A program made the position numbers and the translations under genes. Below, piece by piece: positions 1 to 64,000 of a stretch of 64,000 bases of DNA; positions within the stretch are counted from its first letter, which is position 1, and every line of letters starts with the position of its first letter. The notes under the pieces are model-generated. The model did not search any database and was not told the origin of the DNA. It was given only the letters and a program-made list of their open reading frames with translations. Origin of the DNA: Thermasporomyces composti (lineage in GTDB: Bacteria > Actinomycetota > Actinomycetes > Propionibacteriales > Actinopolymorphaceae); the NCBI RefSeq assembly GCF_003386795.1, contig NZ_QTUC01000001.1, positions 4,030,001-4,094,000 of the forward strand, read 5' to 3'.

Positions 1-520
1 GGAAGGGCGTGTAGGGGTAGGCGAGGTGGACCTCCAGGGTGTACTCGTCGATGATGCGGCTGCTCTCGTAGGGGGCGATGTAGGCGGCGGCGAGCGGTGA
101 CTTGGTGGCGGGGTCGCGCATGTGCTCGAGGTTGACTTGGAATGCCTCGGCGTTCCACGGTGTGCCGTCGCTGAACGTGACGCCCTTGCGCAGGTGGAAG
201 GTGTAGGTCGTGCCGTCGGGGGAGATGTCCCACGACTCGGCGAGGTAGGGAGCGATGTTGCCGTCCCTGTCGAGCGTGGTCACTGTGTCGTAGAGGATTC
301 GACCCAGCAATGCCTGTTGGGTCGCTGAGATCGCGTGGGCATCCAGGCAGCCCGGCTCAGCCGAGATGGACATACGCAACGTGCCGCCCTCGACGGGGCC
401 GCTCGCTGAGGCGGCGTTCGGGCCGGCGGCGACGGATCCTTGCTGACTCGCGCACGAGGTCAGCGCGGCCGCGAGGACGGCCGCGGAGACACCGGCCAGC
501 GTGGACCTGAGGGTGCGCAT
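1..520 (-). CDS. family-5 ABC importer solute-binding lipoprotein (N-terminal part, cut by window edge)
   Basis: The visible 173 residues form the N-terminus of an SBP_bac_5 (DppA/OppA-type) extracytoplasmic binding protein. A signal peptide ends in the lipobox LTSC, making Cys23 the lipidated residue. A Ser/Ala/Gly linker follows, then family hallmarks: GGTLRMSISAEPGCLD, LYDTVTTLDRDGNIAPYLAESW and the FHLRKGVTFSDGTPW motif. The start is the ATG complementary to 518-520, just before the hydrophobic core of the signal peptide. The C-terminal two thirds lie outside the window. The gene is 65 bases downstream of the DszC-like monooxygenase on the same strand, so it probably feeds that sulfur-scavenging pathway with an organosulfur or peptide-like substrate. 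The substrate cannot be read from this fragment. Confidence 0.85.
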   Translation of the reverse strand, partial: MRTLRSTLAGVSAAVLAAALTSCASQQGSVAAGPNAASASGPVEGGTLRMSISAEPGCLDAHAISATQQALLGRILYDTVTTLDRDGNIAPYLAESWDISPDGTTYTFHLRKGVTFSDGTPWNAEAFQVNLEHMRDPATKSPLAAAYIAPYESSRIIDEYTLEVHLAYPYTPF

Positions 521-585
521 GGGTGGGAGAGTCCTTGTCGTGTCTCGTTGCCAGGAGGGGAGGACCGTTTCACGGAAGGTGGGGC

Positions 586-1812
586 TCATCGGTAGGGAGA
601 GGGCGCGGGAACCGCGTCTTTGAGAACGAACGCCCCCAGCTCCTCCTCCTTGTAGGCGACGGGATCGTGCAGGCTGTGTGTGCGCACGTCGCGCCAGAAG
701 CGGTCGAGGCCGTACTTGGCTTGTGTCGAGCGCGCTCCGGTGAGGTCGAAGATGCGACTCGTCACCTCGAGCGCGACCTTGGTGGAGATGATCTTCGCAC
801 TGCAAATCAGCTCCGCCACTTCACCGCGCTCTCGGGCGGTGAGGTCCTCGCCACGGCTTTCCGCCCATTCGAGAGCGGCGACCGCCTGATCCTTGAGCGC
901 ACTCGCCGCCTGGACTCGTGCCGCTAGGTCGCCGGCCGTGCGGAGGAGGTGGAGGTCATCGACGGCCTTGTCGACAGCGGCGTGGTGCCAGGGCCGGGAG
1001 TACGTCCTGGTGTAGTCACGGGCGGCGAGGAGCGCGCCCTCGGCGATCCCGACGTAGAGGTTGACGAATGTGAGCTGGAAGCCGAACACCCCGATGGTCC
1101 GGTGAGGAGGCTGCTCGGCGGGGTCACGCGGCCAGGTGCCGACGATGTCGGACTCGGCGACGAAGTAGTCGCGAAACTCCAAGGGGCCGCTGGCCGAGAG
1201 CCGTACCCCGAGCAAGTCCCAGTCGTGGTGGATGACGGAACCGTCGTCACGCTGAGGGTCGAGGAGCGTTCGCAGCCGTACACCAGTGTCCCGCAGCGTG
1301 CCGCTGCCGAAGATGCGATCGGCGACCCTGGCACCGGTACTGAAGTTCTTGCGTCCGTTGAGCAGATAGCCGCCCTTGACCGGGCGCAAGTCCAGGTCGT
1401 CTTCCTGCGCGCTCCCGGTGCCGCCGAGGTACCACTGGTTGGTGAGGGTCTGCTCGGCGACCCAGGCACGTCGATCGGGGTCCTCGATGCGCGCGATGTG
1501 CCGGACACGCTGGTAGTGGTAGCCCAGCAGGGTGGCGGTGGAGGGGTCGACGTGTGCGATGCGTCGGACGACGCTGTAGATGGTGCGCAGCCCGCGGCCG
1601 GGACCACCGAGGCTGGCGTCGAGAGGGAGCAGAAGCAGGCCAGACTTGCGCAGCCGGCGCACTTCGTCGAACGGTGGCTGGTTCGCTCTGTCCCGCTCGA
1701 CGACATCGCGGGCAAGGTCGGCTTGCAGCGCCTCGACCGCCTCGTCAAGGTCGTCGACGGTGTCGGGTGTGCCCGGTGGCCAATGGGTGGGAATGATGGA
1801 GGCGTTGGACAT
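586..1812 (-). CDS. DszC/SfnB-like flavin-dependent monooxygenase (acyl-CoA dehydrogenase fold)
   Basis: This 408-residue protein has the acyl-CoA dehydrogenase fold but belongs to the FMNH2-dependent monooxygenase branch that includes DszC and SfnB. Features seen are the N-terminal helical domain (FDEVRRLRKSGLLLLPL), the middle beta domain (QWYLGGTGSAQEDDLDLRPV, NGRKNFSTGARVADRIF) and the C-terminal helices (LTGARSTQAKYGLDRFWRDVRTHSLHDPVAYK). It lacks the Glu base typical of true acyl-CoA dehydrogenases in this class. Such enzymes oxidise sulfones, sulfonates or thiophenes with reduced flavin from a partner reductase, here the reductase gene upstream at 2176-2691. The ATG at 1812 has GGAGG seven bases upstream. 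A Cys-containing leader ORF at 1981-2061 points to sulfur control. The exact substrate is inference. Confidence 0.82.
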   Translation of the reverse strand: MSNASIIPTHWPPGTPDTVDDLDEAVEALQADLARDVVERDRANQPPFDEVRRLRKSGLLLLPLDASLGGPGRGLRTIYSVVRRIAHVDPSTATLLGYHYQRVRHIARIEDPDRRAWVAEQTLTNQWYLGGTGSAQEDDLDLRPVKGGYLLNGRKNFSTGARVADRIFGSGTLRDTGVRLRTLLDPQRDDGSVIHHDWDLLGVRLSASGPLEFRDYFVAESDIVGTWPRDPAEQPPHRTIGVFGFQLTFVNLYVGIAEGALLAARDYTRTYSRPWHHAAVDKAVDDLHLLRTAGDLAARVQAASALKDQAVAALEWAESRGEDLTARERGEVAELICSAKIISTKVALEVTSRIFDLTGARSTQAKYGLDRFWRDVRTHSLHDPVAYKEEELGAFVLKDAVPAPSPYR

Positions 1813-1980
1813 GGTGGTCCTCCCTGGTGGCGGTCGCGGTGGATCGGCGTTGACGTCAGGCGAGGCGGATCGTGGACAGGTCGCTGAGTAGCGAGAAAGG
1901 GTGAGCGCCTACGTCGTCGTTGACGAGGTCAGCAGAGAGCGAGAAGCGGAACGACGGATCGCCCGATGGCACGCGAAGAA

Positions 1981-2061
1981 TCAGCGACAGAGCAGGCTCG
2001 CGACTCGCATCAGGTCGATTGCGCGTCGCGTGGTGAGTGCCGGATCCCGTGGCGTCGTCAC
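1981..2061 (-). CDS. short sulfur-responsive leader peptide (26 aa) ahead of the monooxygenase gene
   Basis: A GTG-initiated ORF ends in RRAIDLMRVASLLCR followed by TGA. Its end nearly matches that of the ORF at 2921-2995 ([15 protein letters not shown]). Very short ORFs ending in a VDLxRxxSxxCR-like motif are, as I recall, common ahead of sulfur and cysteine genes in actinobacteria and are annotated as putative leader peptides. The Cys codon is TGT, the less used codon in this GC-rich genome, immediately before Arg and the stop. Ribosome stalling when Cys-tRNA is low could couple cysteine supply to expression of the monooxygenase that starts 169 bases downstream. No strong Shine-Dalgarno sequence is seen. 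Confidence 0.7.
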   Translation of the reverse strand: MTTPRDPALTTRRAIDLMRVASLLCR

Positions 2062-2072
2062 GTTGTGAACTG

Positions 2073-2091
2073 TCCTATCTGAAAAGTAGGG
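2073..2091 (-). promoter_or_regulatory. candidate sulfur operator, copy 1 (imperfect inverted repeat)
   Basis: The minus strand reads CCCTAC-7 nt-ATAGGA, an imperfect inverted repeat 12 bases upstream of the leader ORF start at 2061. A related element with the same 7-nt spacer (CCCTAC-7 nt-GTGGGG) lies just upstream of the other leader ORF at 2998-3016. The shared sequence and position suggest one regulator or a shared promoter architecture for both units. No regulator gene is visible nearby. Confidence 0.45.
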
Positions 2092-2175
2092 ATTCAACCG
2101 AGGGTCCGCACTCTGAGACTGAGTTTCTTGTTCTGGACATCGTGCGGACGTCTGTCGCGACCTCGTCGATATTTG

Positions 2176-2691
2176 TCAGTGCCATGGCGCAGTCGTGGCG
2201 ACCGTCGTGTAGGACCCGGCGTGGTAGAGCAGGGGAGCGTGGTGGCGAGTGGAGGCGTCGAGGACCTCGGCAACGACCAAGTGGTGGTCACCGGTCTCGT
2301 GGCGTTGGAGGACTCGCCCGCGTAGGTGGCCGGGCACGTCAACGAGAATCGGCTCACCTGTCGCCAGCCTCGACCATCGTGTGGGCGCGGCGAAGCGGTC
2401 GATGCCGCTCGTCGCGAACCTCGCTGCAATGGCGTGTTGCTCGGCGTCCAGGAAGTTGACGACGAGGGTCTCGGCGCGGGCGATGGTTGGCCAGCTGGAT
2501 GCACTTGTGGAGAGCGCGAAGGACACCAGCGGTGGCTCGAGCGAGATCGAGGCGAGGGACGTGGCGGTGAAACCCGCCGGTCCGAAGCCGGCGTCGGCGG
2601 TGATCACCACGACCCCGGCAGCGTAGCGGCGAAAGACGGCGCGATACAGGTCAGGTGTGACAGTGCTGGTCAGCTCGACGGAGCTGGTCAT
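2176..2691 (-). CDS. flavin reductase (FMN-binding split-barrel, DIM6/NTAB family)
   Basis: This 171-residue protein matches the small flavin reductases that supply FMNH2 to two-component monooxygenases. Landmarks are YRAVFRRYAAGVVVITA at the start, GPAGFTATSLASISLEPPLVSF (flavin-binding region), FLDAEQHAIAARFA and the terminal HHLVVAEVLDA strand. The ATG at 2691 is chosen because GGAGGTG lies five to six bases upstream; a longer reading frame extends upstream but lacks family sequence. It lies upstream of the DszC-like monooxygenase on the same strand, separated by 364 bases that hold a second leader ORF, and is itself preceded by a leader ORF at 2921-2995. The natural reading is the reductase partner of that monooxygenase. 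Confidence 0.88.
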   Translation of the reverse strand: MTSSVELTSTVTPDLYRAVFRRYAAGVVVITADAGFGPAGFTATSLASISLEPPLVSFALSTSASSWPTIARAETLVVNFLDAEQHAIAARFATSGIDRFAAPTRWSRLATGEPILVDVPGHLRGRVLQRHETGDHHLVVAEVLDASTRHHAPLLYHAGSYTTVATTAPWH

Positions 2692-2908
2692 GCGGCACCT
2701 CCAGGCAGGCAGGAGACCTTCGTGGCGCGCCGGCGATGCGTGACAGAGGGCGCGACGAGGTCCGAGGAGAGCGGAAGCAGGCAGGCGGGGCAGCGTTGCC
2801 CACACGGTCACGTCGATGCGGGGACCTGGTTCGCCTGATCGGAGCTCACGTACGACTGCGGAGCTCAGGGGAGACTGCGGTCGCTGGACGCATGAGAAGA
2901 GACGGTGA

Positions 2909-4123
<1,215 letters not shown>

Positions 4124-4161
4124 GGCGACACTCGCGGGTGCCTTGTGTCACGCGCCTCATG

Positions 4162-4656
4162 TCACGAGCATGGCGGGCGGACCGCGGTCTCGTCCGCCGC
4201 AACGCGGGCGAGGAAGTGGTCGACGGCACGTTGGCTTCGGAGGACATGAACGTCCGCGTCGCGCGCGTGAACCTCGATCTGTCGCAGGACGTGCCGACCC
4301 CACCTGCGGCGGTACGTCCACAGCCAGTGCCAGAAGTCGGCACGTTCCCGCCCACGTCGTCGTGCCCGCCAGGCGCAAGTCAGGAGCGGAAAGTCGAGCA
4401 TGATCACCGTGTCGGCGGCGCGAAGTCGGACGTTGAGGACGTCGTACGGCCCGAGATCTCCGTCCATGATCCACGCGGGGCGCCGAGCCAGCTCACGCTG
4501 CGTGGCCGCCCACTCCTCGGGCGGTGTGGCGGTGAGGCCGGGACGCCAGAACACCGTGTCGAGCTCGATGACAGGCAGTCCGGTGAGCGTGCCCAAGCGG
4601 AGGGCGAGAGTCGACTTGCCCGCCGCGCCACGACCGACGATCACCACGCGCTTCAT
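4162..4656 (-). CDS. P-loop nucleoside/nucleotide kinase-like protein (FlaR/topology-modulation type)
   Basis: A 164-residue single-domain P-loop protein begins MKRVVIVGRGAAGKSTLALRL, a Walker A motif at residues 8-15. The ELDTVFWRPG segment follows, and a WIMDGDLGPYD segment matches the usual WI.DGNY block of the AAA_17/FlaR kinase-like group. An arginine-rich lid (RARRRGRERADFWHW) is also present. The ATG at 4656 is preferred; an in-frame GTG lies six codons upstream. Members are annotated as adenylate-kinase-like or DNA topology modulation proteins, but the substrate is unknown. It is convergent with the hydrolase gene. Confidence 0.75.
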   Translation of the reverse strand: MKRVVIVGRGAAGKSTLALRLGTLTGLPVIELDTVFWRPGLTATPPEEWAATQRELARRPAWIMDGDLGPYDVLNVRLRAADTVIMLDFPLLTCAWRARRRGRERADFWHWLWTYRRRWGRHVLRQIEVHARDADVHVLRSQRAVDHFLARVAADETAVRPPCS

Positions 4657-4734
4657 CGGACCCCATGCTCCCACTGGCGGGCCAGGACGTCGACGTCGGC
4701 GTCGTGGGGGTGGCGCCCTCTAGGCTCCCGAGTC

Positions 4735-5124
4735 ATGTTCTCCACGCCGCAGGTCAACATCTACTCCGCGGGCGTCGAGCGGTCGGTGGGCTTCTACCGG
4801 AGTCTCGGGTTCGAGGAGACCTTCCGAACGCCTCGCGAGGGCACACCGATCCATGTGGAGCTCAAACTCGACGGGTTCACGCTGGGCATCGCCGCGGTGA
4901 CGTCGGCCGTGGCCGACCACGGACTCGAGCTGGACTTGAGCAAGCCGGGCCGTGGCATGGAGATCGTGCTGTGGACCGATGACACGGACGCCGCCTTCAC
5001 CACGCTGGTGGCAGGCGGCGCCCGTGTGCTCTCCGAGCCGCACGATTGGCTGGGTCGCCTGCGGGTGGCGTGGGTCGCCGACCCGGATGGCAATCCCATC
5101 GAGCTCGTCGAGCGTCGGCGCTGA
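4735..5124 (+). CDS. VOC-family (glyoxalase/bleomycin-resistance fold) protein
   Basis: A 129-residue protein with the two beta-alpha-beta-beta-beta modules of the vicinal oxygen chelate superfamily. The first module is NIYSAGVERSVGFYRSLGF...PIHVELKLDGFTLGI. The second is MEIVLWTDDTDAAFTTLVAGGARVL...RVAWVADPDGNPIELVERRR, ending in the characteristic DPDGNPIELV. It is the right length for a single-domain VOC protein. Such proteins may be metal-dependent lyases, dioxygenases or drug-sequestering proteins; nothing here decides. It lies next to a drug-export operon on the other strand, so a role in drug binding is possible but unproven. Confidence 0.85.
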   Translation: MFSTPQVNIYSAGVERSVGFYRSLGFEETFRTPREGTPIHVELKLDGFTLGIAAVTSAVADHGLELDLSKPGRGMEIVLWTDDTDAAFTTLVAGGARVLSEPHDWLGRLRVAWVADPDGNPIELVERRR

Positions 5125-5144
5125 GAAGGCCGGTCGTCGATCGG

Positions 5145-5984
5145 TCACCTGCTCAGCTTTCGGAACGTGCGGACCGCCAAGGGCAGGAAGACCGCGGTGA
5201 TGAGCAGCGGCCACGCCACGGCCATGAGCAAGGCGTTCTCCTCGATCCAGGCGCCTCCCGTCGGGAGCGGGTTGCCGAACAGCTCGCGGATGGCGTTGGC
5301 CGTCGCGGAGACGGGGTTCCACATGGCGATCACGCCGAGCCAGTCCGGCATCAGGTGCGGTGGAGTGAAGACACTCGAGATCATCCCGAAGGGGAAGGCG
5401 AGCGCGAAGAGATTGCCGACGGTCTCGACGCTGCGGGCGACCAAGCCGAGGTACACGCCGACCCAGATCAACGAGAAGCGCAGCAGGAGCAGGAGACCGA
5501 ACGCCGCGATCGTGGCGAGGAGACCACCCTGCGAGCGCCAGCCGATGACGAGCGCGATGGCGGCCAGGATCACCAGATCGAGGCCCGCGTGCAGCACGTC
5601 GGAGACCCCGCGTCCGGTCACCACGGCCGAGTCGGCCATCGGCATCGAGCGGAACCGGTCGGTGACCCCCCGCTCCTTGTCGACCGCGACGGCCATGGCG
5701 GTGTTCATGAACCCGAAGGCCATCGTCATGGTGAACATGCCCGGCATGGCGTACGCCGTGTAGTCGGCGCCGCCTCCGATGTCCATCGCGCTGCCGAACA
5801 CGTAGACGAACAGCAGCACCGAGACGATGGGGAAGCCGAGCTGCCAGGCGATGAGCGACGGCTGCGCGACGAGGTGAGTGAGGTCGCGACGGACGATCGT
5901 CCAGCAGTCCACGACAGCCCACGAGGCACGGCGTCCCAGGCTGTCGGGTTCGGTGGTCGACGGATTGGCGGTCGATGTGGTCAC
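5145..5984 (-). CDS. ABC-2 type exporter permease, DrrB-like
   Basis: A 279-residue inner-membrane protein with about six hydrophobic segments and the ABC2_membrane/DrrB pattern: [20 protein letters not shown], the [20 protein letters not shown] segment and [15 protein letters not shown], the coupling-loop signature of daunorubicin-type exporters. [21 protein letters not shown] is the family C-terminal motif. The GTG start at 5984 overlaps the stop of the ATPase gene, so translation is coupled. Together they should make one drug or lipid exporter, probably controlled by the TetR-family protein encoded at 7279-8052. Confidence 0.9.
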
Positions 5985-6979
5985 GCGCGTGCACCTTCCT
6001 GAGTGGCGGTTGCGGATGGCGACGTGTTCGGGTCGGCCTGGTGACCGGTGAGCTGGAGGAAGACCTCGTCGAGGGTCGGTCGGCGCAGACCCAGGTCTTG
6101 GACGTCGATGCCCGCCTCCTGCACACGGCGGGCGACCTCGGCGACGGCGTGGACCCGGTCGGTCGCGGGTGCGTGAACCCGCAGCTCGTCGCTGTCGACC
6201 TGGGGTTCGGCGCCATTGGAGACCTCCGCGAGCAGCTTGGCGGCGGCGGGCAGGTCGGCCGGGTCGGTGACGACGACCTCGATGCGGTCGCCTCCGATGG
6301 CGCGTTTGAGCCCGGCCGGGGTGTCCTCGATGACGGTCCGGCCGCGGTCGATCACGGCGATGCGGTCGGACAGCTTGTCAGCCTCGTCGAGGTAGTGGGT
6401 CGTCAAGAGGACCGTCGTGCCCTCGGCGGCGAGACGTCGGACCGCCTCCCACACCTCGATGCGACCCCGCGGGTCGAGACCGGTCGTCGGCTCGTCCAGG
6501 AACAGCACCTCTGGCGCCAGGATCATGCTGGACGCCAGGTCGAGGCGACGCCGCATGCCTCCGGAGAACGTCTTGGGGCGCGCGTCGGCGACGTCCTCCA
6601 GGTTGAACTGCCGCAACAGCTCTTCGGCGCGCTGCTTGGCTCGATGGGAGTCGAGGTGGAAGAGCCGGCCGAACATGACGAGGTTCTGCCTGGCGGTGAG
6701 GACCTCGTCGACGGCGGCGTTCTGCCCGGTGAGTCCGATCCGACGACGGACCTGACGGGGCTGCGCCGACACGTCGTACCCCGCGACCACGGCTCTCCCT
6801 GAGTCCATCCGGGTGAGGGTCGACAGGATCCGCACCGCTGTGGTCTTCCCTGCGCCGTTGGGGCCGAGGAGGCCGTAGACCGTGCCTCGCCGGACGGTCA
6901 GGTTGAGCCCGTCCAGCGCCTGGGTCTCGCCGTATCGCTTGGTGACACCCTCGGCTAGCACCGAGTAGTCCGAGTGCAT
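5981..6979 (-). CDS. ABC exporter ATP-binding protein, DrrA-like
   Basis: The 332-residue ATPase has Walker [10 protein letters not shown] near residue 40, the Q-loop, signature [12 protein letters not shown], Walker [18 protein letters not shown] and the H-loop [19 protein letters not shown]. The C-terminal extension ([12 protein letters not shown]) is typical of DrrA/CcmA-type ATPases of drug exporters. It is first in a two-gene operon with the DrrB-like permease. The start at 6979 lies 39 bases from a 40-bp perfect-armed palindrome at 7018-7057, the likely operator. Confidence 0.92.
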
Positions 6980-7017
6980 GAACCGTTGCCTTCTGTGTTG
7001 GGCATCTCAAGAGCGAC

Positions 7018-7057
7018 GTTTTCGTACACCGTACTACATAGTACGGTGTACGAAAAC
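7018..7057. promoter_or_regulatory. 40-bp palindromic operator upstream of the drrA-like gene
   Basis: The left arm GTTTTCGTACACCGTACTA (7018-7036) is matched perfectly by its reverse complement at 7039-7057, with a two-base centre. It is between the exporter operon (start 6979) and the divergent TetR-family gene (start 7279). TetR-family repressors bind such palindromes, so this is the likely site of autoregulation and exporter control. The 19-bp perfect arms exceed the usual 6-10 bp, so it may hold two overlapping sites or also act as an RNA hairpin. The rest of 7058-7278 shows no gene I can support. Confidence 0.8.
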
Positions 7058-7278
7058 CTTTCGCGGGAGGTCGAGGCTGATGGCACGGCCGGGCATTCCG
7101 GATGGACCGGGCATGAGACCTCCTGGCGGCGCCGAGCACCTCGGCAGGGCCTCGGCGGTCAGCAGGAGCCGCGGTCCCAGGTGCGTGCCGGTCGCGGTTG
7201 CGCAGGTCCCGCGCGTGGGCGTTGTGGTCCAGTTGCCCACGAGTCGTCGAAGGGTGGTGGCACTAGGATGAAGCCGCC

Positions 7279-8052
7279 ATGACGACCGCGCACAGTGGCA
7301 GCGGCGATCCGCGCCGGAGCCTTGAGCTGCTCTGGCGAGGACGGGAGCCCGCGGGCCGCGGACCGAGGCCCGGCTTGAGCCTGGAACGCATCGTCGGCGC
7401 GGCTGTGGAGCTCGCCGACAGGGAGGGCATCGCCGCCGTGTCGATGCGCAAGGTTGCGGCCGAGCTCGGCGTGGGCACCATGTCGCTGTACCACTACGTG
7501 CCAGGCAAGGGTGAGCTGCTCGACCTCATGCTCGACTACGTGGTCGAGGTACCCCAGGCGCCGAAGGGGAAGCGGCGTCAGACCTGGCGCGAGGTCCTGG
7601 AGACGATGGCGTGGCGTACGTGGCGTCTCTACCTCAGCCACCCGTGGTTGCTGCAGGTGAACCAGGCCCGTCCCGTCGTGGGACCCAAGGCGTTCGCCGC
7701 GCTCGAGTCGGTCGTCGCCGGGCTGGACGGGCTGAGCCTCACCGGGCAGGAGAAGATGGCGGCGATCGCGGCGGTCGAGAACTACGTGACTGGCGCCGCC
7801 CGCACGTACCTCATGCGGCAAGAGGCGAGCCAGCGGTCCACGATGACGGAGGAGGATTTCTGGGCGCTGCAGGCGCCCTACCTCTCTGAGGCGATGGCCG
7901 ATGGCGCGTGTCCCCATCTTGCGGCGCTGCCCGAGGATTCCTTCCAGCTCGTCCCTGAAGACGCATTCGAGTTCGGGCTCCAGGCTCTGCTGGACGGGTT
8001 GGCGGCGACGATCGAGCGACGGAAATCCGCTCCGAGGCGGAAGACAGGCTGA
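7279..8052 (+). CDS. TetR-family transcriptional regulator (TetR_C-type)
   Basis: A 257-residue regulator. After a basic 35-residue N-terminal extension comes the TetR_N helix-turn-helix: LSLERIVGAAVELADREGIA, VSMRKVAAELGVGTMSLYHY and VPGKGELLDLMLDYV. The C-terminal ligand-binding part (WREVLETMAWRTWRLYLSHPWLLQV, FEFGLQALLDGLAA) matches the tetracycline-repressor-like C-domain seen next to DrrAB or tetracycline-resistance genes. The ATG at 7279 is used; a nearby ATG at 7268 is out of frame. It is divergent from drrAB-like and convergent with the otrA-like gene, ten bases apart. The inducer is unknown; a polycyclic or ribosome-targeting drug would fit the neighbours. Confidence 0.88.
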   Translation: MTTAHSGSGDPRRSLELLWRGREPAGRGPRPGLSLERIVGAAVELADREGIAAVSMRKVAAELGVGTMSLYHYVPGKGELLDLMLDYVVEVPQAPKGKRRQTWREVLETMAWRTWRLYLSHPWLLQVNQARPVVGPKAFAALESVVAGLDGLSLTGQEKMAAIAAVENYVTGAARTYLMRQEASQRSTMTEEDFWALQAPYLSEAMADGACPHLAALPEDSFQLVPEDAFEFGLQALLDGLAATIERRKSAPRRKTG

Positions 8053-8062
8053 CCGGTCGGGC

Positions 8063-10084
8063 TCAGGTCCGTCGAACGTTCCGCAAGTACTCCTTGCGGT
8101 TGAGTGGGTTGTGGTCGGTGCGCGGCCGCACCGGGATCCGGCCGCGCACAGGCGCGTAGCGGTCGAAGCCGCTCTCCAGAATGCCCTCGCCGCGGGTGAG
8201 CCCTGGCAGCCTGCTCTGCAGCGCGCGCACCCGCGCCGCGGGTATGTCGCCCTCAAGCACCCAGGTCGTTCCGAGATCTCGTTGCGTCCGTGGCACCGCG
8301 TCGACCGTGGCGAGCGTCGGCAGAAGCGCTCCCACGGTGTCGGATGGGACCTCCAGGCGGAAGCGGTGGAGCGGCTCGAGGACGCCGGTGCCGGCGCGCC
8401 GCAACGCCGCCATGAGGACGAGTGGTGTCAGCGCGCGGAAGTCGTTCGCGGAGCTGGAGACTCTGGGGTCGAAGGTCACACCGCGTCGACCCTGACGGGC
8501 GGCGTACCCCGCGTGGGTCATGGTGACGAGGCAGTCGATCACCTCCCAGCCATAGAGCCCTTGGCGCAGCGTCTGGCGGACGGACTCCTCGACCGCCTTG
8601 AAGAACGCTGGCGGCATGGCGCCTGGCTCGACCTCCAAGCGGAACTGGATGCCGCTGCCGGTTGGTGCCGGCTCGACACGCAGGCCGACAGTGGCAAGGA
8701 ACGGGTTGGGCTCCGCCGTCGTGGGCGCAACGCTGTGGTGCGTACTGACCCGATGGGCGCCAAGGAACTCCACCGCCGCGCCGACACCGATCGGTCGTTC
8801 GACGCAGACCGTCGTGGTCTCGCGGAACTCGACGTCGATGCCGTAGTCGTCGGCGAGGGTCGCCTGGATGACCTCCTTCTGCACGTCACCGTAGAGAGAG
8901 ACGAGGAGCTCCTGGCGACCATCCTCCTGGCGCAGATTGATGAGGGGATCTTGCTCGGCGAGCTGGGACAGCGCGGCGTGTAGCCGACCTCGGTCGGCGG
9001 CTCGCCTCGGAACGATCACGGCCTCCAGGGAGGGTGGGGGGACGTACGGTCGTCGCGACCGATGACGGGTGGCTCCGATTCGGTCGCCGATCTGAACGTC
9101 GGCTAGGCCCCACACCTTCGCGATGCGTCCGGCCCGGACCAGTGGACTGGGCGACGCTGTACCGCGCTCGAAGACGCTGATCGACGTGACCTTGGCGTCC
9201 TTGTCTGGTCCGAAGCTGACGCGATCCCTGGTCCGGAGGGTTCCGGTGTGCATGCGGACGTACGCGATCTTCTCACCGCCCGCACCACGCTCGATCTTGA
9301 ACACCGTTCCCGACACCGGGCCGTCGGCGTCGCCGGTCGCGGCGGGCAACAGCTCGGTCATGGCCGACATGAGCTCGGCCACACCCGTGCCCGTGATCGC
9401 CGACCCGAAGAGCACCGGATACACGAGCCCTTGTCGACTGAGCGCGGCGAACGACGTTCGCAGTCGTGCGGTGGGAATGGTGGCGCCGTCGACGAAACGG
9501 GCGAGCATCTCCTCGTCATGGTCGGCGAGCACCTCGACCAGCCGAGTCGTGAACGTCGGATCGTCACCACGGTACGGCACGACGTGAGCGTCGCGGGTTC
9601 CGCTTCCGCGGACGAGGTTCACGGGGGCGGTCGAGGGCGACAGTTTCTCGGCGATCTCGCGGAGCACGGCGTCGTCTCGGGCGCCGGTGCGGTCGACCTT
9701 GTTGACGAACAGCAAGGTCGGGACGCCCAGCCGCCGCAGTGTCCGCATCAACACACGGGTTTGCGCCTGTACGCCCTCCACCGCCGACACCACCAGCACC
9801 GCGCCGTCGAGAACGTCTAGCACCCGTTCGACCTCGGCGATGAAGTCGGGATGCCCGGGGGTGTCGATGAGATTCACGAGGACGTCGTCGATGACGAACG
9901 ACACCACGGCGGACTTGATAGTGATGCCACGCTGGCGTTCCAACGCCAAGGTGTCCGTCTGGGTGTCTCCGTTGTCGACCCTGCCCAGCTCGTCGATGAC
10001 GCCGGCGGCGTAGAGCAGCCGCTCGGTCAGGCTCGTCTTACCGGCGTCGACATGGGCGAGGATCCCCACGTTCAGCGTGCGCAA
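8063..10084 (-). CDS. otrA: tetracycline resistance ribosomal protection protein, OtrA/Tet(M)-type translational GTPase
   Basis: A 673-residue EF-G-like GTPase. Its G1 motif AHVDAGKTSLTERLLYAAG (residues 10-17 hold the P-loop), switch GITIKSAVVSF, G3 DTPGHPDF and G4 VNKVDRTG are intact. The protein then follows the Tet(M)/OtrA pattern of domains II to V, ending in the GYEVIDC-like VIDCLVTMTHAGY block. It should bind the ribosome and eject tetracycline-type drugs. The start is TTG at 10084, nine bases after GGAGG; the nearby ATG at 10091 is out of frame. That GGAGG lies inside an upstream ORF (10038-10142) which overlaps the start, implying translational coupling. A repeat-rich leader is further upstream. 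Confidence 0.9.
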   Translation of the reverse strand: MRTLNVGILAHVDAGKTSLTERLLYAAGVIDELGRVDNGDTQTDTLALERQRGITIKSAVVSFVIDDVLVNLIDTPGHPDFIAEVERVLDVLDGAVLVVSAVEGVQAQTRVLMRTLRRLGVPTLLFVNKVDRTGARDDAVLREIAEKLSPSTAPVNLVRGSGTRDAHVVPYRGDDPTFTTRLVEVLADHDEEMLARFVDGATIPTARLRTSFAALSRQGLVYPVLFGSAITGTGVAELMSAMTELLPAATGDADGPVSGTVFKIERGAGGEKIAYVRMHTGTLRTRDRVSFGPDKDAKVTSISVFERGTASPSPLVRAGRIAKVWGLADVQIGDRIGATRHRSRRPYVPPPSLEAVIVPRRAADRGRLHAALSQLAEQDPLINLRQEDGRQELLVSLYGDVQKEVIQATLADDYGIDVEFRETTTVCVERPIGVGAAVEFLGAHRVSTHHSVAPTTAEPNPFLATVGLRVEPAPTGSGIQFRLEVEPGAMPPAFFKAVEESVRQTLRQGLYGWEVIDCLVTMTHAGYAARQGRRGVTFDPRVSSSANDFRALTPLVLMAALRRAGTGVLEPLHRFRLEVPSDTVGALLPTLATVDAVPRTQRDLGTTWVLEGDIPAARVRALQSRLPGLTRGEGILESGFDRYAPVRGRIPVRPRTDHNPLNRKEYLRNVRRT

Positions 10085-10142
10085 GCGTCATGTCCTCCAG
10101 GTAGGCGGGCTCCTGCTCGTGGGACATGGACGCCGCTGTCAT
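10038..10142 (-). CDS. 34-aa upstream ORF overlapping the otrA-like start
   Basis: An ATG at 10142 preceded by AAGGAAAAGGCG opens a 34-codon frame (MTAASMSHEQEPAYLEDMTL then AHAERGDPRPCRRR) that stops with TAA 47 bases inside the otrA-like gene. The ribosome site for the TTG start of otrA lies within this ORF. Leader-peptide control is well known for tet(M) and erm genes, so the arrangement suggests drug-induced or coupled translation. That this peptide is made is inference. Confidence 0.55.
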   Translation of the reverse strand: MTAASMSHEQEPAYLEDMTLAHAERGDPRPCRRR

Positions 10143-10154
10143 CGCCTTTTCCTT

Positions 10155-10217
10155 GCCCGATCCGATGTAGCCGATCCGATGAGCCAGATCGGATGGCTCG
10201 ATCCGATGGCTCGATCC
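10155..10217 (-). repeat. 13-14 bp imperfect tandem repeat with alternative hairpins in the otrA-like leader
   Basis: On the minus strand about four units of the type GATCGAGCCATCG follow each other (GATCGAGCCATCG, GATCGAGCCATCC, GATCTGGCTCATCG, GATCGGCTACATCG). Because units contain both GAGCCA and TGGCTC, and both ATCCGAT and ATCGGAT, mutually exclusive stem-loops can form. They lie between the presumed promoter and the upstream ORF at 10142, the position expected for an attenuator. Confidence 0.6.
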
Positions 10218-10311
10218 CAGTGCGCCGACAGTCGAGCAGACCGACGCCGACGCGGGCAAGTGGTTTTCGGCTCACGAGGCGCGCCGCTGGGCGCTGCGGG
10301 CGGTGGTGTCC

Positions 10312-12894
10312 TTACTCCGGATCGATGGCGGAGTAGGGGTGCCACAGGACGAGTCCGTCGCCGATGGCGTCGTTGCTGTGCCGGATCCGCTCCAGCTCAG
10401 CCGGTGAGAGGGCACGTCGGTAGATCCGTACCTCGTCGATGGTTCCGCGGAAGCGGTCGGCGCCGTCGAGTCGTTGCCCGACGTGGAGGCCGTCGACGTC
10501 GGCGGCTGTCACCGATCCGCTCGGCGCGGTCGTCTCGGCGACCCGCGTGCCGTCCACCCAGAGCACGAACCGTTCGTCGGCTCGCTGGAGGACCACGTGG
10601 TGCCACTCGCCGTCGTTGTAGGCCGACGGGGACGCCACCGTCGCGGTGCCCTCAGCGGTCGCGATGAGGGCACGGATCCGGTCGCTCGCGGGCTCGGCCC
10701 GCAGCCACACCTGCGGCGTGGGACCTGAGCCTTGTTGGTGGGCCCAGAGGATCGCGTGCCCTCCCGATGTGGCGTCGTACCGAATCCATACTGTCCAGGT
10801 GAAGTCGTCCTCGCCCAGGGCGAGCGAGTCACTGTACGGGACCTCGACCCGATCGTCCTCGCCATCAAGTCCGATCCCCGTGCCGAAGCGTCCCTCGGTG
10901 AGGGTGGCACCGCCGCGCACGTACCCGTGGTTGCCGTACGACGAGAGATCCGGTGTGGTGGCTCCTGGCTCCGGCGGCGGGGTCTCGACTCGCTCGAAGG
11001 GAAGCCAGAGGGAAAGCTTTCCTTTGATGGGCGTATTGCGTGTGCGAACTCGCTCCAGCTCCGCCTCCGAGAGCGCACGCCGGTAGATCCGCACCTCGTC
11101 GATCGCCCCGCGGAAGCGGTCGAAGCCGTCGAGGCGCTGCCCGACGTGAACACCCCAGATTCCGAAGTCCTTGCCCGCCGTCACCGAGCCCGGGGGCGCC
11201 TCCGTGGCCGCGACTTCGGCCCCGTCCACACGCAACACGAACCTGCCCTTGGTTCGCTGGAGGACGACGTGGTGCCACTCGCCGTCGTTGTAGGCGCCCA
11301 CCGAGGCGACGGAGCGGTTGCCCTCCTCGGTGCTGATGAAGGCGCGGATGCGGTTCTGGGAGGGCTCGGCGCGCAGCCAGACCGCCGGAGTCGCGGAGAT
11401 GCCCACCCGGTACGCCCACAGGATGGCGTGGCTACCGGAGGTCGCGGTGTAGCGAATCCACGCCGACCACGTGAAGTCGCCGTCGCCGAGATCGAGCGAG
11501 GGTGAGTACGGGATCTCGACCCGATCGTCGATGCGGTCCAGGACGAGCGCGCTTCCGAACACGCCCTCGCCGCGCTGCGCGCCGCCGCGGACGTAGCCGT
11601 CGTTGCCGTACGGCGAGAGATCCGGCGTGCGCGGCCCGGGCGCGGGAGGCTCGGGGACATTGGGCGGGACGCCGTTCGGGGTCGCGAGGAAGGCCTCGTT
11701 GAAACGAGCGAACCGGATCTCCTGGTATGGGTCATTGGCGCCGTGCTCGTAGAGCAAGCCGATCGTGTCCTCACCGAGCTTCACCATGTCCGAGTACGCC
11801 GAGAAGCCCCAGTTGATGACCTTTCCTTCCTGCCAGGTCTCCCAGGTGCGAGCCTCGTCGTACGAAGACCGGACGGTCATCGCCTCGCGGGAGGCGGGGT
11901 GGGCGGGGGACGAGAACAGGATGCGGTCGTAGGCGTCGCCCTCGTCGGTGGCGCGCAGCCGCAACAGGGCGCCTTGCACGGTTGGCGCCTGCAGCTCGGG
12001 GACGGTCCGGACCGGCCCATCGAAGGTCTCGCCTCCGTCGCTGCTGGTCACGTAGCCGCGATGGCCGGGATCGGTGCCGTGCTCCCGCACGTTGACGTAG
12101 ATCCGGCCGTCGGTCAGCTCCACCAGCGTCGTCTCGTTGGGTCGCACCGAGCCGTCGGAGTGGTCGACGATCGCTCCGAGGCGCCAGGTCTCGCCTCCGT
12201 CGTCGCTGTAGGCCAGGTGCACGCCGTAGACGTGCTCGCCGGTCGCGGCGTCGTAGGACTCGTGGTTCGCGCTGATCACCAGTCGGCCGGCGTGGGGACC
12301 TCGCTTGAGCTGGATGCCGTGCACCGGACCGGTGGCGTACCAATGGTTCCACTCCGGCAGCTTCAGCTCGGGAAGTTCACGTGCGGGTGACCACGTGAGG
12401 CCGTTGTCCTCGCTGATCTGGACGAAGGGGTCTCGATCGCAGCCGTTGGCGCAGGGATCCGGTCCGTTGCGGGTGGTGAAGAGGACGACGCGGCCGGTGC
12501 GCTCGTCGACGACCGGCATCGGGTTGCCGCGGGTCTCCCCATGGCCCTCGAGGACCACGCGGAGCGGCGACCAGGTGGCGCCACCGTCGGTGGAGCGTTT
12601 CACGACCAGGTCGATGTCACCGTCGTCGCCGCAGTCGGTGACCCGACCTTCGGCGAAGGCGAGCAGTGTCCCGTCGGTCGTGCGGACGATCGCGGGGATG
12701 CGGAAGCAGGAGTAGCCCTCCTCACCGCGCCGGTAGAGGACCTGCTCGTCGAAGAACGGCTCCGAGGTGGTTGTGACAGTCGCTCGGTCCGAGCCGGCGT
12801 CGGACGCGGTGGCTGGCGAAGGGTGGAGTGCGGCGGGGATCGCGGGGAGGACGAGCGCGGGAAGCACGAGGGCGGGAAGGAGGCGTCGGCTCAT
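10312..12894 (-). CDS. secreted exo-alpha-sialidase with two C-terminal LamG domains
   Basis: An 860-residue exported enzyme. A Sec signal peptide (MSRRLLPALVLPALVLPAIP then a further hydrophobic/Ala stretch) precedes a GH33-type six-blade propeller. It carries the FRIP motif (CFRIPAIVRTTDGTLLAFAE) and four Asp boxes (STDGGATW, SEDNGLTW, SDDGGETW, SSDGGETF). From about residues 430 and 655 two near-duplicate concanavalin/LamG modules follow, each with DRVE(I/V)PYS.SL.LG..DFTW..WIRY. It should release terminal sialic acids from glycoconjugates outside the cell, with LamG domains binding glycan. The ATG at 12894 is chosen because it begins the signal peptide. A 27-bp palindrome upstream suggests a dedicated repressor encoded elsewhere. 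No sialic acid catabolism genes are adjacent. Confidence 0.92.
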   Translation of the reverse strand: MSRRLLPALVLPALVLPAIPAALHPSPATASDAGSDRATVTTTSEPFFDEQVLYRRGEEGYSCFRIPAIVRTTDGTLLAFAEGRVTDCGDDGDIDLVVKRSTDGGATWSPLRVVLEGHGETRGNPMPVVDERTGRVVLFTTRNGPDPCANGCDRDPFVQISEDNGLTWSPARELPELKLPEWNHWYATGPVHGIQLKRGPHAGRLVISANHESYDAATGEHVYGVHLAYSDDGGETWRLGAIVDHSDGSVRPNETTLVELTDGRIYVNVREHGTDPGHRGYVTSSDGGETFDGPVRTVPELQAPTVQGALLRLRATDEGDAYDRILFSSPAHPASREAMTVRSSYDEARTWETWQEGKVINWGFSAYSDMVKLGEDTIGLLYEHGANDPYQEIRFARFNEAFLATPNGVPPNVPEPPAPGPRTPDLSPYGNDGYVRGGAQRGEGVFGSALVLDRIDDRVEIPYSPSLDLGDGDFTWSAWIRYTATSGSHAILWAYRVGISATPAVWLRAEPSQNRIRAFISTEEGNRSVASVGAYNDGEWHHVVLQRTKGRFVLRVDGAEVAATEAPPGSVTAGKDFGIWGVHVGQRLDGFDRFRGAIDEVRIYRRALSEAELERVRTRNTPIKGKLSLWLPFERVETPPPEPGATTPDLSSYGNHGYVRGGATLTEGRFGTGIGLDGEDDRVEVPYSDSLALGEDDFTWTVWIRYDATSGGHAILWAHQQGSGPTPQVWLRAEPASDRIRALIATAEGTATVASPSAYNDGEWHHVVLQRADERFVLWVDGTRVAETTAPSGSVTAADVDGLHVGQRLDGADRFRGTIDEVRIYRRALSPAELERIRHSNDAIGDGLVLWHPYSAIDPE

Positions 12895-12926
12895 CGCGGG
12901 CTCCCAGAGACGGGGGAGACGACGCC

Positions 12927-12953
12927 GACATCCTACGTCCGACGTGGGATGTC
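12927..12953. promoter_or_regulatory. 27-bp imperfect palindrome, probable operator of the sialidase gene
   Basis: GACATCCTACGT (12927-12938) and ACGTGGGATGTC (12942-12953) are inverted repeats with one mismatch around a three-base centre. The site lies 33 bases upstream of the sialidase start. The size and symmetry suit a dimeric repressor of the LacI or GntR type, but no candidate regulator gene is visible in the neighbourhood. Confidence 0.65.
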
Positions 12954-13064
12954 TTCTCTCGCCATGACCTCGTTCGGTCACCAACGCGGATGTGCGCGGA
13001 TGTGTCGAGAAGGTTCTCGCTCACAGGTGGACGACACCGACCGTGTGCGAGACCTCAGACGGAA

Positions 13065-13241
13065 TCAGTCGGCGCTTTGCCCGCCTTCAGCGAACTCGTA
13101 CCAATGGAGCGGTAGCCAGTCGCCGTCGACGAAGCCGTCCACAGTCGCTCCACGTCCCCGGACCACGACCGCCGTCCCCGCGGGGTAGACGACGCCGGAC
13201 AGCCCGGCGACGGGAACGAGGAGAGTTCCACGGCGCGTCAC
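13065..13241 (-). CDS. small hypothetical protein (58 aa)
   Basis: A GTG start at 13241 has AAGGGAG six bases upstream. The product begins VTRRGTLLVPVAGLSGVVYP and ends with PLHWYEFAEGG. The alternation of short hydrophobic beta-like stretches with Gly (YPAGTAVVVRGRGATVDGFV) looks like a small SH3-like beta barrel. I do not recognise the family. It could be co-transcribed with the sialidase, which starts 170 bases downstream, but the palindrome between them argues for a separate promoter. Confidence 0.55.
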   Translation of the reverse strand: MTRRGTLLVPVAGLSGVVYPAGTAVVVRGRGATVDGFVDGDWLPLHWYEFAEGGQSAD

Positions 13242-13387
13242 TCGATCTCCCTTCGATCTCCGCACACGTGATGCCAGCGTGGACGGAGGTACATCGTGCG
13301 GGCGGATGTCTGGTCCCGGCTACGAGTTCAGGGGGTCGTGGGCCAGCCCGCTCACCAAGCTTGCCCAGGGTAATCGGTGGGCCAGAC

Positions 13388-13442
13388 CCGCCTGTCAGGC
13401 GGCTCGGTCCGACTCGGCATCGGTGAGACTCGGCATCGGTGA
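13388..13442. repeat. hairpin and 16-bp tandem repeat in the nhaA upstream region
   Basis: CCGCCTG-T-CAGGCGG (13388-13402) is an inverted repeat. It is followed by two exact copies of GACTCGGCATCGGTGA at 13411-13426 and 13427-13442. A third partial copy (GGCATCGGTGA) is near 13626-13636. They lie within a 526-base stretch (13242-13767) in which I see no convincing gene. The role is unknown; a regulator site cluster or structured 5' leader for nhaA are possibilities. Confidence 0.5.
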
Positions 13443-13767
13443 TGCGTGCCCACCGAGGCCGCCCAACGGCGTGCGCGTTCGTCTCCCGCGGCTCGGCGCC
13501 GGAAAGACGTAGATCTGGAGTGCGGGGAAGCTCACGCAAGCCTGGCAGCACAGGTCTTGGCGAGGAAGGCGCGCGAGTGTTCCTTTTCGCCTTTGTCGTA
13601 CCGGCCCTGTCACCGACAAACCTGGCATCGGTGACCACCGTCTCATCCGGCGATGTCAATCACTCCTTGTCATGAGCGGCCGTGTCACTGCCCGGCCGCC
13701 GCATCGGACTCTCCGGGGACGAGCGCGAACAGCGCGCAGAACGCGGCGGAGGCGGTAAGAGAACGGC

Positions 13768-15144
13768 ATGAGCGAGCCTCCCCGGCCCGGGCCGGAGTTG
13801 CGGATCCACGGCCCGTGGCTCAGCCCGTCTGTCCGGTCCTTCCTCGCCAACGAGACCGGCGGGGCGTTCATGCTCCTCCTCGCCACCATGGTGGCGCTGG
13901 CGTGGGCCAACTCGCCGTGGTGGGAGACCTACGAGGTGTTCTGGCGGACACCTGTGTCGGTGTCGGTCGGCCAGACGCACCTCGACCTCAGCGTCCACGA
14001 CCTGGTGAACGACGGGGCGATGGCCCTGTTCTTCCTGGTCCTGGGGCTCGAGATCAACGAGCAGCTCACCACGGGATCCCTGCGTGATCGGCGAACGGTG
14101 ATGGTCCCAGCCTTCGGCGCCCTCGGCGGCGTCGCTGTGCCGATCGCCATCTACCTGGCCATCAACCCAAGCGGCGACGCTGTCCACGGATGGGGCACCG
14201 TGATGTCCACAGACACCGCGTTCGTCCTCGGCATCCTGGCGCTCTTCGGCCCCGAGTGCCCGGACGCACTCCGGCTGTTCCTCCTCACGCTGGCCGTGGT
14301 GGACGACGTCGTGGCCATCACCTTGATGGCCGTCTTCTACAGCTCGGAGGTGCAGCCGTGGGCGTTGCTCGCCGCGGCGGTCATCGCCGTGACGATCATG
14401 GTCGTGCGCTGGATCGGTGTCTGGCGCCTCACACCCTACGTGCTCCTGGGCATCGCCCTATGGGCGGCGACCTTCCGCGCCGGTGTGCACCCCACCCTCG
14501 CTGGTGTCCTCATGGGGCTGCTCGTGTCCATGCGACCGACTGGTGTGGAGCACGCGAAGCGCCTGCGGATCTACGGGCGAGCGCTCCTGGAGGAGCGGAG
14601 CGCCGAACGCGCACGGATGGCACAGCTCGCCGTGGCGGCCACCGTGCCGGCTGGAGAGCGGCTGCAGCGGGCCGTGCACCCGTGGACGGCGTACGTCATC
14701 GTGCCGGTGTTCGGCCTAGCGAACGCGGGCGTCCATCTCGACGCGGAGCTGCTGCGCGCCGCCGCCACCTCGCCGGTCAGCCTGGGCGTCGTGGCCGGCC
14801 TCGTGGTGGGCAAGGTGGTCGGGATCAGCGGGGCGTCGGCGCTAGCGCTGCGCACCCGTCTCGGCGTGCTCCCGGGACAGGTGCGCTACAGCCATCTGGT
14901 CGGTGGCGCGGCGCTGAGCGGGATCGGCTTCACGATCTCGCTGTTCATCGCCGAGCTCGCCTTCGGCCACCCAGTCCTGCGCGAGGAGGCCACGATCGGC
15001 ATCCTGATCGCCTCGTTGGTCTCCGCCGTCGCGGGATCGGCGTTTCTGCGTCTGATGGGACGCCGCTGGTCCCTGTGCTCTCCGGAGTCGGAGACCCCAC
15101 CCGACCTACCGCCGCCACCATGGACGGCGCCGGAGAGACCGTGA
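13768..15144 (+). CDS. nhaA: Na+/H+ antiporter NhaA
   Basis: The 458-residue membrane protein shows the full NhaA pattern. It has the N-terminal helix SVRSFLANETGGAFMLLLATMVALAWANSP, the LNDGAMALFFLVLGLEI-like segment, the TDTAFVLGILALFG unwound-helix motif near residue 150, and the ion-binding Asp pair in LAVVDDVVAITLMA near residues 178-179. The C-terminal GIGFTISLFIAELAFG helix is present. It exchanges cytoplasmic Na+ (or Li+) for external protons in pH and salt homeostasis. The final 39 bases overlap the end of the convergent DsbA-like gene. Confidence 0.93.
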   Translation: MSEPPRPGPELRIHGPWLSPSVRSFLANETGGAFMLLLATMVALAWANSPWWETYEVFWRTPVSVSVGQTHLDLSVHDLVNDGAMALFFLVLGLEINEQLTTGSLRDRRTVMVPAFGALGGVAVPIAIYLAINPSGDAVHGWGTVMSTDTAFVLGILALFGPECPDALRLFLLTLAVVDDVVAITLMAVFYSSEVQPWALLAAAVIAVTIMVVRWIGVWRLTPYVLLGIALWAATFRAGVHPTLAGVLMGLLVSMRPTGVEHAKRLRIYGRALLEERSAERARMAQLAVAATVPAGERLQRAVHPWTAYVIVPVFGLANAGVHLDAELLRAAATSPVSLGVVAGLVVGKVVGISGASALALRTRLGVLPGQVRYSHLVGGAALSGIGFTISLFIAELAFGHPVLREEATIGILIASLVSAVAGSAFLRLMGRRWSLCSPESETPPDLPPPPWTAPERP

Positions 15145-15639
15145 CAGACCAGTCGCCCGTTGGAGGGCGCGAAGCTCGACCCGATCGGCGTACGGCTCGT
15201 CGTTGACGAACAGGGTCGGGGTGCCGCGCACGCCCTGGCGGACACCAGCCGCGTAGTCGCTGCGCACCTTTGGGACGAAACGTTGCGCGGGCTCTCCGAC
15301 GGCCAGGTCCGGGTCGGCGCCGACCGCGTCGGCGTACCCGCGCAGGGCTGCGTCGTCGAGTCGGTGCTGTCGCTTGAACAGCAGGTCGTGCATCTCCCAG
15401 AAGACACCGCTCAACTGCGTCGACTCCACGGCCAGGGCGGCGGTCAGGGCGTGCGGATGGGTCTCGAAGAGCGGGAAATTGCGGAAGACGAGACGAACCA
15501 CGCCGTCGGACATCTCGACCAGCTCACGCAGAACCGGCGCGGCGGCCGCGCAGTAGGGACATTCGTAGTCGCCGTACTCGAGGACCGTCACCGGTGCGTC
15601 GAGAGCGCCCCGGATGTGCTCGACCACCTCGTCCGACAT
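15106..15639 (-). CDS. DsbA-like thioredoxin-fold protein
   Basis: A 177-residue thioredoxin-fold protein with active-site YECPYC in a DYECPYCAAAAPVLREL context and the cis-Pro block RGTPTLFVNDEPY. This is the DSBA/FrnE-like arrangement with a helical insertion between. No signal peptide is seen from the ATG at 15639, so it acts in the cytoplasm or starts elsewhere. Actinobacteria often carry a DsbA-like domain fused to NhaA, so its position next to nhaA, convergent and overlapping, is notable. Role: disulfide exchange or detoxification, partner unknown. Confidence 0.8.
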   Translation of the reverse strand: MSDEVVEHIRGALDAPVTVLEYGDYECPYCAAAAPVLRELVEMSDGVVRLVFRNFPLFETHPHALTAALAVESTQLSGVFWEMHDLLFKRQHRLDDAALRGYADAVGADPDLAVGEPAQRFVPKVRSDYAAGVRQGVRGTPTLFVNDEPYADRVELRALQRATGLSRSLRRRPWWRR

Positions 15640-15850
15640 CCGTCCAGTGTGCCGCGCCGAGCGCGCGACTCGGCTCCGGTCGACCCGCCCCACCTCGAGG
15701 GCAGGCATGCCGGGAGGATGAAGCGGGAAGAGGACAACTGCCGCGCCGCAGATCGGCGAGTGTGGCAGGACGGCGGCTCCCACGGCCGGAGATCGCCACC
15801 AGCTCCGGCAGGAACGCCTGCGACGATGAACTCGGCGGAGGGATGCCAGC

Positions 15851-18436
15851 GTGGTCGGTGTCGCGCGATCGTTGCCGTCCACCGCGCGCCCGCGCATCTT
15901 GGTCGTCTCGGCGAGGATCGGCGGTGGCCACGACGCCGCCGCCCGCGCGCTCATCGAGGCCGTCCGTCAGCGGTGGCCGCGCGCCCACATCCGGTGGGTC
16001 GACACGCTCGACGCGATGGGTCCCGGTGTCGGGCCGGCCTTCTGCTGGACCTACGCCACGAGTGTCGAGCACGCTCCGTGGCTCTACGAGCTGTTCTACG
16101 CCGCGACCTGGCACGTCGGGTGGTTCCGTCGGGCGTCCAAGCGCTTCACGGGGAGCTGGGCGGGTCGACGGTTGGCGCCGGAGATCGACGCTTTCGCCCC
16201 CGAGCTGATCCTGAGCACCTACCCGCTCGGCAGTGGAGGCTTGGCGTGGTTGCGCCGCCATCGAGGGCTCACCGTGCCCACGCTCGCGTGGGTCACTGAC
16301 TTCGCTCCCCACCCCTTCTGGGTGTACGGCGACCTCGACCTCACGCTTGTGCTCCACGAGGTCGCTGTCCCGGTGGCCAGGATTGCTGAGCCGTCCACGA
16401 ACGTCGCGGTGTCAGCACTGCCCGTGCAGCGAGACTTCCGACCCGGCGACCAGGTGGCCGCCAGGCGACGGTACGGCTTGCCCAGCGATGCCTTCGTCGT
16501 CCTGCTGTCGTGCGGAACCTTCGCGTTCGGCGTGCGTGAGTCGGTCGTACGCGCGCTCCTCGACGTGGACGACCGGGTTCACGTGGTCGTGGCGTGCGGG
16601 CGCAACCGTGCCGCACTCGCTCGACTCGAGCGACTGCGAGTTCGTCTCCGTCACCGGGACGCTCACGAGGGAGGCCACCTGCGTCCCGCCTGGCGCCGCC
16701 TGCTGCCGTTGGGGTGGACCGACGACATGGCCGGCGTCAACCAGGCCGCGGACGTCGTGGTGACCAACGCCGGTGGGGCGACGGCGCTGGAGGCGATCGC
16801 CACCGGTCGTCGGGTCCTCATGCTCGACCCGATCCCAGCGCACGGCACCGCCAACGCGAGCCTCATGGCGGTGGCCGGCCTGGCGGAGGTGTGCCGTTCA
16901 CCAGCCGAGCTCGCCGCCAGGGTCCGCACCCTGGTCGACGAGGCCGGGGCGGAGGCGCCCGGGCTCGCCGCTCGCGAGCCGCTGCCAGGTCAGGACCTCG
17001 CGGGTCAGGTGGTCGAGCTCGCGACCAACGCGGTGGCCGCCTCGACCGTGGACCCCGGTGAGCTCGAGGTCGGCACACCGGGGCCGGTCTGGCCCATGCG
17101 CCCGCAGGACGCCTTCTTCACCAGGGCCGAGCGTGACGGTGAGCCGCAGGAGCTCGGCGTGGTGCTGGAGCTCGAGCCTCCGGAGTCGGGACCACCTGTC
17201 GACCTCGACGTCCTCGTCCGGCTCTTCACCGAGCGTCTCCCACACCTTCCACCGCTGCGGCGGCAGCCGATGCGACGGGGGGCGAAGCTCGGCTGGTCAC
17301 CCTGCGTCGACGTGGACGTGCGGGCTCACCTCGCCGAACGAGTCGTCCACTCGCCGGAGGAGGCCGCGGAGGCGATCGACGCGTTCTGGTCGACGCCGAT
17401 CCCACGGGACAGGCCGCTGTGGCAGGCCCTCCTCGTCCGCCCACCGGCCGACGGCGGTTACCAGCTGGCCCTCAAGCTCCACCACAGCGTCGGCGACGGG
17501 CTGTCCGCCCTCGGGCTGCTCGAGAACCTCTGGGACGCTGAAGCCGACCCGAGCCGAGGGGCCCACGCAGGTGACCACATCGAGCGCGGAGAACGAGGGC
17601 GGATCCGGCCGCATGGAGCACGTCGGGCGCGTGGCGGGCTCGGGGAGTATGGCGGCCTCCGTACCGCGCTCCAGACGCTGCGAGGTTTGGCCCGTCTAGC
17701 GGTCCAAGGGGGCGCGCCCGCCCACCCGCTCAACAGGGTGGCCTCCACGCCCGATGGGTCTCAGACGGAACCGTCTGCGGCCTCTCGGACGGTCGTGGCG
17801 GCCGCGCTGGCGGCCGACGAGCTTCGCCGGACGGCGCGTCGCCACGGCGTCCGCACGTTCGAGCTGGCGCTCGCCGTGATGGGTGAGGTCGTGGACCGCA
17901 TGCTCCGACCGGCCGGCCTGCTCGCACCCGGTCGACCCCTGCGCGCGTTCGTTCCGCTCACGGTCCGACCGCGCACACCGTGGCGGGTGTTCGGCAACTG
18001 GACCACCGCAGTCACGGTGGAGCTGCCGACCGGACCGCTGGCGCCAGCGGAGCGACTCGCTCGGATCCGAACCGGTCTCCACCGTGGCGTCGCGCGCGGC
18101 GAGCCCGTGGCGGCCGCGTTCGTCACAGGGCTCGCGGGACATCTCCCGGCCGCGGCTCATGCCTGGTTCGCTCGGCACACCTACACCAGCCGATTCCTCA
18201 ACCTGGTTGTGACGTACCTGCCCGGTCCACGTGAGACACGCCGCCTCGCCGGCGCGAAGGTGCGCGCGATCTATCCGGTGGCGCCTTTGACTCGAGGGGT
18301 TCCGCTGACCATCGGAATGGTCACCACCGGCACCACGGCGGGGATCGGCCTGCTCGCTGACAGGAGGCTCGGCCTAGACGCCAAGACGCTGACCGCGACC
18401 GTCCGCGACGTCATGCAGGACTTCGCGGAGGGCTGA
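15851..18436 (+). CDS. fusion protein: MGDG synthase-like glycosyltransferase + WS/DGAT-like acyltransferase
   Basis: An 861-residue two-domain protein. Residues 1 to about 400 match the MurG-like GT28 family of diacylglycerol glycosyltransferases: ILVVSARIGGGHDAAARALIE is the MGDG-synthase N-domain signature, WVTDFAPHPFW follows, and TNAGGATALEAIATGRRVLMLDPIP is the sugar-nucleotide donor site. From about residue 420 the sequence is a wax ester synthase/diacylglycerol acyltransferase. Its catalytic motif HHSVGDG begins at His544, and FGNWTTAVTVELPTG and RFLNLVVTYLPGP are later blocks. The GTG start has GGAGGG eight bases upstream. I infer that one polypeptide glycosylates and acylates a lipid, giving an acylated glycolipid. 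The downstream membrane protein is translationally coupled. Confidence 0.85.
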   Translation: MVGVARSLPSTARPRILVVSARIGGGHDAAARALIEAVRQRWPRAHIRWVDTLDAMGPGVGPAFCWTYATSVEHAPWLYELFYAATWHVGWFRRASKRFTGSWAGRRLAPEIDAFAPELILSTYPLGSGGLAWLRRHRGLTVPTLAWVTDFAPHPFWVYGDLDLTLVLHEVAVPVARIAEPSTNVAVSALPVQRDFRPGDQVAARRRYGLPSDAFVVLLSCGTFAFGVRESVVRALLDVDDRVHVVVACGRNRAALARLERLRVRLRHRDAHEGGHLRPAWRRLLPLGWTDDMAGVNQAADVVVTNAGGATALEAIATGRRVLMLDPIPAHGTANASLMAVAGLAEVCRSPAELAARVRTLVDEAGAEAPGLAAREPLPGQDLAGQVVELATNAVAASTVDPGELEVGTPGPVWPMRPQDAFFTRAERDGEPQELGVVLELEPPESGPPVDLDVLVRLFTERLPHLPPLRRQPMRRGAKLGWSPCVDVDVRAHLAERVVHSPEEAAEAIDAFWSTPIPRDRPLWQALLVRPPADGGYQLALKLHHSVGDGLSALGLLENLWDAEADPSRGAHAGDHIERGERGRIRPHGARRARGGLGEYGGLRTALQTLRGLARLAVQGGAPAHPLNRVASTPDGSQTEPSAASRTVVAAALAADELRRTARRHGVRTFELALAVMGEVVDRMLRPAGLLAPGRPLRAFVPLTVRPRTPWRVFGNWTTAVTVELPTGPLAPAERLARIRTGLHRGVARGEPVAAAFVTGLAGHLPAAAHAWFARHTYTSRFLNLVVTYLPGPRETRRLAGAKVRAIYPVAPLTRGVPLTIGMVTTGTTAGIGLLADRRLGLDAKTLTATVRDVMQDFAEG

Positions 18437-18437
18437 G

Positions 18438-19349
18438 GTGGGCCCGGGTGACGCGCTCGCCGTCCTCTTCGCGCTGAGCGCGGCGGCGTCCTTCGGCGGT
18501 GCCGCAGCATTGCAGGAGAGAGCCGCCCACCGAGTCCCCGACACCGGCCTGGCCAGCGTCCGGCTGCTGTTGGCGCTCCTCCGGCAGGAGGGTTTCGTGC
18601 CGAGCCTGTGGCTGGCGATGCTCGGGTTCGTCCTCCAGGCGGTGGCCTTGCGGTTCGGTCCGCTGACCCTCGTCCAGCCTTTGCTCATCACCGGGACGCT
18701 GTTCTTCATCGGCTTCACCTGCGTGATTCGTCGGCAGTCTCCCGACCTGTGGCTGGTTGTCGGGAGCGTCTTGGCCCTGGCCGGTCTCACCGCCTTCATG
18801 CTGGTCGCGCAGCCGTCCGGTCAGGCGAACGAGTTCCACCCGAGCAGGTCGATCCCGCTCGTCATCGGCCTGGTGGCGACGGTCGTCGGCTGCCTGTTCC
18901 TCGCTCGGCGACTCTCCGGCGGCGTGCGCGCCTTGCCCCTCGCCGTGGCGACGGCGATCTGCTATGGGGTCACCGCCGGTCTGGTTCGCAGTCTGGCCGC
19001 CAGCTTCGACGGCGACCTGCTCTGGCTCGTCGGGCAGTGGCGGCTCTACGCGATTGCGCTCGTAGGGGCGGCCGGCTTCGCGCTCAACCAGCAGGCCTAC
19101 CAGAAGGGCATCATCGGTGTCCTCGCGGTTGCCACGATCACGGTGGGGGATCCTGCGGTCTCGATCGGCGTCGGCGTGGCGTGGCTGGGGGAGTCCATCC
19201 GGGGCGGACCATGGGCCACCTTCGGGGAGGTGGTGTCGCTGTTGGTGGTCGCGGGCGCCATCGTGCTGCTCGCCGCTCGGTCTCAGCGCCTCGGCGGGCG
19301 GATGGCCGGGAAGCCGACGCACACCGTCCAAGCGATCGATCGCGACTGA
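18438..19349 (+). CDS. DMT-superfamily (EamA-like) membrane transporter
   Basis: A 303-residue protein with about nine to ten hydrophobic helices and the two-repeat layout of drug/metabolite transporters: LAVLFALSAAASFGGAAALQ, FGPLTLVQPLLITGTLFFIGF, then KGIIGVLAVATITVGDPAVSIGVGVAWLGE. The GTG start at 18438 is two bases past the stop of the glycosyltransferase-acyltransferase gene, so they form one unit. Members move metabolites or flip lipids. Given the partner, translocation of the glycolipid product is a reasonable guess. The terminal GRMAGKPTHTVQAIDRD tail is cytoplasmic. Confidence 0.78.
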   Translation: MGPGDALAVLFALSAAASFGGAAALQERAAHRVPDTGLASVRLLLALLRQEGFVPSLWLAMLGFVLQAVALRFGPLTLVQPLLITGTLFFIGFTCVIRRQSPDLWLVVGSVLALAGLTAFMLVAQPSGQANEFHPSRSIPLVIGLVATVVGCLFLARRLSGGVRALPLAVATAICYGVTAGLVRSLAASFDGDLLWLVGQWRLYAIALVGAAGFALNQQAYQKGIIGVLAVATITVGDPAVSIGVGVAWLGESIRGGPWATFGEVVSLLVVAGAIVLLAARSQRLGGRMAGKPTHTVQAIDRD

Positions 19350-19371
19350 CCGTGGCGCGGGTCGTCCGCCG

Positions 19372-20073
19372 CTAGCCTGTCCCACCCACCTTGTCGAGCA
19401 CCTTGTCCCACCATGTGCGCATACCGCTCGGGTAGCGGGCTCGCGACCTGGCCAGCCGCTGGCTCCCGGGCCGGTACCACCGACGCGCCCACAGCGAGCC
19501 CGGCTTGGCCAGCCGCAGCGCCGCCACCACGGCGACGATCGGCACGACGATACCGATGATCCCGGCGCTGGTCTTGCCCTTGGCGATCGCCACGAACGCG
19601 AAGGTCAGGTTGACGGCGACCGTCACGCCGACGGCCAGCGCGCCGGTTCCGGCGTCAGGGGCCAGCGGATCAGCGCCGAGGAGCAGCAGGCCGCCGATGG
19701 TCGCAGTGACCAGCACGGCATCGACCGACGTGCGGCCCTCGTTGGTCCAGTAGACGTCCTGCAGGCGCAGCCACAGCGCGAACTCGTCCAGCGTCAGCGC
19801 AGCGCCGCACGCGAACGCCGCAGCGAGCACCTCCAGCCAGGGCGACGGCGGCTGGTAGGCGAACTCGAGCGCGCCGGTGACGAGCATGAGGAAGATCCCG
19901 TAGACCTCGTGGTGTACGTGCACGTTCCCGAGGCGGAGGTTGTGGAACGGGCCACGGTGTGCCCGGATCATCCGCGTGATGAGACGAGTCACGAGGAATG
20001 TCACGACGAAAGCGAGGAGCATCCAGGCCAGGACGCCGCGCCCGGGACCGCCGCCCAGCTCGATGTCGATCAC
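19372..20073 (-). CDS. multi-pass membrane protein of unknown function
   Basis: The 233-residue protein starts with GTG at 20073, with GGAGGGGG upstream. It has about six hydrophobic segments (LAWMLLAFVVTFLVTRLI, IFLMLVTGALEFAY, VLVTATIGGLLLLG, LAVGVTVAVNLTFAFVAIA, IIGIVVPIVAVVAALRLA). A conserved-looking His-rich loop NVHVHHEVYGI follows the first helix, and a basic cytoplasmic tail ends the protein. I recognise the type as an actinobacterial conserved integral membrane protein but cannot assign a function. The His cluster could bind a metal. It is convergent with the DMT transporter gene. Confidence 0.7.
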   Translation of the reverse strand: MIDIELGGGPGRGVLAWMLLAFVVTFLVTRLITRMIRAHRGPFHNLRLGNVHVHHEVYGIFLMLVTGALEFAYQPPSPWLEVLAAAFACGAALTLDEFALWLRLQDVYWTNEGRTSVDAVLVTATIGGLLLLGADPLAPDAGTGALAVGVTVAVNLTFAFVAIAKGKTSAGIIGIVVPIVAVVAALRLAKPGSLWARRWYRPGSQRLARSRARYPSGMRTWWDKVLDKVGGTG

Positions 20074-20292
20074 GCCGGTGACCCCCTCCTCGTCGCGCGC
20101 CGGTGGCGACGTGGCTCGCCTCGGACTATTAGGGCCTTGACCCGCGACTCACACCGCAAACGGAGGTCTCGCCGGCAGGGGCGGAGAGCGCGACCAACCG
20201 CCCGCCTCGTGACCTTGTGCCTTGCGAATCCCTCACAGGGACAGGAGACTGAGGCCGACGACGGGCTTTCGAGCGGGGGGCGGGAGGTGCTC

Positions 20293-21393
20293 ATGGCGGA
20301 CCCGCTGCCGATCACCATCCTCACGTCGACGAGCGAGGTTCTGCGGCAGACCGCCGTCTCGGCGCTCCTGTGCGACGTCCCGCGGTTGGTCGTTCTCCAG
20401 CACGACCTTGACACCCGCCGAGGTGACGAGCCACTCCGCCGAGTGGTCTACGACCTCGAGGGTGTGGTGGAGAGCGGCAGCGTCCCGCTCGAGCACGCGT
20501 GCTTGAGCTGTGCGTTGCGGGAAGACGTCGTCCCCGCTCTCGTGCGCCTCGCGCTTCGCGGTCGGTGGGAAAGGGCCATCCTCGCCCTGCCCGTCACGGC
20601 CGAGCCGGGTCTGGTCCTCGACGCGTTGACCGTGGGCGTGGTCGCCGGACGTCCGGTCTCCTCGGTCATCCGCCCAGGTGGTGTGGTGGCCACGGTCGAC
20701 CTGACCAGCGTGGTGGCTGACCTGTTCGGTGACGACTTGCTCATCGAGCGGGGTATGGCGATGACCTCCGACGACCGACGGGCGGTCGGCGAGGTCCTGG
20801 CTCACCAGATCGAATGCGCCGACGTGGTGGCAACGTCGGGGCGGCCCGTGCCGGGTGATCGCGAGGCCGCGGTCCTGCGACATCTCGCGCCCGCGTCGTC
20901 GATGGTGGGGGACGTCCACGAGCTGGACTGGATCGAGGCACTTCGCCACGCGGGTCAAGCGCAGGGACCCGCGCGTGGGGACTATCGGCGTGCGGTCCTC
21001 CCGCCCGCCACCGAGGAGCACGGCGTGTGGACGGTGGATCTCACCTCGTGGCGTCCGGTCCACCCGGCTCGGCTCCACGACCGGATCGTCGAGTTGGCCG
21101 GGGGTCGTCAACGCAGTCGCGGGTGGTTCTGGTTGCCGACGCGACCGCACGCGGTGTGCGGCTGGGACAATGCGGGTGGCCAGCTGAGCATCGGCACGGT
21201 GGGACGGTGGTCCAGCACCCCGCGGCATACCCGCATCGTCGTGACCGGGATCGACGACAGTCGTGCGAGGCTGCGAGAGGTCTTCGAAGGCGTGCTGATG
21301 ACCGACTCCGAGCTCGCCCGCGGGCTAGCGCACTGGGAGGACCGCGACGACGGCTTCTCCCCGTGGCTGGGCGAGATCGACGAGGCGGCCTGA
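20293..21393 (+). CDS. CobW/YciC-like protein lacking GTPase motifs
   Basis: A 366-residue protein built like CobW/ZNG1-type metallochaperones, including the C-terminal CobW_C region (GWFWLPTRPHAVCGWDNAGGQLSIG...RIVVTGIDDSRARLREVFEGVLMTDSEL). However, the expected GAGKTT P-loop is replaced by STSEVLRQTAVSALL and no NKxD base-recognition motif is present. The metal-binding CxCC site is reduced to HACLSCAL, with Cys70 and Cys73. So it probably cannot bind GTP in the normal way and may be a scaffold or metal-handling pseudo-GTPase. ATG 20293 has GGGAGGTG four bases upstream. The 219 bases upstream show no clear Zur-type palindrome. Confidence 0.72.
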   Translation: MADPLPITILTSTSEVLRQTAVSALLCDVPRLVVLQHDLDTRRGDEPLRRVVYDLEGVVESGSVPLEHACLSCALREDVVPALVRLALRGRWERAILALPVTAEPGLVLDALTVGVVAGRPVSSVIRPGGVVATVDLTSVVADLFGDDLLIERGMAMTSDDRRAVGEVLAHQIECADVVATSGRPVPGDREAAVLRHLAPASSMVGDVHELDWIEALRHAGQAQGPARGDYRRAVLPPATEEHGVWTVDLTSWRPVHPARLHDRIVELAGGRQRSRGWFWLPTRPHAVCGWDNAGGQLSIGTVGRWSSTPRHTRIVVTGIDDSRARLREVFEGVLMTDSELARGLAHWEDRDDGFSPWLGEIDEAA

Positions 21394-21416
21394 GGACACC
21401 GGCGAGGCAGGCCCGG

Positions 21417-22421
21417 CTAGACGGGCGCCGCGAGGCAGACGGCGAAGTCTCCGGCCGGGTCGGTCCACCACGCCTCGAGCGCGAGACCGGCTGCCGCGAG
21501 CTCCCGCTCCACACCGTCGCGGCGGAACTTCGCCGAAACCTCGGTGCGCATCTCCTCGCCTTCGGCGAACTCCACGGTGAGGTCGAGACGGGCGATGCGA
21601 ACCCGCTGGCGCACGACCGAGCGCAGCCGCATCTCGATCCACTCGTGCTCGGCGTCCCAGAGCGCGACATGCTCGAACGCCTCTGGGACGAAGTCCCCGT
21701 CCAGCGCCCGGTTGATGACATGGAGCACGTTCCGGTTGAAGTCGGCGGTGACACCGGCCGCGTCGTCGTAGGCGCGGACCAGACGGTCCGGGTTCTTCAC
21801 CAGGTCGGTGCCCAGGAGGAGGCGGTCGGACTCGCCGAGACAGGCTCGACAGGCGGCCAGGAACCTCGCACGGGGGCCCGGGGTGAGGTTGCCGATCGTG
21901 CCGCCGAGGAAAGCGACGAGACGGGTTCCCACGCGTGGCAGCAGGGAAAGGTGGCGCTCAAAGTCGGCGACCACGCCGTGGGTGTCGACGTCTGGGTAGT
22001 CCACCCGGAGGGACTCGATCGCCCCCTGCAAGGCGCTGTCGCTCACATCGACCGGGATGTATCGAGTGAGCGTCTGAGCGGCCCGCATGCCGTCCAGCAA
22101 CAGTCGGGTCTTCGTCGACGAGCCGGAGCCCAACTCCACCAGCGTGTCCGCTCCCGCCCGCGTCGCGATCTCAGCCGCGTGGGCGGCGAGGATCGCCTGC
22201 TCCGCACGGGTGGGGTAGTACTCCGGCAACGTGGTGATGCGCTCGAAGAGGGCGCTGCCCCGGGCGTCGTAGAAATACTTCGGCGGCAGAGACTTCGGCG
22301 TACGACGCAGTCCGTCGCGGACGTCGCGGGCGAGGCTCGCGGCCAGGTCCGCGTCGGTGAGGTAGCGGGTGAGCTGGACCACCTCGCGGCAGCCGGACTG
22401 GTGGGTCACGCGGTCGGTCAC
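21417..22421 (-). CDS. egtD: EgtD, histidine N-alpha-trimethyltransferase
   Basis: A 334-residue S-adenosylmethionine methyltransferase that converts histidine to hercynine, the first step of ergothioneine synthesis. Family blocks visible are LPPKYFYDARGSALFERITTLPEYYPTRAEQAIL, the SAM site TLVELGSGSSTKTRLLLD, IPVDVSDSAL, VAFLGGTIGNLTP and LLGTDLVKNPDRLVRAYDDAAGVTADFNRNVL. The GTG at 22421 is preferred because AGGGAGG lies five bases upstream; an in-frame GTG seven codons earlier has none. It is last in the minus-strand egtA-egtB-egtC-egtD series. Confidence 0.95.
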   Translation of the reverse strand: MTDRVTHQSGCREVVQLTRYLTDADLAASLARDVRDGLRRTPKSLPPKYFYDARGSALFERITTLPEYYPTRAEQAILAAHAAEIATRAGADTLVELGSGSSTKTRLLLDGMRAAQTLTRYIPVDVSDSALQGAIESLRVDYPDVDTHGVVADFERHLSLLPRVGTRLVAFLGGTIGNLTPGPRARFLAACRACLGESDRLLLGTDLVKNPDRLVRAYDDAAGVTADFNRNVLHVINRALDGDFVPEAFEHVALWDAEHEWIEMRLRSVVRQRVRIARLDLTVEFAEGEEMRTEVSAKFRRDGVERELAAAGLALEAWWTDPAGDFAVCLAAPV

Positions 22422-22457
22422 CTGAGCCTCCCTTGCGGACACGCGGCTGGTCGAGTG

Positions 22458-23183
22458 CTAGAGCGGGGTGATCTCGACGCCGTCCTCGTTCGCCTCGACC
22501 AGTGAGCGGGGAGGAACGGCCGTCCAGTGGAGGTCATCGTGGGGCTCAGACGCCAGGACGATCGCCGTCGGCGTCTGTCGGACGAAGAGCGTGTCGCCCC
22601 AGGTCGTGCCTGCGACACGGGCGCCGTCGGTGGCCAGCAGGTTGAGCCGACCGCCGCCGACCGCCACGACGTCGCGGATCGTCTGGGCCAGACCGGTGGC
22701 CAGGTCCGCGCCGGCCTGCCAGTGCGCCACGGCGCGTCCGAACAGCAAGGCCGAGTCGAGCGGGGCGAGGGCATCCGGAACCCATGCCGTGGCCTCCGTG
22801 AGCGCCTTCCGGGCGAGCTGGAGGTCGTGGAGGACGCCGTTGTGGCTGAACAGCCAGCGGCCGTAGGTGAACGGCGCGACGCCGGACTCCTCGCAGGGGT
22901 AGCCGGGAGTCGCGGACCGAACCGCGGCGAGGACGGCGGTGGAGACGATCGTCGGGGCGAGGCTGGCGAACGACTGGTCGCTCCAGATCGGCTGCGCGCG
23001 CCGGTACCGAACCGGCTCCGGACGCAGCGGGGAGTACCAGCCCACGCCGAACCCGTCGACGTTGACCGAGCCGAACCGCTGCTGGCGAGGTGCGTACGCC
23101 TGCCGGGACAGCGAGTGCGGCGGCTCGAGCAGCAGGGCCGACAAGGTGATCGGGTGGCCGAGGTAGGCAAGGTGGCGGCACAT
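22458..23183 (-). CDS. egtC: EgtC, gamma-glutamyl hercynylcysteine S-oxide hydrolase
   Basis: A 241-residue class II glutamine amidotransferase-fold enzyme. Met1 is followed by the catalytic Cys2 (MCRHLAYLGHPITL), exposed after Met removal. FSHNGVLHDL, the NVDGFGVGWY segment and DSALLFGRAV are family blocks. It removes the gamma-glutamyl group from the EgtB product in ergothioneine synthesis. It lies between egtB (12-base gap) and egtD. Confidence 0.95.
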   Translation of the reverse strand: MCRHLAYLGHPITLSALLLEPPHSLSRQAYAPRQQRFGSVNVDGFGVGWYSPLRPEPVRYRRAQPIWSDQSFASLAPTIVSTAVLAAVRSATPGYPCEESGVAPFTYGRWLFSHNGVLHDLQLARKALTEATAWVPDALAPLDSALLFGRAVAHWQAGADLATGLAQTIRDVVAVGGGRLNLLATDGARVAGTTWGDTLFVRQTPTAIVLASEPHDDLHWTAVPPRSLVEANEDGVEITPL

Positions 23184-23195
23184 GGTCGGGACCCG

Positions 23196-24548
23196 TCAGG
23201 CGTCGCGAGCGCAGCGGAAGCCGACGAAGATCTGCCGGCGGATGGGGAAGTCCCAGTTGCGGAACGTGGTTCGACAGGCAGTGGGATCGGTCGCCCACGA
23301 GCCGCCGCGCAGCACCTTGTACTTGGAGCCGAAGAACACCTCGGAGTACTCCCGATACGGGAACGCCCGAAAGCCGGGATAGCCGGTGAAGGACGTGGAC
23401 GTCCACTCCCAGACGTCGCCCACCATCTGGAGTGCCCCGACCGGCGAGGCTCCGCGCGGGAACGAGCCCACCGGAGTCGGCTGAAGACGGACCTGGCCGA
23501 GGTTGGCGTGCTCGGCTCCGGCCTGCTCGTCACCCCAGGGGTAGCGGTACTTGACCTTCCGCACCGGATCCCAGGACGCCGCCTTCTCCCACTCCTGCTC
23601 GGTCGGCAGTCGCTTGCCGGCCCAGCGCGCGTAGGCCTCCGCCTCGTACCAGCACACGTGCTGCACCGGCTCGTCCATCGGCAAGGGCTCGACGCGGCCG
23701 AACCTGCGCCGGAACCACTCGCCGTCGGATCGCAGCCAGAAGGCCGGGGTGCGCTTGTTCGACCGTTGCCGCCACTCCCAACCGGCCGGCGACCACCACC
23801 GCGGGTTGTCGTATCCGCCGTCCTCGACGAAGGCGACGTACTCGGCGTTGCAGACCGGGGTGGTGTCGATCCAGAACGCCGGGAGATTGACGACGTGGGC
23901 GGGGCGCTCGTTGTCGTAGGCCCACGGGTCGGTCGACGTGCCCATGACGAACTCGCCGGCCTCGACCAGCACCTCCGCGGGCGTCGGCGCCGTCACGCGG
24001 GGAACGGGCGGCGGGTCGGTGCCGAGCAGGACCGGTTCGCCGCGGCGTAGTTGGTGGGTGGCGAGCATGGTCTCGTCGTGCTGGTGCTCGTGTTGGATCA
24101 CCATCCGGTAGACGAAGCCGTCGGCGAGGAGCGGCTTGTCCGGGGAGAAGCGAACACTCGCCAAGGAGTCGAGCACCTTCCGGCGGACCAGGCCGATGTA
24201 GTCCTCCGCCTCGGTCGGGTCGAGCAACGGAAGTGAAGGCCGCTCCGCCCGAGGATGCTCGAAGGCGTTGTACAAGTGGTCGATCTCGGGGCGCATCGGA
24301 GCGACGCCGACCGCGGCACGCAGCAGCCACAGCTCCTCGTAGTTGCCCACGTGGGCGAGATCCCAGACCAGCGGCGACATCAGACGCGAGTGCTGCTTGA
24401 CCAGCTCGTCCTCGTCCAAGACCCGGGTGGTGAGGGCGAAGCTGCGGGCGCGGACTCGCTCCAGCTCGCCGGCGAGGAGCTCCCTGAGTCGCTCGGTGTC
24501 GGTCTCAGTCGGCGCGTCGGAGGACGTGAGCGGTTCGGTCTCGTTCAT
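23196..24548 (-). CDS. egtB: EgtB, hercynine oxygenase (sulfoxide synthase)
   Basis: A 450-residue protein with an N-terminal DinB-like helical domain carrying the iron-binding histidines (WDLAHVGNYEELW and IQHEHQHDETM) and a C-terminal FGE-sulfatase/C-type lectin domain (VEAGEFVMGTS, KRLPTEQEWEKAASWDP, VGDVWEWTSTSFTGYPGF, VLRGGSWATDP). It joins gamma-glutamylcysteine to hercynine by O2-dependent C-S bond formation. The ATG at 24548 has GGGAGG seven bases upstream; a longer frame to 24593 adds an unconvincing basic extension. The 5' end overlaps the egtA 3' end by 44 bases. Confidence 0.95.
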   Translation of the reverse strand: MNETEPLTSSDAPTETDTERLRELLAGELERVRARSFALTTRVLDEDELVKQHSRLMSPLVWDLAHVGNYEELWLLRAAVGVAPMRPEIDHLYNAFEHPRAERPSLPLLDPTEAEDYIGLVRRKVLDSLASVRFSPDKPLLADGFVYRMVIQHEHQHDETMLATHQLRRGEPVLLGTDPPPVPRVTAPTPAEVLVEAGEFVMGTSTDPWAYDNERPAHVVNLPAFWIDTTPVCNAEYVAFVEDGGYDNPRWWSPAGWEWRQRSNKRTPAFWLRSDGEWFRRRFGRVEPLPMDEPVQHVCWYEAEAYARWAGKRLPTEQEWEKAASWDPVRKVKYRYPWGDEQAGAEHANLGQVRLQPTPVGSFPRGASPVGALQMVGDVWEWTSTSFTGYPGFRAFPYREYSEVFFGSKYKVLRGGSWATDPTACRTTFRNWDFPIRRQIFVGFRCARDA

Positions 24549-25839
24549 CTGGGTCCTCCCTGTGGATCCCGGTCTTCGCGGCCTCCCCGTCACCGCCCGC
24601 CTTCGTGGTGGCCTCCGACCGCCACGCGCGTCGGGACCCGGTGGTCTCGGCGCACGCGGAAGAGCGGACGTCGTCGGCCGGGCTGCGGCCTCGGGCCACG
24701 TAGCGGTCGGTGTAGGACTCGACGAGCGAGATGAGCGCCGGATCGGCGTTCGAGGTGGTCAGCTGGTCGAGCGCGGCGTCGAAGCAGACTCGGGCGGCGC
24801 GCGCGAGGGCCGGGGAGGCCAGACCGTCTCGCGCGGCTTCCTCCCAGGCGTCCCGCACCGGCTCGACAGCGGCCTCGACCCGGTCGCCCACCGCTGGGTC
24901 GTCGACCAGCGCGCTCAGCACCGCCAGCGGAACCGGCCAGTACGCGGTCGATTGAGCGTCGAGGTAGCGGACCTCGAACCAGCCGCGGGGCCGTACCGGT
25001 GGAAAGAGGGTGGTGAGGTGGTAGGCGAGGTCCTCGGTGGTGGGTCGCGTGTCGACGCTCTCGACCCACTGCCGGAAGGTGAGTCCGGGATCGGTTCGGC
25101 GGCGTCCGTCGGAGAGCCAACGCACCATGAGAGGTGCGTCGAGCGCGTAGTCGGTCCAGGCGCGCACAGGGTTCGCGCCCTCAGGCGGGCGTGTTCGAGG
25201 AGGATCGAGGCGTAGCCACACCGCCTGTCGGGTTGACTTCCAGCCGGTGTCGCGTCCGGCGTGTCGCGACGAGTTGGCGAACGCGGCGACGAGCGTCGGT
25301 CCGATGGCGTGGAGGAGCCGCCAGCGGCGGGCGACGTCCGCGCAGTCGACTCCGACGTCCAGATTGACCTGGAGGGCCGCCGTGCCGCACATCATGACCC
25401 TGCCAGCCGGGCCGCGCCGGTCGAAGTAGGCCTCCATCGTGTCGTAGCGCGGGTTGAAGACCTGGCGTCGCGGACGTCGCACCGGGTCGGTGCCCGTCCC
25501 CAGCAACGCGAGTCCGCTGGCGGCGAGCGCGGCCTCGACGTGCTCGAGGTCGGCTGTCACGCCTTTCCAGCAGGCCACGACTCCTGGCGCGGCTGGGGAG
25601 CTCAGCTCGAGCTGACCGCCAGGTTCGAAGCTCACGCGGCTCCCACCCGGCAAGGGTTCGGCATGGTCGAGGACCGAGCGGATGGCGTCCAGCGGGACAT
25701 GGCGGCTCGGATCGGACGGAGCGATGACGAACCACTCCAGTTCGACACCCACCGTGACAGCCGGGCCGGTGGGGAAGCAGGTGGTCGCGACGTACCGATG
25801 GACGTCCTCGCTCGTGCTCAGCTGTCTCGCCCCGGCCAC
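24505..25839 (-). CDS. egtA: EgtA, glutamate-cysteine ligase of ergothioneine synthesis
   Basis: A GCS2-family ligase of about 444 residues. It has VGVELEWFV near the start, FEPGGQLELSSPAAPGV, RYDTMEAYFDRRGPAGRVMMCGTAALQVNLD, LVAAFANSSRH, DYALDAPLM and WFEVRYLDAQ, all matching EgtA. It makes gamma-glutamylcysteine for EgtB. GTG 25839 has GGAGG four bases upstream; an in-frame GTG at 25857 is an alternative. The last 40 residues are low-complexity and overlap egtB, probably a late-acquired tail. Downstream of gcdH on the same strand with a gap of about 80 bases. Confidence 0.92.
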   Translation of the reverse strand: MAGARQLSTSEDVHRYVATTCFPTGPAVTVGVELEWFVIAPSDPSRHVPLDAIRSVLDHAEPLPGGSRVSFEPGGQLELSSPAAPGVVACWKGVTADLEHVEAALAASGLALLGTGTDPVRRPRRQVFNPRYDTMEAYFDRRGPAGRVMMCGTAALQVNLDVGVDCADVARRWRLLHAIGPTLVAAFANSSRHAGRDTGWKSTRQAVWLRLDPPRTRPPEGANPVRAWTDYALDAPLMVRWLSDGRRRTDPGLTFRQWVESVDTRPTTEDLAYHLTTLFPPVRPRGWFEVRYLDAQSTAYWPVPLAVLSALVDDPAVGDRVEAAVEPVRDAWEEAARDGLASPALARAARVCFDAALDQLTTSNADPALISLVESYTDRYVARGRSPADDVRSSACAETTGSRRAWRSEATTKAGGDGEAAKTGIHREDPDERDRTAHVLRRAD

Positions 25840-25920
25840 GGCACCTCCCACGAGCACTTCGAGGTGAGGATGCCCGTGTCCGTGCGGGGCTAACTTTTGT
25901 CGGTGGTTTGCGGACCGGGC

Positions 25921-27099
25921 TCAGCGGAACGCGCTGAGCCCGGTGATCGCCTCCCCGAGGATCAGCGTGTGGATCTCGTCCGTGCCTTCGTAGGTTCGGA
26001 CCGACTCCAGGTTGTTGGCATGGCGGAGGACGGGGTACTCCGACGAGATTCCGTTCGCGCCCAGGATGGTGCGAGCCGTCCGGGCGATGTGGAGTGCGGC
26101 GCGAACGTTGCTGAGCTTGCCCATGCTCACCTGCTCAGGCCGGAGTCGACCTTGGTCCTTGAGGCGACCGAGGTGTAGCGCCAGCAGCAGACCTCTGTTG
26201 AGCTCCACCGCCATGTCGACGAGCTTCTCCTGGGTCAGCTGGAACGCGCCGATCGGCTTGCCGAACTGCTCGCGTTCCCGGGCGTAGCGCAGGGCAGTCT
26301 CGAAGCAGGTGCGAGCGGCGCCCAGCGCGCCCCAGATGATCCCGTACCTCGCCTCGTTCAGGCACGACAACGGCGCCCGCAGGCCCCGCGCCTTGGGCAG
26401 CTCCGCATCGTGCGGGAGACGGCACTGGTCGAAGATGAGCTCGGAGGTGACCGAGGCGCGCAAGGAGAGCTTGCCGCGTAGATCCCTGGTGGTGAACCCT
26501 GGGGTATCCCGCGGGACGCAGAAGCCCTTGATCCCGTCATCGGTTCTGGCCCACACCACGGCGACGTCGGCGATGCCGCCGTTGGTGATCCACATCTTGG
26601 TGCCGTTCAACACCCAGCCCTGGCCGTTGCGCCGGGCGGTCGTTCGCATCGCACTCGGATCGCTGCCGTGGTCGGGTTCGGTGAGGCCGAAGCAGCCGAC
26701 CGCCTCGCCCGAGGCGAGCCGAGGTAACCAATGATCCTTCTGCTCGGTCGAGCCGTACCGCCACAGCGCCTCCATGGCGAGGGAGCCCTGCACGGAGACG
26801 AAGCTGCGCAACGCGCTGTCGGCCGCTTCCAGCTCCAAGCAGGCAAGCCCATAGCTCACCGCGTTGGCGCCGGCACCGCCGTAGTCGGTCAGTCGCATAC
26901 CGAGCAGGCCGAGCTCACCGAGCCGGGGGATGAGGTGCGTAGGAAAGCGCCCTGTCTCGAACCACTCCGCCACGAAGGGGTGAGCGGCCTCGTCGAGAAA
27001 CCGTCGAACCGTCTGCTGGACCGCTCGTTCCTCGTCGCTGAGCAGGTCGCGGAGGTCCAACAGGTCGGACGGGTCGAGTGGTCGGGAACCGCTGGTCAT
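25921..27099 (-). CDS. gcdH: acyl-CoA dehydrogenase, glutaryl-CoA dehydrogenase-like
   Basis: A 392-residue flavoenzyme. FAD/substrate motifs seen are CFGLTEPDHGSDPSAMRTTA, WVLNGTKMWITNGGIADVAVVWART and REREQFGKPIGAFQLTQEKLVDMA. The catalytic Glu sits in VRTYEGTDEIHTLILGEAITG, which also closely resembles the C-terminus of glutaryl-CoA dehydrogenases (oxidative decarboxylation of glutaryl-CoA to crotonyl-CoA in lysine/tryptophan catabolism). ATG 27099 is used; another ATG is three codons upstream. A link to ergothioneine genes downstream is not expected and may be only positional. Confidence 0.9.
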   Translation of the reverse strand: MTSGSRPLDPSDLLDLRDLLSDEERAVQQTVRRFLDEAAHPFVAEWFETGRFPTHLIPRLGELGLLGMRLTDYGGAGANAVSYGLACLELEAADSALRSFVSVQGSLAMEALWRYGSTEQKDHWLPRLASGEAVGCFGLTEPDHGSDPSAMRTTARRNGQGWVLNGTKMWITNGGIADVAVVWARTDDGIKGFCVPRDTPGFTTRDLRGKLSLRASVTSELIFDQCRLPHDAELPKARGLRAPLSCLNEARYGIIWGALGAARTCFETALRYAREREQFGKPIGAFQLTQEKLVDMAVELNRGLLLALHLGRLKDQGRLRPEQVSMGKLSNVRAALHIARTARTILGANGISSEYPVLRHANNLESVRTYEGTDEIHTLILGEAITGLSAFR

Positions 27100-27231
27100 G
27101 CACCGCATCCTGGCAGGCGCACGGTGTCGAGAGCGAACGCCCTCGTGGCCAGCGCGGATCACCCTCGGAAGAGGAGGACGGCCTTCGCGACGCGCCTCAT
27201 ACTGTCGGCGTCTCGAGACGGGGAGCACACG

Positions 27232-27834
27232 ATGCGGGGTGGAAATCGGGTGGTCGGACCGCGGTCACGCGGTCCTTGGCGCGTGTGGGTGAGCGGGGCT
27301 GTGAGCCTCCTGGTACTCGCCACCGGATGCGCGGAGGAGCCGGCTCGCCCGAGTGCCGCCCACCATCGGCCCGACCCCACGCGGGCCGTCCGCACGTCAA
27401 CGCCGTCGCCCACACCGTCGACGGACCGGGGCGCTCATGATGAAGTCAGCGACCCGCGAGACGTGTGCGCGCGTGCCCGAGCCTTGCAGGTATCCGTTGA
27501 CGCTCTGCTGGGACTCGATCTCGCGGAGCTCGACGCGGTCGAGCTCTTCCAGGTGCCGCGGCTCGTGGGACGAGTCCAGGCTGATGTGCGGGCGTTTCGT
27601 CACGCCGTGCGGACCGAGTGGGACGCCCAGGTGGCCGCGCTGTCTGCGGACCTGGCTCGACTGCGCGAGACGATCGACCGGATCGGTGAGGCTCAGGACC
27701 CGTCGGAGGCATGGAGGGCCGTCGAGGCCGCGGGCGAGCGAGCGGTCTCGAGCGCGCGTGCGCTGCGGGACCGCCTGCGGGCCGTCTGCGGGTCGAGCAC
27801 GACGCCGCCGGCCGACCAGGCTCAGGTGCGCTGA
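27232..27834 (+). CDS. putative lipoprotein of unknown function
   Basis: The 200-residue protein has a signal peptide with the lipobox LATGC, making Cys33 the likely lipidation site. A Pro/Ser/Thr-rich linker is followed by a largely helical domain (VCARARALQVSVDALLGLDL, AALSADLARLRETIDRIGEA). ATG 27232 has GGGGAG seven bases upstream. I do not recognise the family; the domain looks like an extracytoplasmic helical bundle. Its 3' end overlaps the end of the convergent SPFH gene by 13 bases. Confidence 0.72.
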   Translation: MRGGNRVVGPRSRGPWRVWVSGAVSLLVLATGCAEEPARPSAAHHRPDPTRAVRTSTPSPTPSTDRGAHDEVSDPRDVCARARALQVSVDALLGLDLAELDAVELFQVPRLVGRVQADVRAFRHAVRTEWDAQVAALSADLARLRETIDRIGEAQDPSEAWRAVEAAGERAVSSARALRDRLRAVCGSSTTPPADQAQVR

Positions 27835-28748
27835 TCCACGCTCGGTTGGGCGGTCGCGGGCTCGGCGGTCCGTTGCTGCGGCACCGACGCAGTGAAGGCC
27901 TTCGTGACAGCTTGCAGAGCGGCGGTGACCTCGCCTGGGATGATCACGAAGGTGCTTCCCGAACCTGCGGCGATCTGTGGCAGCGCCTGGAGGTACTGGT
28001 AGGCGAGGAGCTTGGGATCCGGGTCGTTGCGGTGGACGGCCTGGAACACCTGATCGATCGCCTGAGCCTGGCCGTTGGCCCGCAGCACGGCGGCCTGCTG
28101 GTCGCCCTCGGCGGTGAGGATGGCGCTCTGCTTCTCACCCTCGGCGGTCAGGATCTTCGACTGGCGGACGCCCTCCGCGGTCAGGATCGCGGCTCGCTTC
28201 TCACGGTCCGCGCGCATCTGGCGCTCCATCGACTCCTTGACCGACGGCGGTGGGTCGATGGCCTTCAGCTCCACGCGGTTGACCCGAATACCCCACTTGC
28301 CCGACGCCTCGTCGAGGATACCGCGAAGGGTGTCGTTGATGTGCTCCCGCGAGGTGAGGGTCTTCTCCAGGTCCAGCCCGCCGATCACGTTCCGCAAGGT
28401 GGTGACGGTGAGCTGCTCGATGGCCTGGATGTAGTTGGCGATCTCGTACTGAGCGGCACGCGGGTCGGTGACCTGGAAGTAGAGCACCGTATCGATGTGC
28501 ACGACCAGGTTGTCCTCGGTGATCACCGGCTGGGGATCGAACGAGACCACCTGCTCGCGCAAGTCGATCAACGGACGGACGCGGTCGACGAACGGGATGA
28601 CGACGTTCAGGCCGGCATCCAGCGTGCGGTAGTAGCGGCCGAGCCGTTCGACGTTGCCGGCGCGCGCCTGAGGGACGATGCGGATCGTGCGAAGGCCGAT
28701 GAAGATCACCGCGAGCGCCACAGCGATCCAGGCCACTACCTCGACCAT
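27822..28748 (-). CDS. SPFH/band 7 (stomatin-like) membrane protein
   Basis: A 308-residue protein with an N-terminal membrane anchor (VVAWIAVALAVIFIGLRTI) and the SPFH domain (RIVPQARAGNVERLGRYYRT, LIDLREQVVSFDPQPVITEDN, IDTVLYFQVTDPRAA). A long Ala/Glu/Arg coiled coil (RREKRAAILTAEGVRQSK-type repeats of ILTAEG) follows. These proteins oligomerise at membrane microdomains. The adjacent NfeD-like gene is its usual partner and overlaps the start by 13 bases. ATG 28748 has GGAGG five bases upstream. Confidence 0.92.
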   Translation of the reverse strand: MVEVVAWIAVALAVIFIGLRTIRIVPQARAGNVERLGRYYRTLDAGLNVVIPFVDRVRPLIDLREQVVSFDPQPVITEDNLVVHIDTVLYFQVTDPRAAQYEIANYIQAIEQLTVTTLRNVIGGLDLEKTLTSREHINDTLRGILDEASGKWGIRVNRVELKAIDPPPSVKESMERQMRADREKRAAILTAEGVRQSKILTAEGEKQSAILTAEGDQQAAVLRANGQAQAIDQVFQAVHRNDPDPKLLAYQYLQALPQIAAGSGSTFVIIPGEVTAALQAVTKAFTASVPQQRTAEPATAQPSVDQRT

Positions 28749-29182
28749 GGGTCCTCCTGGGGGTGTACAAGCGCGGTCGCGCCCTCGATGGCGAAGACAT
28801 CCACCGTCGTCCCCGGCGGGATGACGAGCGAGGAGTCGTACGGACGCGCGGTCCACTCCTCCCCGCCGATGCGGACTCGGCCGGAGTGCCTGGTGACTTC
28901 GCTCACGACGAGTGCCTCGCGTCCGACGAGCGCGGAGACACCCGAGCGCAGCACCGGAGCTCGACGGAGCGCGTGCTGAGCGAGTGGGCGGACGAAGACG
29001 ATGAGAAGGATCGCGCTGACGGTGAACGCGATGAACTGGAATCCACTGCTCACGCCAGTGCTCGCGACCAGCATCGCGACCAATGCGGCGACCGCGGCGA
29101 GACCGAGGTAGAGCGTCAAGGTGACGAGCTCGGCAACCCCGAGGAGCAGTGCGATGATCAACCAGACGACCCACGCATCCAT
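28736..29182 (-). CDS. NfeD-like membrane protein
   Basis: A 148-residue protein with three to four N-terminal membrane helices (WVVWLIIALLLGVAELVTL, LAAVAALVAMLVAS, FQFIAFTVSAILLIVFV) and a C-terminal OB-fold domain (LVGREALVVSEVTRHSGRVRI, GGEEWTARPYDSSLVIPPGT, VFAIEGATALVHP). NfeD proteins pair with SPFH proteins, as here, and probably influence membrane microdomain or proteolytic quality control. ATG 29182 is selected because an AGGTGG ribosome site is close upstream. Confidence 0.88.
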   Translation of the reverse strand: MDAWVVWLIIALLLGVAELVTLTLYLGLAAVAALVAMLVASTGVSSGFQFIAFTVSAILLIVFVRPLAQHALRRAPVLRSGVSALVGREALVVSEVTRHSGRVRIGGEEWTARPYDSSLVIPPGTTVDVFAIEGATALVHPQEDPWSR

Positions 29183-29320
29183 AGCCCACCTGCCCATAGG
29201 ACGTTTCAGGGCTCACTCTCGACCGTAGCTCCGAACGACCCCGCGGGCAGGCCGATACCGCCTGGATACATGGGGGCGGATCCACACAAGGCGGGTGGAC
29301 TTGGGCAGCGAAACGACAGA

Positions 29321-29356
29321 TTTTCTTGGACGGTCATCTTTTCTCGGACGGTCATC
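29321..29356. repeat. 18-bp tandem direct repeat in the gap between the NfeD and sensor-kinase genes
   Basis: TTTTCTTGGACGGTCATC (29321-29338) is followed at once by TTTTCTCGGACGGTCATC (29339-29356); 17 of 18 bases match. The copies lie in the 351-base gap 29183-29533, where I see no gene. They are about 140 bases upstream of the NfeD start and may be tandem regulator sites for the NfeD-SPFH pair. Confidence 0.6.
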
Positions 29357-29533
29357 ACGCGTTGACGGAACCCGGCCTCGACGCTGCTGCACCTGACGTG
29401 CCCGCATCGAGGGAAGTGAGGTGCCTGTATCGGGGGATCGGTCAGACCGTCCGACGTCGCCGGAGGTGCTGGGCTCCCCCGGGAGCGTGCAGCGGCTTCG
29501 GTCAGTGCTGCCTCGGGCCGCTCGCTGGAGCCC

Positions 29534-31300
29534 TCACGGCGAGAGCGGAACCTTCAGGGTCAGGACTGTCCCGCCCTTCGGACCCGGTTCGACCGAGAAG
29601 GTGCCTCCGAGGCGTGTGGCGCGTTCGGCCATGTTCGTCAGGCCGCTGTAGCGCGGCGGATTCTCGGGGATACCGACGCCGTTGTCTGTCACCCGCAGCT
29701 CGACGCTGCGATGGAGGACGTTGGCGCGGAGCAGGACCTCGGCTCGGGTGGCGTGGGCGTGCCGGACCACGTTGCTGAGCGCTTCCCGTAGCGTCGCCAG
29801 GATCTCCGGGCGCATGGGGTCCGGCACGAACGTGTCGAGCGGGCCTTCGAGGACGACCTGCGGCTCGAAGCCCAGGGCTTCTCCGGCCTCCTCGGCGATC
29901 TCGATGACCTGGGCTCGCAGGCTGCACTGGTTGTCGCGCTCCTGCAGGGAGAAGATGGTCCGCCGGATCTCTTGGATGATCGAGTCGAGGTCACGCACGT
30001 AGCCGACGACGCGGTCGGCCACGTCGACGCGATCCACCTGCCGCGAGATTCCCTGGAGCCCGAGGCCGACGGCGAACAGTCGCTGGATCACGTGGTCGTG
30101 GAGATCGCGAGCGATCCGGTCGCGCTCTTCGAACACCGCGAGTCGATCCCGCTCCTCCTGAGCACGGACGAACTCCAAGGCGAGCGCAGCGTGCCCGGCG
30201 AAGGTCGTCACCATGTGCATGTCCGGCGGCTCGAAGGCACCCTGGATGTCGCGCCGGGTCACGATCAAGACGCCAAGCGTGTGAGGACCTGAGGCCAGCG
30301 GCACCAGGAGCACTGACCCGTCCTTCAGATGTGTGGAGTTGGCGCTCCCATCGGCGAACCCCAGGGCCGCGACGTCTCCGCTGTAGACGTTCGGACGTCT
30401 CGTGCGCATGACGTCGCCAACCGCCGTGCCGTCTGTGGAGAGCCGCTCGTTGCGAAGATGCTCTGCGCCGGGCCCAGCGGCCGCCTTGATGATCAGGTCG
30501 CTCGCGTCCTCCTCTGGTTCGAGCAGAGCCAGCAGACACACGCGAGCTCCCGCGACAGCTCGTGCCCGCTCGACGATCAAGTCGAGGGTCTCACCGAGAG
30601 ACGCGCCGCTGAGCAGGTTCGCGGTGATCTCCGTGGACGCCAGCAGCCAGCTCTCGCGCCGTCGTGACAGGTCGTACAGCCGCGCGTTCTCGATCGCGAT
30701 TCCCGCGGCCGCCGCCAGCGCGACCACGACCTCCTCGTCCTCGTCGGTGAAGTCTCCGCCACCCTCCTTCTCGGTCAAGTACAGGTTCCCGAAGGGCAGG
30801 CCGCGCACCAGGATGGGGACGCCGAGGAACGACCGCATCTGCGGGTAGCCGGCGGGGAAGCCACAGGAGCGCGGGTGCTCCCGGAGGTCATGCAAGCGGA
30901 TGGGGCGCGGCTCGTCGATGAGGAGGCCCAAGATTCCCTTGCCGCTCGGCAGGTGGCCGATGCGCTCGCATTCCTCCGCGCTCATCCCTGTGTGGATGAA
31001 CTCCTGCAGCGTGCGGTCGGCGCCGATCACACCGACCGCACCGTAGCGGGCGCCTACCAGGTCGCACGAGGCACGGACGAAGTTGTGGAGTACCTCAGGC
31101 AAGGACAAGCTGCTCGAGACCGAGACGACCGCCTCCAGCAGCCGGTGGACCCGGCGCTCGTTCTCGACGAGCTGATCGGCGCGATCGACCAGTTCGCCAA
31201 GCAACGTGTGCAGGCGCAGCCGACTTAGGTCGGGCAGAACCAGGTCATGCTGAATCTGGGCATCCCCGGGACCAGGACCTGGCAGTTCGTCCATGTCCAT
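29534..31300 (-). CDS. DevS/DosT-like sensor histidine kinase
   Basis: The 588-residue kinase has two GAF domains (about 60-200 and 230-385), a HisKA_3 dimerisation domain with ERDRIARDLHDHVIQRLFAV (phospho-acceptor His401) and a C-terminal HATPase (LREALSNVVRHAHAT, VTDNGVGIP, GLTNMAERATRLGGTF). It is the DevS/DosT type by domain order and by the LPSGKGILGLLIDEPRPIRL block. In M. tuberculosis DevS a His in the FPPHHPPM segment holds haem; here the segment is FPAGYPQM, with no His. It may thus sense something other than O2/NO/CO. GGAGG precedes ATG 31300. Its probable partner regulator is at 32768-33448. Confidence 0.9.
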   Translation of the reverse strand: MDMDELPGPGPGDAQIQHDLVLPDLSRLRLHTLLGELVDRADQLVENERRVHRLLEAVVSVSSSLSLPEVLHNFVRASCDLVGARYGAVGVIGADRTLQEFIHTGMSAEECERIGHLPSGKGILGLLIDEPRPIRLHDLREHPRSCGFPAGYPQMRSFLGVPILVRGLPFGNLYLTEKEGGGDFTDEDEEVVVALAAAAGIAIENARLYDLSRRRESWLLASTEITANLLSGASLGETLDLIVERARAVAGARVCLLALLEPEEDASDLIIKAAAGPGAEHLRNERLSTDGTAVGDVMRTRRPNVYSGDVAALGFADGSANSTHLKDGSVLLVPLASGPHTLGVLIVTRRDIQGAFEPPDMHMVTTFAGHAALALEFVRAQEERDRLAVFEERDRIARDLHDHVIQRLFAVGLGLQGISRQVDRVDVADRVVGYVRDLDSIIQEIRRTIFSLQERDNQCSLRAQVIEIAEEAGEALGFEPQVVLEGPLDTFVPDPMRPEILATLREALSNVVRHAHATRAEVLLRANVLHRSVELRVTDNGVGIPENPPRYSGLTNMAERATRLGGTFSVEPGPKGGTVLTLKVPLSP

Positions 31301-31585
31301 GGGGCCTCCTACGGTGAAACCAACCATCAGGCTAGTCGACGGTTGTTCGTCACGGCGGTCAATCTGTCCCGTATTTCCCGAGTTCGCTTTTCGGTTGGAC
31401 AGAAAGCGCGAGCGCCAACACCAGGGATGTTTCTCATCATGAAGGAGCGCTCAACCGGCGTAATCTCTACCGGCAATACTGTGAAGGTTGGCCTGCTCCC
31501 GAGAGGGAAGAAGGGGCGAAGGTCCCGCGACTGACGCGCGAGGTCGACATCCGGTCCGCGCTTCCTGGCCCAGGTTTACGCGGGC

Positions 31586-31615
31586 GGGCCCTTGGTCATC
31601 AGGACCTTGGTCCCT
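31586..31615. promoter_or_regulatory. pair of DevR-like boxes upstream of the first universal stress protein gene
   Basis: GGGCCCTTGGTCAT (31586-31599) and AGGACCTTGGTCCCT (31601-31615) lie 88-117 bases upstream of the start at 31703. Both fit the recurrent GGGACCTTCGGCCC-like pattern found before many genes of this island and resemble the mycobacterial DosR box core. The remaining sequence of the 402-base gap 31301-31702 shows no gene I can support. Confidence 0.6.
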
Positions 31616-31702
31616 GTACGCGCCCAAGTGTCGCACGAAATTCTGACCGCTGGGTCGTCGTGGGTCGTCGCTGCCGAGCGGGGACCTCGAGGAGGTGTCC
31701 CG

Positions 31703-32599
31703 ATGAGCAGGCGTCCGCCGCTGGGCGGGGTTGTCGTAGGGGTGAATGACGGGTCGTCGGCTCGTGGTGCGCTCACGTGGGCCGCTCACGCGGCGCGAGC
31801 CCGCGGCCTTCCCCTCGTGGTCTGTCACGCCTACGGAACCGACGAGACGGGGGCGAGCTTGGAGCTGGCCTGCGCCGCTCGCAATCGGGCGCTGCGCACC
31901 GCACGTTACGGAGTGGAAGTCGCCGAGTCGGCAGCTCCCGGCGTGACCGCGACGGCGTGGGCGGAGGAAGGTAGTCCTGCGCAGGTCTTGGTTGACGCGT
32001 GTGTCGACCCGTCGATGATCGTCGTGGGTTACCGCGCTCATGGTGTGGTCGCCGCGCAGGTGCTGGCGATCCTCGCCGCAGGACCACGGGGGCCACGGTG
32101 CCCAGTCGCCGTGGTACCTCCTCGGGTCGGTGGGCTGCGGCGGCTGTCGGCGAACCGGAGCGGTCGGGCCGGTGGTCCGGTCATCGCGGTGGTCACGGGA
32201 GGCGACGCGGACTGGGACGTGCTTCGAGTCGCCGCCGCCGAGGCGGAGATGCGGAAGGCGAATCTGGTTGAACTACGGTCGGGTCGCGGGCTCCGCCGCG
32301 GACCGCTGCCGACCGTGCCGAAACATGCCGAGCTGCTCGTCGTGGGTATGCCGCTGCAGGTCGCATCGGAGCTTCTCCCGCGGCCTGGCCGGGACGCACG
32401 GACGGGCGGGAACGAGCTGTCGTTGGCTGCGGTGCTCGGCTACGGGGCACTCCGTCGCTCCGGTCCGCCTGTCCTGCTCGTCCCGATCCGCAGTGGTAGT
32501 CGGCAGTTGACTGATCGAGAGCGGTATGGATCAGGTGTGGCGGCGAAGGCGTTGGCGTCGGCTGAGGATCGTCTGGTGCCGACACAGCACAGATGGTGA
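31703..32599 (+). CDS. universal stress protein-like, degenerate tandem USP
   Basis: A 298-residue protein with a recognisable first UspA domain (GGVVVGVNDGSSARGALTWAAHAARARGLPLVVCHAY...MIVVGYRAHG) and a shorter, degenerate second half (AELLVVGMPLQVASELL, GPPVLLVP). The ATP-binding G2xG9xG[S/T] motif is poorly preserved, so it may not bind ATP. ATG 31703 has GGAGGTG upstream. It follows two DevR-like boxes and lies beside the two-component genes, consistent with dormancy or hypoxia induction. Confidence 0.78.
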   Translation: MSRRPPLGGVVVGVNDGSSARGALTWAAHAARARGLPLVVCHAYGTDETGASLELACAARNRALRTARYGVEVAESAAPGVTATAWAEEGSPAQVLVDACVDPSMIVVGYRAHGVVAAQVLAILAAGPRGPRCPVAVVPPRVGGLRRLSANRSGRAGGPVIAVVTGGDADWDVLRVAAAEAEMRKANLVELRSGRGLRRGPLPTVPKHAELLVVGMPLQVASELLPRPGRDARTGGNELSLAAVLGYGALRRSGPPVLLVPIRSGSRQLTDRERYGSGVAAKALASAEDRLVPTQHRW

Positions 32600-32767
32600 G
32601 CGACAATGAGAACGAGAGCGAGTTGCGTGCCCGGCGAGGTTGGCGCTTGATCGACAAGACCACGTTGACGTCATCCGACGTCAGGTCTCGTTGACAAGAG
32701 CGGGGTATGACGTCAGCAACCGCGGTGGCTCGCGACGTCGCGCGGGATGAGCTGGAGAGAGGTACGG

Positions 32768-33448
32768 ATGGCCATCAAGGTCTTCCTGCTGGACGACCAC
32801 GAGGTGGTCCGGGTCGGACTACGCCAGCTCCTCGAAGCCGAGGAGGACATCGAGGTCGTCGGTGAGGCGTCGACGGCCGCGCAGGCCCGCGCGCGCGTGC
32901 CAGCACTACGACCGGACGTCGCGGTGCTGGATGTGCGGCTTCCAGACGGAGACGGCGTGACCGTGTGCCGCGACATCCGGTCCTCGATGGACCCGCCGCC
33001 GGCATGTCTGATGCTCACCTCGTTCTCCGACGACGAGGCCCTCTTCGACGCGATCATGGCCGGCGCAGCGGGTTACCTGCTCAAGCAGGTCAGCAGCACG
33101 GATTTGGTCGGTGCCGTGCGTCGCCTCGCCACCGGCGAGTCGATGCTCGACCCGGCGTTGACCGCGGCGGTGCTCGAGCGGCTGCGACGCGGTCCGGAGC
33201 AGGAGGATCCGCGTTACGCCTCGCTGACCGAGCAGGAGAAGAAGATCCTTGACCTCATCGCCGCTGGTATGACGAACCGGCAGATCGCCCAGTCGATGTT
33301 CCTCGCCGAGAAGACGGTGAAGAACTACGTGTCCGGCATGCTCCGCAAGCTGGGCATGGAGCGCCGGACGGAGGCCGCGGTCTTCGCTGTCGAGCGCGCC
33401 CGCCGAGAGCGGGCGGCCCGGTCGCAGCAACAGCAGCATCAGCAATGA
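32768..33448 (+). CDS. devR: DevR/DosR-like NarL-family response regulator
   Basis: A 226-residue regulator. The receiver domain has the acidic DD at residues 9-10, phospho-acceptor Asp55 in VAVLDVRLPDG and Lys106 in YLLKQVSS. The C-terminal LuxR-type HTH includes LTEQEKKILDLIAAGMTNRQIA and FLAEKTVKNYVSGMLRKLGMERRTEAA; the KTVKNYVS..L.KLGM.RRT segment is characteristic of DevR. ATG 32768 has AGAGG six bases upstream. It is presumed partner of the DevS-like kinase and binder of the GGGACCTTCGGCCC-type boxes. Three TGACGTCA-like half palindromes lie within 110 bases upstream and could be sites for another factor. Confidence 0.9.
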   Translation: MAIKVFLLDDHEVVRVGLRQLLEAEEDIEVVGEASTAAQARARVPALRPDVAVLDVRLPDGDGVTVCRDIRSSMDPPPACLMLTSFSDDEALFDAIMAGAAGYLLKQVSSTDLVGAVRRLATGESMLDPALTAAVLERLRRGPEQEDPRYASLTEQEKKILDLIAAGMTNRQIAQSMFLAEKTVKNYVSGMLRKLGMERRTEAAVFAVERARRERAARSQQQQHQQ

Positions 33449-33456
33449 CCAGCCCT

Positions 33457-33478
33457 CACGCACGGGGGACTGTGCGTG
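33457..33478 (+). terminator. weak hairpin after the devR-like gene
   Basis: CACGCAC (33457-33463) pairs with GTGCGTG (33472-33478) across an eight-base loop, nine bases after the stop codon. There is no U-rich tail, so termination is only a possibility. Confidence 0.35.
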
Positions 33479-33495
33479 TAGTGCCGCCAATGTCC

Positions 33496-33533
33496 TAGGC
33501 CTTCGGCCCGGCACTCGGTCGACCTTGGTCCCT
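33496..33533. promoter_or_regulatory. pair of DevR-like boxes upstream of a tandem USP gene
   Basis: TAGGCCTTCGGCCCG (33496-33510) and TCGACCTTGGTCCCT (33519-33533) have centres 23 bases apart and end 65 bases before the start at 33598. Paired boxes about two helical turns apart are typical of strongly DosR-activated promoters in mycobacteria. Confidence 0.65.
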
Positions 33534-33597
33534 CCTCGGGAGAGGTCCAGCCTCCCTAGCCTGTCCGGCGATCAGAGTCGACGCGACTGGGGGACCT

Positions 33598-34518
33598 ATG
33601 GGTGGTGGGAAGCGAGCGTCGGTCACCGTCGCGGTGGATGGGCGGCCGGAGAGCTGGACCGCGCTGCGTTGGGCCATCGCTGAAGGATGGGACAGGGGCG
33701 GCCTGCTGCGGCTGGTCCACGTCGCTGAGGCCCCCGTGGTGGATGGGTGGTACCAGCCGCACGACTACGACGCCGCCGCGATCGCCGAAGCCGCCGACCG
33801 CATCCTCGCCGAAGCCGTCGTCGAGGCCCGTGCCCGTTCCAAGGGGTTGCCTCTCGACGCTGTGCTGGCCGACGGTGATCGCGCCGACCAGCTCCTGGCT
33901 GAGTCCGAGCGAACCGACCTGCTTGTCCTCGGGGCCCGCGGAGGAGGCCGGCTCGCTGGAGCCGCTCTCGGCTCGGTCAGCTCGGTGGTGGCAGCGCGGG
34001 CGCGCTGTCCGGTCGTGATCGTCCGTGGCATCGCAGGCTACCCGGAGGGACACGTCGTGGTCGGCGTTGACGGCAGTCCTGTCACCGATGCCGTTCTCGC
34101 GTTCGCCTTCGACCACGCCAGCCGCCACCAGCTGCCCCTGCGGGCCGTGCTGTGCTGGCGGCCGTACGCGGTGAGCTCGCTGCGCCGAGCCAGGTCCGAG
34201 CGCCAGGCGCGGCAGCATCGTCTCCGAGCCGCCGAGGCGATGGCGGAGGCGATGGCAGCCTGGCAGGACAAGTACCCCGAGGTCCCCGTCGAACGCTATG
34301 TCCTGGAACGCCATCCCGTGGACGGGCTGATCGAAGAGTCCCTCCGAGCGAACCTGCTCGTGGTCGGGGCGCATGGGCGACGAGGAAGCGGACCGGTGCT
34401 GGGCTCGGTGAGCCAAGGAGTCCTCCACCACGCGACCTCGCCGGTCGCGGTGGTCCACGCCGCGACATGTCCGGGTCTCGCCACGGCAACAGCGCCCGAA
34501 GGGTCGACGACCTTCTGA
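33598..34518 (+). CDS. tandem universal stress protein
   Basis: A 306-residue protein with two UspA domains. The first runs ASVTVAVDGRPESWTALRWAIAEG to LVLGARGGGRLAGAALGSVSSVVAARARCPVVIV, with the ATP-binding G2xG9xGS motif intact. The second runs HVVVGVDGSPVTDAVLAFAFDHA to LLVVGAHGRRGSGPVLGSVSQGVLHHATSPVAVV, also intact. It should bind ATP and resembles the Rv2623/Rv1996-type stress proteins of the DosR regulon. The ATG follows GGGGGACCT. Two DevR-like boxes precede it. Confidence 0.9.
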   Translation: MGGGKRASVTVAVDGRPESWTALRWAIAEGWDRGGLLRLVHVAEAPVVDGWYQPHDYDAAAIAEAADRILAEAVVEARARSKGLPLDAVLADGDRADQLLAESERTDLLVLGARGGGRLAGAALGSVSSVVAARARCPVVIVRGIAGYPEGHVVVGVDGSPVTDAVLAFAFDHASRHQLPLRAVLCWRPYAVSSLRRARSERQARQHRLRAAEAMAEAMAAWQDKYPEVPVERYVLERHPVDGLIEESLRANLLVVGAHGRRGSGPVLGSVSQGVLHHATSPVAVVHAATCPGLATATAPEGSTTF

Positions 34519-34529
34519 CAGGCCCGTTC

Positions 34530-34544
34530 CGGGACCTTTCGCGG
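34530..34544. promoter_or_regulatory. DevR-like box upstream of the hemerythrin-like gene
   Basis: CGGGACCTTTCGCGG lies 117 bases upstream of the start at 34661 and fits GGGACCTTnGGnCC in most positions. It may drive the hemerythrin-nitroreductase-USP-HypF series. Confidence 0.55.
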
Positions 34545-34660
34545 ATAAGAGTGGACCTCCCGCCGGCGTGGCGGGACTATCGCCCAGCCGACGACTGCCG
34601 TCGATCGCCCGCATCCTGAGATGCATAGTCGACGTCCCCCGTTCCTGTGGAGGAGCCCCC

Positions 34661-35173
34661 ATGGTCGAACTGGCTGGTGTGCGCCGTAGGCACGAGGAGT
34701 TCGGTGAGGCTGTCGAAGCGCTGCGCGAGACAGCTGACCAGATGGAGGAGGGAACGACCCTCGAGCTCTGGGACCGCCTCACCAACGCGGTCGGCTTCCT
34801 CAATCACGAGCTGCTGCCGTACGCGGCGGTGGAGGAAGAGATCCTGTATCCCGCGCTCGCCGTCGCCGCCGACGCCGCCACGCCTGTCGACGTCCTGCGC
34901 GCGGAGCAGCTGGAGATCAGGCGGTTGACGAATGAGCTGGACGAGGCACGCCGTGGCTTGCCTCTGGGTGAGGGTGGTGCCTGGTCCAAAGTGCGCTCGG
35001 TCCTGTATGGCCTGCACGCTGTGGCGCGCATGCACTTCCGCATCCAGGACGAGGTCGTCTTGCCGCTGCTCGAGGCGGAGCTCGATCCTCGATCCGCTGA
35101 GCAGCTGGATGACGCGATCAGAGCGGTCGCCCACACCGCGGGTCGGTCGCCGGTGTACGAGAGTCTGACCTGA
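34661..35173 (+). CDS. hemerythrin HHE-domain protein
   Basis: A 170-residue helical bundle of the hemerythrin type. Metal-ligand-like positions seen are His in RRRHEEF, NHELLPYAAVEEEILYPAL (HxxxE-type helix) and MHFRIQDEVVLPLLEAEL (HxxxxD-type helix). The helix expected to bring another His reads RAEQLEIRRL, with Gln in place of His, so a full di-iron site is doubtful. GGAGGAG precedes ATG 34661. Possible roles are O2/NO or iron handling in the stress response. Confidence 0.82.
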   Translation: MVELAGVRRRHEEFGEAVEALRETADQMEEGTTLELWDRLTNAVGFLNHELLPYAAVEEEILYPALAVAADAATPVDVLRAEQLEIRRLTNELDEARRGLPLGEGGAWSKVRSVLYGLHAVARMHFRIQDEVVLPLLEAELDPRSAEQLDDAIRAVAHTAGRSPVYESLT

Positions 35174-35329
35174 CATCGGTCCCATCCAGCTGCTGGCGCG
35201 GCCGCCGAGAGGACTGTGTGGATCGGGGCCGAGGGCTCGCGTTCGGCGTTGCTCGCGAGGCTCTTGGCCCTGACCGCACAGACCCGAGGACTCTGTGGGG
35301 GATCCACGCCGGGTGGAGAGCGTGGATCC

Positions 35330-36217
35330 ATGCCTCGCCCCCACACCTTGACCGCTGAGGAGCAACGGTTCGTCACCGAAGTGGCGTCCCACGCTCCCGC
35401 CATCCTCGGTACGCCCTGGCGCGTCGCCTTCGCTGCCGGCCGCGTCGAAGTGTGGGCGGACGGAGACCCGCGTGCCGAGCCTGCCCGCTTGGTGGCCCTC
35501 GCCTGCGGCACCGCGACGTACGACGCCTGCCTCGCTCTCCGCGTCATCGGCCGTGAGGCATGGGTCCATGTCCAACCGGAGCCAGCCACCCCTGCCCTGT
35601 GTGCGGTCGTGCGTGTCGGCACACGTCGCGCGGCCGGGGTGGAGGACCTCGCCCAGTACCACGCCATCGCGTTGCCGAGGATCGACGATCGACGGCACCG
35701 AAGCGGACCTCTGCCCTTCTCGCTCATCACACGCCTGGAGGGTGAGGCAGGTGTCGAGGGCGCGCTCCTCGACGTGCTCAGCACCGCCGAAGCCGACGAA
35801 ATCGGACGGATCCTCACAGAGCTCCGCCGCGTCCAAGGTGGTGAGGCGACGGCTGGGCGGCCTCGGGACGGCGAGGGCGCGAGGACGGGTTCCTGGAGCG
35901 ACGGTCTAGCCACGTCGTACCAGGTCGGTCGGCGAACGTTGGCTGTCCTGTCCACGCCGGGCGACTCGGAGAAGGACAGGATCCGGGCCGGCATGGCGAT
36001 GGAACGCGTTCTGCTCGTCGCGGCGATGCACGGTGTCGTCGCGTCCGTGATCAACGCACCGGTGGAAGTGCTGTCCAGCGGTGGGCCGTTGCGCTTTGCC
36101 GCCTCGCCGGACTGCCCGCAAGTGGTGGTCGAGCTGGGGTATGCGCGTGCGTCGGGCGCGGAGACCGCGCGAGTACCGGTGCAGGTGACAGGGACGACGG
36201 GAAGGTCCTCTGCATGA
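35330..36217 (+). CDS. Acg-family nitroreductase-like protein (divergent)
   Basis: A 295-residue protein resembling the Acg/Rv3131 branch of nitroreductase-fold proteins, which occur in the DosR regulon. It has an N-terminal helix and HAPAILGTPWRVAFAAGRVEVWADGD (compare HNTQPWRF...IELYAD in the family), a central LPRIDDRRHRSGPLPF block, and a C-terminal FMN-loop-like part (MAMERVLLVAAMHGVVASVINAPVE). Sequence is more divergent than the second copy at 49979-50974, and the usual Asn-Thr-Gln is missing, so FMN binding is uncertain. The 3' end overlaps the next USP gene by four bases (ATGA). Confidence 0.72.
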   Translation: MPRPHTLTAEEQRFVTEVASHAPAILGTPWRVAFAAGRVEVWADGDPRAEPARLVALACGTATYDACLALRVIGREAWVHVQPEPATPALCAVVRVGTRRAAGVEDLAQYHAIALPRIDDRRHRSGPLPFSLITRLEGEAGVEGALLDVLSTAEADEIGRILTELRRVQGGEATAGRPRDGEGARTGSWSDGLATSYQVGRRTLAVLSTPGDSEKDRIRAGMAMERVLLVAAMHGVVASVINAPVEVLSSGGPLRFAASPDCPQVVVELGYARASGAETARVPVQVTGTTGRSSA

Positions 36218-37092
36218 GCGACAACGGGGCCCGGACGCCGATCGTGGTGGGCGTCCGAGGTGACGAGGTGTGTTCCGGAGAGCTGACGTTTCCAGTCGAC
36301 TGGGCTGCTCGAGAGGCGGCCGCGCGAGGTGTCCCGTTGTGGCTCGCGCATGCGTTCCTCAGTGACGGCGACGAGCAAGCGGTCGAGGGCGATCAAGGGA
36401 TCGCCGCCCATCGGGCGGCTCGCAGTCTGGAACGGACCGCCGCTCGAGTGGCTCACCACTACCCGGACCTCCCGGTCGCTTTGGTCGCACGCCGCGGCAC
36501 ACCGGTCGCGGTCCTGGGTGACCTCGCCACCGAGGCCGCACTCGTCGTTGTCGGACGGCATCGCGGAGGGCGGGTCGCGGCTGCGGTGCTCGGCGCGGTC
36601 ACCCCCGGACGGCTCCCGAGCCCTTCGGGACCGGTGGTGGCGGTCCCGGCCCGACAGCCGTACGTCGCTCGGGACGCCGCCATCTGCGTGGGTGTCGCCG
36701 AGCGAGGACCCGCCGTGAGCGCTCTGGACGCGGCGTTCCAGCAGGCGTCGGCGCACGACATGCCGATTCGCCTGGTGCGCTGCGTCCCGGAGCGTCACGA
36801 GGACGGGAGGTATGACGAGCCGGTGTGGGCCGCTGTCGAGCCTTACCGGCGTGCTCATCCGTCGGTGCGAGTCGACGTCGACGTCCTCGTCGGAGAACCG
36901 AGCGAGCTGCTCGTCAAGGAGTCACTGACGGCCGGCTTGCTCGTCCTGGGTCCCCGGCCCGGATGGGGTAGGAGACTCGGCCGGGTGGGGTCTGTCGGTC
37001 GGGACGTCCTCGGCTCTGCGGCGTGCCCGGTCATGCTCGTCCGCGACGCCGAGCCCGCCATGCACGCACGACCGTTGGCAGCGCGCCGATGA
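36214..37092 (+). CDS. tandem universal stress protein
   Basis: A 292-residue protein of two USP domains: IVVGVRGDEVCSGELTFPVDWAAREAAARGVPLWLAHAF...LVVVGRHRGGRVAAAVLGAVTPG, and AICVGVAERGPAVSALDAAFQQAS...LLVLGPRPGWGRRLGRVGSVGRDVLGSAACPVMLV. The ATP motif is near-canonical in the first domain and altered in the second. ATGA overlaps on both sides with the nitroreductase-like gene upstream and the HypF-like gene downstream show a single translation-coupled operon. Confidence 0.88.
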   Translation: MSDNGARTPIVVGVRGDEVCSGELTFPVDWAAREAAARGVPLWLAHAFLSDGDEQAVEGDQGIAAHRAARSLERTAARVAHHYPDLPVALVARRGTPVAVLGDLATEAALVVVGRHRGGRVAAAVLGAVTPGRLPSPSGPVVAVPARQPYVARDAAICVGVAERGPAVSALDAAFQQASAHDMPIRLVRCVPERHEDGRYDEPVWAAVEPYRRAHPSVRVDVDVLVGEPSELLVKESLTAGLLVLGPRPGWGRRLGRVGSVGRDVLGSAACPVMLVRDAEPAMHARPLAARR

Positions 37093-39197
37093 GTAGCTCG
37101 ACCGTCCGGCCGGCGTCGTCGGCCTCGTGGACCGCGCCTGTTGCTGGTGACTCTGCCGTCCGTCAGACACAACGCTGGGAGGTCCACGGCGACGTGCGCG
37201 GTGTCGGGTTTCGACCCTTCGTGCGGCGTGTGGCGACCGAGCTTGGCCTGGATGGCACGCTACGGACCATCGGTGGCGTCGTGCGGATCGACGTGGCCGG
37301 GTCTCCCCAAGCCTTGGCCGCCTTTCGGCGCAGGTTGGTCGGCCAGGTTCCGCCGCACGCGATCGTGACGGACGGCGAGGCTCCCCATCTGCCTGGGCCT
37401 GCTCCGGGCACTGGCTTCTGTGTGGAGCCAACCGGCCAGTCTCAGCTGGAGTCGGCGGAGGCCATCGTGTGGCACCCACCTCCTGGGGGAGGTCACGTGG
37501 CGCGCGGTCACCAGGCGATCGCCGCCGCGGTCGCGGTGGTCGACGCGGGCGCGGTGATCGCGGTGCACGACGCGGACGGTCGCGCTCTGGTCTGCGACGC
37601 CACGCGGCCACGTGCGGTCGCCGCGCTCCGTGGTCGGGCGCGTGACTGGGCCAGGCCGCTCCCTGTCATGGTGTCCGATCGTGAGGTGGCGCGTCGTCTC
37701 GCCGTGCTGACCGCCGACGAGGAACGGTTGCTCACCTCGCGCGGAAGTCCCATCGTCCTGGTGACCGCCGGACGTCCACGGCCGCCGCTGGCCGCCGGAG
37801 TGAACCCGGTGGGCGAGCGAGTGGGCCTGCGTCTGCCGTCCACAAGACTCCAGCGCCTGCTGCTCGCCATGGTGGACCGACCGCTGGTGGTGACGGCCGA
37901 CGGGGCGAGTTCCCCGCACGTGAGTGGCGTGCCACTGGGCACGCTCCTCGTCGATGCGCCAGAAACACCCCGCTCTTCCTCTCCACCGTCCGTCGTCTGG
38001 CTGGTCGACGGGCGGTCCGCGTTCGTGCGGCGCGGTCGGGGCGAGGCGTCCACTCCTGTGCGCCTGCCCATCCCGGCGCGTCAACCGATCTTGGCGTTGG
38101 GGGGTGGTCACACGTTCGCCATCGCCGAGGGGCACTCGGCGCACGTGAGCGAGCCAAGCCTCGAGCACTCCGCGAACCCGGGAGCGGCCTTGGACGAATG
38201 GCTCGACGGTGCTCTGCGTCGCACCCCGCCCGCGGTCGTGGCGCACGACCTCGACCCGCAGGACCCCAGCACCCGGCTCGCGGCCCGGTGGCCGAAGGCG
38301 TGTCGGATCGCAGTCCAGCATCACCACGCGCATGTGGCCTCGTGCGCGGCCGAGCACGAGATCGACGAAGCCTTCGTGGGTGTCGCCTATGACTACCCAC
38401 GCATGGGCGAGGATGGAACGCTCTGGGGTGGCGAGATCCTCGTCGGTGATCTTCGGACCTATCGGCGGGTCGGACGATTCGCGACGACACCATTGCCGGG
38501 CGGGGCGGTGGCGCTGCGGCGGCCCGCTCGTGTCGCGCTCGGGTACCTGCTCGCGGGCGAGCGGTTGGGTCGTGCCTCCATGTCACCCGCGCTCGTGGAG
38601 TCCTACGTGCGTCGGCTACCCGCATGGGAGGTCGCGACCGTTCGACGGATGATCGGCTCCGGTGTCAACATCCCAATGACGTCGAGCTCGGCCGTGCTGG
38701 TCGACGCGGTCGCGAGTCTCCTCGGACTGCGGGACGACACATCGTTCAACGGGGAAGCCGCGCTGATCCTCGAGGGGGCTACGCGAGGCCAGCGTGGAGA
38801 GGAACTACCCTGGCGCCTCGTCAACCACGATGGTGTCTGGGTCTACGATCCCACCCCCACCTTCTCAGCGCTGCTCGCCGGTCTCCGTGACGGTGCGTCG
38901 GTGAGTGTGCTGGCGGCGGGATTCCACGCGACCATGGCCAGCGTCACCGTCGCGCTGTGTGTGGAAGCCGCTCGAGCGGTCCATTCCGATGTCGTGTGCC
39001 TGTCCGGCGATCTGTTCGCCGCCAGCCATGCCCTGGCGACGTCCGTCGCCAACGCGCTGCGGTCGGCGGGTTTCCTGGTCTACGGTAACGAGCGCGTACC
39101 CAGTAGTGACGATGGGGTCTGCTACGGGCAGCTGGTGGTCGCTGCGGCCCAAATGGCATGGCAAAAGGTCACCCCACCATGGGCCGCTCGACCCTAA
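37089..39197 (+). CDS. HypF-like carbamoyltransferase without zinc fingers
   Basis: A 702-residue protein with three HypF modules. An acylphosphatase domain (WEVHGDVRGVGFRPFVRRVA, from about residue 30) is followed by a YrdC-like domain (VDAGAVIAVHDADGRALVCDA...ALRGRARDWARPLPVMV). The Kae1-like carbamoyltransferase domain has metal-binding HHHAHVAS near residue 410 and VAYDYPRMGEDGTLWGGEILVGD, ending in LSGDLFAASHALATSVANAL. Canonical HypF has two C-x2-C-x18-C-x2-C zinc fingers between the first two domains; these are absent here. HypF makes the cyano ligand for NiFe hydrogenase, but no hydrogenase or other hyp gene is in the window. ATG 37089 overlaps the USP stop. Confidence 0.88.
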   Translation: MSSSTVRPASSASWTAPVAGDSAVRQTQRWEVHGDVRGVGFRPFVRRVATELGLDGTLRTIGGVVRIDVAGSPQALAAFRRRLVGQVPPHAIVTDGEAPHLPGPAPGTGFCVEPTGQSQLESAEAIVWHPPPGGGHVARGHQAIAAAVAVVDAGAVIAVHDADGRALVCDATRPRAVAALRGRARDWARPLPVMVSDREVARRLAVLTADEERLLTSRGSPIVLVTAGRPRPPLAAGVNPVGERVGLRLPSTRLQRLLLAMVDRPLVVTADGASSPHVSGVPLGTLLVDAPETPRSSSPPSVVWLVDGRSAFVRRGRGEASTPVRLPIPARQPILALGGGHTFAIAEGHSAHVSEPSLEHSANPGAALDEWLDGALRRTPPAVVAHDLDPQDPSTRLAARWPKACRIAVQHHHAHVASCAAEHEIDEAFVGVAYDYPRMGEDGTLWGGEILVGDLRTYRRVGRFATTPLPGGAVALRRPARVALGYLLAGERLGRASMSPALVESYVRRLPAWEVATVRRMIGSGVNIPMTSSSAVLVDAVASLLGLRDDTSFNGEAALILEGATRGQRGEELPWRLVNHDGVWVYDPTPTFSALLAGLRDGASVSVLAAGFHATMASVTVALCVEAARAVHSDVVCLSGDLFAASHALATSVANALRSAGFLVYGNERVPSSDDGVCYGQLVVAAAQMAWQKVTPPWAARP

Positions 39198-39201
39198 GGT
39201 C
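39190..39201. promoter_or_regulatory. DevR-like box upstream of hsp20
   Basis: GACCCTAAGGTC is a near-perfect dyad 55 bases upstream of the Hsp20 start. Read on the other strand it is GACCTTAGGGTC, matching the GACCTTnGGnC core of the other island boxes. Confidence 0.55.
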
Positions 39202-39255
39202 ATCCTCGCGATCTGTGCTGAACTGGCATGGAAAGCGAGGAAGGTGGTGGCACGG

Positions 39256-39750
39256 ATGGTGACGACTCGACGCCCGATGCGTCGCGCTCTGCCGGATCTG
39301 TTCGATTGGGTGGAGACGCTGCCTGAGCTCTTCACCTGGGCGACCTTGCCGACCGTCTCCGGCGTCCGTAGTTTCCGGGTCGAAGAGTACGTCGACGACG
39401 GCACCTACGTTGTCCGAGCGGAGCTTCCGGGAATGAGACCGGAGGACATCTCCGTCGAGGTGGATAACGGGATCTTGACAATCCATGCTGAGCGGAAGCA
39501 AGAACACCGTGAGCACGGGATGACCGAGTTCCAGTACGGAGAGTTTGAGCGACGGATCGCGTTGCCGAAGGACGGGGTGGACGAGTCGAAGATCACCGCC
39601 CGGTATGACGCCGGAATTCTCGAGGTGACAGTGCCGGTCACCCAGACCCAAAGCCAGCCGCGCGCCATCCCGGTCCAGCGCACCGAGCAGCAAAGCATCG
39701 AGGGCAGCGGCACCGCCCAGCAGCAACCGAGTCAGCAGCAAGGGAGCTGA
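39256..39750 (+). CDS. Hsp20/alpha-crystallin family small heat shock protein
   Basis: The 164-residue protein has a short N-terminal region ([15 protein letters not shown]), an alpha-crystallin domain ([42 protein letters not shown]...[32 protein letters not shown]) and a Gln/Ser-rich tail. It is an ATP-independent chaperone that forms oligomers holding unfolded proteins, and is the counterpart of HspX/Acr, a hallmark DosR-regulon product. ATG 39256 follows a GGTGG-type site. A strong terminator follows at 39791. Confidence 0.93.
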
Positions 39751-39790
39751 CAGGGGGAGAGAGCACCGACTACTGGGGGGCGGTCGGTGC

Positions 39791-39824
39791 GGCGGGTGCG
39801 GCGCCGGGAGGCGCCGCACCCGCC
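39791..39824 (+). terminator. rho-independent-type terminator after hsp20
   Basis: A 15-bp perfect GC-rich stem (39791-39805 with 39810-39824) and a GGGA tetraloop begins 40 bases after the hsp20 stop, followed by CTTCTCTCTT. It is the clearest terminator in the window. Confidence 0.8.
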
Positions 39825-39888
39825 CTTCTCTCTTGCCGTGCCTTCACGGGCAGCACTTTCGGTTCCCACGGCCACACTGCCGGTGCCC

Positions 39889-39962
39889 GGGCCCTTGACC
39901 GGGGTCGCAACCGCTTCGTCAGGGGGAGGGCGAAGGACTCACCTGATCTGGCCCAACGGCCC
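39889..39962. promoter_or_regulatory. two candidate DevR-like boxes in the hsp20-DUF1876 gap
   Basis: GGGCCCTTGACCGG (39889-39902) and GGCCCAACGGCCC (39950-39962) are variants of the island box. They lie 226-299 bases upstream of the DUF1876 gene but only 37-110 bases upstream of the structured element at 39999-40078, which they might control instead. Confidence 0.45.
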
Positions 39963-39998
39963 TGTCCGACCGAGGGCGCCGACGATGGAGTGGGTAAC

Positions 39999-40078
39999 GA
40001 CAGGGGAAGCCCTTCGCGGATCTCGTGGAAGGCGGAGAGATTCGTTGACCGCGATGGTCGGGGCGGGCTTCCCCTGTC
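39999..40078. other. 80-bp nested inverted-repeat element (possible structured RNA)
   Basis: A perfect 14-bp inverted repeat (GACAGGGGAAGCCC at 39999-40012 and its complement at 40065-40078) encloses a second stem TCGCGG/CCGCGA (40014-40019, 40049-40054) and a third ATCTC/GAGAT (40020-40024, 40037-40041). The three stems are nested and consistent with one folded RNA. No coding sequence fits here. It is 110 bases upstream of the DUF1876 gene and could be a 5' UTR element or a small RNA. The sequence class is unknown to me. Confidence 0.55.
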
Positions 40079-40187
40079 ACATTTCACGCTGTCAAAGCCA
40101 CGAGCTGTCAGACCGTGGCCTGTCCGGTCGACCGCTGGAGCGGGACGGTCTGCTCGGCCCAGGTGGATGTGCGACGAGGCGGTCACT

Positions 40188-40457
40188 ATGTCGAGCACCA
40201 AACGTTGGAACGTCGACATCTTCATCGACGAGTTCGAGAACAAGACTCGCGCGGAAGCCAAGCTGGTCAAGGAAGACAAGACGCAGTTCTCAGGTGTCGG
40301 TCTGGCGCGGCGGAACCCCAGCGATGTCAACGTGCCAGAGATCGGTGACGAGTTGGCGACCGCCCGGGCGCTCTCGGAGCTGGCCCACCGGCTGCTGCAC
40401 GTCGCCGCCCGGGACATCGAGAGCATGACACATCAGCCCGCACGCCTGGACCAGTAG
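40188..40457 (+). CDS. DUF1876 (dsRBD-like) protein, Rv1738/Rv2632c type
   Basis: An 89-residue protein beginning [20 protein letters not shown] and continuing [56 protein letters not shown]. This is the DUF1876 family. Its mycobacterial members include Rv1738, one of the most strongly DosR-induced genes and structurally related to ribosome hibernation factors. ATG 40188 is preceded by GAGGCGG. A role in translation shutdown during dormancy is inferred by family. Confidence 0.85.
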
Positions 40458-40522
40458 AACGCTGTCGAGCTGATCGCCACGACTCGAGGCGTCGTTCCCT
40501 CGTCCGGGCTTTCTTAGGCGCG

Positions 40523-40533
40523 CCGAAGGTCCC
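40523..40533. promoter_or_regulatory. DevR-like box upstream of the membrane protein gene
   Basis: CCGAAGGTCCC; the minus strand reads GGGACCTTCGG, an excellent match to the island box. It lies about 127 bases upstream of the start at 40660. Confidence 0.6.
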
Positions 40534-40659
40534 TCCGCAGTCCTCTGCTCGCCGGCAGGGACGGGTCCTCCGGCACTGCCCGCTCCGACGCGGCGAGAGT
40601 GCAATAAGCGCGTAGTTCGTCGGGGTTGTCGGCCACTGGACGGGGGAGTGGTGACCGCG

Positions 40660-41406
40660 ATGCGCCTGGGCAGAACCGTGCTCGTCTTCCTCGCGGCCGT
40701 CGTGGCTCTGAGCGGGTTCGGCGCCGTCGTGGTTGGGTCCGTACTCCTGTGGAGCTATGGCACGCAGCGGGACGCCGACGGCTTCCTGTTCGGTGGGGTG
40801 AACCAGTTCAGCTCCGCGGGTTATGCCGTCACCTCGACCTCGGTCGACCTGCATGCCAAGCCAGGCGAGTTGGTGTGGCTGCCCGGACAAGACCTGACCG
40901 CGGTGAGGATCGACGTCGCACGAACCGACGACGGCCCGGTGTTCGTCGGGATCGCGCCGCGACCCGACGTCGACCGGTACCTTCGCGGTGTCACACACGA
41001 CCGGATCACCGATGTCCGTCTGCTGCCGTTCGAGGCGCGCTATGACCAGGTGTTGGGAGGGCACCAGCCCGAGTCGCCGACCCGCGTGGGGATCTGGATC
41101 CGCTCCGAGGCCGGTCGCGGGACCCAACAACTGACCTGGCAGGTGCAGCCCGGCCAGTGGACCGTAGTCGTGATGAACGCCGATGGACGTCCCGGGGTCT
41201 CCGCGGACGTCGCTGTCGGAGTGAAGTCGCCTCTTGTCCTGCCCGTTGCCGTCGCGGTCGCGTCGGTCGGCGTCATCGTTCTCTCGCTCGGAGTCGGCCT
41301 GCTGCTCCTCGCCACCAGGAGGAGGGCGCGGGCGGACTGGACCGAACCCTATCGACCACCCAGTGATGGCGAGCCTTCGCCAGCGACGACAGGCCGCGCG
41401 CGCTGA
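40660..41406 (+). CDS. two-TM membrane protein of unknown function
   Basis: A 248-residue protein with an N-terminal membrane helix (TVLVFLAAVVALSGFGAVVVGSVLL-like segment), an extracytoplasmic beta-rich domain of about 155 residues (LHAKPGELVWLPGQDLTAVRIDV..., WQVQPGQWTVVVMNADG) and a second helix near the end (LPVAVAVASVGVIVLSLGVGLLLLA) before a charged tail. I recognise only an actinobacterial membrane-protein layout. ATG 40660 is chosen; GTG codons at 40648 and 40651 are alternatives. It has a DevR-like box upstream and sits inside the island. Confidence 0.7.
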   Translation: MRLGRTVLVFLAAVVALSGFGAVVVGSVLLWSYGTQRDADGFLFGGVNQFSSAGYAVTSTSVDLHAKPGELVWLPGQDLTAVRIDVARTDDGPVFVGIAPRPDVDRYLRGVTHDRITDVRLLPFEARYDQVLGGHQPESPTRVGIWIRSEAGRGTQQLTWQVQPGQWTVVVMNADGRPGVSADVAVGVKSPLVLPVAVAVASVGVIVLSLGVGLLLLATRRRARADWTEPYRPPSDGEPSPATTGRAR

Positions 41407-41422
41407 CAGACGAACGTCCCGC

Positions 41423-41456
41423 CGACCTTGGGGCCAAGCGCGGACCTTCGGCCCTG
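41423..41456. promoter_or_regulatory. pair of DevR-like boxes upstream of class I aldolase
   Basis: CGACCTTGGGGCCA (41423-41436) and CGGACCTTCGGCCCTG (41441-41456) are 18 bases apart centre to centre and end about 107 bases before the aldolase start. The second is among the best matches in the window. Confidence 0.65.
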
Positions 41457-41562
41457 TCGGGTCCCAGCTCGGACTCGAAGCCTGGGAGGTGCATGGGCGT
41501 GCCGTGGCCGCCGAACGCGCGCGGCAGGCGCACACGCACGAACTCCTACCGGAGGCTTCTCG

Positions 41563-42453
41563 ATGACACGTCCTCAGCTGCGGGAACTCGGACTCAACAC
41601 CGGCAAGAAGGCTCGCCTGCACCGGATGCTCTTCCGGCACGGCGTCGGCAACGGAACCGCGATCTTCCTGCCATACGACCAAGGTCTCGAGCACGGTCCC
41701 CGCGACTTCTTCCCGAACCCGGCCGCGGCCGATCCGGCGTACATCGTCAAGCTCGCTGTCAAGGGCGGTTTCAACGGCATCGCGATCCAGATCGGTCTGG
41801 CGGAGAAGTTCTACTGGGACTACGCGGGTGAGGTTCCGCTGATACTGAAGCTGAACGGGAAGACCGACATCCCCTCCGACGCGGAGCCCGTGTCGCCCCT
41901 GGTTGCCAGCGTCGACGACGCGGTTCGGCTCGGCGCGGACGCGGTGGGTTACACGCTCTACGTCGGATCGCCCAAGCAGGACGTGGACTTCCGGGAGTTC
42001 CACAAGATCCGCGAGGACGCCCACCGGGCTGGCATGCCGCTGATCGTGTGGGCGTATCCCCGTGGCGCTGACGTCGACGCCAAGGGCGGTAAGGACTCCT
42101 TCTACGCCGTTGACTACGCCGCTCGCACCGCGGCCGAGCTGGGCGCCGACATCGTCAAGGTGAACTTTCCGCGACCCGAGCTCAAGTCAGGCGTTCGCAA
42201 GGAGTACGCCGCTGACTTCACACCACAGCAGGCCATCGACGCGGTCGTCCGCTCGGCGAACCGCACCTACGTGCTGGTGTCTGGGGGCGAACGCGCTGGT
42301 GACGAGGCGATGCTGGAGAAGGCGCGCCAGGCGATGGACGCTGGCGCTCTCGGTTTGATCTTCGGGCGCAATGTCTGGCAGCGCAGCTACGACGAATCGC
42401 TGGCGTTCATCGAACGGTTGAAGCAGATCCTGGCGAAGTACCCCGGGTCCTAA
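41563..42453 (+). CDS. class I fructose-bisphosphate aldolase (DhnA/FbaB family)
   Basis: A 296-residue TIM-barrel enzyme of the DhnA-type class I aldolases. Motifs are FLPYDQGLEHGPRDFFPNP, the conserved GFNGIAIQIGLAEKFY, PLILKLNGKTD, PLIVWAYPRGADV, DIVKVNFPRP (Schiff-base Lys near residue 200) and ALGLIFGRNVWQR (phosphate site). It cleaves or forms fructose 1,6-bisphosphate without metal. GGAGG is seven bases upstream of ATG 41563. Two DevR-like boxes suggest induction when respiration is limited, supporting glycolysis or gluconeogenesis. The Rv2629-like gene follows after 46 bases. Confidence 0.92.
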   Translation: MTRPQLRELGLNTGKKARLHRMLFRHGVGNGTAIFLPYDQGLEHGPRDFFPNPAAADPAYIVKLAVKGGFNGIAIQIGLAEKFYWDYAGEVPLILKLNGKTDIPSDAEPVSPLVASVDDAVRLGADAVGYTLYVGSPKQDVDFREFHKIREDAHRAGMPLIVWAYPRGADVDAKGGKDSFYAVDYAARTAAELGADIVKVNFPRPELKSGVRKEYAADFTPQQAIDAVVRSANRTYVLVSGGERAGDEAMLEKARQAMDAGALGLIFGRNVWQRSYDESLAFIERLKQILAKYPGS

Positions 42454-42499
42454 CCGCAGGACCTCCACCGCCACCCCCGCGAGAGACCTGGGAGCGACG

Positions 42500-43642
42500 A
42501 TGATCGACGCCAAGCAGGTCATACGCCTGCTGCAGTACAACGACCCGGACAACGTCTTGCTGTCGGTTCACCTCAGCGTGCCCGCCGAGGTCCCGGGGCT
42601 GCGAGAGATGTCGGTGCGACTCGACAGCATGCTGGGAGCCTTGGACGCCCCGGCCGACCACCGCGCCCGTATGGCGCTGGCGGCCGAGGTGGAGGCGATC
42701 CGGAGCGCGGTGACCGAGCACGCTCGGGACTGGTTGGGACACGGCGTCGCGATCTACAACTCGGCCGCCCTCGGCTTCCACGAGGAGGTGGCCGTCGCGA
42801 CGCCACTGCCCGACCGTGTGGTGCTGGGTCGGCGTCCCTACGTCCGCCTGCTGCTGTCAGCGCTCGCGCACGTCAAGCCCTACTTCGTGGTCGTCGTCGA
42901 CCGACGCCAGGCCTGGCTGTACCGGGTGGAGGGACACGCGATCGAGCGGTTGAGCCGGTTGGTCGACGAAGGAGTCCGGGACTCCTCCTACGGGGGGTGG
43001 GCCGGTTTCGAGGAGTACCGCGTTCGAAACCGAGCCTGGGAGCTGGCCCGCAAGCACTACCGCTCGACCGCCGCCACGTTGGACTCGCTGCTCAAGGACA
43101 ACGACCGGGAGTTCGTCGTCGGCGGCAACGAGGTCAACATCGTCGAGTTCATCGACCTGCTGCCGCACCCGCTTCGCGAGCGTGTCGCGGGCACGTTCGT
43201 CGTCGATCCGCACACCATGACCGCGGGGGACCTGCGCCTGCTCAGCGGTCGCGCCCTCGCCGAGCGACGGGCACGGTACGAGGCGCGCCTGCGCGCGGAC
43301 TTGTCCGACTGGGCGGCCAGCGGGCTGGCGGTGACCGACCTGCAGCGGTGTGCGGAGATGGTCACCCAGGCGCTGGTGGATCTCCTCATCGTCATCGGCG
43401 ACGAGGAGATCCCCGGATGGGTCTGCGACTCCACCGGTGACATCCTCGTGGACCAGCCGGTGTGCCCGACCTGCGGGCAGCGTGCTCGCCGGCTGGAGGA
43501 CGTCATCGATGAGATGGTCGCCCGCGTGGTGAGCTTGGGGGGCCGCGTGGAGTTCCTCAGCGGGCCCGGACGTCCCGGCGAGGACGGTCGTCCCATCGTG
43601 GGCGCCCGACTACGGCATCGGCTCGTTCGCCGCGAGAGCTGA
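42500..43642 (+). CDS. Rv2629-like baeRF (eRF1-fold) protein, possible peptidyl-tRNA/ribosome rescue factor
   Basis: The 380-residue protein resembles the bacterial archaeo-eukaryotic release factor (baeRF) family that includes the DosR-regulon gene Rv2629. N-terminal VIRLLQYNDPDNVLLSVHLSVP, central YFVVVVDRRQAWLYRVEGHAIERLSRL (eRF1 domain-2-like core), FVVGGNEVNIVEFIDLLP and the helix GTFVVDPHTMTAGDLRLL are seen. Near the C-terminus VCPTCGQRARRLEDVIDEMV suggests a small zinc site. These proteins are predicted to act on ribosomes or peptidyl-tRNA. It is probably co-transcribed with class I aldolase. The 3' end overlaps a convergent USP gene by 33 bases. Confidence 0.8.
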   Translation: MIDAKQVIRLLQYNDPDNVLLSVHLSVPAEVPGLREMSVRLDSMLGALDAPADHRARMALAAEVEAIRSAVTEHARDWLGHGVAIYNSAALGFHEEVAVATPLPDRVVLGRRPYVRLLLSALAHVKPYFVVVVDRRQAWLYRVEGHAIERLSRLVDEGVRDSSYGGWAGFEEYRVRNRAWELARKHYRSTAATLDSLLKDNDREFVVGGNEVNIVEFIDLLPHPLRERVAGTFVVDPHTMTAGDLRLLSGRALAERRARYEARLRADLSDWAASGLAVTDLQRCAEMVTQALVDLLIVIGDEEIPGWVCDSTGDILVDQPVCPTCGQRARRLEDVIDEMVARVVSLGGRVEFLSGPGRPGEDGRPIVGARLRHRLVRRES

Positions 43643-44524
43643 CGCGAGCGGGGAGGGGTCCGGGACCACCGCGACCGGGCAGCTCGCTCGGTGGAGGAGT
43701 GCCCTGGTCACCGTGCCGGGAACGGAGCGCCGCGGCGGGTGCGGCCGGCCGAGGACCACGAGCGCGGCGCCGCGGGCGTGTCGACTGAGGGCGGGGACCG
43801 GGTCGGACTCCTCGACGACGGCCTTCGTCGGCGTCGTCGGGTACTTGTCTCGCCACGGGGCGAGGGCGCTCCACAGCGCCTCCTCGGCCTCCGCCCCAGA
43901 CCTGCGGCCGGGGTCCCGGGCGGGTCGTGCTCCCGGTTCGGTCGGTCTCCAAAAGTGCGGTGACGCGGCGTAGACCGCGAGGATCGGCGCGGACCTTTCC
44001 CGGGCTGCCTCGAAGGCGAACTCCAGCGCCCGGTCGTGGTAGTCCGCTTCGATGTCGATGCCGGCGACGACAGGAGCGTCGGTCGGCCGGTCTCCGCTCC
44101 AGTCCGGCGGCACCACGACGACCGGAACGTCGGAGTGCACCGCCACGTGGAGTGCGGTGGAGCCGAGGACGTACGACGTGATCCGCCCGCCGCTCCGCCC
44201 CACGACGAGCATCCGCGCGCGCCTGGCGTGGTCGACCAGGACCCGACTCGGCGCTCCCGCGACGAGCGCCGTACCGAGACGCGGCGGCGTTGCGGATACG
44301 TGGGCGCGCGCATCGTCGAAGATCACGCGACCCTCGTGGTACATCGCGAGCATGGCGGCCTCTGGGCTGCGTCGCTGACGGGCACCGACGGCAGCTGCGT
44401 GGATCATCCGCACCGATGCGCCGCGCCGAGAGGCCTCCTCCACCGCCCAGTCGAGGGCGCGTCGCGCGTTCTCCGATCCGTCGACCCCGACGGCGATCAC
44501 AGGTGTCGAGGTTCCACCTGGCAT
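43610..44524 (-). CDS. tandem universal stress protein
   Basis: A 304-residue protein with two UspA domains: PVIAVGVDGSENARRALDWAVEEASRRGASVRMIHAA...MLVVGRSGGRITSYVLGSTALHVAVHSDVPVVVVP, and PVVAGIDIEADYHDRALEFAFEAARERSAPILAVYAA...LVVLGRPHPPRRSVPGTVTRALLHRASCPVAVVP. The first ATP motif is canonical. It is the only island gene besides the kinase and HAD pair on the minus strand. A possible DevR-like box at 44643-44655 lies 119 bases upstream. Confidence 0.9.
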   Translation of the reverse strand: MPGGTSTPVIAVGVDGSENARRALDWAVEEASRRGASVRMIHAAAVGARQRRSPEAAMLAMYHEGRVIFDDARAHVSATPPRLGTALVAGAPSRVLVDHARRARMLVVGRSGGRITSYVLGSTALHVAVHSDVPVVVVPPDWSGDRPTDAPVVAGIDIEADYHDRALEFAFEAARERSAPILAVYAASPHFWRPTEPGARPARDPGRRSGAEAEEALWSALAPWRDKYPTTPTKAVVEESDPVPALSRHARGAALVVLGRPHPPRRSVPGTVTRALLHRASCPVAVVPDPSPLASALAANEPMP

Positions 44525-44642
44525 GCCCGTCCCCCTCCGCTCATCGACTCCCCGCCAGTGTGGGGTCTTCCCGGCACGGCGGCAGGTCGCGCGGGTGGGC
44601 GAGGGTCGCGCGTCACGTCAGGTCGGACGGCACGGGCACACC

Positions 44643-44655
44643 GGACCAACGACCC
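44643..44655. promoter_or_regulatory. candidate DevR-like box between divergent USP and Rv1733c-like genes
   Basis: GGACCAACGACCC keeps both conserved outer parts of the island box (compare GGGACTTTCGACCC at 45422-45435) with an altered centre. It is placed to serve both the USP gene (start 44524) and the membrane protein gene (start 44773). Confidence 0.45.
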
Positions 44656-44772
44656 CTGCGGTGCTGGGCCGTTCCGCGTCAAGCTGTCGCCGGGGTTGCT
44701 CCGAGCTTCGCCTGAGTTTTCCGGGCGCGAGGGCTCGCCTGGGAGAGTCCGAGGCTCGCCGAGGAGGTTCGG

Positions 44773-45384
44773 ATGCGTCGACGGTGGTGGCGGCGAGGGA
44801 TGACGCGGGTAGCCCGTCGCCTCGCGTGGAGCCGGAACCCGCTGTATCGCACCACGGATCGGCTGGAAGGACTTCTCCTGCTGCTCACGATCCTCGCGGC
44901 GATCCTCGCCGTCCCCGTGGCCGTCGCCGTCGGACAGCGGACGCACGAGGAGGGGATGCGGACGACGCGGGCGCAGATCGCTACAGGTCGCTGGGAGAAG
45001 GCCCGGCTCCTCGAGGCCGCGCCGAGCACGGTCACATCGCTCCCGGATACTCCGACCGACCTCACCGCGCTCGCCCGAGCCACCTGGCGTGGCCCGGACG
45101 GGACGATGCGAGAAGGTCAGGTGCCCGTACGCCCTGGGACACCGGCGGGCGCGACGGTTCGTACGTGGATCGACAGCTCCGGCAGGGCGACCCAGCCTCC
45201 GTTGACGGCTTCCCAAGTGTCCGACCGAGCTGTCGCCACGGGCCTCACCACCTGGCTCGCTATCGAACTGGGTGTCGTAGTCGTCTACATCTTCCTGCGG
45301 TGGCTGTTGGATCGGCGGCGGCTGGCGTCGTGGCGCTCGGAATGGGAGCAGGTCGCGCCCCGGTGGACAGGACGGTCGCGGTAA
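44773..45384 (+). CDS. Rv1733c-like two-TM membrane protein
   Basis: A 203-residue protein of the Rv1733c family. A basic N-terminus and LAWSRNPLYRTTDRLEGLLLLL lead into the first membrane helix (LLTILAAILAVPVAVAVG). An exported domain with ARLLEAAP-type and RATWRGPDGTMREGQVPV segments follows, including VPVRPGTPAGATVRTWIDSSG and the TQPPLT motif. The second helix (TWLAIELGVVVVYIFLRWLL) and a basic tail end the protein. Rv1733c is a DosR-regulon membrane antigen of unknown function. The start at 44773 is an ATG with AGGAGG six bases upstream. Confidence 0.85.
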   Translation: MRRRWWRRGMTRVARRLAWSRNPLYRTTDRLEGLLLLLTILAAILAVPVAVAVGQRTHEEGMRTTRAQIATGRWEKARLLEAAPSTVTSLPDTPTDLTALARATWRGPDGTMREGQVPVRPGTPAGATVRTWIDSSGRATQPPLTASQVSDRAVATGLTTWLAIELGVVVVYIFLRWLLDRRRLASWRSEWEQVAPRWTGRSR

Positions 45385-45421
45385 ACGCCGCCTCGCGCTG
45401 TCGTGCTGCGGCAAGCAGGGT

Positions 45422-45435
45422 GGGACTTTCGACCC
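45422..45435. promoter_or_regulatory. DevR-like box upstream of the AMP-ligase gene
   Basis: GGGACTTTCGACCC is the site closest to the mycobacterial DosR consensus core (GGGACTWWAGTCCC) in the window. It lies 106 bases upstream of the start at 45542. Confidence 0.65.
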
Positions 45436-45541
45436 GTCCCGGCCGACGCCCCCTCCCACAGCGGCCCCTCGGTCGACGATGGTGGCGGCGTCTCGGCCCA
45501 AGGCTCACGTGCTGACCGACGGCTCGCCGCCGGAGGTGACG

Positions 45542-47002
45542 ATGGCATTGGAACTCGTACCCACCCGTCAGGTCGTACCGCCGGACGACGGCCGGTCCGC
45601 ACACCGACTCGGCGACTACGCGCGGGCGAGCCGCGACTTCAGCTGGGAGACCGCTCGACGCTGGCTGGCGGGCGCGCCGAACGGTGGTCGCAACATCGCC
45701 TACGAGGCGGTGGACCGCCACGCCGAGGGGGATGGCGCGCAACGGGTAGCCGTGGCGTACCGGGACGCCACGGGTCGGCCGCGCGAGCTGACCTATGCGG
45801 ACGCGCGAAGGGTGACGAACCAGTTCGCCAACCTCCTGCAGTCGCTCGGGGTCGCTCCTGGTGAGGTGGTGGCCTCCCTTGCCGGCCACACCGTCGACGT
45901 CGTCGTCGCCACGATCGGGGCCCTCAAGAACGCGAGCGTGTGCGTGGCACTGCACCCCTGTCTGGACCCGATCGAGATTCGTCGACGGTTGGCGCTCGCT
46001 CGCGCGCGGGTCCTGGTGACCACGCCCGAGCTGTACCACCACGTGGTCGCCCACATGTCGCCGCCGTACCTGGATCACGTGCTCGTCACCGGAGCGAGCA
46101 CGGACCATGTCACCGGCGCGGGCGACAGCGTCGAGACGCACGATCTGCGGACGTCGCTCCCCCGGATGGACGAGGACTTCGACATTCCACCGACCGATCC
46201 CGACTCGGCGGCGCTGGTGCACTTCACCAGCGGTACGACCGGTGTGGCGAAGGGCGCTGTCCACTCGCACGAGGCGGTGGTCGCCTACCACGCGACGGCC
46301 GCCTACGCACTCGACGTCACAGCCGACGACGTGTACTGGTGCACGTCGCATCCCGCCGAGGTCGGAGGCCTGCCGTACTCGGTCATCGCCCCCCTCACCC
46401 ACGGTGCGACGGTCGTCCTCGAAGACGTCGCCGGTGATCCGCGGCGTCTGTACGAGGTGGTGCAGGAACGGCGGGTGAGCGTCTTGTGCACGACGCCATC
46501 GGTGCTCGCCCGCGCGGAACGTGCCGGCATGGGCGCGGCGCGGGCGTATGACGTGTCGTCCCTGCGGTTCGTCGCGAGCCTTGGCGGGCAGCTACCGCCC
46601 GCGCTGGTGACGTGGGGACAAGAAGCGCTGGGCCGTGTCGTGCACGACATGTGGTGGCAGACCGAGACCGGCGTCATCGCGATCAGCAACTTCGCCAGTA
46701 TGGACGTCCGACCGGGCTCGATGGGCCGACCCGTGCCCGGCGTCACCGTCGGCTTGATGACCGACGACGCCGACGAGCTCGTCTCGCCTGACGACGTCGT
46801 GATCGACCCGGACCAGGTGGGGGAGCTCGTCGTTCGGACGGACCTGCCGTCCCTCTTCATCGGGTACCTCGACGACTACGAGTCGTACGACGCGTCGTTC
46901 GCCGCTGGTTGGTACCGCACCGGTGACCTCGTCCGTCGAGACCACGACGGCTACTACTGGTACGTCGGACGCGGCTCGCGCGGGTACGTCACACCGGCTT
47001 GA
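45542..47002 (+). CDS. acetyl-CoA synthetase-like AMP-ligase lacking the C-terminal domain
   Basis: A 486-residue ANL-superfamily protein. It has the ACS-type N-terminus (FSWETARRWLAGAPNGGRNIAYEAVDRH), the ATP-binding P-loop FTSGTTGVAKGAVHSH, VYWCTSHPAEVGGLPYSV, MWWQTETGVIAISN and GWYRTGDLVRRDHDGYYWYVGR. A full enzyme continues for about 110-130 residues past the GR hinge, with the catalytic Lys. Here the frame runs out after YVGRGSRGYVTPA. No remnant of the missing domain is readable downstream; the convergent HAD gene begins at once. GGAGG precedes ATG 45542. It may still bind ATP and acyl substrate but complete catalysis is doubtful. Confidence 0.85.
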   Translation: MALELVPTRQVVPPDDGRSAHRLGDYARASRDFSWETARRWLAGAPNGGRNIAYEAVDRHAEGDGAQRVAVAYRDATGRPRELTYADARRVTNQFANLLQSLGVAPGEVVASLAGHTVDVVVATIGALKNASVCVALHPCLDPIEIRRRLALARARVLVTTPELYHHVVAHMSPPYLDHVLVTGASTDHVTGAGDSVETHDLRTSLPRMDEDFDIPPTDPDSAALVHFTSGTTGVAKGAVHSHEAVVAYHATAAYALDVTADDVYWCTSHPAEVGGLPYSVIAPLTHGATVVLEDVAGDPRRLYEVVQERRVSVLCTTPSVLARAERAGMGAARAYDVSSLRFVASLGGQLPPALVTWGQEALGRVVHDMWWQTETGVIAISNFASMDVRPGSMGRPVPGVTVGLMTDDADELVSPDDVVIDPDQVGELVVRTDLPSLFIGYLDDYESYDASFAAGWYRTGDLVRRDHDGYYWYVGRGSRGYVTPA

Positions 47003-47873
47003 CGAGAGGACGTCGCCGTCCCGCGACGTCGAGCTGCGCCAGGTCACGGACCACGAGATGGGCACCGGCCCGACGCAGTTCCCGCTCATTCGAGGCCCTG
47101 TCAGTCGAGGGCCTGTCACGTGAGGTCCTCTCACCCGGGCCGGTCGAGACCTCCACCGTCGGTCCGCTGTCCACACCGACGACCAGCCCGAAGCCGAGCC
47201 GGCGGGCGGCCCTCACGCCGGTCAACGAGCGCTGCACGACCGCGGTCTGGGTTGGTGGCAGGCGCAGACGCCGGACCGACTCCGCGAGCACCGCCTCCTC
47301 GAGTTCCTGGCGGAGGTCGCGTTCCTCCCGCTGTCCGGTCCCTCCGCTCCGCACGGTCGTCGGCTGACCGTCGAGGTGGCTGCGGTCGACCCGCACATCG
47401 AACAGCGACGCGACCTGGGCCGCGGTCAACACGCGGGTGCCGATCGGGGCGGTGGACACCGCCGCTGTCGCGGCATGGCGGTCTCGCAGCTCGCGGACCA
47501 ATGCGACGCACGCGCGGAAGGGCGCCACGCCGTATCGTCCGATCTCGCGAAGGAAGAGGGTGACCTGCCGTCTCGTGATGTCGTCGAGAAGGTCGACGCT
47601 CTCGTCGTCGACACCACGCGAGGCGAGGAACTCGCGGACACCGTCGGAGACCGTCCGGCCGTCGAGGTAGCGGAGGTAGTCCATCTGGACGTCGAAGGGT
47701 GCGGCCTGGACGCCTCGCGCTCGGCAGCGCCCGCGCAGGAACATGTCGAGGCTGTGCTTCCAGGCCGCCGCGTGCACAGGGGCGGTGTTGGCGACGACAC
47801 CGTCGATCTCGAAGATGACCGCTCCGATGCGGTCGAGGTCAAGGGTCCGGTCGAGGTCAGGGGTGTCGGTCAT
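46989..47873 (-). CDS. HAD-superfamily protein with Glu in place of the nucleophilic Asp
   Basis: A 294-residue beta-phosphoglucomutase-like HAD protein. Motif I reads VIFEIDGVVANT, so Glu22 replaces the nucleophilic Asp of the normal DxDG. VHAAAWKHSLDMFLR and DYLRYLDGRTVSDGVREFLASRG form the cap region seen in sugar-phosphate mutases. AAVSTAPIGTRVLTAA is motif II-like and FGLVVGVDSGP is a degenerate motif IV. GGAGGGAG precedes ATG 47873. It is downstream of a paralogue at 47936-48754 and convergent with the AMP-ligase gene (14-base overlap). It may be a pseudoenzyme. Confidence 0.78.
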   Translation of the reverse strand: MTDTPDLDRTLDLDRIGAVIFEIDGVVANTAPVHAAAWKHSLDMFLRGRCRARGVQAAPFDVQMDYLRYLDGRTVSDGVREFLASRGVDDESVDLLDDITRRQVTLFLREIGRYGVAPFRACVALVRELRDRHAATAAVSTAPIGTRVLTAAQVASLFDVRVDRSHLDGQPTTVRSGGTGQREERDLRQELEEAVLAESVRRLRLPPTQTAVVQRSLTGVRAARRLGFGLVVGVDSGPTVEVSTGPGERTSRDRPSTDRASNERELRRAGAHLVVRDLAQLDVAGRRRPLVKPV

Positions 47874-47935
47874 CACACGCTCCCTCCGGCGACGATCCGG
47901 GCGTTCGATGGCGAGATCCGGGCCATCGGCGAGGA

Positions 47936-48754
47936 CTAACGACGGACCAGCGACCGTTCGTGGCGCCGTCCGACGAGAACGAGGTCGGCGAGGTCGTCGA
48001 CGACGACGTGTGCACCGGCCTCGTACAGCTCCCCGCGGCATCCACGCCGGTCCACCGCGACGATGGGCTCGAAGCAGCCGTGCCACGCGGCAGTGACCTC
48101 GGCGAGTCGGCTGGTCACAACCGCGGTCCGGCGGGGCGAGACGCCCAGCCGGTGCGCTACCTCCACCAGGACGCCGGGGTCGGGGGCGGGCGGTAGTCCC
48201 AGCGCTGCCACGTCGGCGCCGTCGAACGTCACGTCGAACAGGTCGGCGACGTGTGCGCTCGCGAGAAGCTGTCGTGCGTTCCGATCCCACGACACCGCGG
48301 CCGTGCGAAGACCGCGTGCTCGTAGCTCGTGGAGCAGCTCGACCGCCGCGGGGAACGGCCGTGCGCCGCGGGCCCGCAGCTCTCGGGTGAACCACAGGTC
48401 CTTCCGCGCCGCCAAGGACGCCACTGTGTCCTCCGATGGACCGGCGTCCACCGATGGGTCGGCGGGCCTCGTGCTGATCTTCACGCCTCGTGCGGTGAGG
48501 AAGTCCCGCACCGTCTCCTCGGAGGGGCGTCCCCGCGCGTAACGAAGGTAGTCGGCGGGTACCTCGAAGTCGGGCACCCGCTCGCCACTGCCGGTCCTTC
48601 TCCGCAGGAACTCCTCGAAGGTGTTCTGCCAGGCGATCGCGTGGAGCTGCTCGGCATCGGCAACTACATCGTCGACGTCGACCATGACGGCTTCGAGGCG
48701 GTCGAGGTGGAGGGTCGGTCGCACGCTCTCAGAGTGGAGGCGCACCGCCGTCAC
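47936..48754 (-). CDS. HAD-superfamily beta-phosphoglucomutase-like protein
   Basis: A 272-residue paralogue of the next gene. Motif I is VMVDVDDVVADAEQLHAIAW, retaining Asp26 and Asp28. The cap has DYLRYARGRPSEETVRDFLTARGV, also PFPAAVELLHELRARGLRTAAVSWDRNA (motif II-like) and a C-terminal VVVDDLADLVL. Likely a phosphatase or phosphoglycosyl mutase acting on a sugar phosphate. The GTG at 48754 is not well supported; internal GTG codons at residues 4 or 11 are alternatives, and the latter aligns better with the paralogue. Divergent from the GAPDH-like gene. Confidence 0.72.
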   Translation of the reverse strand: MTAVRLHSESVRPTLHLDRLEAVMVDVDDVVADAEQLHAIAWQNTFEEFLRRRTGSGERVPDFEVPADYLRYARGRPSEETVRDFLTARGVKISTRPADPSVDAGPSEDTVASLAARKDLWFTRELRARGARPFPAAVELLHELRARGLRTAAVSWDRNARQLLASAHVADLFDVTFDGADVAALGLPPAPDPGVLVEVAHRLGVSPRRTAVVTSRLAEVTAAWHGCFEPIVAVDRRGCRGELYEAGAHVVVDDLADLVLVGRRHERSLVRR

Positions 48755-48760
48755 CCGCAG

Positions 48761-48773
48761 AGGCTTCGGTCAT
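48761..48773. promoter_or_regulatory. weak DevR-like box between the divergent HAD and GAPDH-like genes
   Basis: AGGCTTCGGTCAT matches the core of the box at 33496 (AGGCCTTCGGCC) with a one-base shortening. It lies in the 99-base gap. A second weak match, GGGCCCTCGGGGA, overlaps the GAPDH-like ribosome site. Confidence 0.3.
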
Positions 48774-48853
48774 ACAGCGCTGGGACGTCCGCCCGCTGCT
48801 CGCTGTCGGCGACCGGCGCACGCTGAGGAGGGCCCTCGGGGAGGGGAAGGTTG

Positions 48854-49852
48854 ATGCCGGTACGCGTGGCCCTCAACGGATTCGGCCGAATCGGGCGGAG
48901 TTTCCTCCGCTGCGCGCTGGAGCGTGACCTGGACGTGGTCGCCCTCAACGAGCAGGCCCCGGTCAACGTCCTCGCGCACCTGCTGACCTACGACTCGACG
49001 TATGGGCGGCTGCCGATCCCGGTCCACCACGATGAGAGCGCCATCTACCTCGACCGCACGCCGGTCAGCGTCTCCGCTATCCCCGAGCCCGGCGAGCTGC
49101 CATGGGGCGCCTTGGGCGTCGACGTGGTGATCGACGCGACGGCACACGTCGAGAGTCGGGAGTGGGCGGCGGGGCACCTCAAGGCGGGCGCCCGGAAAGT
49201 GATCGTCGCGGCGCCGTTGGAGGACGCCGACCTCACCGTGGTCCTCGGCGTCAACGAGGGTCACTACGAGGCGATGCGCCACGACGTCATCTCCGCCTCG
49301 TCGGCGACCATCAACTGCGTGGCGCCGATCCTGAAGGTGCTGCACGACGCGTTCGGTGTCATGAAGGGCTTCGTGTCGGTCGTGCACGGATACACCAGCG
49401 ACCAGACGTTGCTGGACAGCCCGCACGACGACGTGCATCGCGCTCGGTCAGGCGCGGTCAACATCATCCCCATCAGGACGAGCGCCGCCCGCTCGCTCGG
49501 GGCGGTGCTGCCCGACCTCGAGGGGCGGCTGGACGTGGTGATGCTCCACGTGCCGGTCGAGGACGGCTCGCTAGCGGAGCTCACGGTGATGCTGGAACGC
49601 CCGGCGAGCGCTGGGGAGGTCAACGTGGTGATCCGGCGCGCAGCCGAGGGAGGCCTGTCGGGGATCGTTCAGGTGACCACCGATCCGATCGTGTCGCGTG
49701 ACGTGCTGGCAGAGCCGGTCTCCTGCCTGTTCGACATGTCGCTGACGCGCAGCAGCGGCGACTTGGTGCGGATGTTCGCGTGGTTCGACAACGAATGGGC
49801 GTTTGCGAACCGCTTGGCCGACCTGGTGGAGTACGTCGGCCATCGGCTCTGA
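48854..49852 (+). CDS. GAPDH-like protein with Ala replacing the catalytic Cys
   Basis: A 332-residue protein with the complete glyceraldehyde-3-phosphate dehydrogenase fold. The NAD domain starts VALNGFGRIGRSFLRCALE, and VVIDATAHVESREWAAGHLKAGARKVIVAAP and the terminal VRMFAWFDNEWAFANRLADLVEY are typical. The active-site block that should read SNASCTTNCLAP instead reads SASSATINCVAP, so Ala151 takes the place of the nucleophilic Cys, while Cys155 and His178 (VVHGYTSDQ) remain. It cannot form the normal thiohemiacetal. NAD binding and tetramerisation may persist. ATG 48854 follows GGGGAAGG. A separate housekeeping GAPDH is expected elsewhere in the genome. Confidence 0.9.
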   Translation: MPVRVALNGFGRIGRSFLRCALERDLDVVALNEQAPVNVLAHLLTYDSTYGRLPIPVHHDESAIYLDRTPVSVSAIPEPGELPWGALGVDVVIDATAHVESREWAAGHLKAGARKVIVAAPLEDADLTVVLGVNEGHYEAMRHDVISASSATINCVAPILKVLHDAFGVMKGFVSVVHGYTSDQTLLDSPHDDVHRARSGAVNIIPIRTSAARSLGAVLPDLEGRLDVVMLHVPVEDGSLAELTVMLERPASAGEVNVVIRRAAEGGLSGIVQVTTDPIVSRDVLAEPVSCLFDMSLTRSSGDLVRMFAWFDNEWAFANRLADLVEYVGHRL

Positions 49853-49854
49853 AC

Positions 49855-49904
49855 GGGACCTCCGCCGCCGCTGGTGGGACCGTTGGCGCTCCACCGAAGG
49901 TCGT
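49855..49904. promoter_or_regulatory. cluster of candidate DevR-like boxes upstream of the Acg-type gene
   Basis: Three partial matches lie between the GAPDH-like stop and the next gene: GGGACCTCCGCCGC (49855-49868), GGGACCGTTGGCGC (49876-49889) and ACCGAAGGTCGT (49893-49904, minus strand ACGACCTTCGGT). They are 75-124 bases upstream of 49979. Confidence 0.45.
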
Positions 49905-49978
49905 GTCGCGGTCAACCTGAAAGCAACGCAGCCGAGACATGCGTGCGTGGTGCGCCGGGTGCCCAGGGGAGGTGGCGC

Positions 49979-50974
49979 GTGCTCGACCACGAGCTCGAGG
50001 CCATGGAGCGCGAGATTCTCCTCGAGGCCGCCGTCCTGGCGCCATCGATGCACAACACGCAGCCGTGGAAGTTCGCCTTCCGCGACGACACGATCGAGGT
50101 GCATCGGGACCCGCTGCGTCAGCTCGGGGCTGAGGATCCCGAGGGACGGATGCTCTGCATCAGCGTCGGAGCGGTCGTCTTCAACATCCGAGTCGCCGCC
50201 GCGTCGCTCGGGAGGGCTACACGCACAAGCGTCCTTCCCGATCCCGCCCGGCCCCTGCTCGTGGCCGAGGTTCGGGTAGGCGAGGTCGGCCGCGAGCTCC
50301 CAGACCCGGCGGGCTTGTATCCGTACCTGCCGCGGCGACGGACCAGTCGACAGCCGTTCGACGAGCGGGAGATTCCCTCTGATGTGCGGTCCGAGCTCGC
50401 GGAGGCGGCGGCACGGGAGGGCGCTGTCGTGGAGTGGGTCACCGAGCCCGCTCGAGTACGACGCCTCCTCGGGCTCGCCGTCGACGCCGAGATCGCCGAG
50501 GCGGACGATCCGCGCCGGCTCGTCGAGCGAATGCAGTGGGTGGGTGGGGATCGCGAGCGGGACGGCATACCGTCAGACGCGCTCGGGCCACGACCGGCGG
50601 AGGGAGTCGGACCCGTGCGGGATCTCGCCGTCGAACCGAGTGACCGGTTGCGCGCGACCGCCGCCTTCGAGCGCCACCCCCAGCTCGTCGTCGTATGGAC
50701 GCCGGACGACGACCCGCCCGCGTGGCTGGCCGCTGGCCAGGCCATGCAACGCGTGCTCTTACTCGCTACAAGCCGCGGCTTGGCGGCGTCTCCGCTCACC
50801 CAGCCACTGGAGCACGCCGAGCTGCGCGAGGCCGTCCGCCAGGACGCGGAGCGACACGGTCACCCGCAACTGATCCTTCGTCTCGGGTACGGCCCGCCAG
50901 GGCCGAGAACACCGCGACGGGCCGTGGAGGAGTTCCTGCTTGACGACACGGCACCGGGAATGGGCGGTGACTAG
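49979..50974 (+). CDS. Acg-family nitroreductase-like protein
   Basis: A 331-residue protein of the Acg/Rv3131/Rv2032 type. It has AAVLAPSMHNTQPWKFAFRDDTIEVHRDPLRQL at the N-terminus (HNTQPW is the family signature), GRMLCISVGAVVFNIRVAAASLG, YPYLPRRRTSRQPFDEREIP and QAMQRVLLLATSRGLAASPLTQPLEH. Family members are covalently fused half-site nitroreductases that sequester FMN rather than reduce nitro compounds, and are DosR induced. GTG 49979 has GGGGAGG six bases upstream. The stop overlaps the GTG of the next USP gene, so the genes are coupled. Confidence 0.9.
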   Translation: MLDHELEAMEREILLEAAVLAPSMHNTQPWKFAFRDDTIEVHRDPLRQLGAEDPEGRMLCISVGAVVFNIRVAAASLGRATRTSVLPDPARPLLVAEVRVGEVGRELPDPAGLYPYLPRRRTSRQPFDEREIPSDVRSELAEAAAREGAVVEWVTEPARVRRLLGLAVDAEIAEADDPRRLVERMQWVGGDRERDGIPSDALGPRPAEGVGPVRDLAVEPSDRLRATAAFERHPQLVVVWTPDDDPPAWLAAGQAMQRVLLLATSRGLAASPLTQPLEHAELREAVRQDAERHGHPQLILRLGYGPPGPRTPRRAVEEFLLDDTAPGMGGD

Positions 50975-51843
50975 TGGCTTCCTCCACCGCGCGAGCGTTC
51001 GTCGTCGGGATCGACGGATCGGACAGCGCACGTGCCGCGGTGGCGTGGGCCGCCCGTGAGGCTCGCGAGCGGCGCGCGCCGCTGCGGCTCGTCCACGCGT
51101 ACGTGTGGCCCTTGCTGCATCTGCCGCGAGGTTTCCGGATGGGGCCGAGCGGCGGCCTGCACGCCCACACCGAGCGGCTGCTGGAGGAGGCGCGGCGAGC
51201 CGCGTGGGAGGCCGCGCCTGGTGTCGACGTCGATGCCCGCGCGCTCGTCCGGTTCCCGCTTCCGATGCTTGTGGAGGAGAGTCGGGACGCGTCCTGCGTC
51301 GTCGTCGGCTCGAGCCGCACGGGCCCGGTCTCCATGGTCGGATCGGTGGCCCTCGGTCTGATCGCCCACGCGTACTCGCCCGTGGCGATCGTGTGCGGCA
51401 TCGCACCGGATCGGTCCCACCCACGGGTGGTCGTCGGGGTCGACGGATCCCCGTCGAGCTGCGCGGCGATGCGGCTCGGGGTCGATCTCGCGGCCCGCCG
51501 GCACGGCACGGTGGTGGCAGTCCACGTCGCCAGAGCGGGCCCGGCCCGGGCGAGGGCAGCCGCCAGCGGCGTGCGGTGGATCGAGGAGGCGCTCGCCGGC
51601 TGGCGGCGGTGCCACCCGACGCTCCCGATCGAGGAGCGGATCATGTCGGGCCGGCCGGCCGACGTGCTCGCCGGTCTGTCGGACCAGGCCGCCGCCGTCG
51701 TGGTCGGCACCCGCGGATATGGCGTCCTGGCCGGGCTCCTCCACAGGTCGGTGAGTCACGGGCTCGTGCGGCACGCCCGCTGTCCCGTGCTCGTCGTCCC
51801 GGAGAAGGCAGCGACCGAGCTGCCCGTCCCGGGCTCGCCGTGA
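50974..51843 (+). CDS. tandem universal stress protein
   Basis: A 289-residue protein with two UspA domains: AFVVGIDGSDSARAAVAWAAREARERRAPLRLVHAY...VVVGSSRTGPVSMVGSVALGLIAHAYSPVAIV, and RVVVGVDGSPSSCAAMRLGVDLAARRHGTVVAVHVA...VVVGTRGYGVLAGLLHRSVSHGLVRHARCPVLVVP. Both nucleotide motifs are close to canonical. It overlaps the genes on both sides (shared stop/start bases), forming a three-gene unit with the Acg-type and CBS proteins. Confidence 0.9.
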   Translation: MASSTARAFVVGIDGSDSARAAVAWAAREARERRAPLRLVHAYVWPLLHLPRGFRMGPSGGLHAHTERLLEEARRAAWEAAPGVDVDARALVRFPLPMLVEESRDASCVVVGSSRTGPVSMVGSVALGLIAHAYSPVAIVCGIAPDRSHPRVVVGVDGSPSSCAAMRLGVDLAARRHGTVVAVHVARAGPARARAAASGVRWIEEALAGWRRCHPTLPIEERIMSGRPADVLAGLSDQAAAVVVGTRGYGVLAGLLHRSVSHGLVRHARCPVLVVPEKAATELPVPGSP

Positions 51844-52469
51844 AGGTGACAGAGGAGGAAGACGATGCGGACTCCGCTGTCGAAGGTGGCGGCGCGGTGA
51901 GCGCCGCCAACGAGCCCGTCTACCAGGGCGGTCTGGTGGGCACTGCCAACGGACACGGCCACCAAGGCGGCCCGGTGAGCGCTGCCGAGGTCGATCGCGA
52001 CCGTCCGGTGACGACGGTCGGTCCGGCTCGTTCCGTGGTGCCGTGGCAGCTCCGTGGGGAGCAGGTCCCGCGGTCTCAGGCGTCGACGCCGGTCGCGCGG
52101 CTGATGTCCACCGCGGCGCCGACGGTGCGCGCGGACGCTCCGCTCGCGTCGGCCATCGAGCTCTTCCTGGTCTCTCGATGCCGTCACATGCTCGTGCTCC
52201 ACGCCGACGGCACGTGCGCGGGGGTCGTCGCCGACCGGGACATCCTGGCGGACTGGCCCCTTGACGCCGAGCGGCTCACCGCGCGCCAGGTCCGGCACGT
52301 GCTGAGTCACGTGACGCCCATGGTCGAGACGGACTGCTCGGTCGTCGACGTCGCCCGCCTGATGGCGCGGTACCGCGTGGACGCGGTCGCGGTGGTCGAC
52401 GAGGTGGGTCGGCCGGTCGGCCTCGTGACCTCCAATGAGATCGTGCGCCTTGTCGCGTCGATGTCGTGA
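51840..52469 (+). CDS. CBS-domain pair protein (Hrp1-like)
   Basis: A 209-residue protein. Residues 1 to about 80 are a low-complexity linker with repeated QGG..GTANGHGHQGG-type segments. Two CBS motifs follow: VARLMSTAAPTVRADAPLASAIELFLVSRCRHMLVLHADGTCAGVVADRDILA, and VRHVLSHVTPMVETDCSVVDVARLMARYRVDAVAVVDEVGRPVGLVTSNEIVRLV. CBS pairs sense adenine nucleotides or metals; Hrp1 (Rv2626c) is a DosR-regulon CBS protein. GTG 51840 overlaps the USP stop. It is the last gene of the island. Confidence 0.85.
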   Translation: MKVTEEEDDADSAVEGGGAVSAANEPVYQGGLVGTANGHGHQGGPVSAAEVDRDRPVTTVGPARSVVPWQLRGEQVPRSQASTPVARLMSTAAPTVRADAPLASAIELFLVSRCRHMLVLHADGTCAGVVADRDILADWPLDAERLTARQVRHVLSHVTPMVETDCSVVDVARLMARYRVDAVAVVDEVGRPVGLVTSNEIVRLVASMS

Positions 52470-52491
52470 GTCCCAGGCGCGCGGTCGCGAG

Positions 52492-54351
<1,860 letters not shown>

Positions 54352-54417
54352 GTGGGTCATCCTGTCGGATGGCGGCGTGAGCGCAGACGACGGATCCTCG
54401 TCGTGGCGACCACGTGA

Positions 54418-56106
54418 TCAACGAAGGTCCCACAGGACCGGTGTGGTCAGGACCCCGAGGCGCGGGACGCCGAGGAGATCGGTCAGCACGTCGAGCGGCC
54501 GCTGGGCACTTCCTGGCGGCGTCACGAGCAGGGACGTGAGGCGGGTCGTCGGCCCCACGGCGGCCGACGCGGCCAGGTCGTCCGTGGACTCCGGACCCCG
54601 CACCCGCTCGGCGAGGCTGAGGTGGGGGAGGGCGCGAACGTCCACCTCCTCACGGCTGACCCCGGCTCGGGCGCACGCGACCTCCACGGCCCGCTCCAGG
54701 CCGCCCAGCTCATCGACCAGCCCGCGCGCCTGCGCATCCGCACCGGTCCACACCCGCCCACGGGCTGACTCCTCCACCTGCTCGCGGCTCAGCCCGCGGT
54801 CGGCGGCCACCTTGGCGGTGAAGTCGTCGTATACCTGGTCGAGCCAGTGCTCCAGACGCTGCCACTCCTCCTCGGAGAACGCCCGGTACGACGAGAACAT
54901 CCAGGCGTGCCGGCCCTCCGTGACACCGTCGCGGGTGATGCCGAGCCGGTCCAGCAGGTCACGCACCACGACCTTGCCGCCGAGGACGCCGATGGAGCCG
55001 GTCAGCGTGCCGGGCTGCGCGAGGATGCTGTCGGCGGCCATGGAGATGAAGTAGCCGCCGGACGCGGCCACGCTCGCCATGGACACCACGAGCGGCTTAC
55101 CGGCCTCGCGGACCCGCCGAACCTCGTGGCGAATGGCGTCGGAGGCGACGTAGGAGCCGCCGCCGCTGTCGACGCGGAGGACCACGGCTCGCACTCGTGG
55201 GTCTCGAGCGGCGCGGCGCAGAGTGGCGCCGAGGGTGTCACTGCCGATGGAGGTGCTGAGCCCGCGGCGGCTGGAGCGGCCCAGGTGGATGGAACCCGCC
55301 CCATGGACGACGGCGACGACGGGGCGGTGAGCGAGGCGGGTGAGCACTCGGCGGGGTTCCATCAGCTTCGACCGCACGTACCGGTGGACGAACCGCAGCC
55401 GCACCTCACCGAGGCGCCGACGCAGGTGCTCGTAGACCTCGGCGCGATAGGCGAGCCGGTCCACCAGTCCGGCGTCCTTGGCGTCGCTCGCCGACAGGGG
55501 CGCCTCGTCGATGAGCGCGCGAACCCGCTCCGGGGCGAGACCACGACACTCCGCGATGCCCGTCACGATGTGCTCCATCGCCGAGGCCGCCAGCCGAGAC
55601 GCCGCCTCGCGGTGGGCGTCGGTCATCTGGCTGGCGAGGAACGTGTCCGCGGCGCTCTTGTACTCGTGCCGGCGCGACAGCTGGGGGTGCACGCCCAGCT
55701 TGCCGAGCGCCTCCTTGAGGAACACCGCCTCGGCCACAACGCCCGTCAAGCCGACGTCCCCGGACGGCTGGAGCCAGATCTCGTCGAACGCGCTTGCGAG
55801 GTAGTAGGGCAGTGTTCCGGGGCCGAGCTCCCCGAACGTCTCGGTCCAGGCGACAGTCACCTTGCCGGTGGCGGCGAACCGGCGGACGGCGGCCCGCAGC
55901 TCCTGGATCTGCGCGAGGCTGAGGGCGTGGCCGCCGACGTGGGCGACCAGGCCCGCGACGTCGGGGTCACTGGCGGCGATCCGCAAGCCTTCAACGACGT
56001 CGTGCAGCACCGGGCGACGCCGGGCGAGGGCCGCGCTCAACGGGTCCTGGGGCGGGGTCTCGAGCAGCGGAGCGGTGAGGTCGAGCTCGAGCAGCGTGAC
56101 GGTCAT
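54418..56106 (-). CDS. sppA: signal peptide peptidase SppA (S49, 67K type)
   Basis: A 562-residue two-domain S49 protease. The catalytic Lys is Lys150 in RRHEYKSAADTFLASQMTD and the nucleophile is Ser349 in MASVAASGGYFISMAAD. Other blocks are the LRVDSGGGSYVASDAIRHEV strand-loop, GTLTGSIGVLGGK and GRVWTGADAQARGLVDELGG. This is the double-length SppA type, but no clear N-terminal membrane anchor is seen, so it may be soluble or peripheral. It degrades cleaved signal peptides or membrane peptides. ATG 56106 lies divergent to terC, 68 bases before its riboswitch. Confidence 0.92.
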   Translation of the reverse strand: MTVTLLELDLTAPLLETPPQDPLSAALARRRPVLHDVVEGLRIAASDPDVAGLVAHVGGHALSLAQIQELRAAVRRFAATGKVTVAWTETFGELGPGTLPYYLASAFDEIWLQPSGDVGLTGVVAEAVFLKEALGKLGVHPQLSRRHEYKSAADTFLASQMTDAHREAASRLAASAMEHIVTGIAECRGLAPERVRALIDEAPLSASDAKDAGLVDRLAYRAEVYEHLRRRLGEVRLRFVHRYVRSKLMEPRRVLTRLAHRPVVAVVHGAGSIHLGRSSRRGLSTSIGSDTLGATLRRAARDPRVRAVVLRVDSGGGSYVASDAIRHEVRRVREAGKPLVVSMASVAASGGYFISMAADSILAQPGTLTGSIGVLGGKVVVRDLLDRLGITRDGVTEGRHAWMFSSYRAFSEEEWQRLEHWLDQVYDDFTAKVAADRGLSREQVEESARGRVWTGADAQARGLVDELGGLERAVEVACARAGVSREEVDVRALPHLSLAERVRGPESTDDLAASAAVGPTTRLTSLLVTPPGSAQRPLDVLTDLLGVPRLGVLTTPVLWDLR

Positions 56107-56174
56107 GGGGCCACCTTACGGGCGCCGGAAAGAGACCCGGTGGTGTCCTCGGGCGGCCGGGTAGGTAAGAATGC

Positions 56175-56290
56175 TCGGGCTGGGAGGGGAGTATTCCCTC
56201 GCGACGGCATCGTCATCACGGCTGTCGGGCACGAACGCCCGGACGGCCCGGTGTCGCGGCCCCACGCCGGGGCGGAAGAGACCTCCGGGG
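56175..56290 (+). ncRNA. yybP-ykoY-type manganese riboswitch upstream of terC
   Basis: The 5' loop signature GGGGAGTA is at 56186-56193. It is followed by GC-rich arms (GACGGCATCGTCATCACGGC, then CGCCCGGACGGCCCG with its own pairing) and by the GGAAGAGACCTCC segment at 56274-56286. This order and the downstream TerC-family gene are the known setting for the yybP-ykoY Mn2+ riboswitch. Boundaries are approximate. It is expected to raise terC expression at high Mn2+. Confidence 0.72.
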
Positions 56291-56322
56291 AAGTGGACAT
56301 TCTCTTCTTCGGAGGTACGTGC

Positions 56323-57330
56323 GTGAACGTCTCGCTGTCGGTGTGGCTCGTGACGGCCGCGGCCTTGATCGTGGTCCTCGTCGCCGACATCCTCGTCATC
56401 GGCCGAAGGCCCCACGAGCCGTCGATGCGCGAGGCCAGTCTGTGGGTGAGCGTCTACGTCACGCTCGCGGTCCTCTTCGGCATCGGGATCTACCTCTTCG
56501 CCGGAGGCAGGTACGCCGGAGAGTTCTTCGCCGGCTGGATCACCGAGTACAGCCTGTCGGTCGACAACCTGTTCGTGTTCCTGGTGATCATGACCAGGTT
56601 CGCGGTGCCCCGGGCGTACCAGCAGACCGCGCTCCTGATCGGCATCATCCTGGCCTTGGTGCTGCGCGGCATCTTCATCGCGCTCGGCGCCGCGGCGATA
56701 TCGGCCTTCTCCTGGGTGTTCTACATCTTCGGCGCGATTCTGCTCTACACCGCCGTCCAGTTCGTGCGGGGTGACGCTGCCGACGAGTCGGAGTACAAGG
56801 AGAACCGGGTCACCAGGTGGGCGACGCGGCACCTGCCCGCAACGGACCGGTACGACGGCATCAAGCTCATCGTCGTCGAGAACGGCCGCCGGGTCGTCAC
56901 CCCGATGCTCCTGGTGATGGTCGCGCTCGGCACCACCGACCTGCTCTTCGCCCTCGACTCGATCCCCGCGATCTACGGGCTGACCAAGGAGCCCTACCTG
57001 GTCTTCACGGCCAACGTGTTCGCGTTGATGGGGCTTCGCCAGCTCTACTTCCTCATCGGTGGGCTGGTCGACCGGCTGGTCTATCTGTCGTTCGGGCTCG
57101 CGGCCATCCTCGGCTTCATCGGCATCAAGCTCATCCTGCACGCGTTGCACGAGAACAACCTGCCGTTCATCAACGGCGGGGAGCCCATTCACGCCGTACC
57201 GGACATCGGCATCGCCCTCTCCCTGACGTTCATCGTCGGCGTCCTGGCGATCACGACGATCGCGAGCCTGGTGAAGGCTCACCGAGGAGTGCGAAAGGAG
57301 CGGGCGAAGCGCGAGGTCGAGACTCGCTGA
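56323..57330 (+). CDS. terC: TerC-family membrane protein (Mn2+ exporter-like)
   Basis: A 335-residue polytopic protein with about eight to nine membrane helices. The TerC signatures are AGWITEYSLSVDNLFVFLVIM (acidic Glu/Asp pair in a helix) and its counterpart LVMVALGTTDLLFALDSIPAIYGLTKEPYLVFTANVFALMGLRQLYFLI. The family exports Mn2+ and also helps metallate secreted proteins. GTG 56323 has GGAGG seven bases upstream; the preceding reading frame is not coding. The leader carries a Mn riboswitch. Confidence 0.93.
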   Translation: MNVSLSVWLVTAAALIVVLVADILVIGRRPHEPSMREASLWVSVYVTLAVLFGIGIYLFAGGRYAGEFFAGWITEYSLSVDNLFVFLVIMTRFAVPRAYQQTALLIGIILALVLRGIFIALGAAAISAFSWVFYIFGAILLYTAVQFVRGDAADESEYKENRVTRWATRHLPATDRYDGIKLIVVENGRRVVTPMLLVMVALGTTDLLFALDSIPAIYGLTKEPYLVFTANVFALMGLRQLYFLIGGLVDRLVYLSFGLAAILGFIGIKLILHALHENNLPFINGGEPIHAVPDIGIALSLTFIVGVLAITTIASLVKAHRGVRKERAKREVETR

Positions 57331-57388
57331 AGGCTCGCGGGCCGCCCGCGCTCGAGGGTGGGACCGAGGTCGGGCGGCGTCGGGTGGT

Positions 57389-58339
57389 CTAGTCGGCCAG
57401 GACGCCCGCTTGGTCGAGGAGGGTCTCGAGGCGTTCGTCGACGATCTCCTCCTCGCTCACCCGCCTGCCGTTCTGTGGCGCGTGGAGCAGGCGAAGTCCA
57501 TCGCCGGTCGCGAGGCCGACGTGGTGAATCTTCTTGCCGGGATGGGCGAAGAAGTACGCGTCTCCTGGGCGGACGTCCTCAAGACCGATCCGCGTCGCGG
57601 CCTCGGCCTGGTCGTGCGCGTCACGGGGGACGATGCGTCCGAGCGCCCGGAAGCTGAGGTGAACCAAGCCCGAGCAGTCCAGGCCGAAGGCGCTCAGCCC
57701 ACCCCACAGGTACTCCAGCCCGACGAAGCGCCGCGCCGCCGCGAGGACAGCGTGGCCGTCGACCTGCCGCCTGGGTGTCACCGGGTAGACCACGCAGCTG
57801 GTGGGGTCCAGCCAGCCGTCGCGGCCGCCGGGCAGGCCGACCCGAACACCGGCCGGGGTGTCCTCCAGCGCCGGCAACACCGTGGCGTACGAGACATCGT
57901 CGATGAGCGGTTCGCCGCCAGGACAACGACGGATGGGAGCGGCCTCCACCGCGACGACCGCGGCGCGGTCGGACGGGACTGGGGCGGGGCCGACGTGGGC
58001 GCGTGGGACCCACCCGGGGTAGCCGCGCGGGTGCAGCTCCGACGGCTGCCACAGGGCGACGACCTGCAGCCAGTCGCCTCGTTCCGCGATGACGTCGACC
58101 GGCTCACCGAGGAGGAGCTGGCTGAGTACCCGTCCCACCAGGTCGGCGCGGGCGGGTGTGTCGAGGTGGGCGGCCCACCCGCGTGGATCCGGTCGCGCCG
58201 CGACGATGGGAGCGTCGAGGTCTCGCACCGCGTCCGGCTCGGTCCACAACGTCGTCGCGGCGACCTGGATCGCCCACGGACCGGGTCGTGAGACGTCAGG
58301 CCCGGCGACGGTGGACGGGCGGTGTGACGGATCGGTCAT
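57389..58339 (-). CDS. NlpC/P60 peptidase with N-terminal SH3-like domains (YkfC-type)
   Basis: A 316-residue protein. Two N-terminal SH3b-like segments (VAATTLWTEPDAVRDLDAP, VLSQLLLGEPVDVIAERGDWLQVVAL) precede a C-terminal NlpC/P60 domain with catalytic Cys in SAFGLDCSGLVHLSFRALG, His in GKKIHHVGLATGDG and third residue His in LLHAPQNGRRV. Layout and length match gamma-D-glutamyl-L-diamino acid endopeptidases that cut imported muropeptides (YkfC). No signal peptide is visible, fitting cytoplasmic recycling. The dipeptide epimerase gene at 59216-60340, two genes upstream, is the expected pathway partner. Confidence 0.88.
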   Translation of the reverse strand: MTDPSHRPSTVAGPDVSRPGPWAIQVAATTLWTEPDAVRDLDAPIVAARPDPRGWAAHLDTPARADLVGRVLSQLLLGEPVDVIAERGDWLQVVALWQPSELHPRGYPGWVPRAHVGPAPVPSDRAAVVAVEAAPIRRCPGGEPLIDDVSYATVLPALEDTPAGVRVGLPGGRDGWLDPTSCVVYPVTPRRQVDGHAVLAAARRFVGLEYLWGGLSAFGLDCSGLVHLSFRALGRIVPRDAHDQAEAATRIGLEDVRPGDAYFFAHPGKKIHHVGLATGDGLRLLHAPQNGRRVSEEEIVDERLETLLDQAGVLAD

Positions 58340-58408
58340 GGAAAGCCACCGTAGCCGAGCGCGGACCGTGACCGTCCGAGCGCGGTTCTGTCGCCACGCG
58401 CGTGAGCG

Positions 58409-59176
58409 TCAGCGGTCTTTCGCGGGATCGGCACGTTCGTGCGGCTTGGACGCCTCGCTCGTGGATGAAGCGGCCGAGCTCATGCGTCCACGAGCTCTCC
58501 GCGCCAACTGGCGCGCCTCGCGGAGAGGAAGCGGCGTTCGGTACACCCGGGTCGCCAACCGGACGACCTCGACCGCGACGTCCGGCGTGGTGCGCCAAGC
58601 GGCGTGCACCACGAGCGGACGCCTGGTCGCCCGCGTCCGCATCCATGCCCCGACGACCTCGCCCTCCAGCACGACTGGACTGGTCGCTCCCGCGGTGTCG
58701 GCCGGCCACGCTCCGGTCGCCAGCAACGGACGATGGGTGACACCGACCGTCGGCAGGTCGAGCACGGCCCCAAGGTGCAGCGCGAGACCCGCGCGGCGTG
58801 GGTGGTCGCGCCCGGTGGCGTTGACGAGGAGGACGTCGGGTTGGACCGGCAGCGCCCTGACCGCCGCTTCCAGCGCGACGCCTTCCCGTCGGGCCAGTTG
58901 ACCGGTGACGTACGGCGCACCCGCGTGGCCACGGTGGACGCGGGCCGCGACGCGCCGACCGGTGTCGCTGGCGATCGTGACCGCGGCCGCCCACACCTCG
59001 TCGCCGGCGTCGCCTCGCCCCTCGGTGCCTCGCGGAGAGCAACAGAAGCAGCCGCCAACCAGAATCGGTCGACCTCGCGGCGGCCACCACGGCGGCGGGG
59101 TTGCAGCGGCGAGATCGCGTTGGATCGCGGCCAGGCGCTCAGGATCCTCCGGCCACGAGACAGCGAGCGGGCCCAT
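58409..59176 (-). CDS. endonuclease V-like protein lacking metal-binding Asp residues
   Basis: A 255-residue protein with the endonuclease V (Nfi) scaffold. RGRPILVGGCFCCSPRG occupies the position of the VAGVDVSY strand, and VTGQLARREGVALEAAVRAL corresponds to the conserved LxFREGP segment. NATGRDHPRRAGLALHLGAVLDLPTVGVTHRPL matches the DGxGxAHPRRxGLASHLGV block, and LPLREARQLARRA is the C-terminal helix. The first metal-binding Asp is replaced (Phe44 among Cys43, Cys45, Cys46) and the Asp of DGxG is Asn. Deoxyinosine cleavage is thus unlikely. ATG 59176 is used; GTG 59197 is possible. It sits between epimerase and NlpC/P60 genes. Confidence 0.78.
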   Translation of the reverse strand: MGPLAVSWPEDPERLAAIQRDLAAATPPPWWPPRGRPILVGGCFCCSPRGTEGRGDAGDEVWAAAVTIASDTGRRVAARVHRGHAGAPYVTGQLARREGVALEAAVRALPVQPDVLLVNATGRDHPRRAGLALHLGAVLDLPTVGVTHRPLLATGAWPADTAGATSPVVLEGEVVGAWMRTRATRRPLVVHAAWRTTPDVAVEVVRLATRVYRTPLPLREARQLARRARGRMSSAASSTSEASKPHERADPAKDR

Positions 59177-59215
59177 GTGTTCAGCACACCACGACACCGC
59201 TCCGGGGATCCCGTG

Positions 59216-60340
59216 CTACCGCAGGCCCGTGACCCCCAGCCCGGGCGCGTCGGGCAGGACGACCTCGGGTCCCTCGTACCTCATCCCGCCCTCGACGGGG
59301 GATTCGGCCAGCCACCACGCGGCGTCCAGGTCGCTGACCAGGGTGGTCCCACACGCGGCGGCGAGACTGGCCGCCGCTCCCACGCCGATCGGCCCTTCCA
59401 CCATCGAGCCGATGAGCGTGCCCATCCCATGCGCCTCGGCCAGGTCGAGCAAGGTCCGCGCGGGGCCGATCCCACCGCACTTGCCGAGCTTGACGTTGAC
59501 CAGGTCGGCGGCTCGACGGCGGATGACCTCGACGAGGTCCCGGGCGCCGTAGACGGCCTCGTCGGCCAGGATCGGGGTGGTGACCCGGTCGCTGACGAAC
59601 GCCAGGCCGTCCAGGTCGGCGGCGGCGACGGGCTGTTCGACGAGCTCGACGTCGAGGTCGGCGTCCTCGAGCGCGTGGATGACCCGGACCGCCTCCCGTG
59701 GAGTCCACCCCTGGTTGGCGTCGATGCGGATGAGCGCGTCGGGCCCGACGGCGTCACGGACCGCTCGGACGCGGGCGACGTCGGCACGCGCTCCCGCCGC
59801 CGTGCGTTGACCGACCTTGACCTTGAGGACGGTGAACCCCTCCTCGAGTCGGGCGCGTGCCGCCTCGGCGAGCTCGTCAGGCTCTCCCGCGGAGAGGGTC
59901 ACGTCGGTGAGCACCCTGCGGCTGGTGCCACCGAGCAGACGTACCAGAGGGATGCCGAGTCGACGTGCCGCGAGGTCATGAAGGGCGACGTCGACAGCGG
60001 CCTTGGCGTTGTGGTTGCCGACGACCGACGTGTGGACGGCGCGCAGCAGCCTGGTGAGGTCGTCGGGATCGGCGCCCACAAGAGCGTCGCGCAACGGCCC
60101 CATGACACAGGCCTGGGCGCCGGCCATCGACTCGCCGGTGACCCGCCACACCTCCGGTGCCTCACCCCAGCCGCTGTTCCCGTCGTCGTCGAGCACCTCG
60201 ACGAGCAACGACTCCGATGTCGTCGCGCGGCGCAGTGCGGTCACGAAGGGGGTGTGCAGTGGGGCGCTGACCGGGTGGCACCGGACCTCAGTGATCCTCG
60301 ACACGCCAGCCGACGTTACCTGCCGCTTGGGGCGCTCCAT
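59216..60340 (-). CDS. dipeptide epimerase (enolase superfamily, L-Ala-D/L-Glu epimerase-like)
   Basis: A 374-residue muconate-lactonising-subgroup enzyme. The N-terminal capping domain (ITEVRCHPVSAPLHTPFVTALR, NSGWGEAPEVWRVTGES) precedes the barrel with catalytic KVKVG (TVLKVKVGQRT), metal ligands in RIDANQGW, ELVEQPV and ILADEAVY, and the second base in NVKLGKCGGIG. The DxD-type end block DLDAAWWLAESPV matches dipeptide epimerases. It would convert L-Ala-D-Glu to L-Ala-L-Glu in muropeptide recycling with the NlpC/P60 peptidase. ATG 60340 follows a 14-bp tandem repeat. Confidence 0.9.
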   Translation of the reverse strand: MERPKRQVTSAGVSRITEVRCHPVSAPLHTPFVTALRRATTSESLLVEVLDDDGNSGWGEAPEVWRVTGESMAGAQACVMGPLRDALVGADPDDLTRLLRAVHTSVVGNHNAKAAVDVALHDLAARRLGIPLVRLLGGTSRRVLTDVTLSAGEPDELAEAARARLEEGFTVLKVKVGQRTAAGARADVARVRAVRDAVGPDALIRIDANQGWTPREAVRVIHALEDADLDVELVEQPVAAADLDGLAFVSDRVTTPILADEAVYGARDLVEVIRRRAADLVNVKLGKCGGIGPARTLLDLAEAHGMGTLIGSMVEGPIGVGAAASLAAACGTTLVSDLDAAWWLAESPVEGGMRYEGPEVVLPDAPGLGVTGLR

Positions 60341-60368
60341 GTCCCTGGGTCAACGTCCCTGGGTCAAC
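60341..60368. repeat. 14-bp perfect tandem repeat at the epimerase start
   Basis: GTCCCTGGGTCAAC is present twice without a gap (60341-60354, 60355-60368), directly upstream of the epimerase ATG. On the coding strand it is GTTGACCCAGGGAC and supplies the AGGG ribosome-site bases, so the duplication also repeats the putative ribosome site. It separates the epimerase from the lanthipeptide synthetase gene by 63 bases. Confidence 0.7.
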
Positions 60369-60403
60369 GTCCTCCGCGCGGGAGTGGGTGTACGGCGTGG
60401 CCG

Positions 60404-63133
60404 TCACCAGGGAACGGCTGGCTCCGGAACCGCTTCCAGTGACTCGTCGACCAGCAGGCTGTCGAGCAGGAACGCCCGCGCGCCACCGTGCCGCAGTCGG
60501 AGGAGGTACGACACCACCCCGGAGAGCCCGACACCGTAGTCGGCGCCGTGGCTCCGAAGACTCTCGTCTGGCAGGAGGACGCGCCCGCGGCGACGGCAGT
60601 GACGCACGGCGAGCAGCGGGACCAAGTCCTCGGCCCAGGCGCGGTAGGTGGGGTCGGCGAGCCACGCGGCGGCGTCGAGGAGGAACTCACCGTCCCCGGC
60701 CAGCCCGTGGCAGACGACAGGCGAGGCGGTCCACCGAGCACGGTGGACCGCGCCGGCGGCGGCCCGGGCGTACTCGGCGAAGCGCTGTTCTCCGGTGACG
60801 GCGAACAGCCGAAGGAGGAACGTTCCAATCCCGGAGGACCCGTCGCACCAGTGCGACCTGCGCGTCGAGTCGTGCGGTCCGACCGGCCACCACGCGGCGC
60901 CGTCGTCGTCGCTGGAGGCGGCGCGACACAGCGCGGACCCGGCCTCGGCTGCCAAGGTGAGGCACGCCTCGTCCTTGAGCGCGGTGCCCAGGCAGAGCAG
61001 GGCGTAGCCGATCCCCGCGACGCCGTGAGCGAAACCGTAGTGGCACGTTCCGGCGAGCCGAGACCGGATACCGGTGGGGACCGGCCACGTCGGCCCGCAG
61101 GATCCGGGGACCGCCGCGTCGCGCAAGGAACGCGCACACTGAGCGGCCCGTTCGAGGAACCTGCCATCACCGCCGCGGTACTCGCCCGCGCCTGCCCGGC
61201 TGACGCCGGCCAGGTGAAGGTGGGCGAGCGCCGCTCCCGCTAGCCCGTGCGCGATGCCGGGCACGGGCCAGCTGGTCGGGAGCCGCAGTGCCACCCGTTC
61301 GGCGTGAGCACGCAACTGCGGTTCGTCGAGCGCCACCGCTGCGTCGGCGAGAACCCACGCCGTACCCGCCAGGCCGTCGTACAGGCCGGGAAGGAGCGGC
61401 TGGCCGTCCTCGCAGCGGTCCGCGAGCCACGAGGCCGCCTTCCGTGCGGCGGCATCCAGACCCAACGGCGTCCGCTCTGGCGGGATGCGGGCCCGCGCCT
61501 GGAGCAGCACGGAGAGAACACCAGCGGCGCCGTGGTGGACGGAACGAGGATCCGTTCGGCGCCCTGGCTCGCTCGTCGGCCACAGCCGATCCTCGTCGGG
61601 ACGCATGGTGGCGATGAGGTACTCGAGGCCGTCGGCGAGCAAGGCGTCGACCGACGGATGGTGGACCGGAGGAGGGGAGGGCGGGGTCGTGCGGGCAGCC
61701 GACAACAGCTGGCTCGCGCTCGGCAGGTCCCCGCGCTCCGCGGGATCGTCGGCGAGCAACGTCATGATCGCCGGCGCGAACAGACGCGCGGTGTCGCTGT
61801 AGCGTGCGACGAGACCCAGCCAGGGGGCGAGCCGCTCACGCATCGGTCGGTGCTCGTGGCCGTCATCGTCAGGGAGCACGGGATCGTTCCCTGTGGCGAG
61901 GAGGAACAGGAGTGCCCCAAGCCCGAACAGGTCCTGGACTGGCGTCGCTGGAACTGGCGTGTCCGGATCGTGCACCTCGGGTGCCCGGTACTCGCGGGCC
62001 CCTCGGCTGGGCGCGACGTGCCCGGTCGGCACCGCGTCGCTCACGGTGATGAGCGTCGGCCACCCGTCGGCGCCGACGACGATGTGCGACGGGTCGAGGT
62101 CCCGGAGCACGTACCCCGCCCGGTGCACTGAGGCCAGCAAGGACATCAACCGTCGAGCCACCAGCAGGGCCGCTGGCGCGGGCACGCCGCCCTCGCTCCC
62201 GGCATGCTGCTGAACCCACTGCCGCAAAGGTGTGGCTGGCCGGCTCTCACAGACCACGAACAGGTCGCCGGCGTTGGCGAACGCCTTGAGCGGACGAGGT
62301 ACGGGCACCCTCCGTGCCAGGTGGTGGAGGGTGTGAACCTCTCGGAGCAGTCGAGCGCGGGCGTCGGTGCCGTCAGCGTCGACGTCGGTGTGGGCGCGAG
62401 CGTGCTTGAGCACGACGTCGGTCGACCTGGGTTCTGCAGCCAGGTCGGTGGCGAGGTACACGCCACCTGTCGTAGTGACCCGCAGAGCGGAGGTGACGAG
62501 GTATCGACCGTGCAGGAGTATCGGACTCCTGGAGCGGTCGTGATCGTCGGCGCGATCGACGTGGAGCGGCGGGCGCTCGGCGCCGAGGCGGAGGTAGGGC
62601 CTGCGCTCGGAGACCTCGCACGCCACGACGGTCGCGGACGCAGCTCGTGCCGTCGTGAGGTCCACGTCGCCGTCACCGTCACTGATGTGGACGATGCCGC
62701 CGATCCGGTAGGGCCGAGCCTGCGGGATGCGTGGTCCGGGCAGTCCTCGGGTCGCCGTGTAGAGGTGCCTGGCCAGGTCGAGCAGGTGGGCGTCGTCGCC
62801 GTCCTCGGGCGAGGTGCTCAGGAAGATCCCGAATTCGCTGGCGGCGCATGTTTGACTGCCGAGGTGACGGACATGCTCGACCGTGGGAGCGAACGCGAAC
62901 GGCAGAGCTCGCTGGGCAAGGAGGGGAACCACCACCTGAAGGATCGTCAGGGCCGAGTGCGGCGCTGCCGACAGGTGCAAGCGCCACGGCCTCCCGGTTC
63001 TGCCGGTGGAGGGCACGGCGACGTACCAGGGTGTTCCAGGGACGATCCGCCACGACCCCGGGTCGAAGTCGTCGAGCAGACGCGCGACCTCGTCAGCCAA
63101 GGTACGTTCCTGTGATGCCCCTGGCAGCGCCAC
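60404..63133 (-). CDS. class III/IV lanthipeptide synthetase (lyase-kinase-LanC)
   Basis: A 909-residue three-domain protein. Residues 1 to about 200 match the phospho-Ser/Thr lyase domain of LanKC/LanL (WRLHLSAAPHSALTILQVVVPLLAQRALPFAF, ATRGLPGPRIPQARPYRIGGIV). A Ser/Thr kinase-like domain follows (ILLHGRYLVTSALRVTTTGGVYLATD, HRAGYVLRDLDPSHIVVGADGWP), though its DFG is not recognisable. From about 520 a LanC cyclase is present with GLYDGLAGTAW and FAHGVAGIGYAL. The zinc ligands are Cys763 in HWCDGSSGIG and Cys808-His809 in VVCHGLAG; these favour class IV over class III. GTG 63133 is a tentative start; a TTG at codon 12 has AGGA seven bases upstream. No precursor peptide gene is evident. Confidence 0.88.
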   Translation of the reverse strand: MALPGASQERTLADEVARLLDDFDPGSWRIVPGTPWYVAVPSTGRTGRPWRLHLSAAPHSALTILQVVVPLLAQRALPFAFAPTVEHVRHLGSQTCAASEFGIFLSTSPEDGDDAHLLDLARHLYTATRGLPGPRIPQARPYRIGGIVHISDGDGDVDLTTARAASATVVACEVSERRPYLRLGAERPPLHVDRADDHDRSRSPILLHGRYLVTSALRVTTTGGVYLATDLAAEPRSTDVVLKHARAHTDVDADGTDARARLLREVHTLHHLARRVPVPRPLKAFANAGDLFVVCESRPATPLRQWVQQHAGSEGGVPAPAALLVARRLMSLLASVHRAGYVLRDLDPSHIVVGADGWPTLITVSDAVPTGHVAPSRGAREYRAPEVHDPDTPVPATPVQDLFGLGALLFLLATGNDPVLPDDDGHEHRPMRERLAPWLGLVARYSDTARLFAPAIMTLLADDPAERGDLPSASQLLSAARTTPPSPPPVHHPSVDALLADGLEYLIATMRPDEDRLWPTSEPGRRTDPRSVHHGAAGVLSVLLQARARIPPERTPLGLDAAARKAASWLADRCEDGQPLLPGLYDGLAGTAWVLADAAVALDEPQLRAHAERVALRLPTSWPVPGIAHGLAGAALAHLHLAGVSRAGAGEYRGGDGRFLERAAQCARSLRDAAVPGSCGPTWPVPTGIRSRLAGTCHYGFAHGVAGIGYALLCLGTALKDEACLTLAAEAGSALCRAASSDDDGAAWWPVGPHDSTRRSHWCDGSSGIGTFLLRLFAVTGEQRFAEYARAAAGAVHRARWTASPVVCHGLAGDGEFLLDAAAWLADPTYRAWAEDLVPLLAVRHCRRRGRVLLPDESLRSHGADYGVGLSGVVSYLLRLRHGGARAFLLDSLLVDESLEAVPEPAVPW

Positions 63134-63438
63134 TGATCTCTCGCCCCCTCGGTGTCGTGTCCGCCACCCCGCCGGGGCGTTCCCGAGCAGTCGCCGACCA
63201 CCGTGCCGCGCAGAGACCGGTCAGTCGCGCGGATGCCACCCACAGACGCCCCTTCTGTCGGTGCTCCGCAACTATGCGTGCACATACGACTACCAACTGG
63301 TGTTACGGGGCGCAATGACTTCGGCGAAGAAAAGTCGCGGAGTCAGGTCACGATCCGAGCACGACGTTCCACAATCGCCCGAGGTGCCCGTCGGAGGTGC
63401 CGGTCGTCTGTCGGGGCGTCGACCACCCGGACGCGCAC
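63134..63438. other. 305-base gap without a supported gene
   Basis: Between the lanthipeptide synthetase start and the end of the beta-lactamase-like gene there are a few short Cys/Ser/Thr-containing frames on both strands but none with a convincing ribosome site or leader-peptide character. This gap is the expected place for a promoter and a precursor peptide. An AT-richer stretch around 63270-63340 may hold the promoter. Confidence 0.5.
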
Positions 63439-64000
63439 TCAGGAGCCCGCGACCAGGCGTCGATCACTCCAGCTCGCCGCCGCGACCCGCGCCACCAGGT
63501 CGCACGCCTCCTCGTCTCCCAGTGGCGCGCTCACACAGGTCACGAGAACGTAGGCGGGCGCGTCCGGTGGAAGGACCACAGCGGCGCTGTGGCGGATGCC
63601 ATCGACCCACCCGTTCTTGTGCGCGACGGCTGTGCCGGGTGGCAGGCCTCGCACCACGTCGTCGGTGACCTCCTGGGCGAGGAGGTTTGACAGCATCTCC
63701 TCGCACGCCTCCGGCGAGGCCAGGGCGCGGTCACCGTGAGCCGACCGTCGGGCGCCGAGGTAGACCGCGGCGAGGAGGGCGGCGAGGTCGCTGGCGGTCA
63801 CGACGTTCGACAGCCCTGCGTCCTCCGCGGCATAGTCCTGGATGCCGCGCGCCACGGTGGAGCGTCGGGCACCGACCGCAGCCCAGACCTCGGCGACCGC
63901 GGCCATCCCGACCCGCTCCAAGACCAGGTTGGTGGCGAGGTTGCTCGACCGCACGATCATTCGCCGGACCAGCCAGCGCAGCCGGGCGGTTCGGCCGAGC
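63439..64000 (-). CDS. class A beta-lactamase-like serine hydrolase (C-terminal part, cut by window end)
   Basis: The visible 186 residues run from the window edge to the stop at 63439. LVRRMIVRSSNLATNLVLERVG matches the SDN-motif helix (here SSN) of class A beta-lactamases, and AVAHKNGWVDGIRHSAAVV matches the KTG triad (here KNG). LLAQEVTDDVVRGLPPG is the typical preceding helix-loop. The nucleophile SxxK region is beyond the window. It may be a beta-lactamase or a related D,D-peptidase-like hydrolase. The open frame continues to base 64000, so no start is assigned. Confidence 0.82.
   Translation of the reverse strand, partial: LGRTARLRWLVRRMIVRSSNLATNLVLERVGMAAVAEVWAAVGARRSTVARGIQDYAAEDAGLSNVVTASDLAALLAAVYLGARRSAHGDRALASPEACEEMLSNLLAQEVTDDVVRGLPPGTAVAHKNGWVDGIRHSAAVVLPPDAPAYVLVTCVSAPLGDEEACDLVARVAAASWSDRRLVAGS

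Follow-up and report, generated by a model that had tools for sequence, protein, structure and literature searches.

Results

A GT28-WS/DGAT fusion gene and its membrane-protein neighbour

The window, a 64,000-nucleotide stretch of the Thermasporomyces composti genome, carries on its forward strand one long open reading frame that encodes two enzyme modules and is followed almost immediately by the gene of a membrane protein:

15851..18436, + strand: fused GT28-WS/DGAT gene, 861 aa, with a GTG start (start codon uncertain) and a TGA stop; one open frame
15887..17035, + strand: N-terminal GT-B (GT28, MGDG_synth-like) module, about residues 13-395, from Pfam, alignment with PDB 9wde and 4wyi, and an AlphaFold model
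17078..18433, + strand: C-terminal WS/DGAT module, about residues 410-861, with HHSVGDG at residues 544-550, from Pfam, a motif survey and an AlphaFold model
18438..19349, + strand: gene of a DMT-family (NF038012) membrane protein, 303 aa, one base between the fusion stop and its start, from NCBIfam

Conserved sequence begins near residue 15 of the fusion, and the annotated start is uncertain. The fusion was full-length in all six sampled genomes of a sister genus (49-54% identity), and a scan of named actinomycete genomes found it uninterrupted at 24 of 25 loci; at the 25th (L054) the contig ends inside the gene. These uninterrupted frames exclude a frameshift, an assembly error and chance; the first two had been raised by the earlier note. 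Its reading of a single polypeptide with GT28 and WS/DGAT modules is borne out by the 861-residue frame, the Pfam domains and the conservation in relatives: the gene is a true GT28-WS/DGAT fusion. Nor is it unique to the window, since it forms a patchy family across several actinomycete families, as judged from searches in which only the best few candidates per genome were scored (six in one search, two in another). Among the matches listed in the open-licence PMC literature we found no description of the GT28-WS/DGAT combination, in agreement with the earlier note, and none of a hopanoid acyltransferase of this fused kind.

In the N-terminal module, Pfam MGDG_synth matched residues 27-170 with 53.4 bits (cut-off 25). 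The window protein fell short of the threshold for the GT28 C-terminal Pfam domain (18.4 bits against 22), which the relative L116 passed (34.2 bits). The module carries the motifs GGGH (residues 24-27) and GGATALE (residues 308-314), and its AlphaFold model (residues 11-398) aligned with MGD1 (4wyi) at Z 29.2 over 318 residues, rmsd 3.2. The equivalog model for diglucosyl-diacylglycerol synthase of the UgtP type (NF010135) reached 110.4 bits against a cut-off of 500. A search of the source genome (G000) listed no second glycosyltransferase of the MGDG_synth-like kind.

WS/DGAT enzymes are best known for the synthesis of wax esters and triacylglycerol. In the C-terminal module Pfam WS_DGAT_cat (residues 416-667, 80 bits, cut-off 23.6) and WS_DGAT_C (residues 715-856, 66 bits, cut-off 20.7) both passed. 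The model of residues 414-861 aligned with 6chj_A at Z 35.3 over 349 residues, rmsd 3.2. HHxxxDG is intact, as the earlier note had said; H545, D549 and G550 were invariant in the 29 fused WS domains examined, and H544 was present in 28. The wax ester/triacylglycerol synthase family model TIGR02946 scored 216.4 bits, under its cut-off of 309.95. The Asn-Asp motif of the WS/DGAT second half is regarded as important. It reads Phe-Glu in the window protein, and over the 29 fused sequences Asn is replaced in 28 and kept in one, while Asp is kept in three and is Glu in 26. The fusion thus shares the fold and HHxxxDG with the wax ester synthase/diacylglycerol acyltransferases (PDB 6chj, 7nxg) but differs from them in its TIGR02946 score and its replaced Asn-Asp motif. 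Overall, the catalytic motifs are intact and both folds are confidently predicted by the models.

Fused WS domains formed a clade separate from the other sampled WS/DGAT-like paralogues in a tree made without bootstrap; the 23 comparison domains are not all canonical, since 19 of them carry Gln where the motif has its second His. Both clade trees (WS and GT) were built by a quick method that gave no bootstrap values, drawn with a midpoint root and accompanied by long-branch warnings. The WS tree required at least 331 residues and left out L054 (truncated), L117 (short) and L122 (not a WS/DGAT); GT matches under 250 residues were left out of the GT tree.

The product of 18438..19349 passed NCBIfam DMT_1 (NF038012; 88.9 bits, cut-off 50) and stayed below the cut-off of Pfam EamA. 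A DMT relative was present at 23 of the 25 fusion loci, directly downstream in 14 and divergent within about 2 kb upstream in nine. NF038012 passed in five of six further proteins near fusions, the failure being L036:8994-9824 (30 bits). Together with the one-base spacing, this upholds the earlier note's view that the fusion is closely coupled to a membrane gene of the DMT type. The DMT protein is proposed to be a flippase or exporter of the fusion product.

In relatives the fusion often lies beside hopanoid genes

Hopanoids are sterol-like membrane lipids of bacteria that also matter as molecular fossils. At 17 of the 25 fusion loci in named genomes, hpnH lay 766-7216 bp downstream of the fusion on the opposite strand. 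These loci belong to Actinopolymorpha, Micromonospora, a further Micromonosporaceae strain, Intrasporangium, Gandjariella, Kutzneria and Sciscionella, and to two MAGs labelled Amnibacterium and Microlunatus. Of the eight other loci, three sit on contigs that break off no more than 2.8 kb from the fusion, and at five loci (L032, L033, L038, L046, L052) hpnH was absent downstream despite 6.9-10 kb of sequence. The whole module is present in genome G342, where the fusion, the DMT gene and a short-chain dehydrogenase (SDR) gene face hpnH, hpnG-ispH, the squalene-hopene cyclase gene (SHC), a polyprenyl synthase gene, hpnE, hpnD, hpnC and a dxs-like gene.

Adjacency to hpnH/SHC clusters is therefore recurrent, though not in the source genome, where no hopanoid gene adjoins the fusion in the window and 1.5 Mb separate it from the hopanoid cluster. 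HpnH and SHC are encoded there at 2.51 Mb, and hpnH is abutted by the same SDR gene that in other genomes comes after the fusion. This hopanoid context was beyond the reach of the earlier note, because the cluster lies outside the window.

Clustering of the neighbouring genes recovered, as families present in at least four of the 25 loci, the fusion, the SDR, two DMT families, hopanoid/isoprenoid genes and a PAP2 gene; the rarer neighbours were annotated in part. Genes of fetched loci were called by a codon-usage script and labelled by similarity to those of L116, so that small genes may be missed; the script overlooked the GT of L155, which a genome search had found. Five Micromonosporaceae loci have the PAP2 phosphatase gene next to the fusion, an arrangement that could also fit glycerolipid metabolism.

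Unfused relatives of both modules were surveyed as well. In one related genus, seven of the eight regions examined have an unfused WS/DGAT gene next to the SDR gene of the hopanoid cluster; four of the eight were chosen for a WS match near SHC and four otherwise (three of these latter positive); in the eighth (L122) the gene beside the SDR is not a WS/DGAT. PAP2-WS proteins adjoin the hopanoid cluster in two of seven further regions. The expectation that all sister WS domains are hopanoid-adjacent was thus borne out in part, yet all seven of these genomes had SHC over the cut-off. Regions around other WS/DGAT-like genes contained hopanoid genes in none of seven cases.

For the GT, a specific common origin with the stand-alone GTs at hopanoid clusters was unsupported, as these fall among the wider family in the GT tree and do not branch with the fused GTs. 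Likewise, hopanoid genes were found in one of 12 regions around high-scoring stand-alone GTs, and a hopanoid link of every close stand-alone GT was unsupported. NodB-type deacetylases accompany stand-alone relatives of the fused GT.

The fusion co-occurs with SHC and HpnH

SHC was over the cut-off in 23 of the 25 genomes with a fusion locus versus 88 of 394 in the class (Fisher p 1.6e-12, shared ancestry not removed). The two exceptions are G514, a 2.4 Mb MAG in which none was found, and G524, with only a contig-edge fragment. Among 147 relatives, SHC was present in 7/7 fusion genomes versus 15/140 others (p 6.7e-7, again with shared ancestry not removed), and in the family of G342 (17 genomes) fusion and SHC occurred in the same single genome. 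HpnH was over the cut-off in all eight fusion genomes tested and in none of seven hand-picked genomes without the fusion. The full fusion was found in only two of the 88 SHC-positive genomes of the class sample; hopanoid producers therefore do not need it.

The known hopanoid glycosyltransferase HpnI belongs to the GT2 type. In 34 distinct genomes (four of them without the fusion) no protein exceeded the 310-bit cut-off of the HpnI model TIGR03472, the best score being 76 bits, and we rejected HpnI as the glycosyltransferase of the fusion genomes.

Discussion

A probable hopanoid tailoring enzyme

The genomic link of the fusion to hopanoids is strong. We consider it probable that the fused protein serves in hopanoid tailoring, adding a sugar to a C35 bacteriohopanepolyol and an acyl group to the resulting glycoside, with the DMT protein as the likely flippase. 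The acceptor, the donor sugar, the acylated hydroxyl, the order of steps and the flipping are what we infer in the following scheme. HpnH and a protein resembling HpnG, whose genes lie outside the window, would yield adenosylhopane and then ribosylhopane, which the SDR encoded beside hpnH probably reduces to bacteriohopanetetrol (BHT). The GT28 module would transfer a sugar from a nucleotide-sugar donor to the polyol side chain; the WS/DGAT module would then use acyl-CoA to esterify the glycosylated hopanoid with a fatty acid, either at the sugar or at hydroxyls left free on the side chain, and the DMT protein would flip the acylated glycosyl-hopanoid across the membrane.

The earlier note had suggested a diacylglycerol-based envelope or storage lipid. 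On that account diacylglycerol would receive a sugar from the GT28 module, and the WS/DGAT module would either add an acyl chain to the glycosyl-diacylglycerol or draw on the same pool to form triacylglycerol; the DMT protein would export the product. The nearest solved GT relatives are indeed diacylglycerol glycosyltransferases (9wde and MGD1 4wyi), and such a lipid would suit the usual products of WS/DGATs, the lack of a second MGDG_synth-like GT in the source-genome search and the PAP2 gene of the Micromonosporaceae loci. However, the fusion tracks hopanoid genes in both position (17/25) and occurrence (23/25 versus 88/394), hopanoid/isoprenoid genes figure among the few families that recur at its loci, and the diglucosyl-diacylglycerol synthase model reached only 110 bits. 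The neighbourhood and the co-occurrence with SHC and HpnH indicate a hopanoid acceptor, and we regard a diacylglycerol acceptor as unlikely.

A second account keeps the hopanoid acceptor and lets the two modules act separately, the GT giving glycosyl-BHT and the WS/DGAT a BHT fatty ester, with no doubly modified lipid. It would accommodate the unfused WS/DGAT genes at the hopanoid clusters of the related genus, where no GT28 relative was labelled, and the unfused GT and deacetylase genes that adjoin other hopanoid clusters (L125, L154, L156). Against it, the retention of one fusion clade over several families is suggestive of product channelling, and separate action appears improbable to us.

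We regard as very unlikely a different isoprenoid or polyprenyl acceptor (a carotenoid, or an Arn-type lipid-linked amino sugar), with the hopanoid genes as neighbours through common precursor supply. GT-deacetylase-DMT trios are indeed found apart from hopanoid genes (L128-L132 and L134, with the middle gene tested for L129 and L131), one of them (L131) in a genome without an SHC match (G155), and three kinds of gene in the cluster (dxs-like, ispH and polyprenyl synthase) serve general precursor supply, but hpnH, the hpnG-like gene and SHC are hopanoid-specific and travel with the fusion.

Relation to known systems

Hopanoid tailoring by the fusion would resemble several described systems in part. 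With the MGD1/UgtP diacylglycerol glycosyltransferases (GT28; PDB 4wyi, 9wde) the fusion shares its fold and, with MGD1, the GGGH motif; it differs in scoring far under the UgtP-type equivalog cut-off, in its fused WS/DGAT module and in its linkage to hopanoid genes. The Arn-type pathway comprises a GT, a NodB-type deformylase and the ArnE/ArnF flippase, and likewise joins a GT, a modifying enzyme and a DMT-superfamily membrane protein in one module. The fusion module has a GT of another family, a hopanoid context and an acyltransferase in place of the deacetylase.

In the hopanoid pathway described in PMC12583986, the HpnI, HpnK and HpnJ branch leads to BHT N-acetylglucosamine, BHT glucosamine and BHT cyclitol ether after HpnH and HpnG. 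Like this branch, the fusion would attach a sugar to a C35 bacteriohopanepolyol once HpnH and HpnG have acted, but its GT has a predicted GT-B fold and a fused acyltransferase, and HpnI was not over the cut-off in the 34 genomes. Acylated or N-acylglucosaminyl hopanoids are chemically known, for example from Alicyclobacillus (PMC8537080). There a side chain bearing both sugar and acyl group corresponds to the predicted type of fusion product, but the acyl group of this Firmicute is N-linked and that of the fusion product is predicted to be an O-acyl group.

More tentatively, these genes may constitute an actinomycete acylated glycosyl-hopanoid module unlike HpnI-HpnK-HpnJ, in which the GT28-WS/DGAT protein alone would attach both the sugar and the fatty acid to BHT, the DMT protein flip the product and the SDR act as the enzyme that converts ribosylhopane to BHT. 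According to a 2025 study (PMC12583986), that enzyme is not yet established.

Our analysis names candidate actinomycete genes for the glycosylation, acylation and flipping of hopanoids, and the SDR as a candidate for the missing reductase. If the proposal is true, intact acylated glycosyl-hopanoids would be expected in Actinopolymorpha, Micromonospora and their relatives, with a mass and polarity that could let them escape routine hopanoid analyses.

Fusion of GT28 and WS/DGAT modules in one reading frame

The fusion recognised in the earlier note was borne out: a single open frame in the window encodes an MGDG_synth-like GT28 module followed by a WS/DGAT module, and one uninterrupted frame spans both modules in 24 of 25 loci of named genomes, the remaining one (L054) running off its contig.

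Features of the fusion gene and the next gene (window positions; protein residues where stated)
15851-18436, + strand: fusion gene, single open frame, 861 residues
residues 27-170 of the fusion protein: MGDG_synth (Pfam)
residues 288-364: GT28 C-terminal domain (Pfam, weak, under cut-off)
residues 416-667: WS_DGAT_cat (Pfam)
residues 715-856: WS_DGAT_C (Pfam)
18438-19349: DMT-family membrane protein gene, next after the fusion, over the NCBIfam cut-off

The fusion protein scored below the NCBIfam cut-offs for both the wax ester/triacylglycerol synthase subfamily (216 bits, cut-off 310) and diglucosyl diacylglycerol synthase (110 bits, cut-off 500), and is therefore not a full member of either by those models. 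A second, unfused WS/DGAT-like gene is located at 3.42 Mb of the window genome (one contig, 4.37 Mb).

Nearby, an NhaA antiporter gene occupies 13768-15144 and, on the other strand, the listed start of a DsbA/thioredoxin-like ORF (15106-15954) overlaps that of the fusion gene; this ORF probably begins further inside. A membrane-protein-like ORF (19372-20073, - strand, 233 aa) converges on the DMT gene and had no match at E 0.01 in Pfam or NCBIfam. An ergothioneine cluster (egtD, egtC, egtB, egtA; 21417-25857, - strand) was also present, 4/4 genes over NCBIfam cut-offs.

Predicted folds and catalytic motifs

An AlphaFold model of the fusion protein, built from 25 fused sequences, had a mean pLDDT of 83.6 and a pTM of 0.69. 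Residues 11-398 matched MGD1 (4wyi; Z 29.2, 318 residues, rmsd 3.2) and residues 414-861 matched the WS/DGAT structure 6chj (Z 35.3, 349 residues, rmsd 3.2). The GGGH motif of the fused GT, whose His is catalytic in MGD1, aligns with MGD1. In the HHxxxDG motif of the WS module, the second His, the Asp and the Gly were invariant in 29/29 fused rows. The Asn-Asp motif was changed, with Asn kept in 1/29 fused rows and Asp in 3/29 (Glu replacing it in 26/29), and the Asn near residue 789, kept by the 36 other rows, was Tyr in 23/29, with Val in four more and Ile in the last two. Together, these changes suggest an altered acceptor site.

In most loci of relatives the fusion lies near hopanoid genes

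Gene calling on the 25 loci revealed a layout that recurs: the fusion is followed by the DMT gene and a short-chain dehydrogenase (SDR) gene, after which come, encoded on the other strand, hpnH, hpnG-ispH, squalene-hopene cyclase (SHC), polyprenyl synthase (ispA), hpnE, hpnD, hpnC and a dxs-like gene. In one relative, G342, NCBIfam models identified HpnH (510 bits), SHC (747), HpnE (394), HpnC (271) and IspH over cut-offs; HpnD fell narrowly under (273.9 vs 278.6), and the HpnG half was below its cut-off (61.6 vs 187.1) yet passed the Pfam phosphorylase model. The ispA and dxs-like genes were confirmed by Pfam to encode a polyprenyl synthase and a transketolase-type domain, respectively.

hpnH was found 766-7216 bp downstream of the fusion in 17/25 loci, and the SDR directly downstream or one gene off in 21/25. 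A DMT relative was present in 23/25, directly downstream in 14 and divergent upstream within ~2 kb in 9. In three of the eight loci with no hpnH, the contig stops within 2.8 kb; in another, that of Kutzneria sp. 744 (L046), SHC is ~24 kb downstream. Five Micromonosporaceae loci share a PAP2 gene close to the fusion.

In the window genome, HpnH and SHC lie at 2.51 Mb, where an SDR abuts hpnH; the fusion and DMT genes alone are thus separated from the cluster.

L115:7786-8586 (window genome, contig C1, ~2.51 Mb): SDR next to hpnH

In the sister genus, the SDR abuts hpnH in the main cluster of 5/6 genomes, five genes intervening in G007. At two loci of this genus, L119 (G002:C1:3470000-3489000) and L034, fusion-DMT faces a second hpnH, ispA, hpnD and hpnC set, which in L119 also has dxs-like and hpnE genes; neither set contains SHC. 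Both G002 and G006 have two HpnH but a single SHC over cut-off.

The SDR adjoins hpnH, with or without the fusion, in many actinomycete hopanoid clusters examined (L154-L160, L166, L167, L172-L176). The two genes usually have opposite orientations (L159 has both on the same strand), and in L156 they are separated by one gene. The SDR was not beside hpnH in L162, L163, L164, L170 or L171; in L164 it was at the hpnC end, and in L162 and L163 dxs is followed by a class-III aminotransferase instead.

Co-occurrence with SHC and HpnH

HpnH and SHC were both over cut-off in 8/8 fusion genomes tested and in 0/7 non-fusion genomes, the latter hand-picked by the author. SHC was over cut-off in 22/147 relatives, 7/7 with the fusion and 15/140 without (Fisher p 6.7e-7, uncorrected for ancestry), and in 23/25 genomes of the named loci, three of which (G005-G007) are also in the relatives sample, against a class baseline of 88/394 (p 1.6e-12, likewise uncorrected). 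The SHC of G524, host of the truncated L054, is a fragment at a contig edge, and no SHC was found in G514, a 2.4 Mb MAG with the fusion. In the family of G342, fusion and SHC each occurred in 1/17 genomes, the same one. The reverse link fails: the full fusion was not seen in 86/88 SHC-positive genomes of the class sample.

Spread and origin of the fusion

Among 147 relatives, the full-length fusion was detected in seven, the window genome and 6/6 sampled sister-genus genomes (49-54% identity); G001, the one genome of the family's third sampled genus, was without it. A scan of named genomes with a profile built from these seven sequences recovered the 25 loci, in Actinopolymorpha, Micromonospora, Actinocatenispora, Intrasporangium, Kutzneria, Gandjariella, Sciscionella, another Micromonosporaceae strain and several MAGs. 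The full fusion was present in 2/394 genomes of the class-wide sample and is thus patchy. In quick-method trees of the WS (65 rows, 29 fused) and GT (56 rows, 30 fused) domains, a single branch separates all the fused rows from the rest (SH-aLRT 98 and 99, respectively), a grouping that fits one fusion event.

Related modules occur without the fusion

The 15 SHC-positive, fusion-free relatives all belong to one genus. Eight of its hopanoid regions were inspected, four chosen for a WS match near SHC and four without that reason; an SDR and adjacent unfused WS/DGAT gene lay beside hpnC in 7/8, including 3/4 of those not chosen for WS. Six of these unfused rows, with seven other rows, fall in the clade nearest the fused rows in the midpoint-rooted WS tree. 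SHC was present in 7/7 genomes of those other rows. Of the regions round them (L137-L143), 2/7 contained hopanoid genes, L138 and L143, and both encode a PAP2-WS/DGAT fusion. This architecture, tested in L137-L139, L142 and L143, also occurred in L137, L139 and L142, with no hopanoid genes in reach.

PAP2_3 phosphatase-like domain fused to WS/DGAT
L137:1556-3556
L138:9377-11437
L139:8036-10318
L142:9010-10911
L143:8436-10439

None of seven control regions, taken around other WS/DGAT-like genes, contained a hopanoid gene.

In L125, L154, L155 and L156, the hopanoid cluster has a stand-alone GT relative and a NodB-type deacetylase next to it; since L154-L156 were picked for GT and SHC matches close together, they are illustrations and not a count. 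Where GT score was the sole criterion of choice, 1/12 regions (L125) contained hopanoid genes. Six others (L128-L132, L134) carried in a row a GT28 relative (596-660 aa), a 230-281 aa gene (a NodB-type deacetylase in both tested, L129 and L131) and a DMT gene, with no hopanoid genes; these trios resemble Arn-type lipid-linked amino sugar export.

Proposed function

We observed the fusion, its motifs, its predicted folds and its genomic link to hopanoid genes; a role in hopanoid metabolism is very likely. The earlier note had read the system as a diacylglycerol glycosyltransferase, an acyltransferase and a transporter exporting an acylated glycolipid. It is possible that the GT28 module acts on diacylglycerol, because the characterised relatives of the fused GT use this acceptor.

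On balance we favour a hopanoid acceptor. HpnH, HpnG and probably the SDR would make a C35 hopanoid polyol, which the GT28 module would glycosylate, the acceptor and donor being presumed; the WS/DGAT module would then acylate the product, at a position and in an order also presumed, and the DMT protein may flip the acylated glycosyl-hopanoid. The SDR beside hpnH is a candidate for the ribosylhopane-to-bacteriohopanetetrol (BHT) reductase, an enzyme not established according to PMC12583986. The same paper describes how HpnI, HpnK and HpnJ convert BHT to its N-acetylglucosamine, glucosamine and cyclitol ether derivatives. In the genomes scanned here, HpnI was over cut-off in 0/35 genome handles (34 distinct genomes). 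According to PMC8537080, the side chains of hopanoids can be glycosidic or acylated, and Alicyclobacillus has N-acylglucosaminyl BHT. Among the matches listed, mostly non-subscription literature, neither the fusion nor a hopanoid acyltransferase of such kind was described. We conclude that the fused family is tied to hopanoids; it is a new form of enzyme families already known, and the role proposed for it is new.
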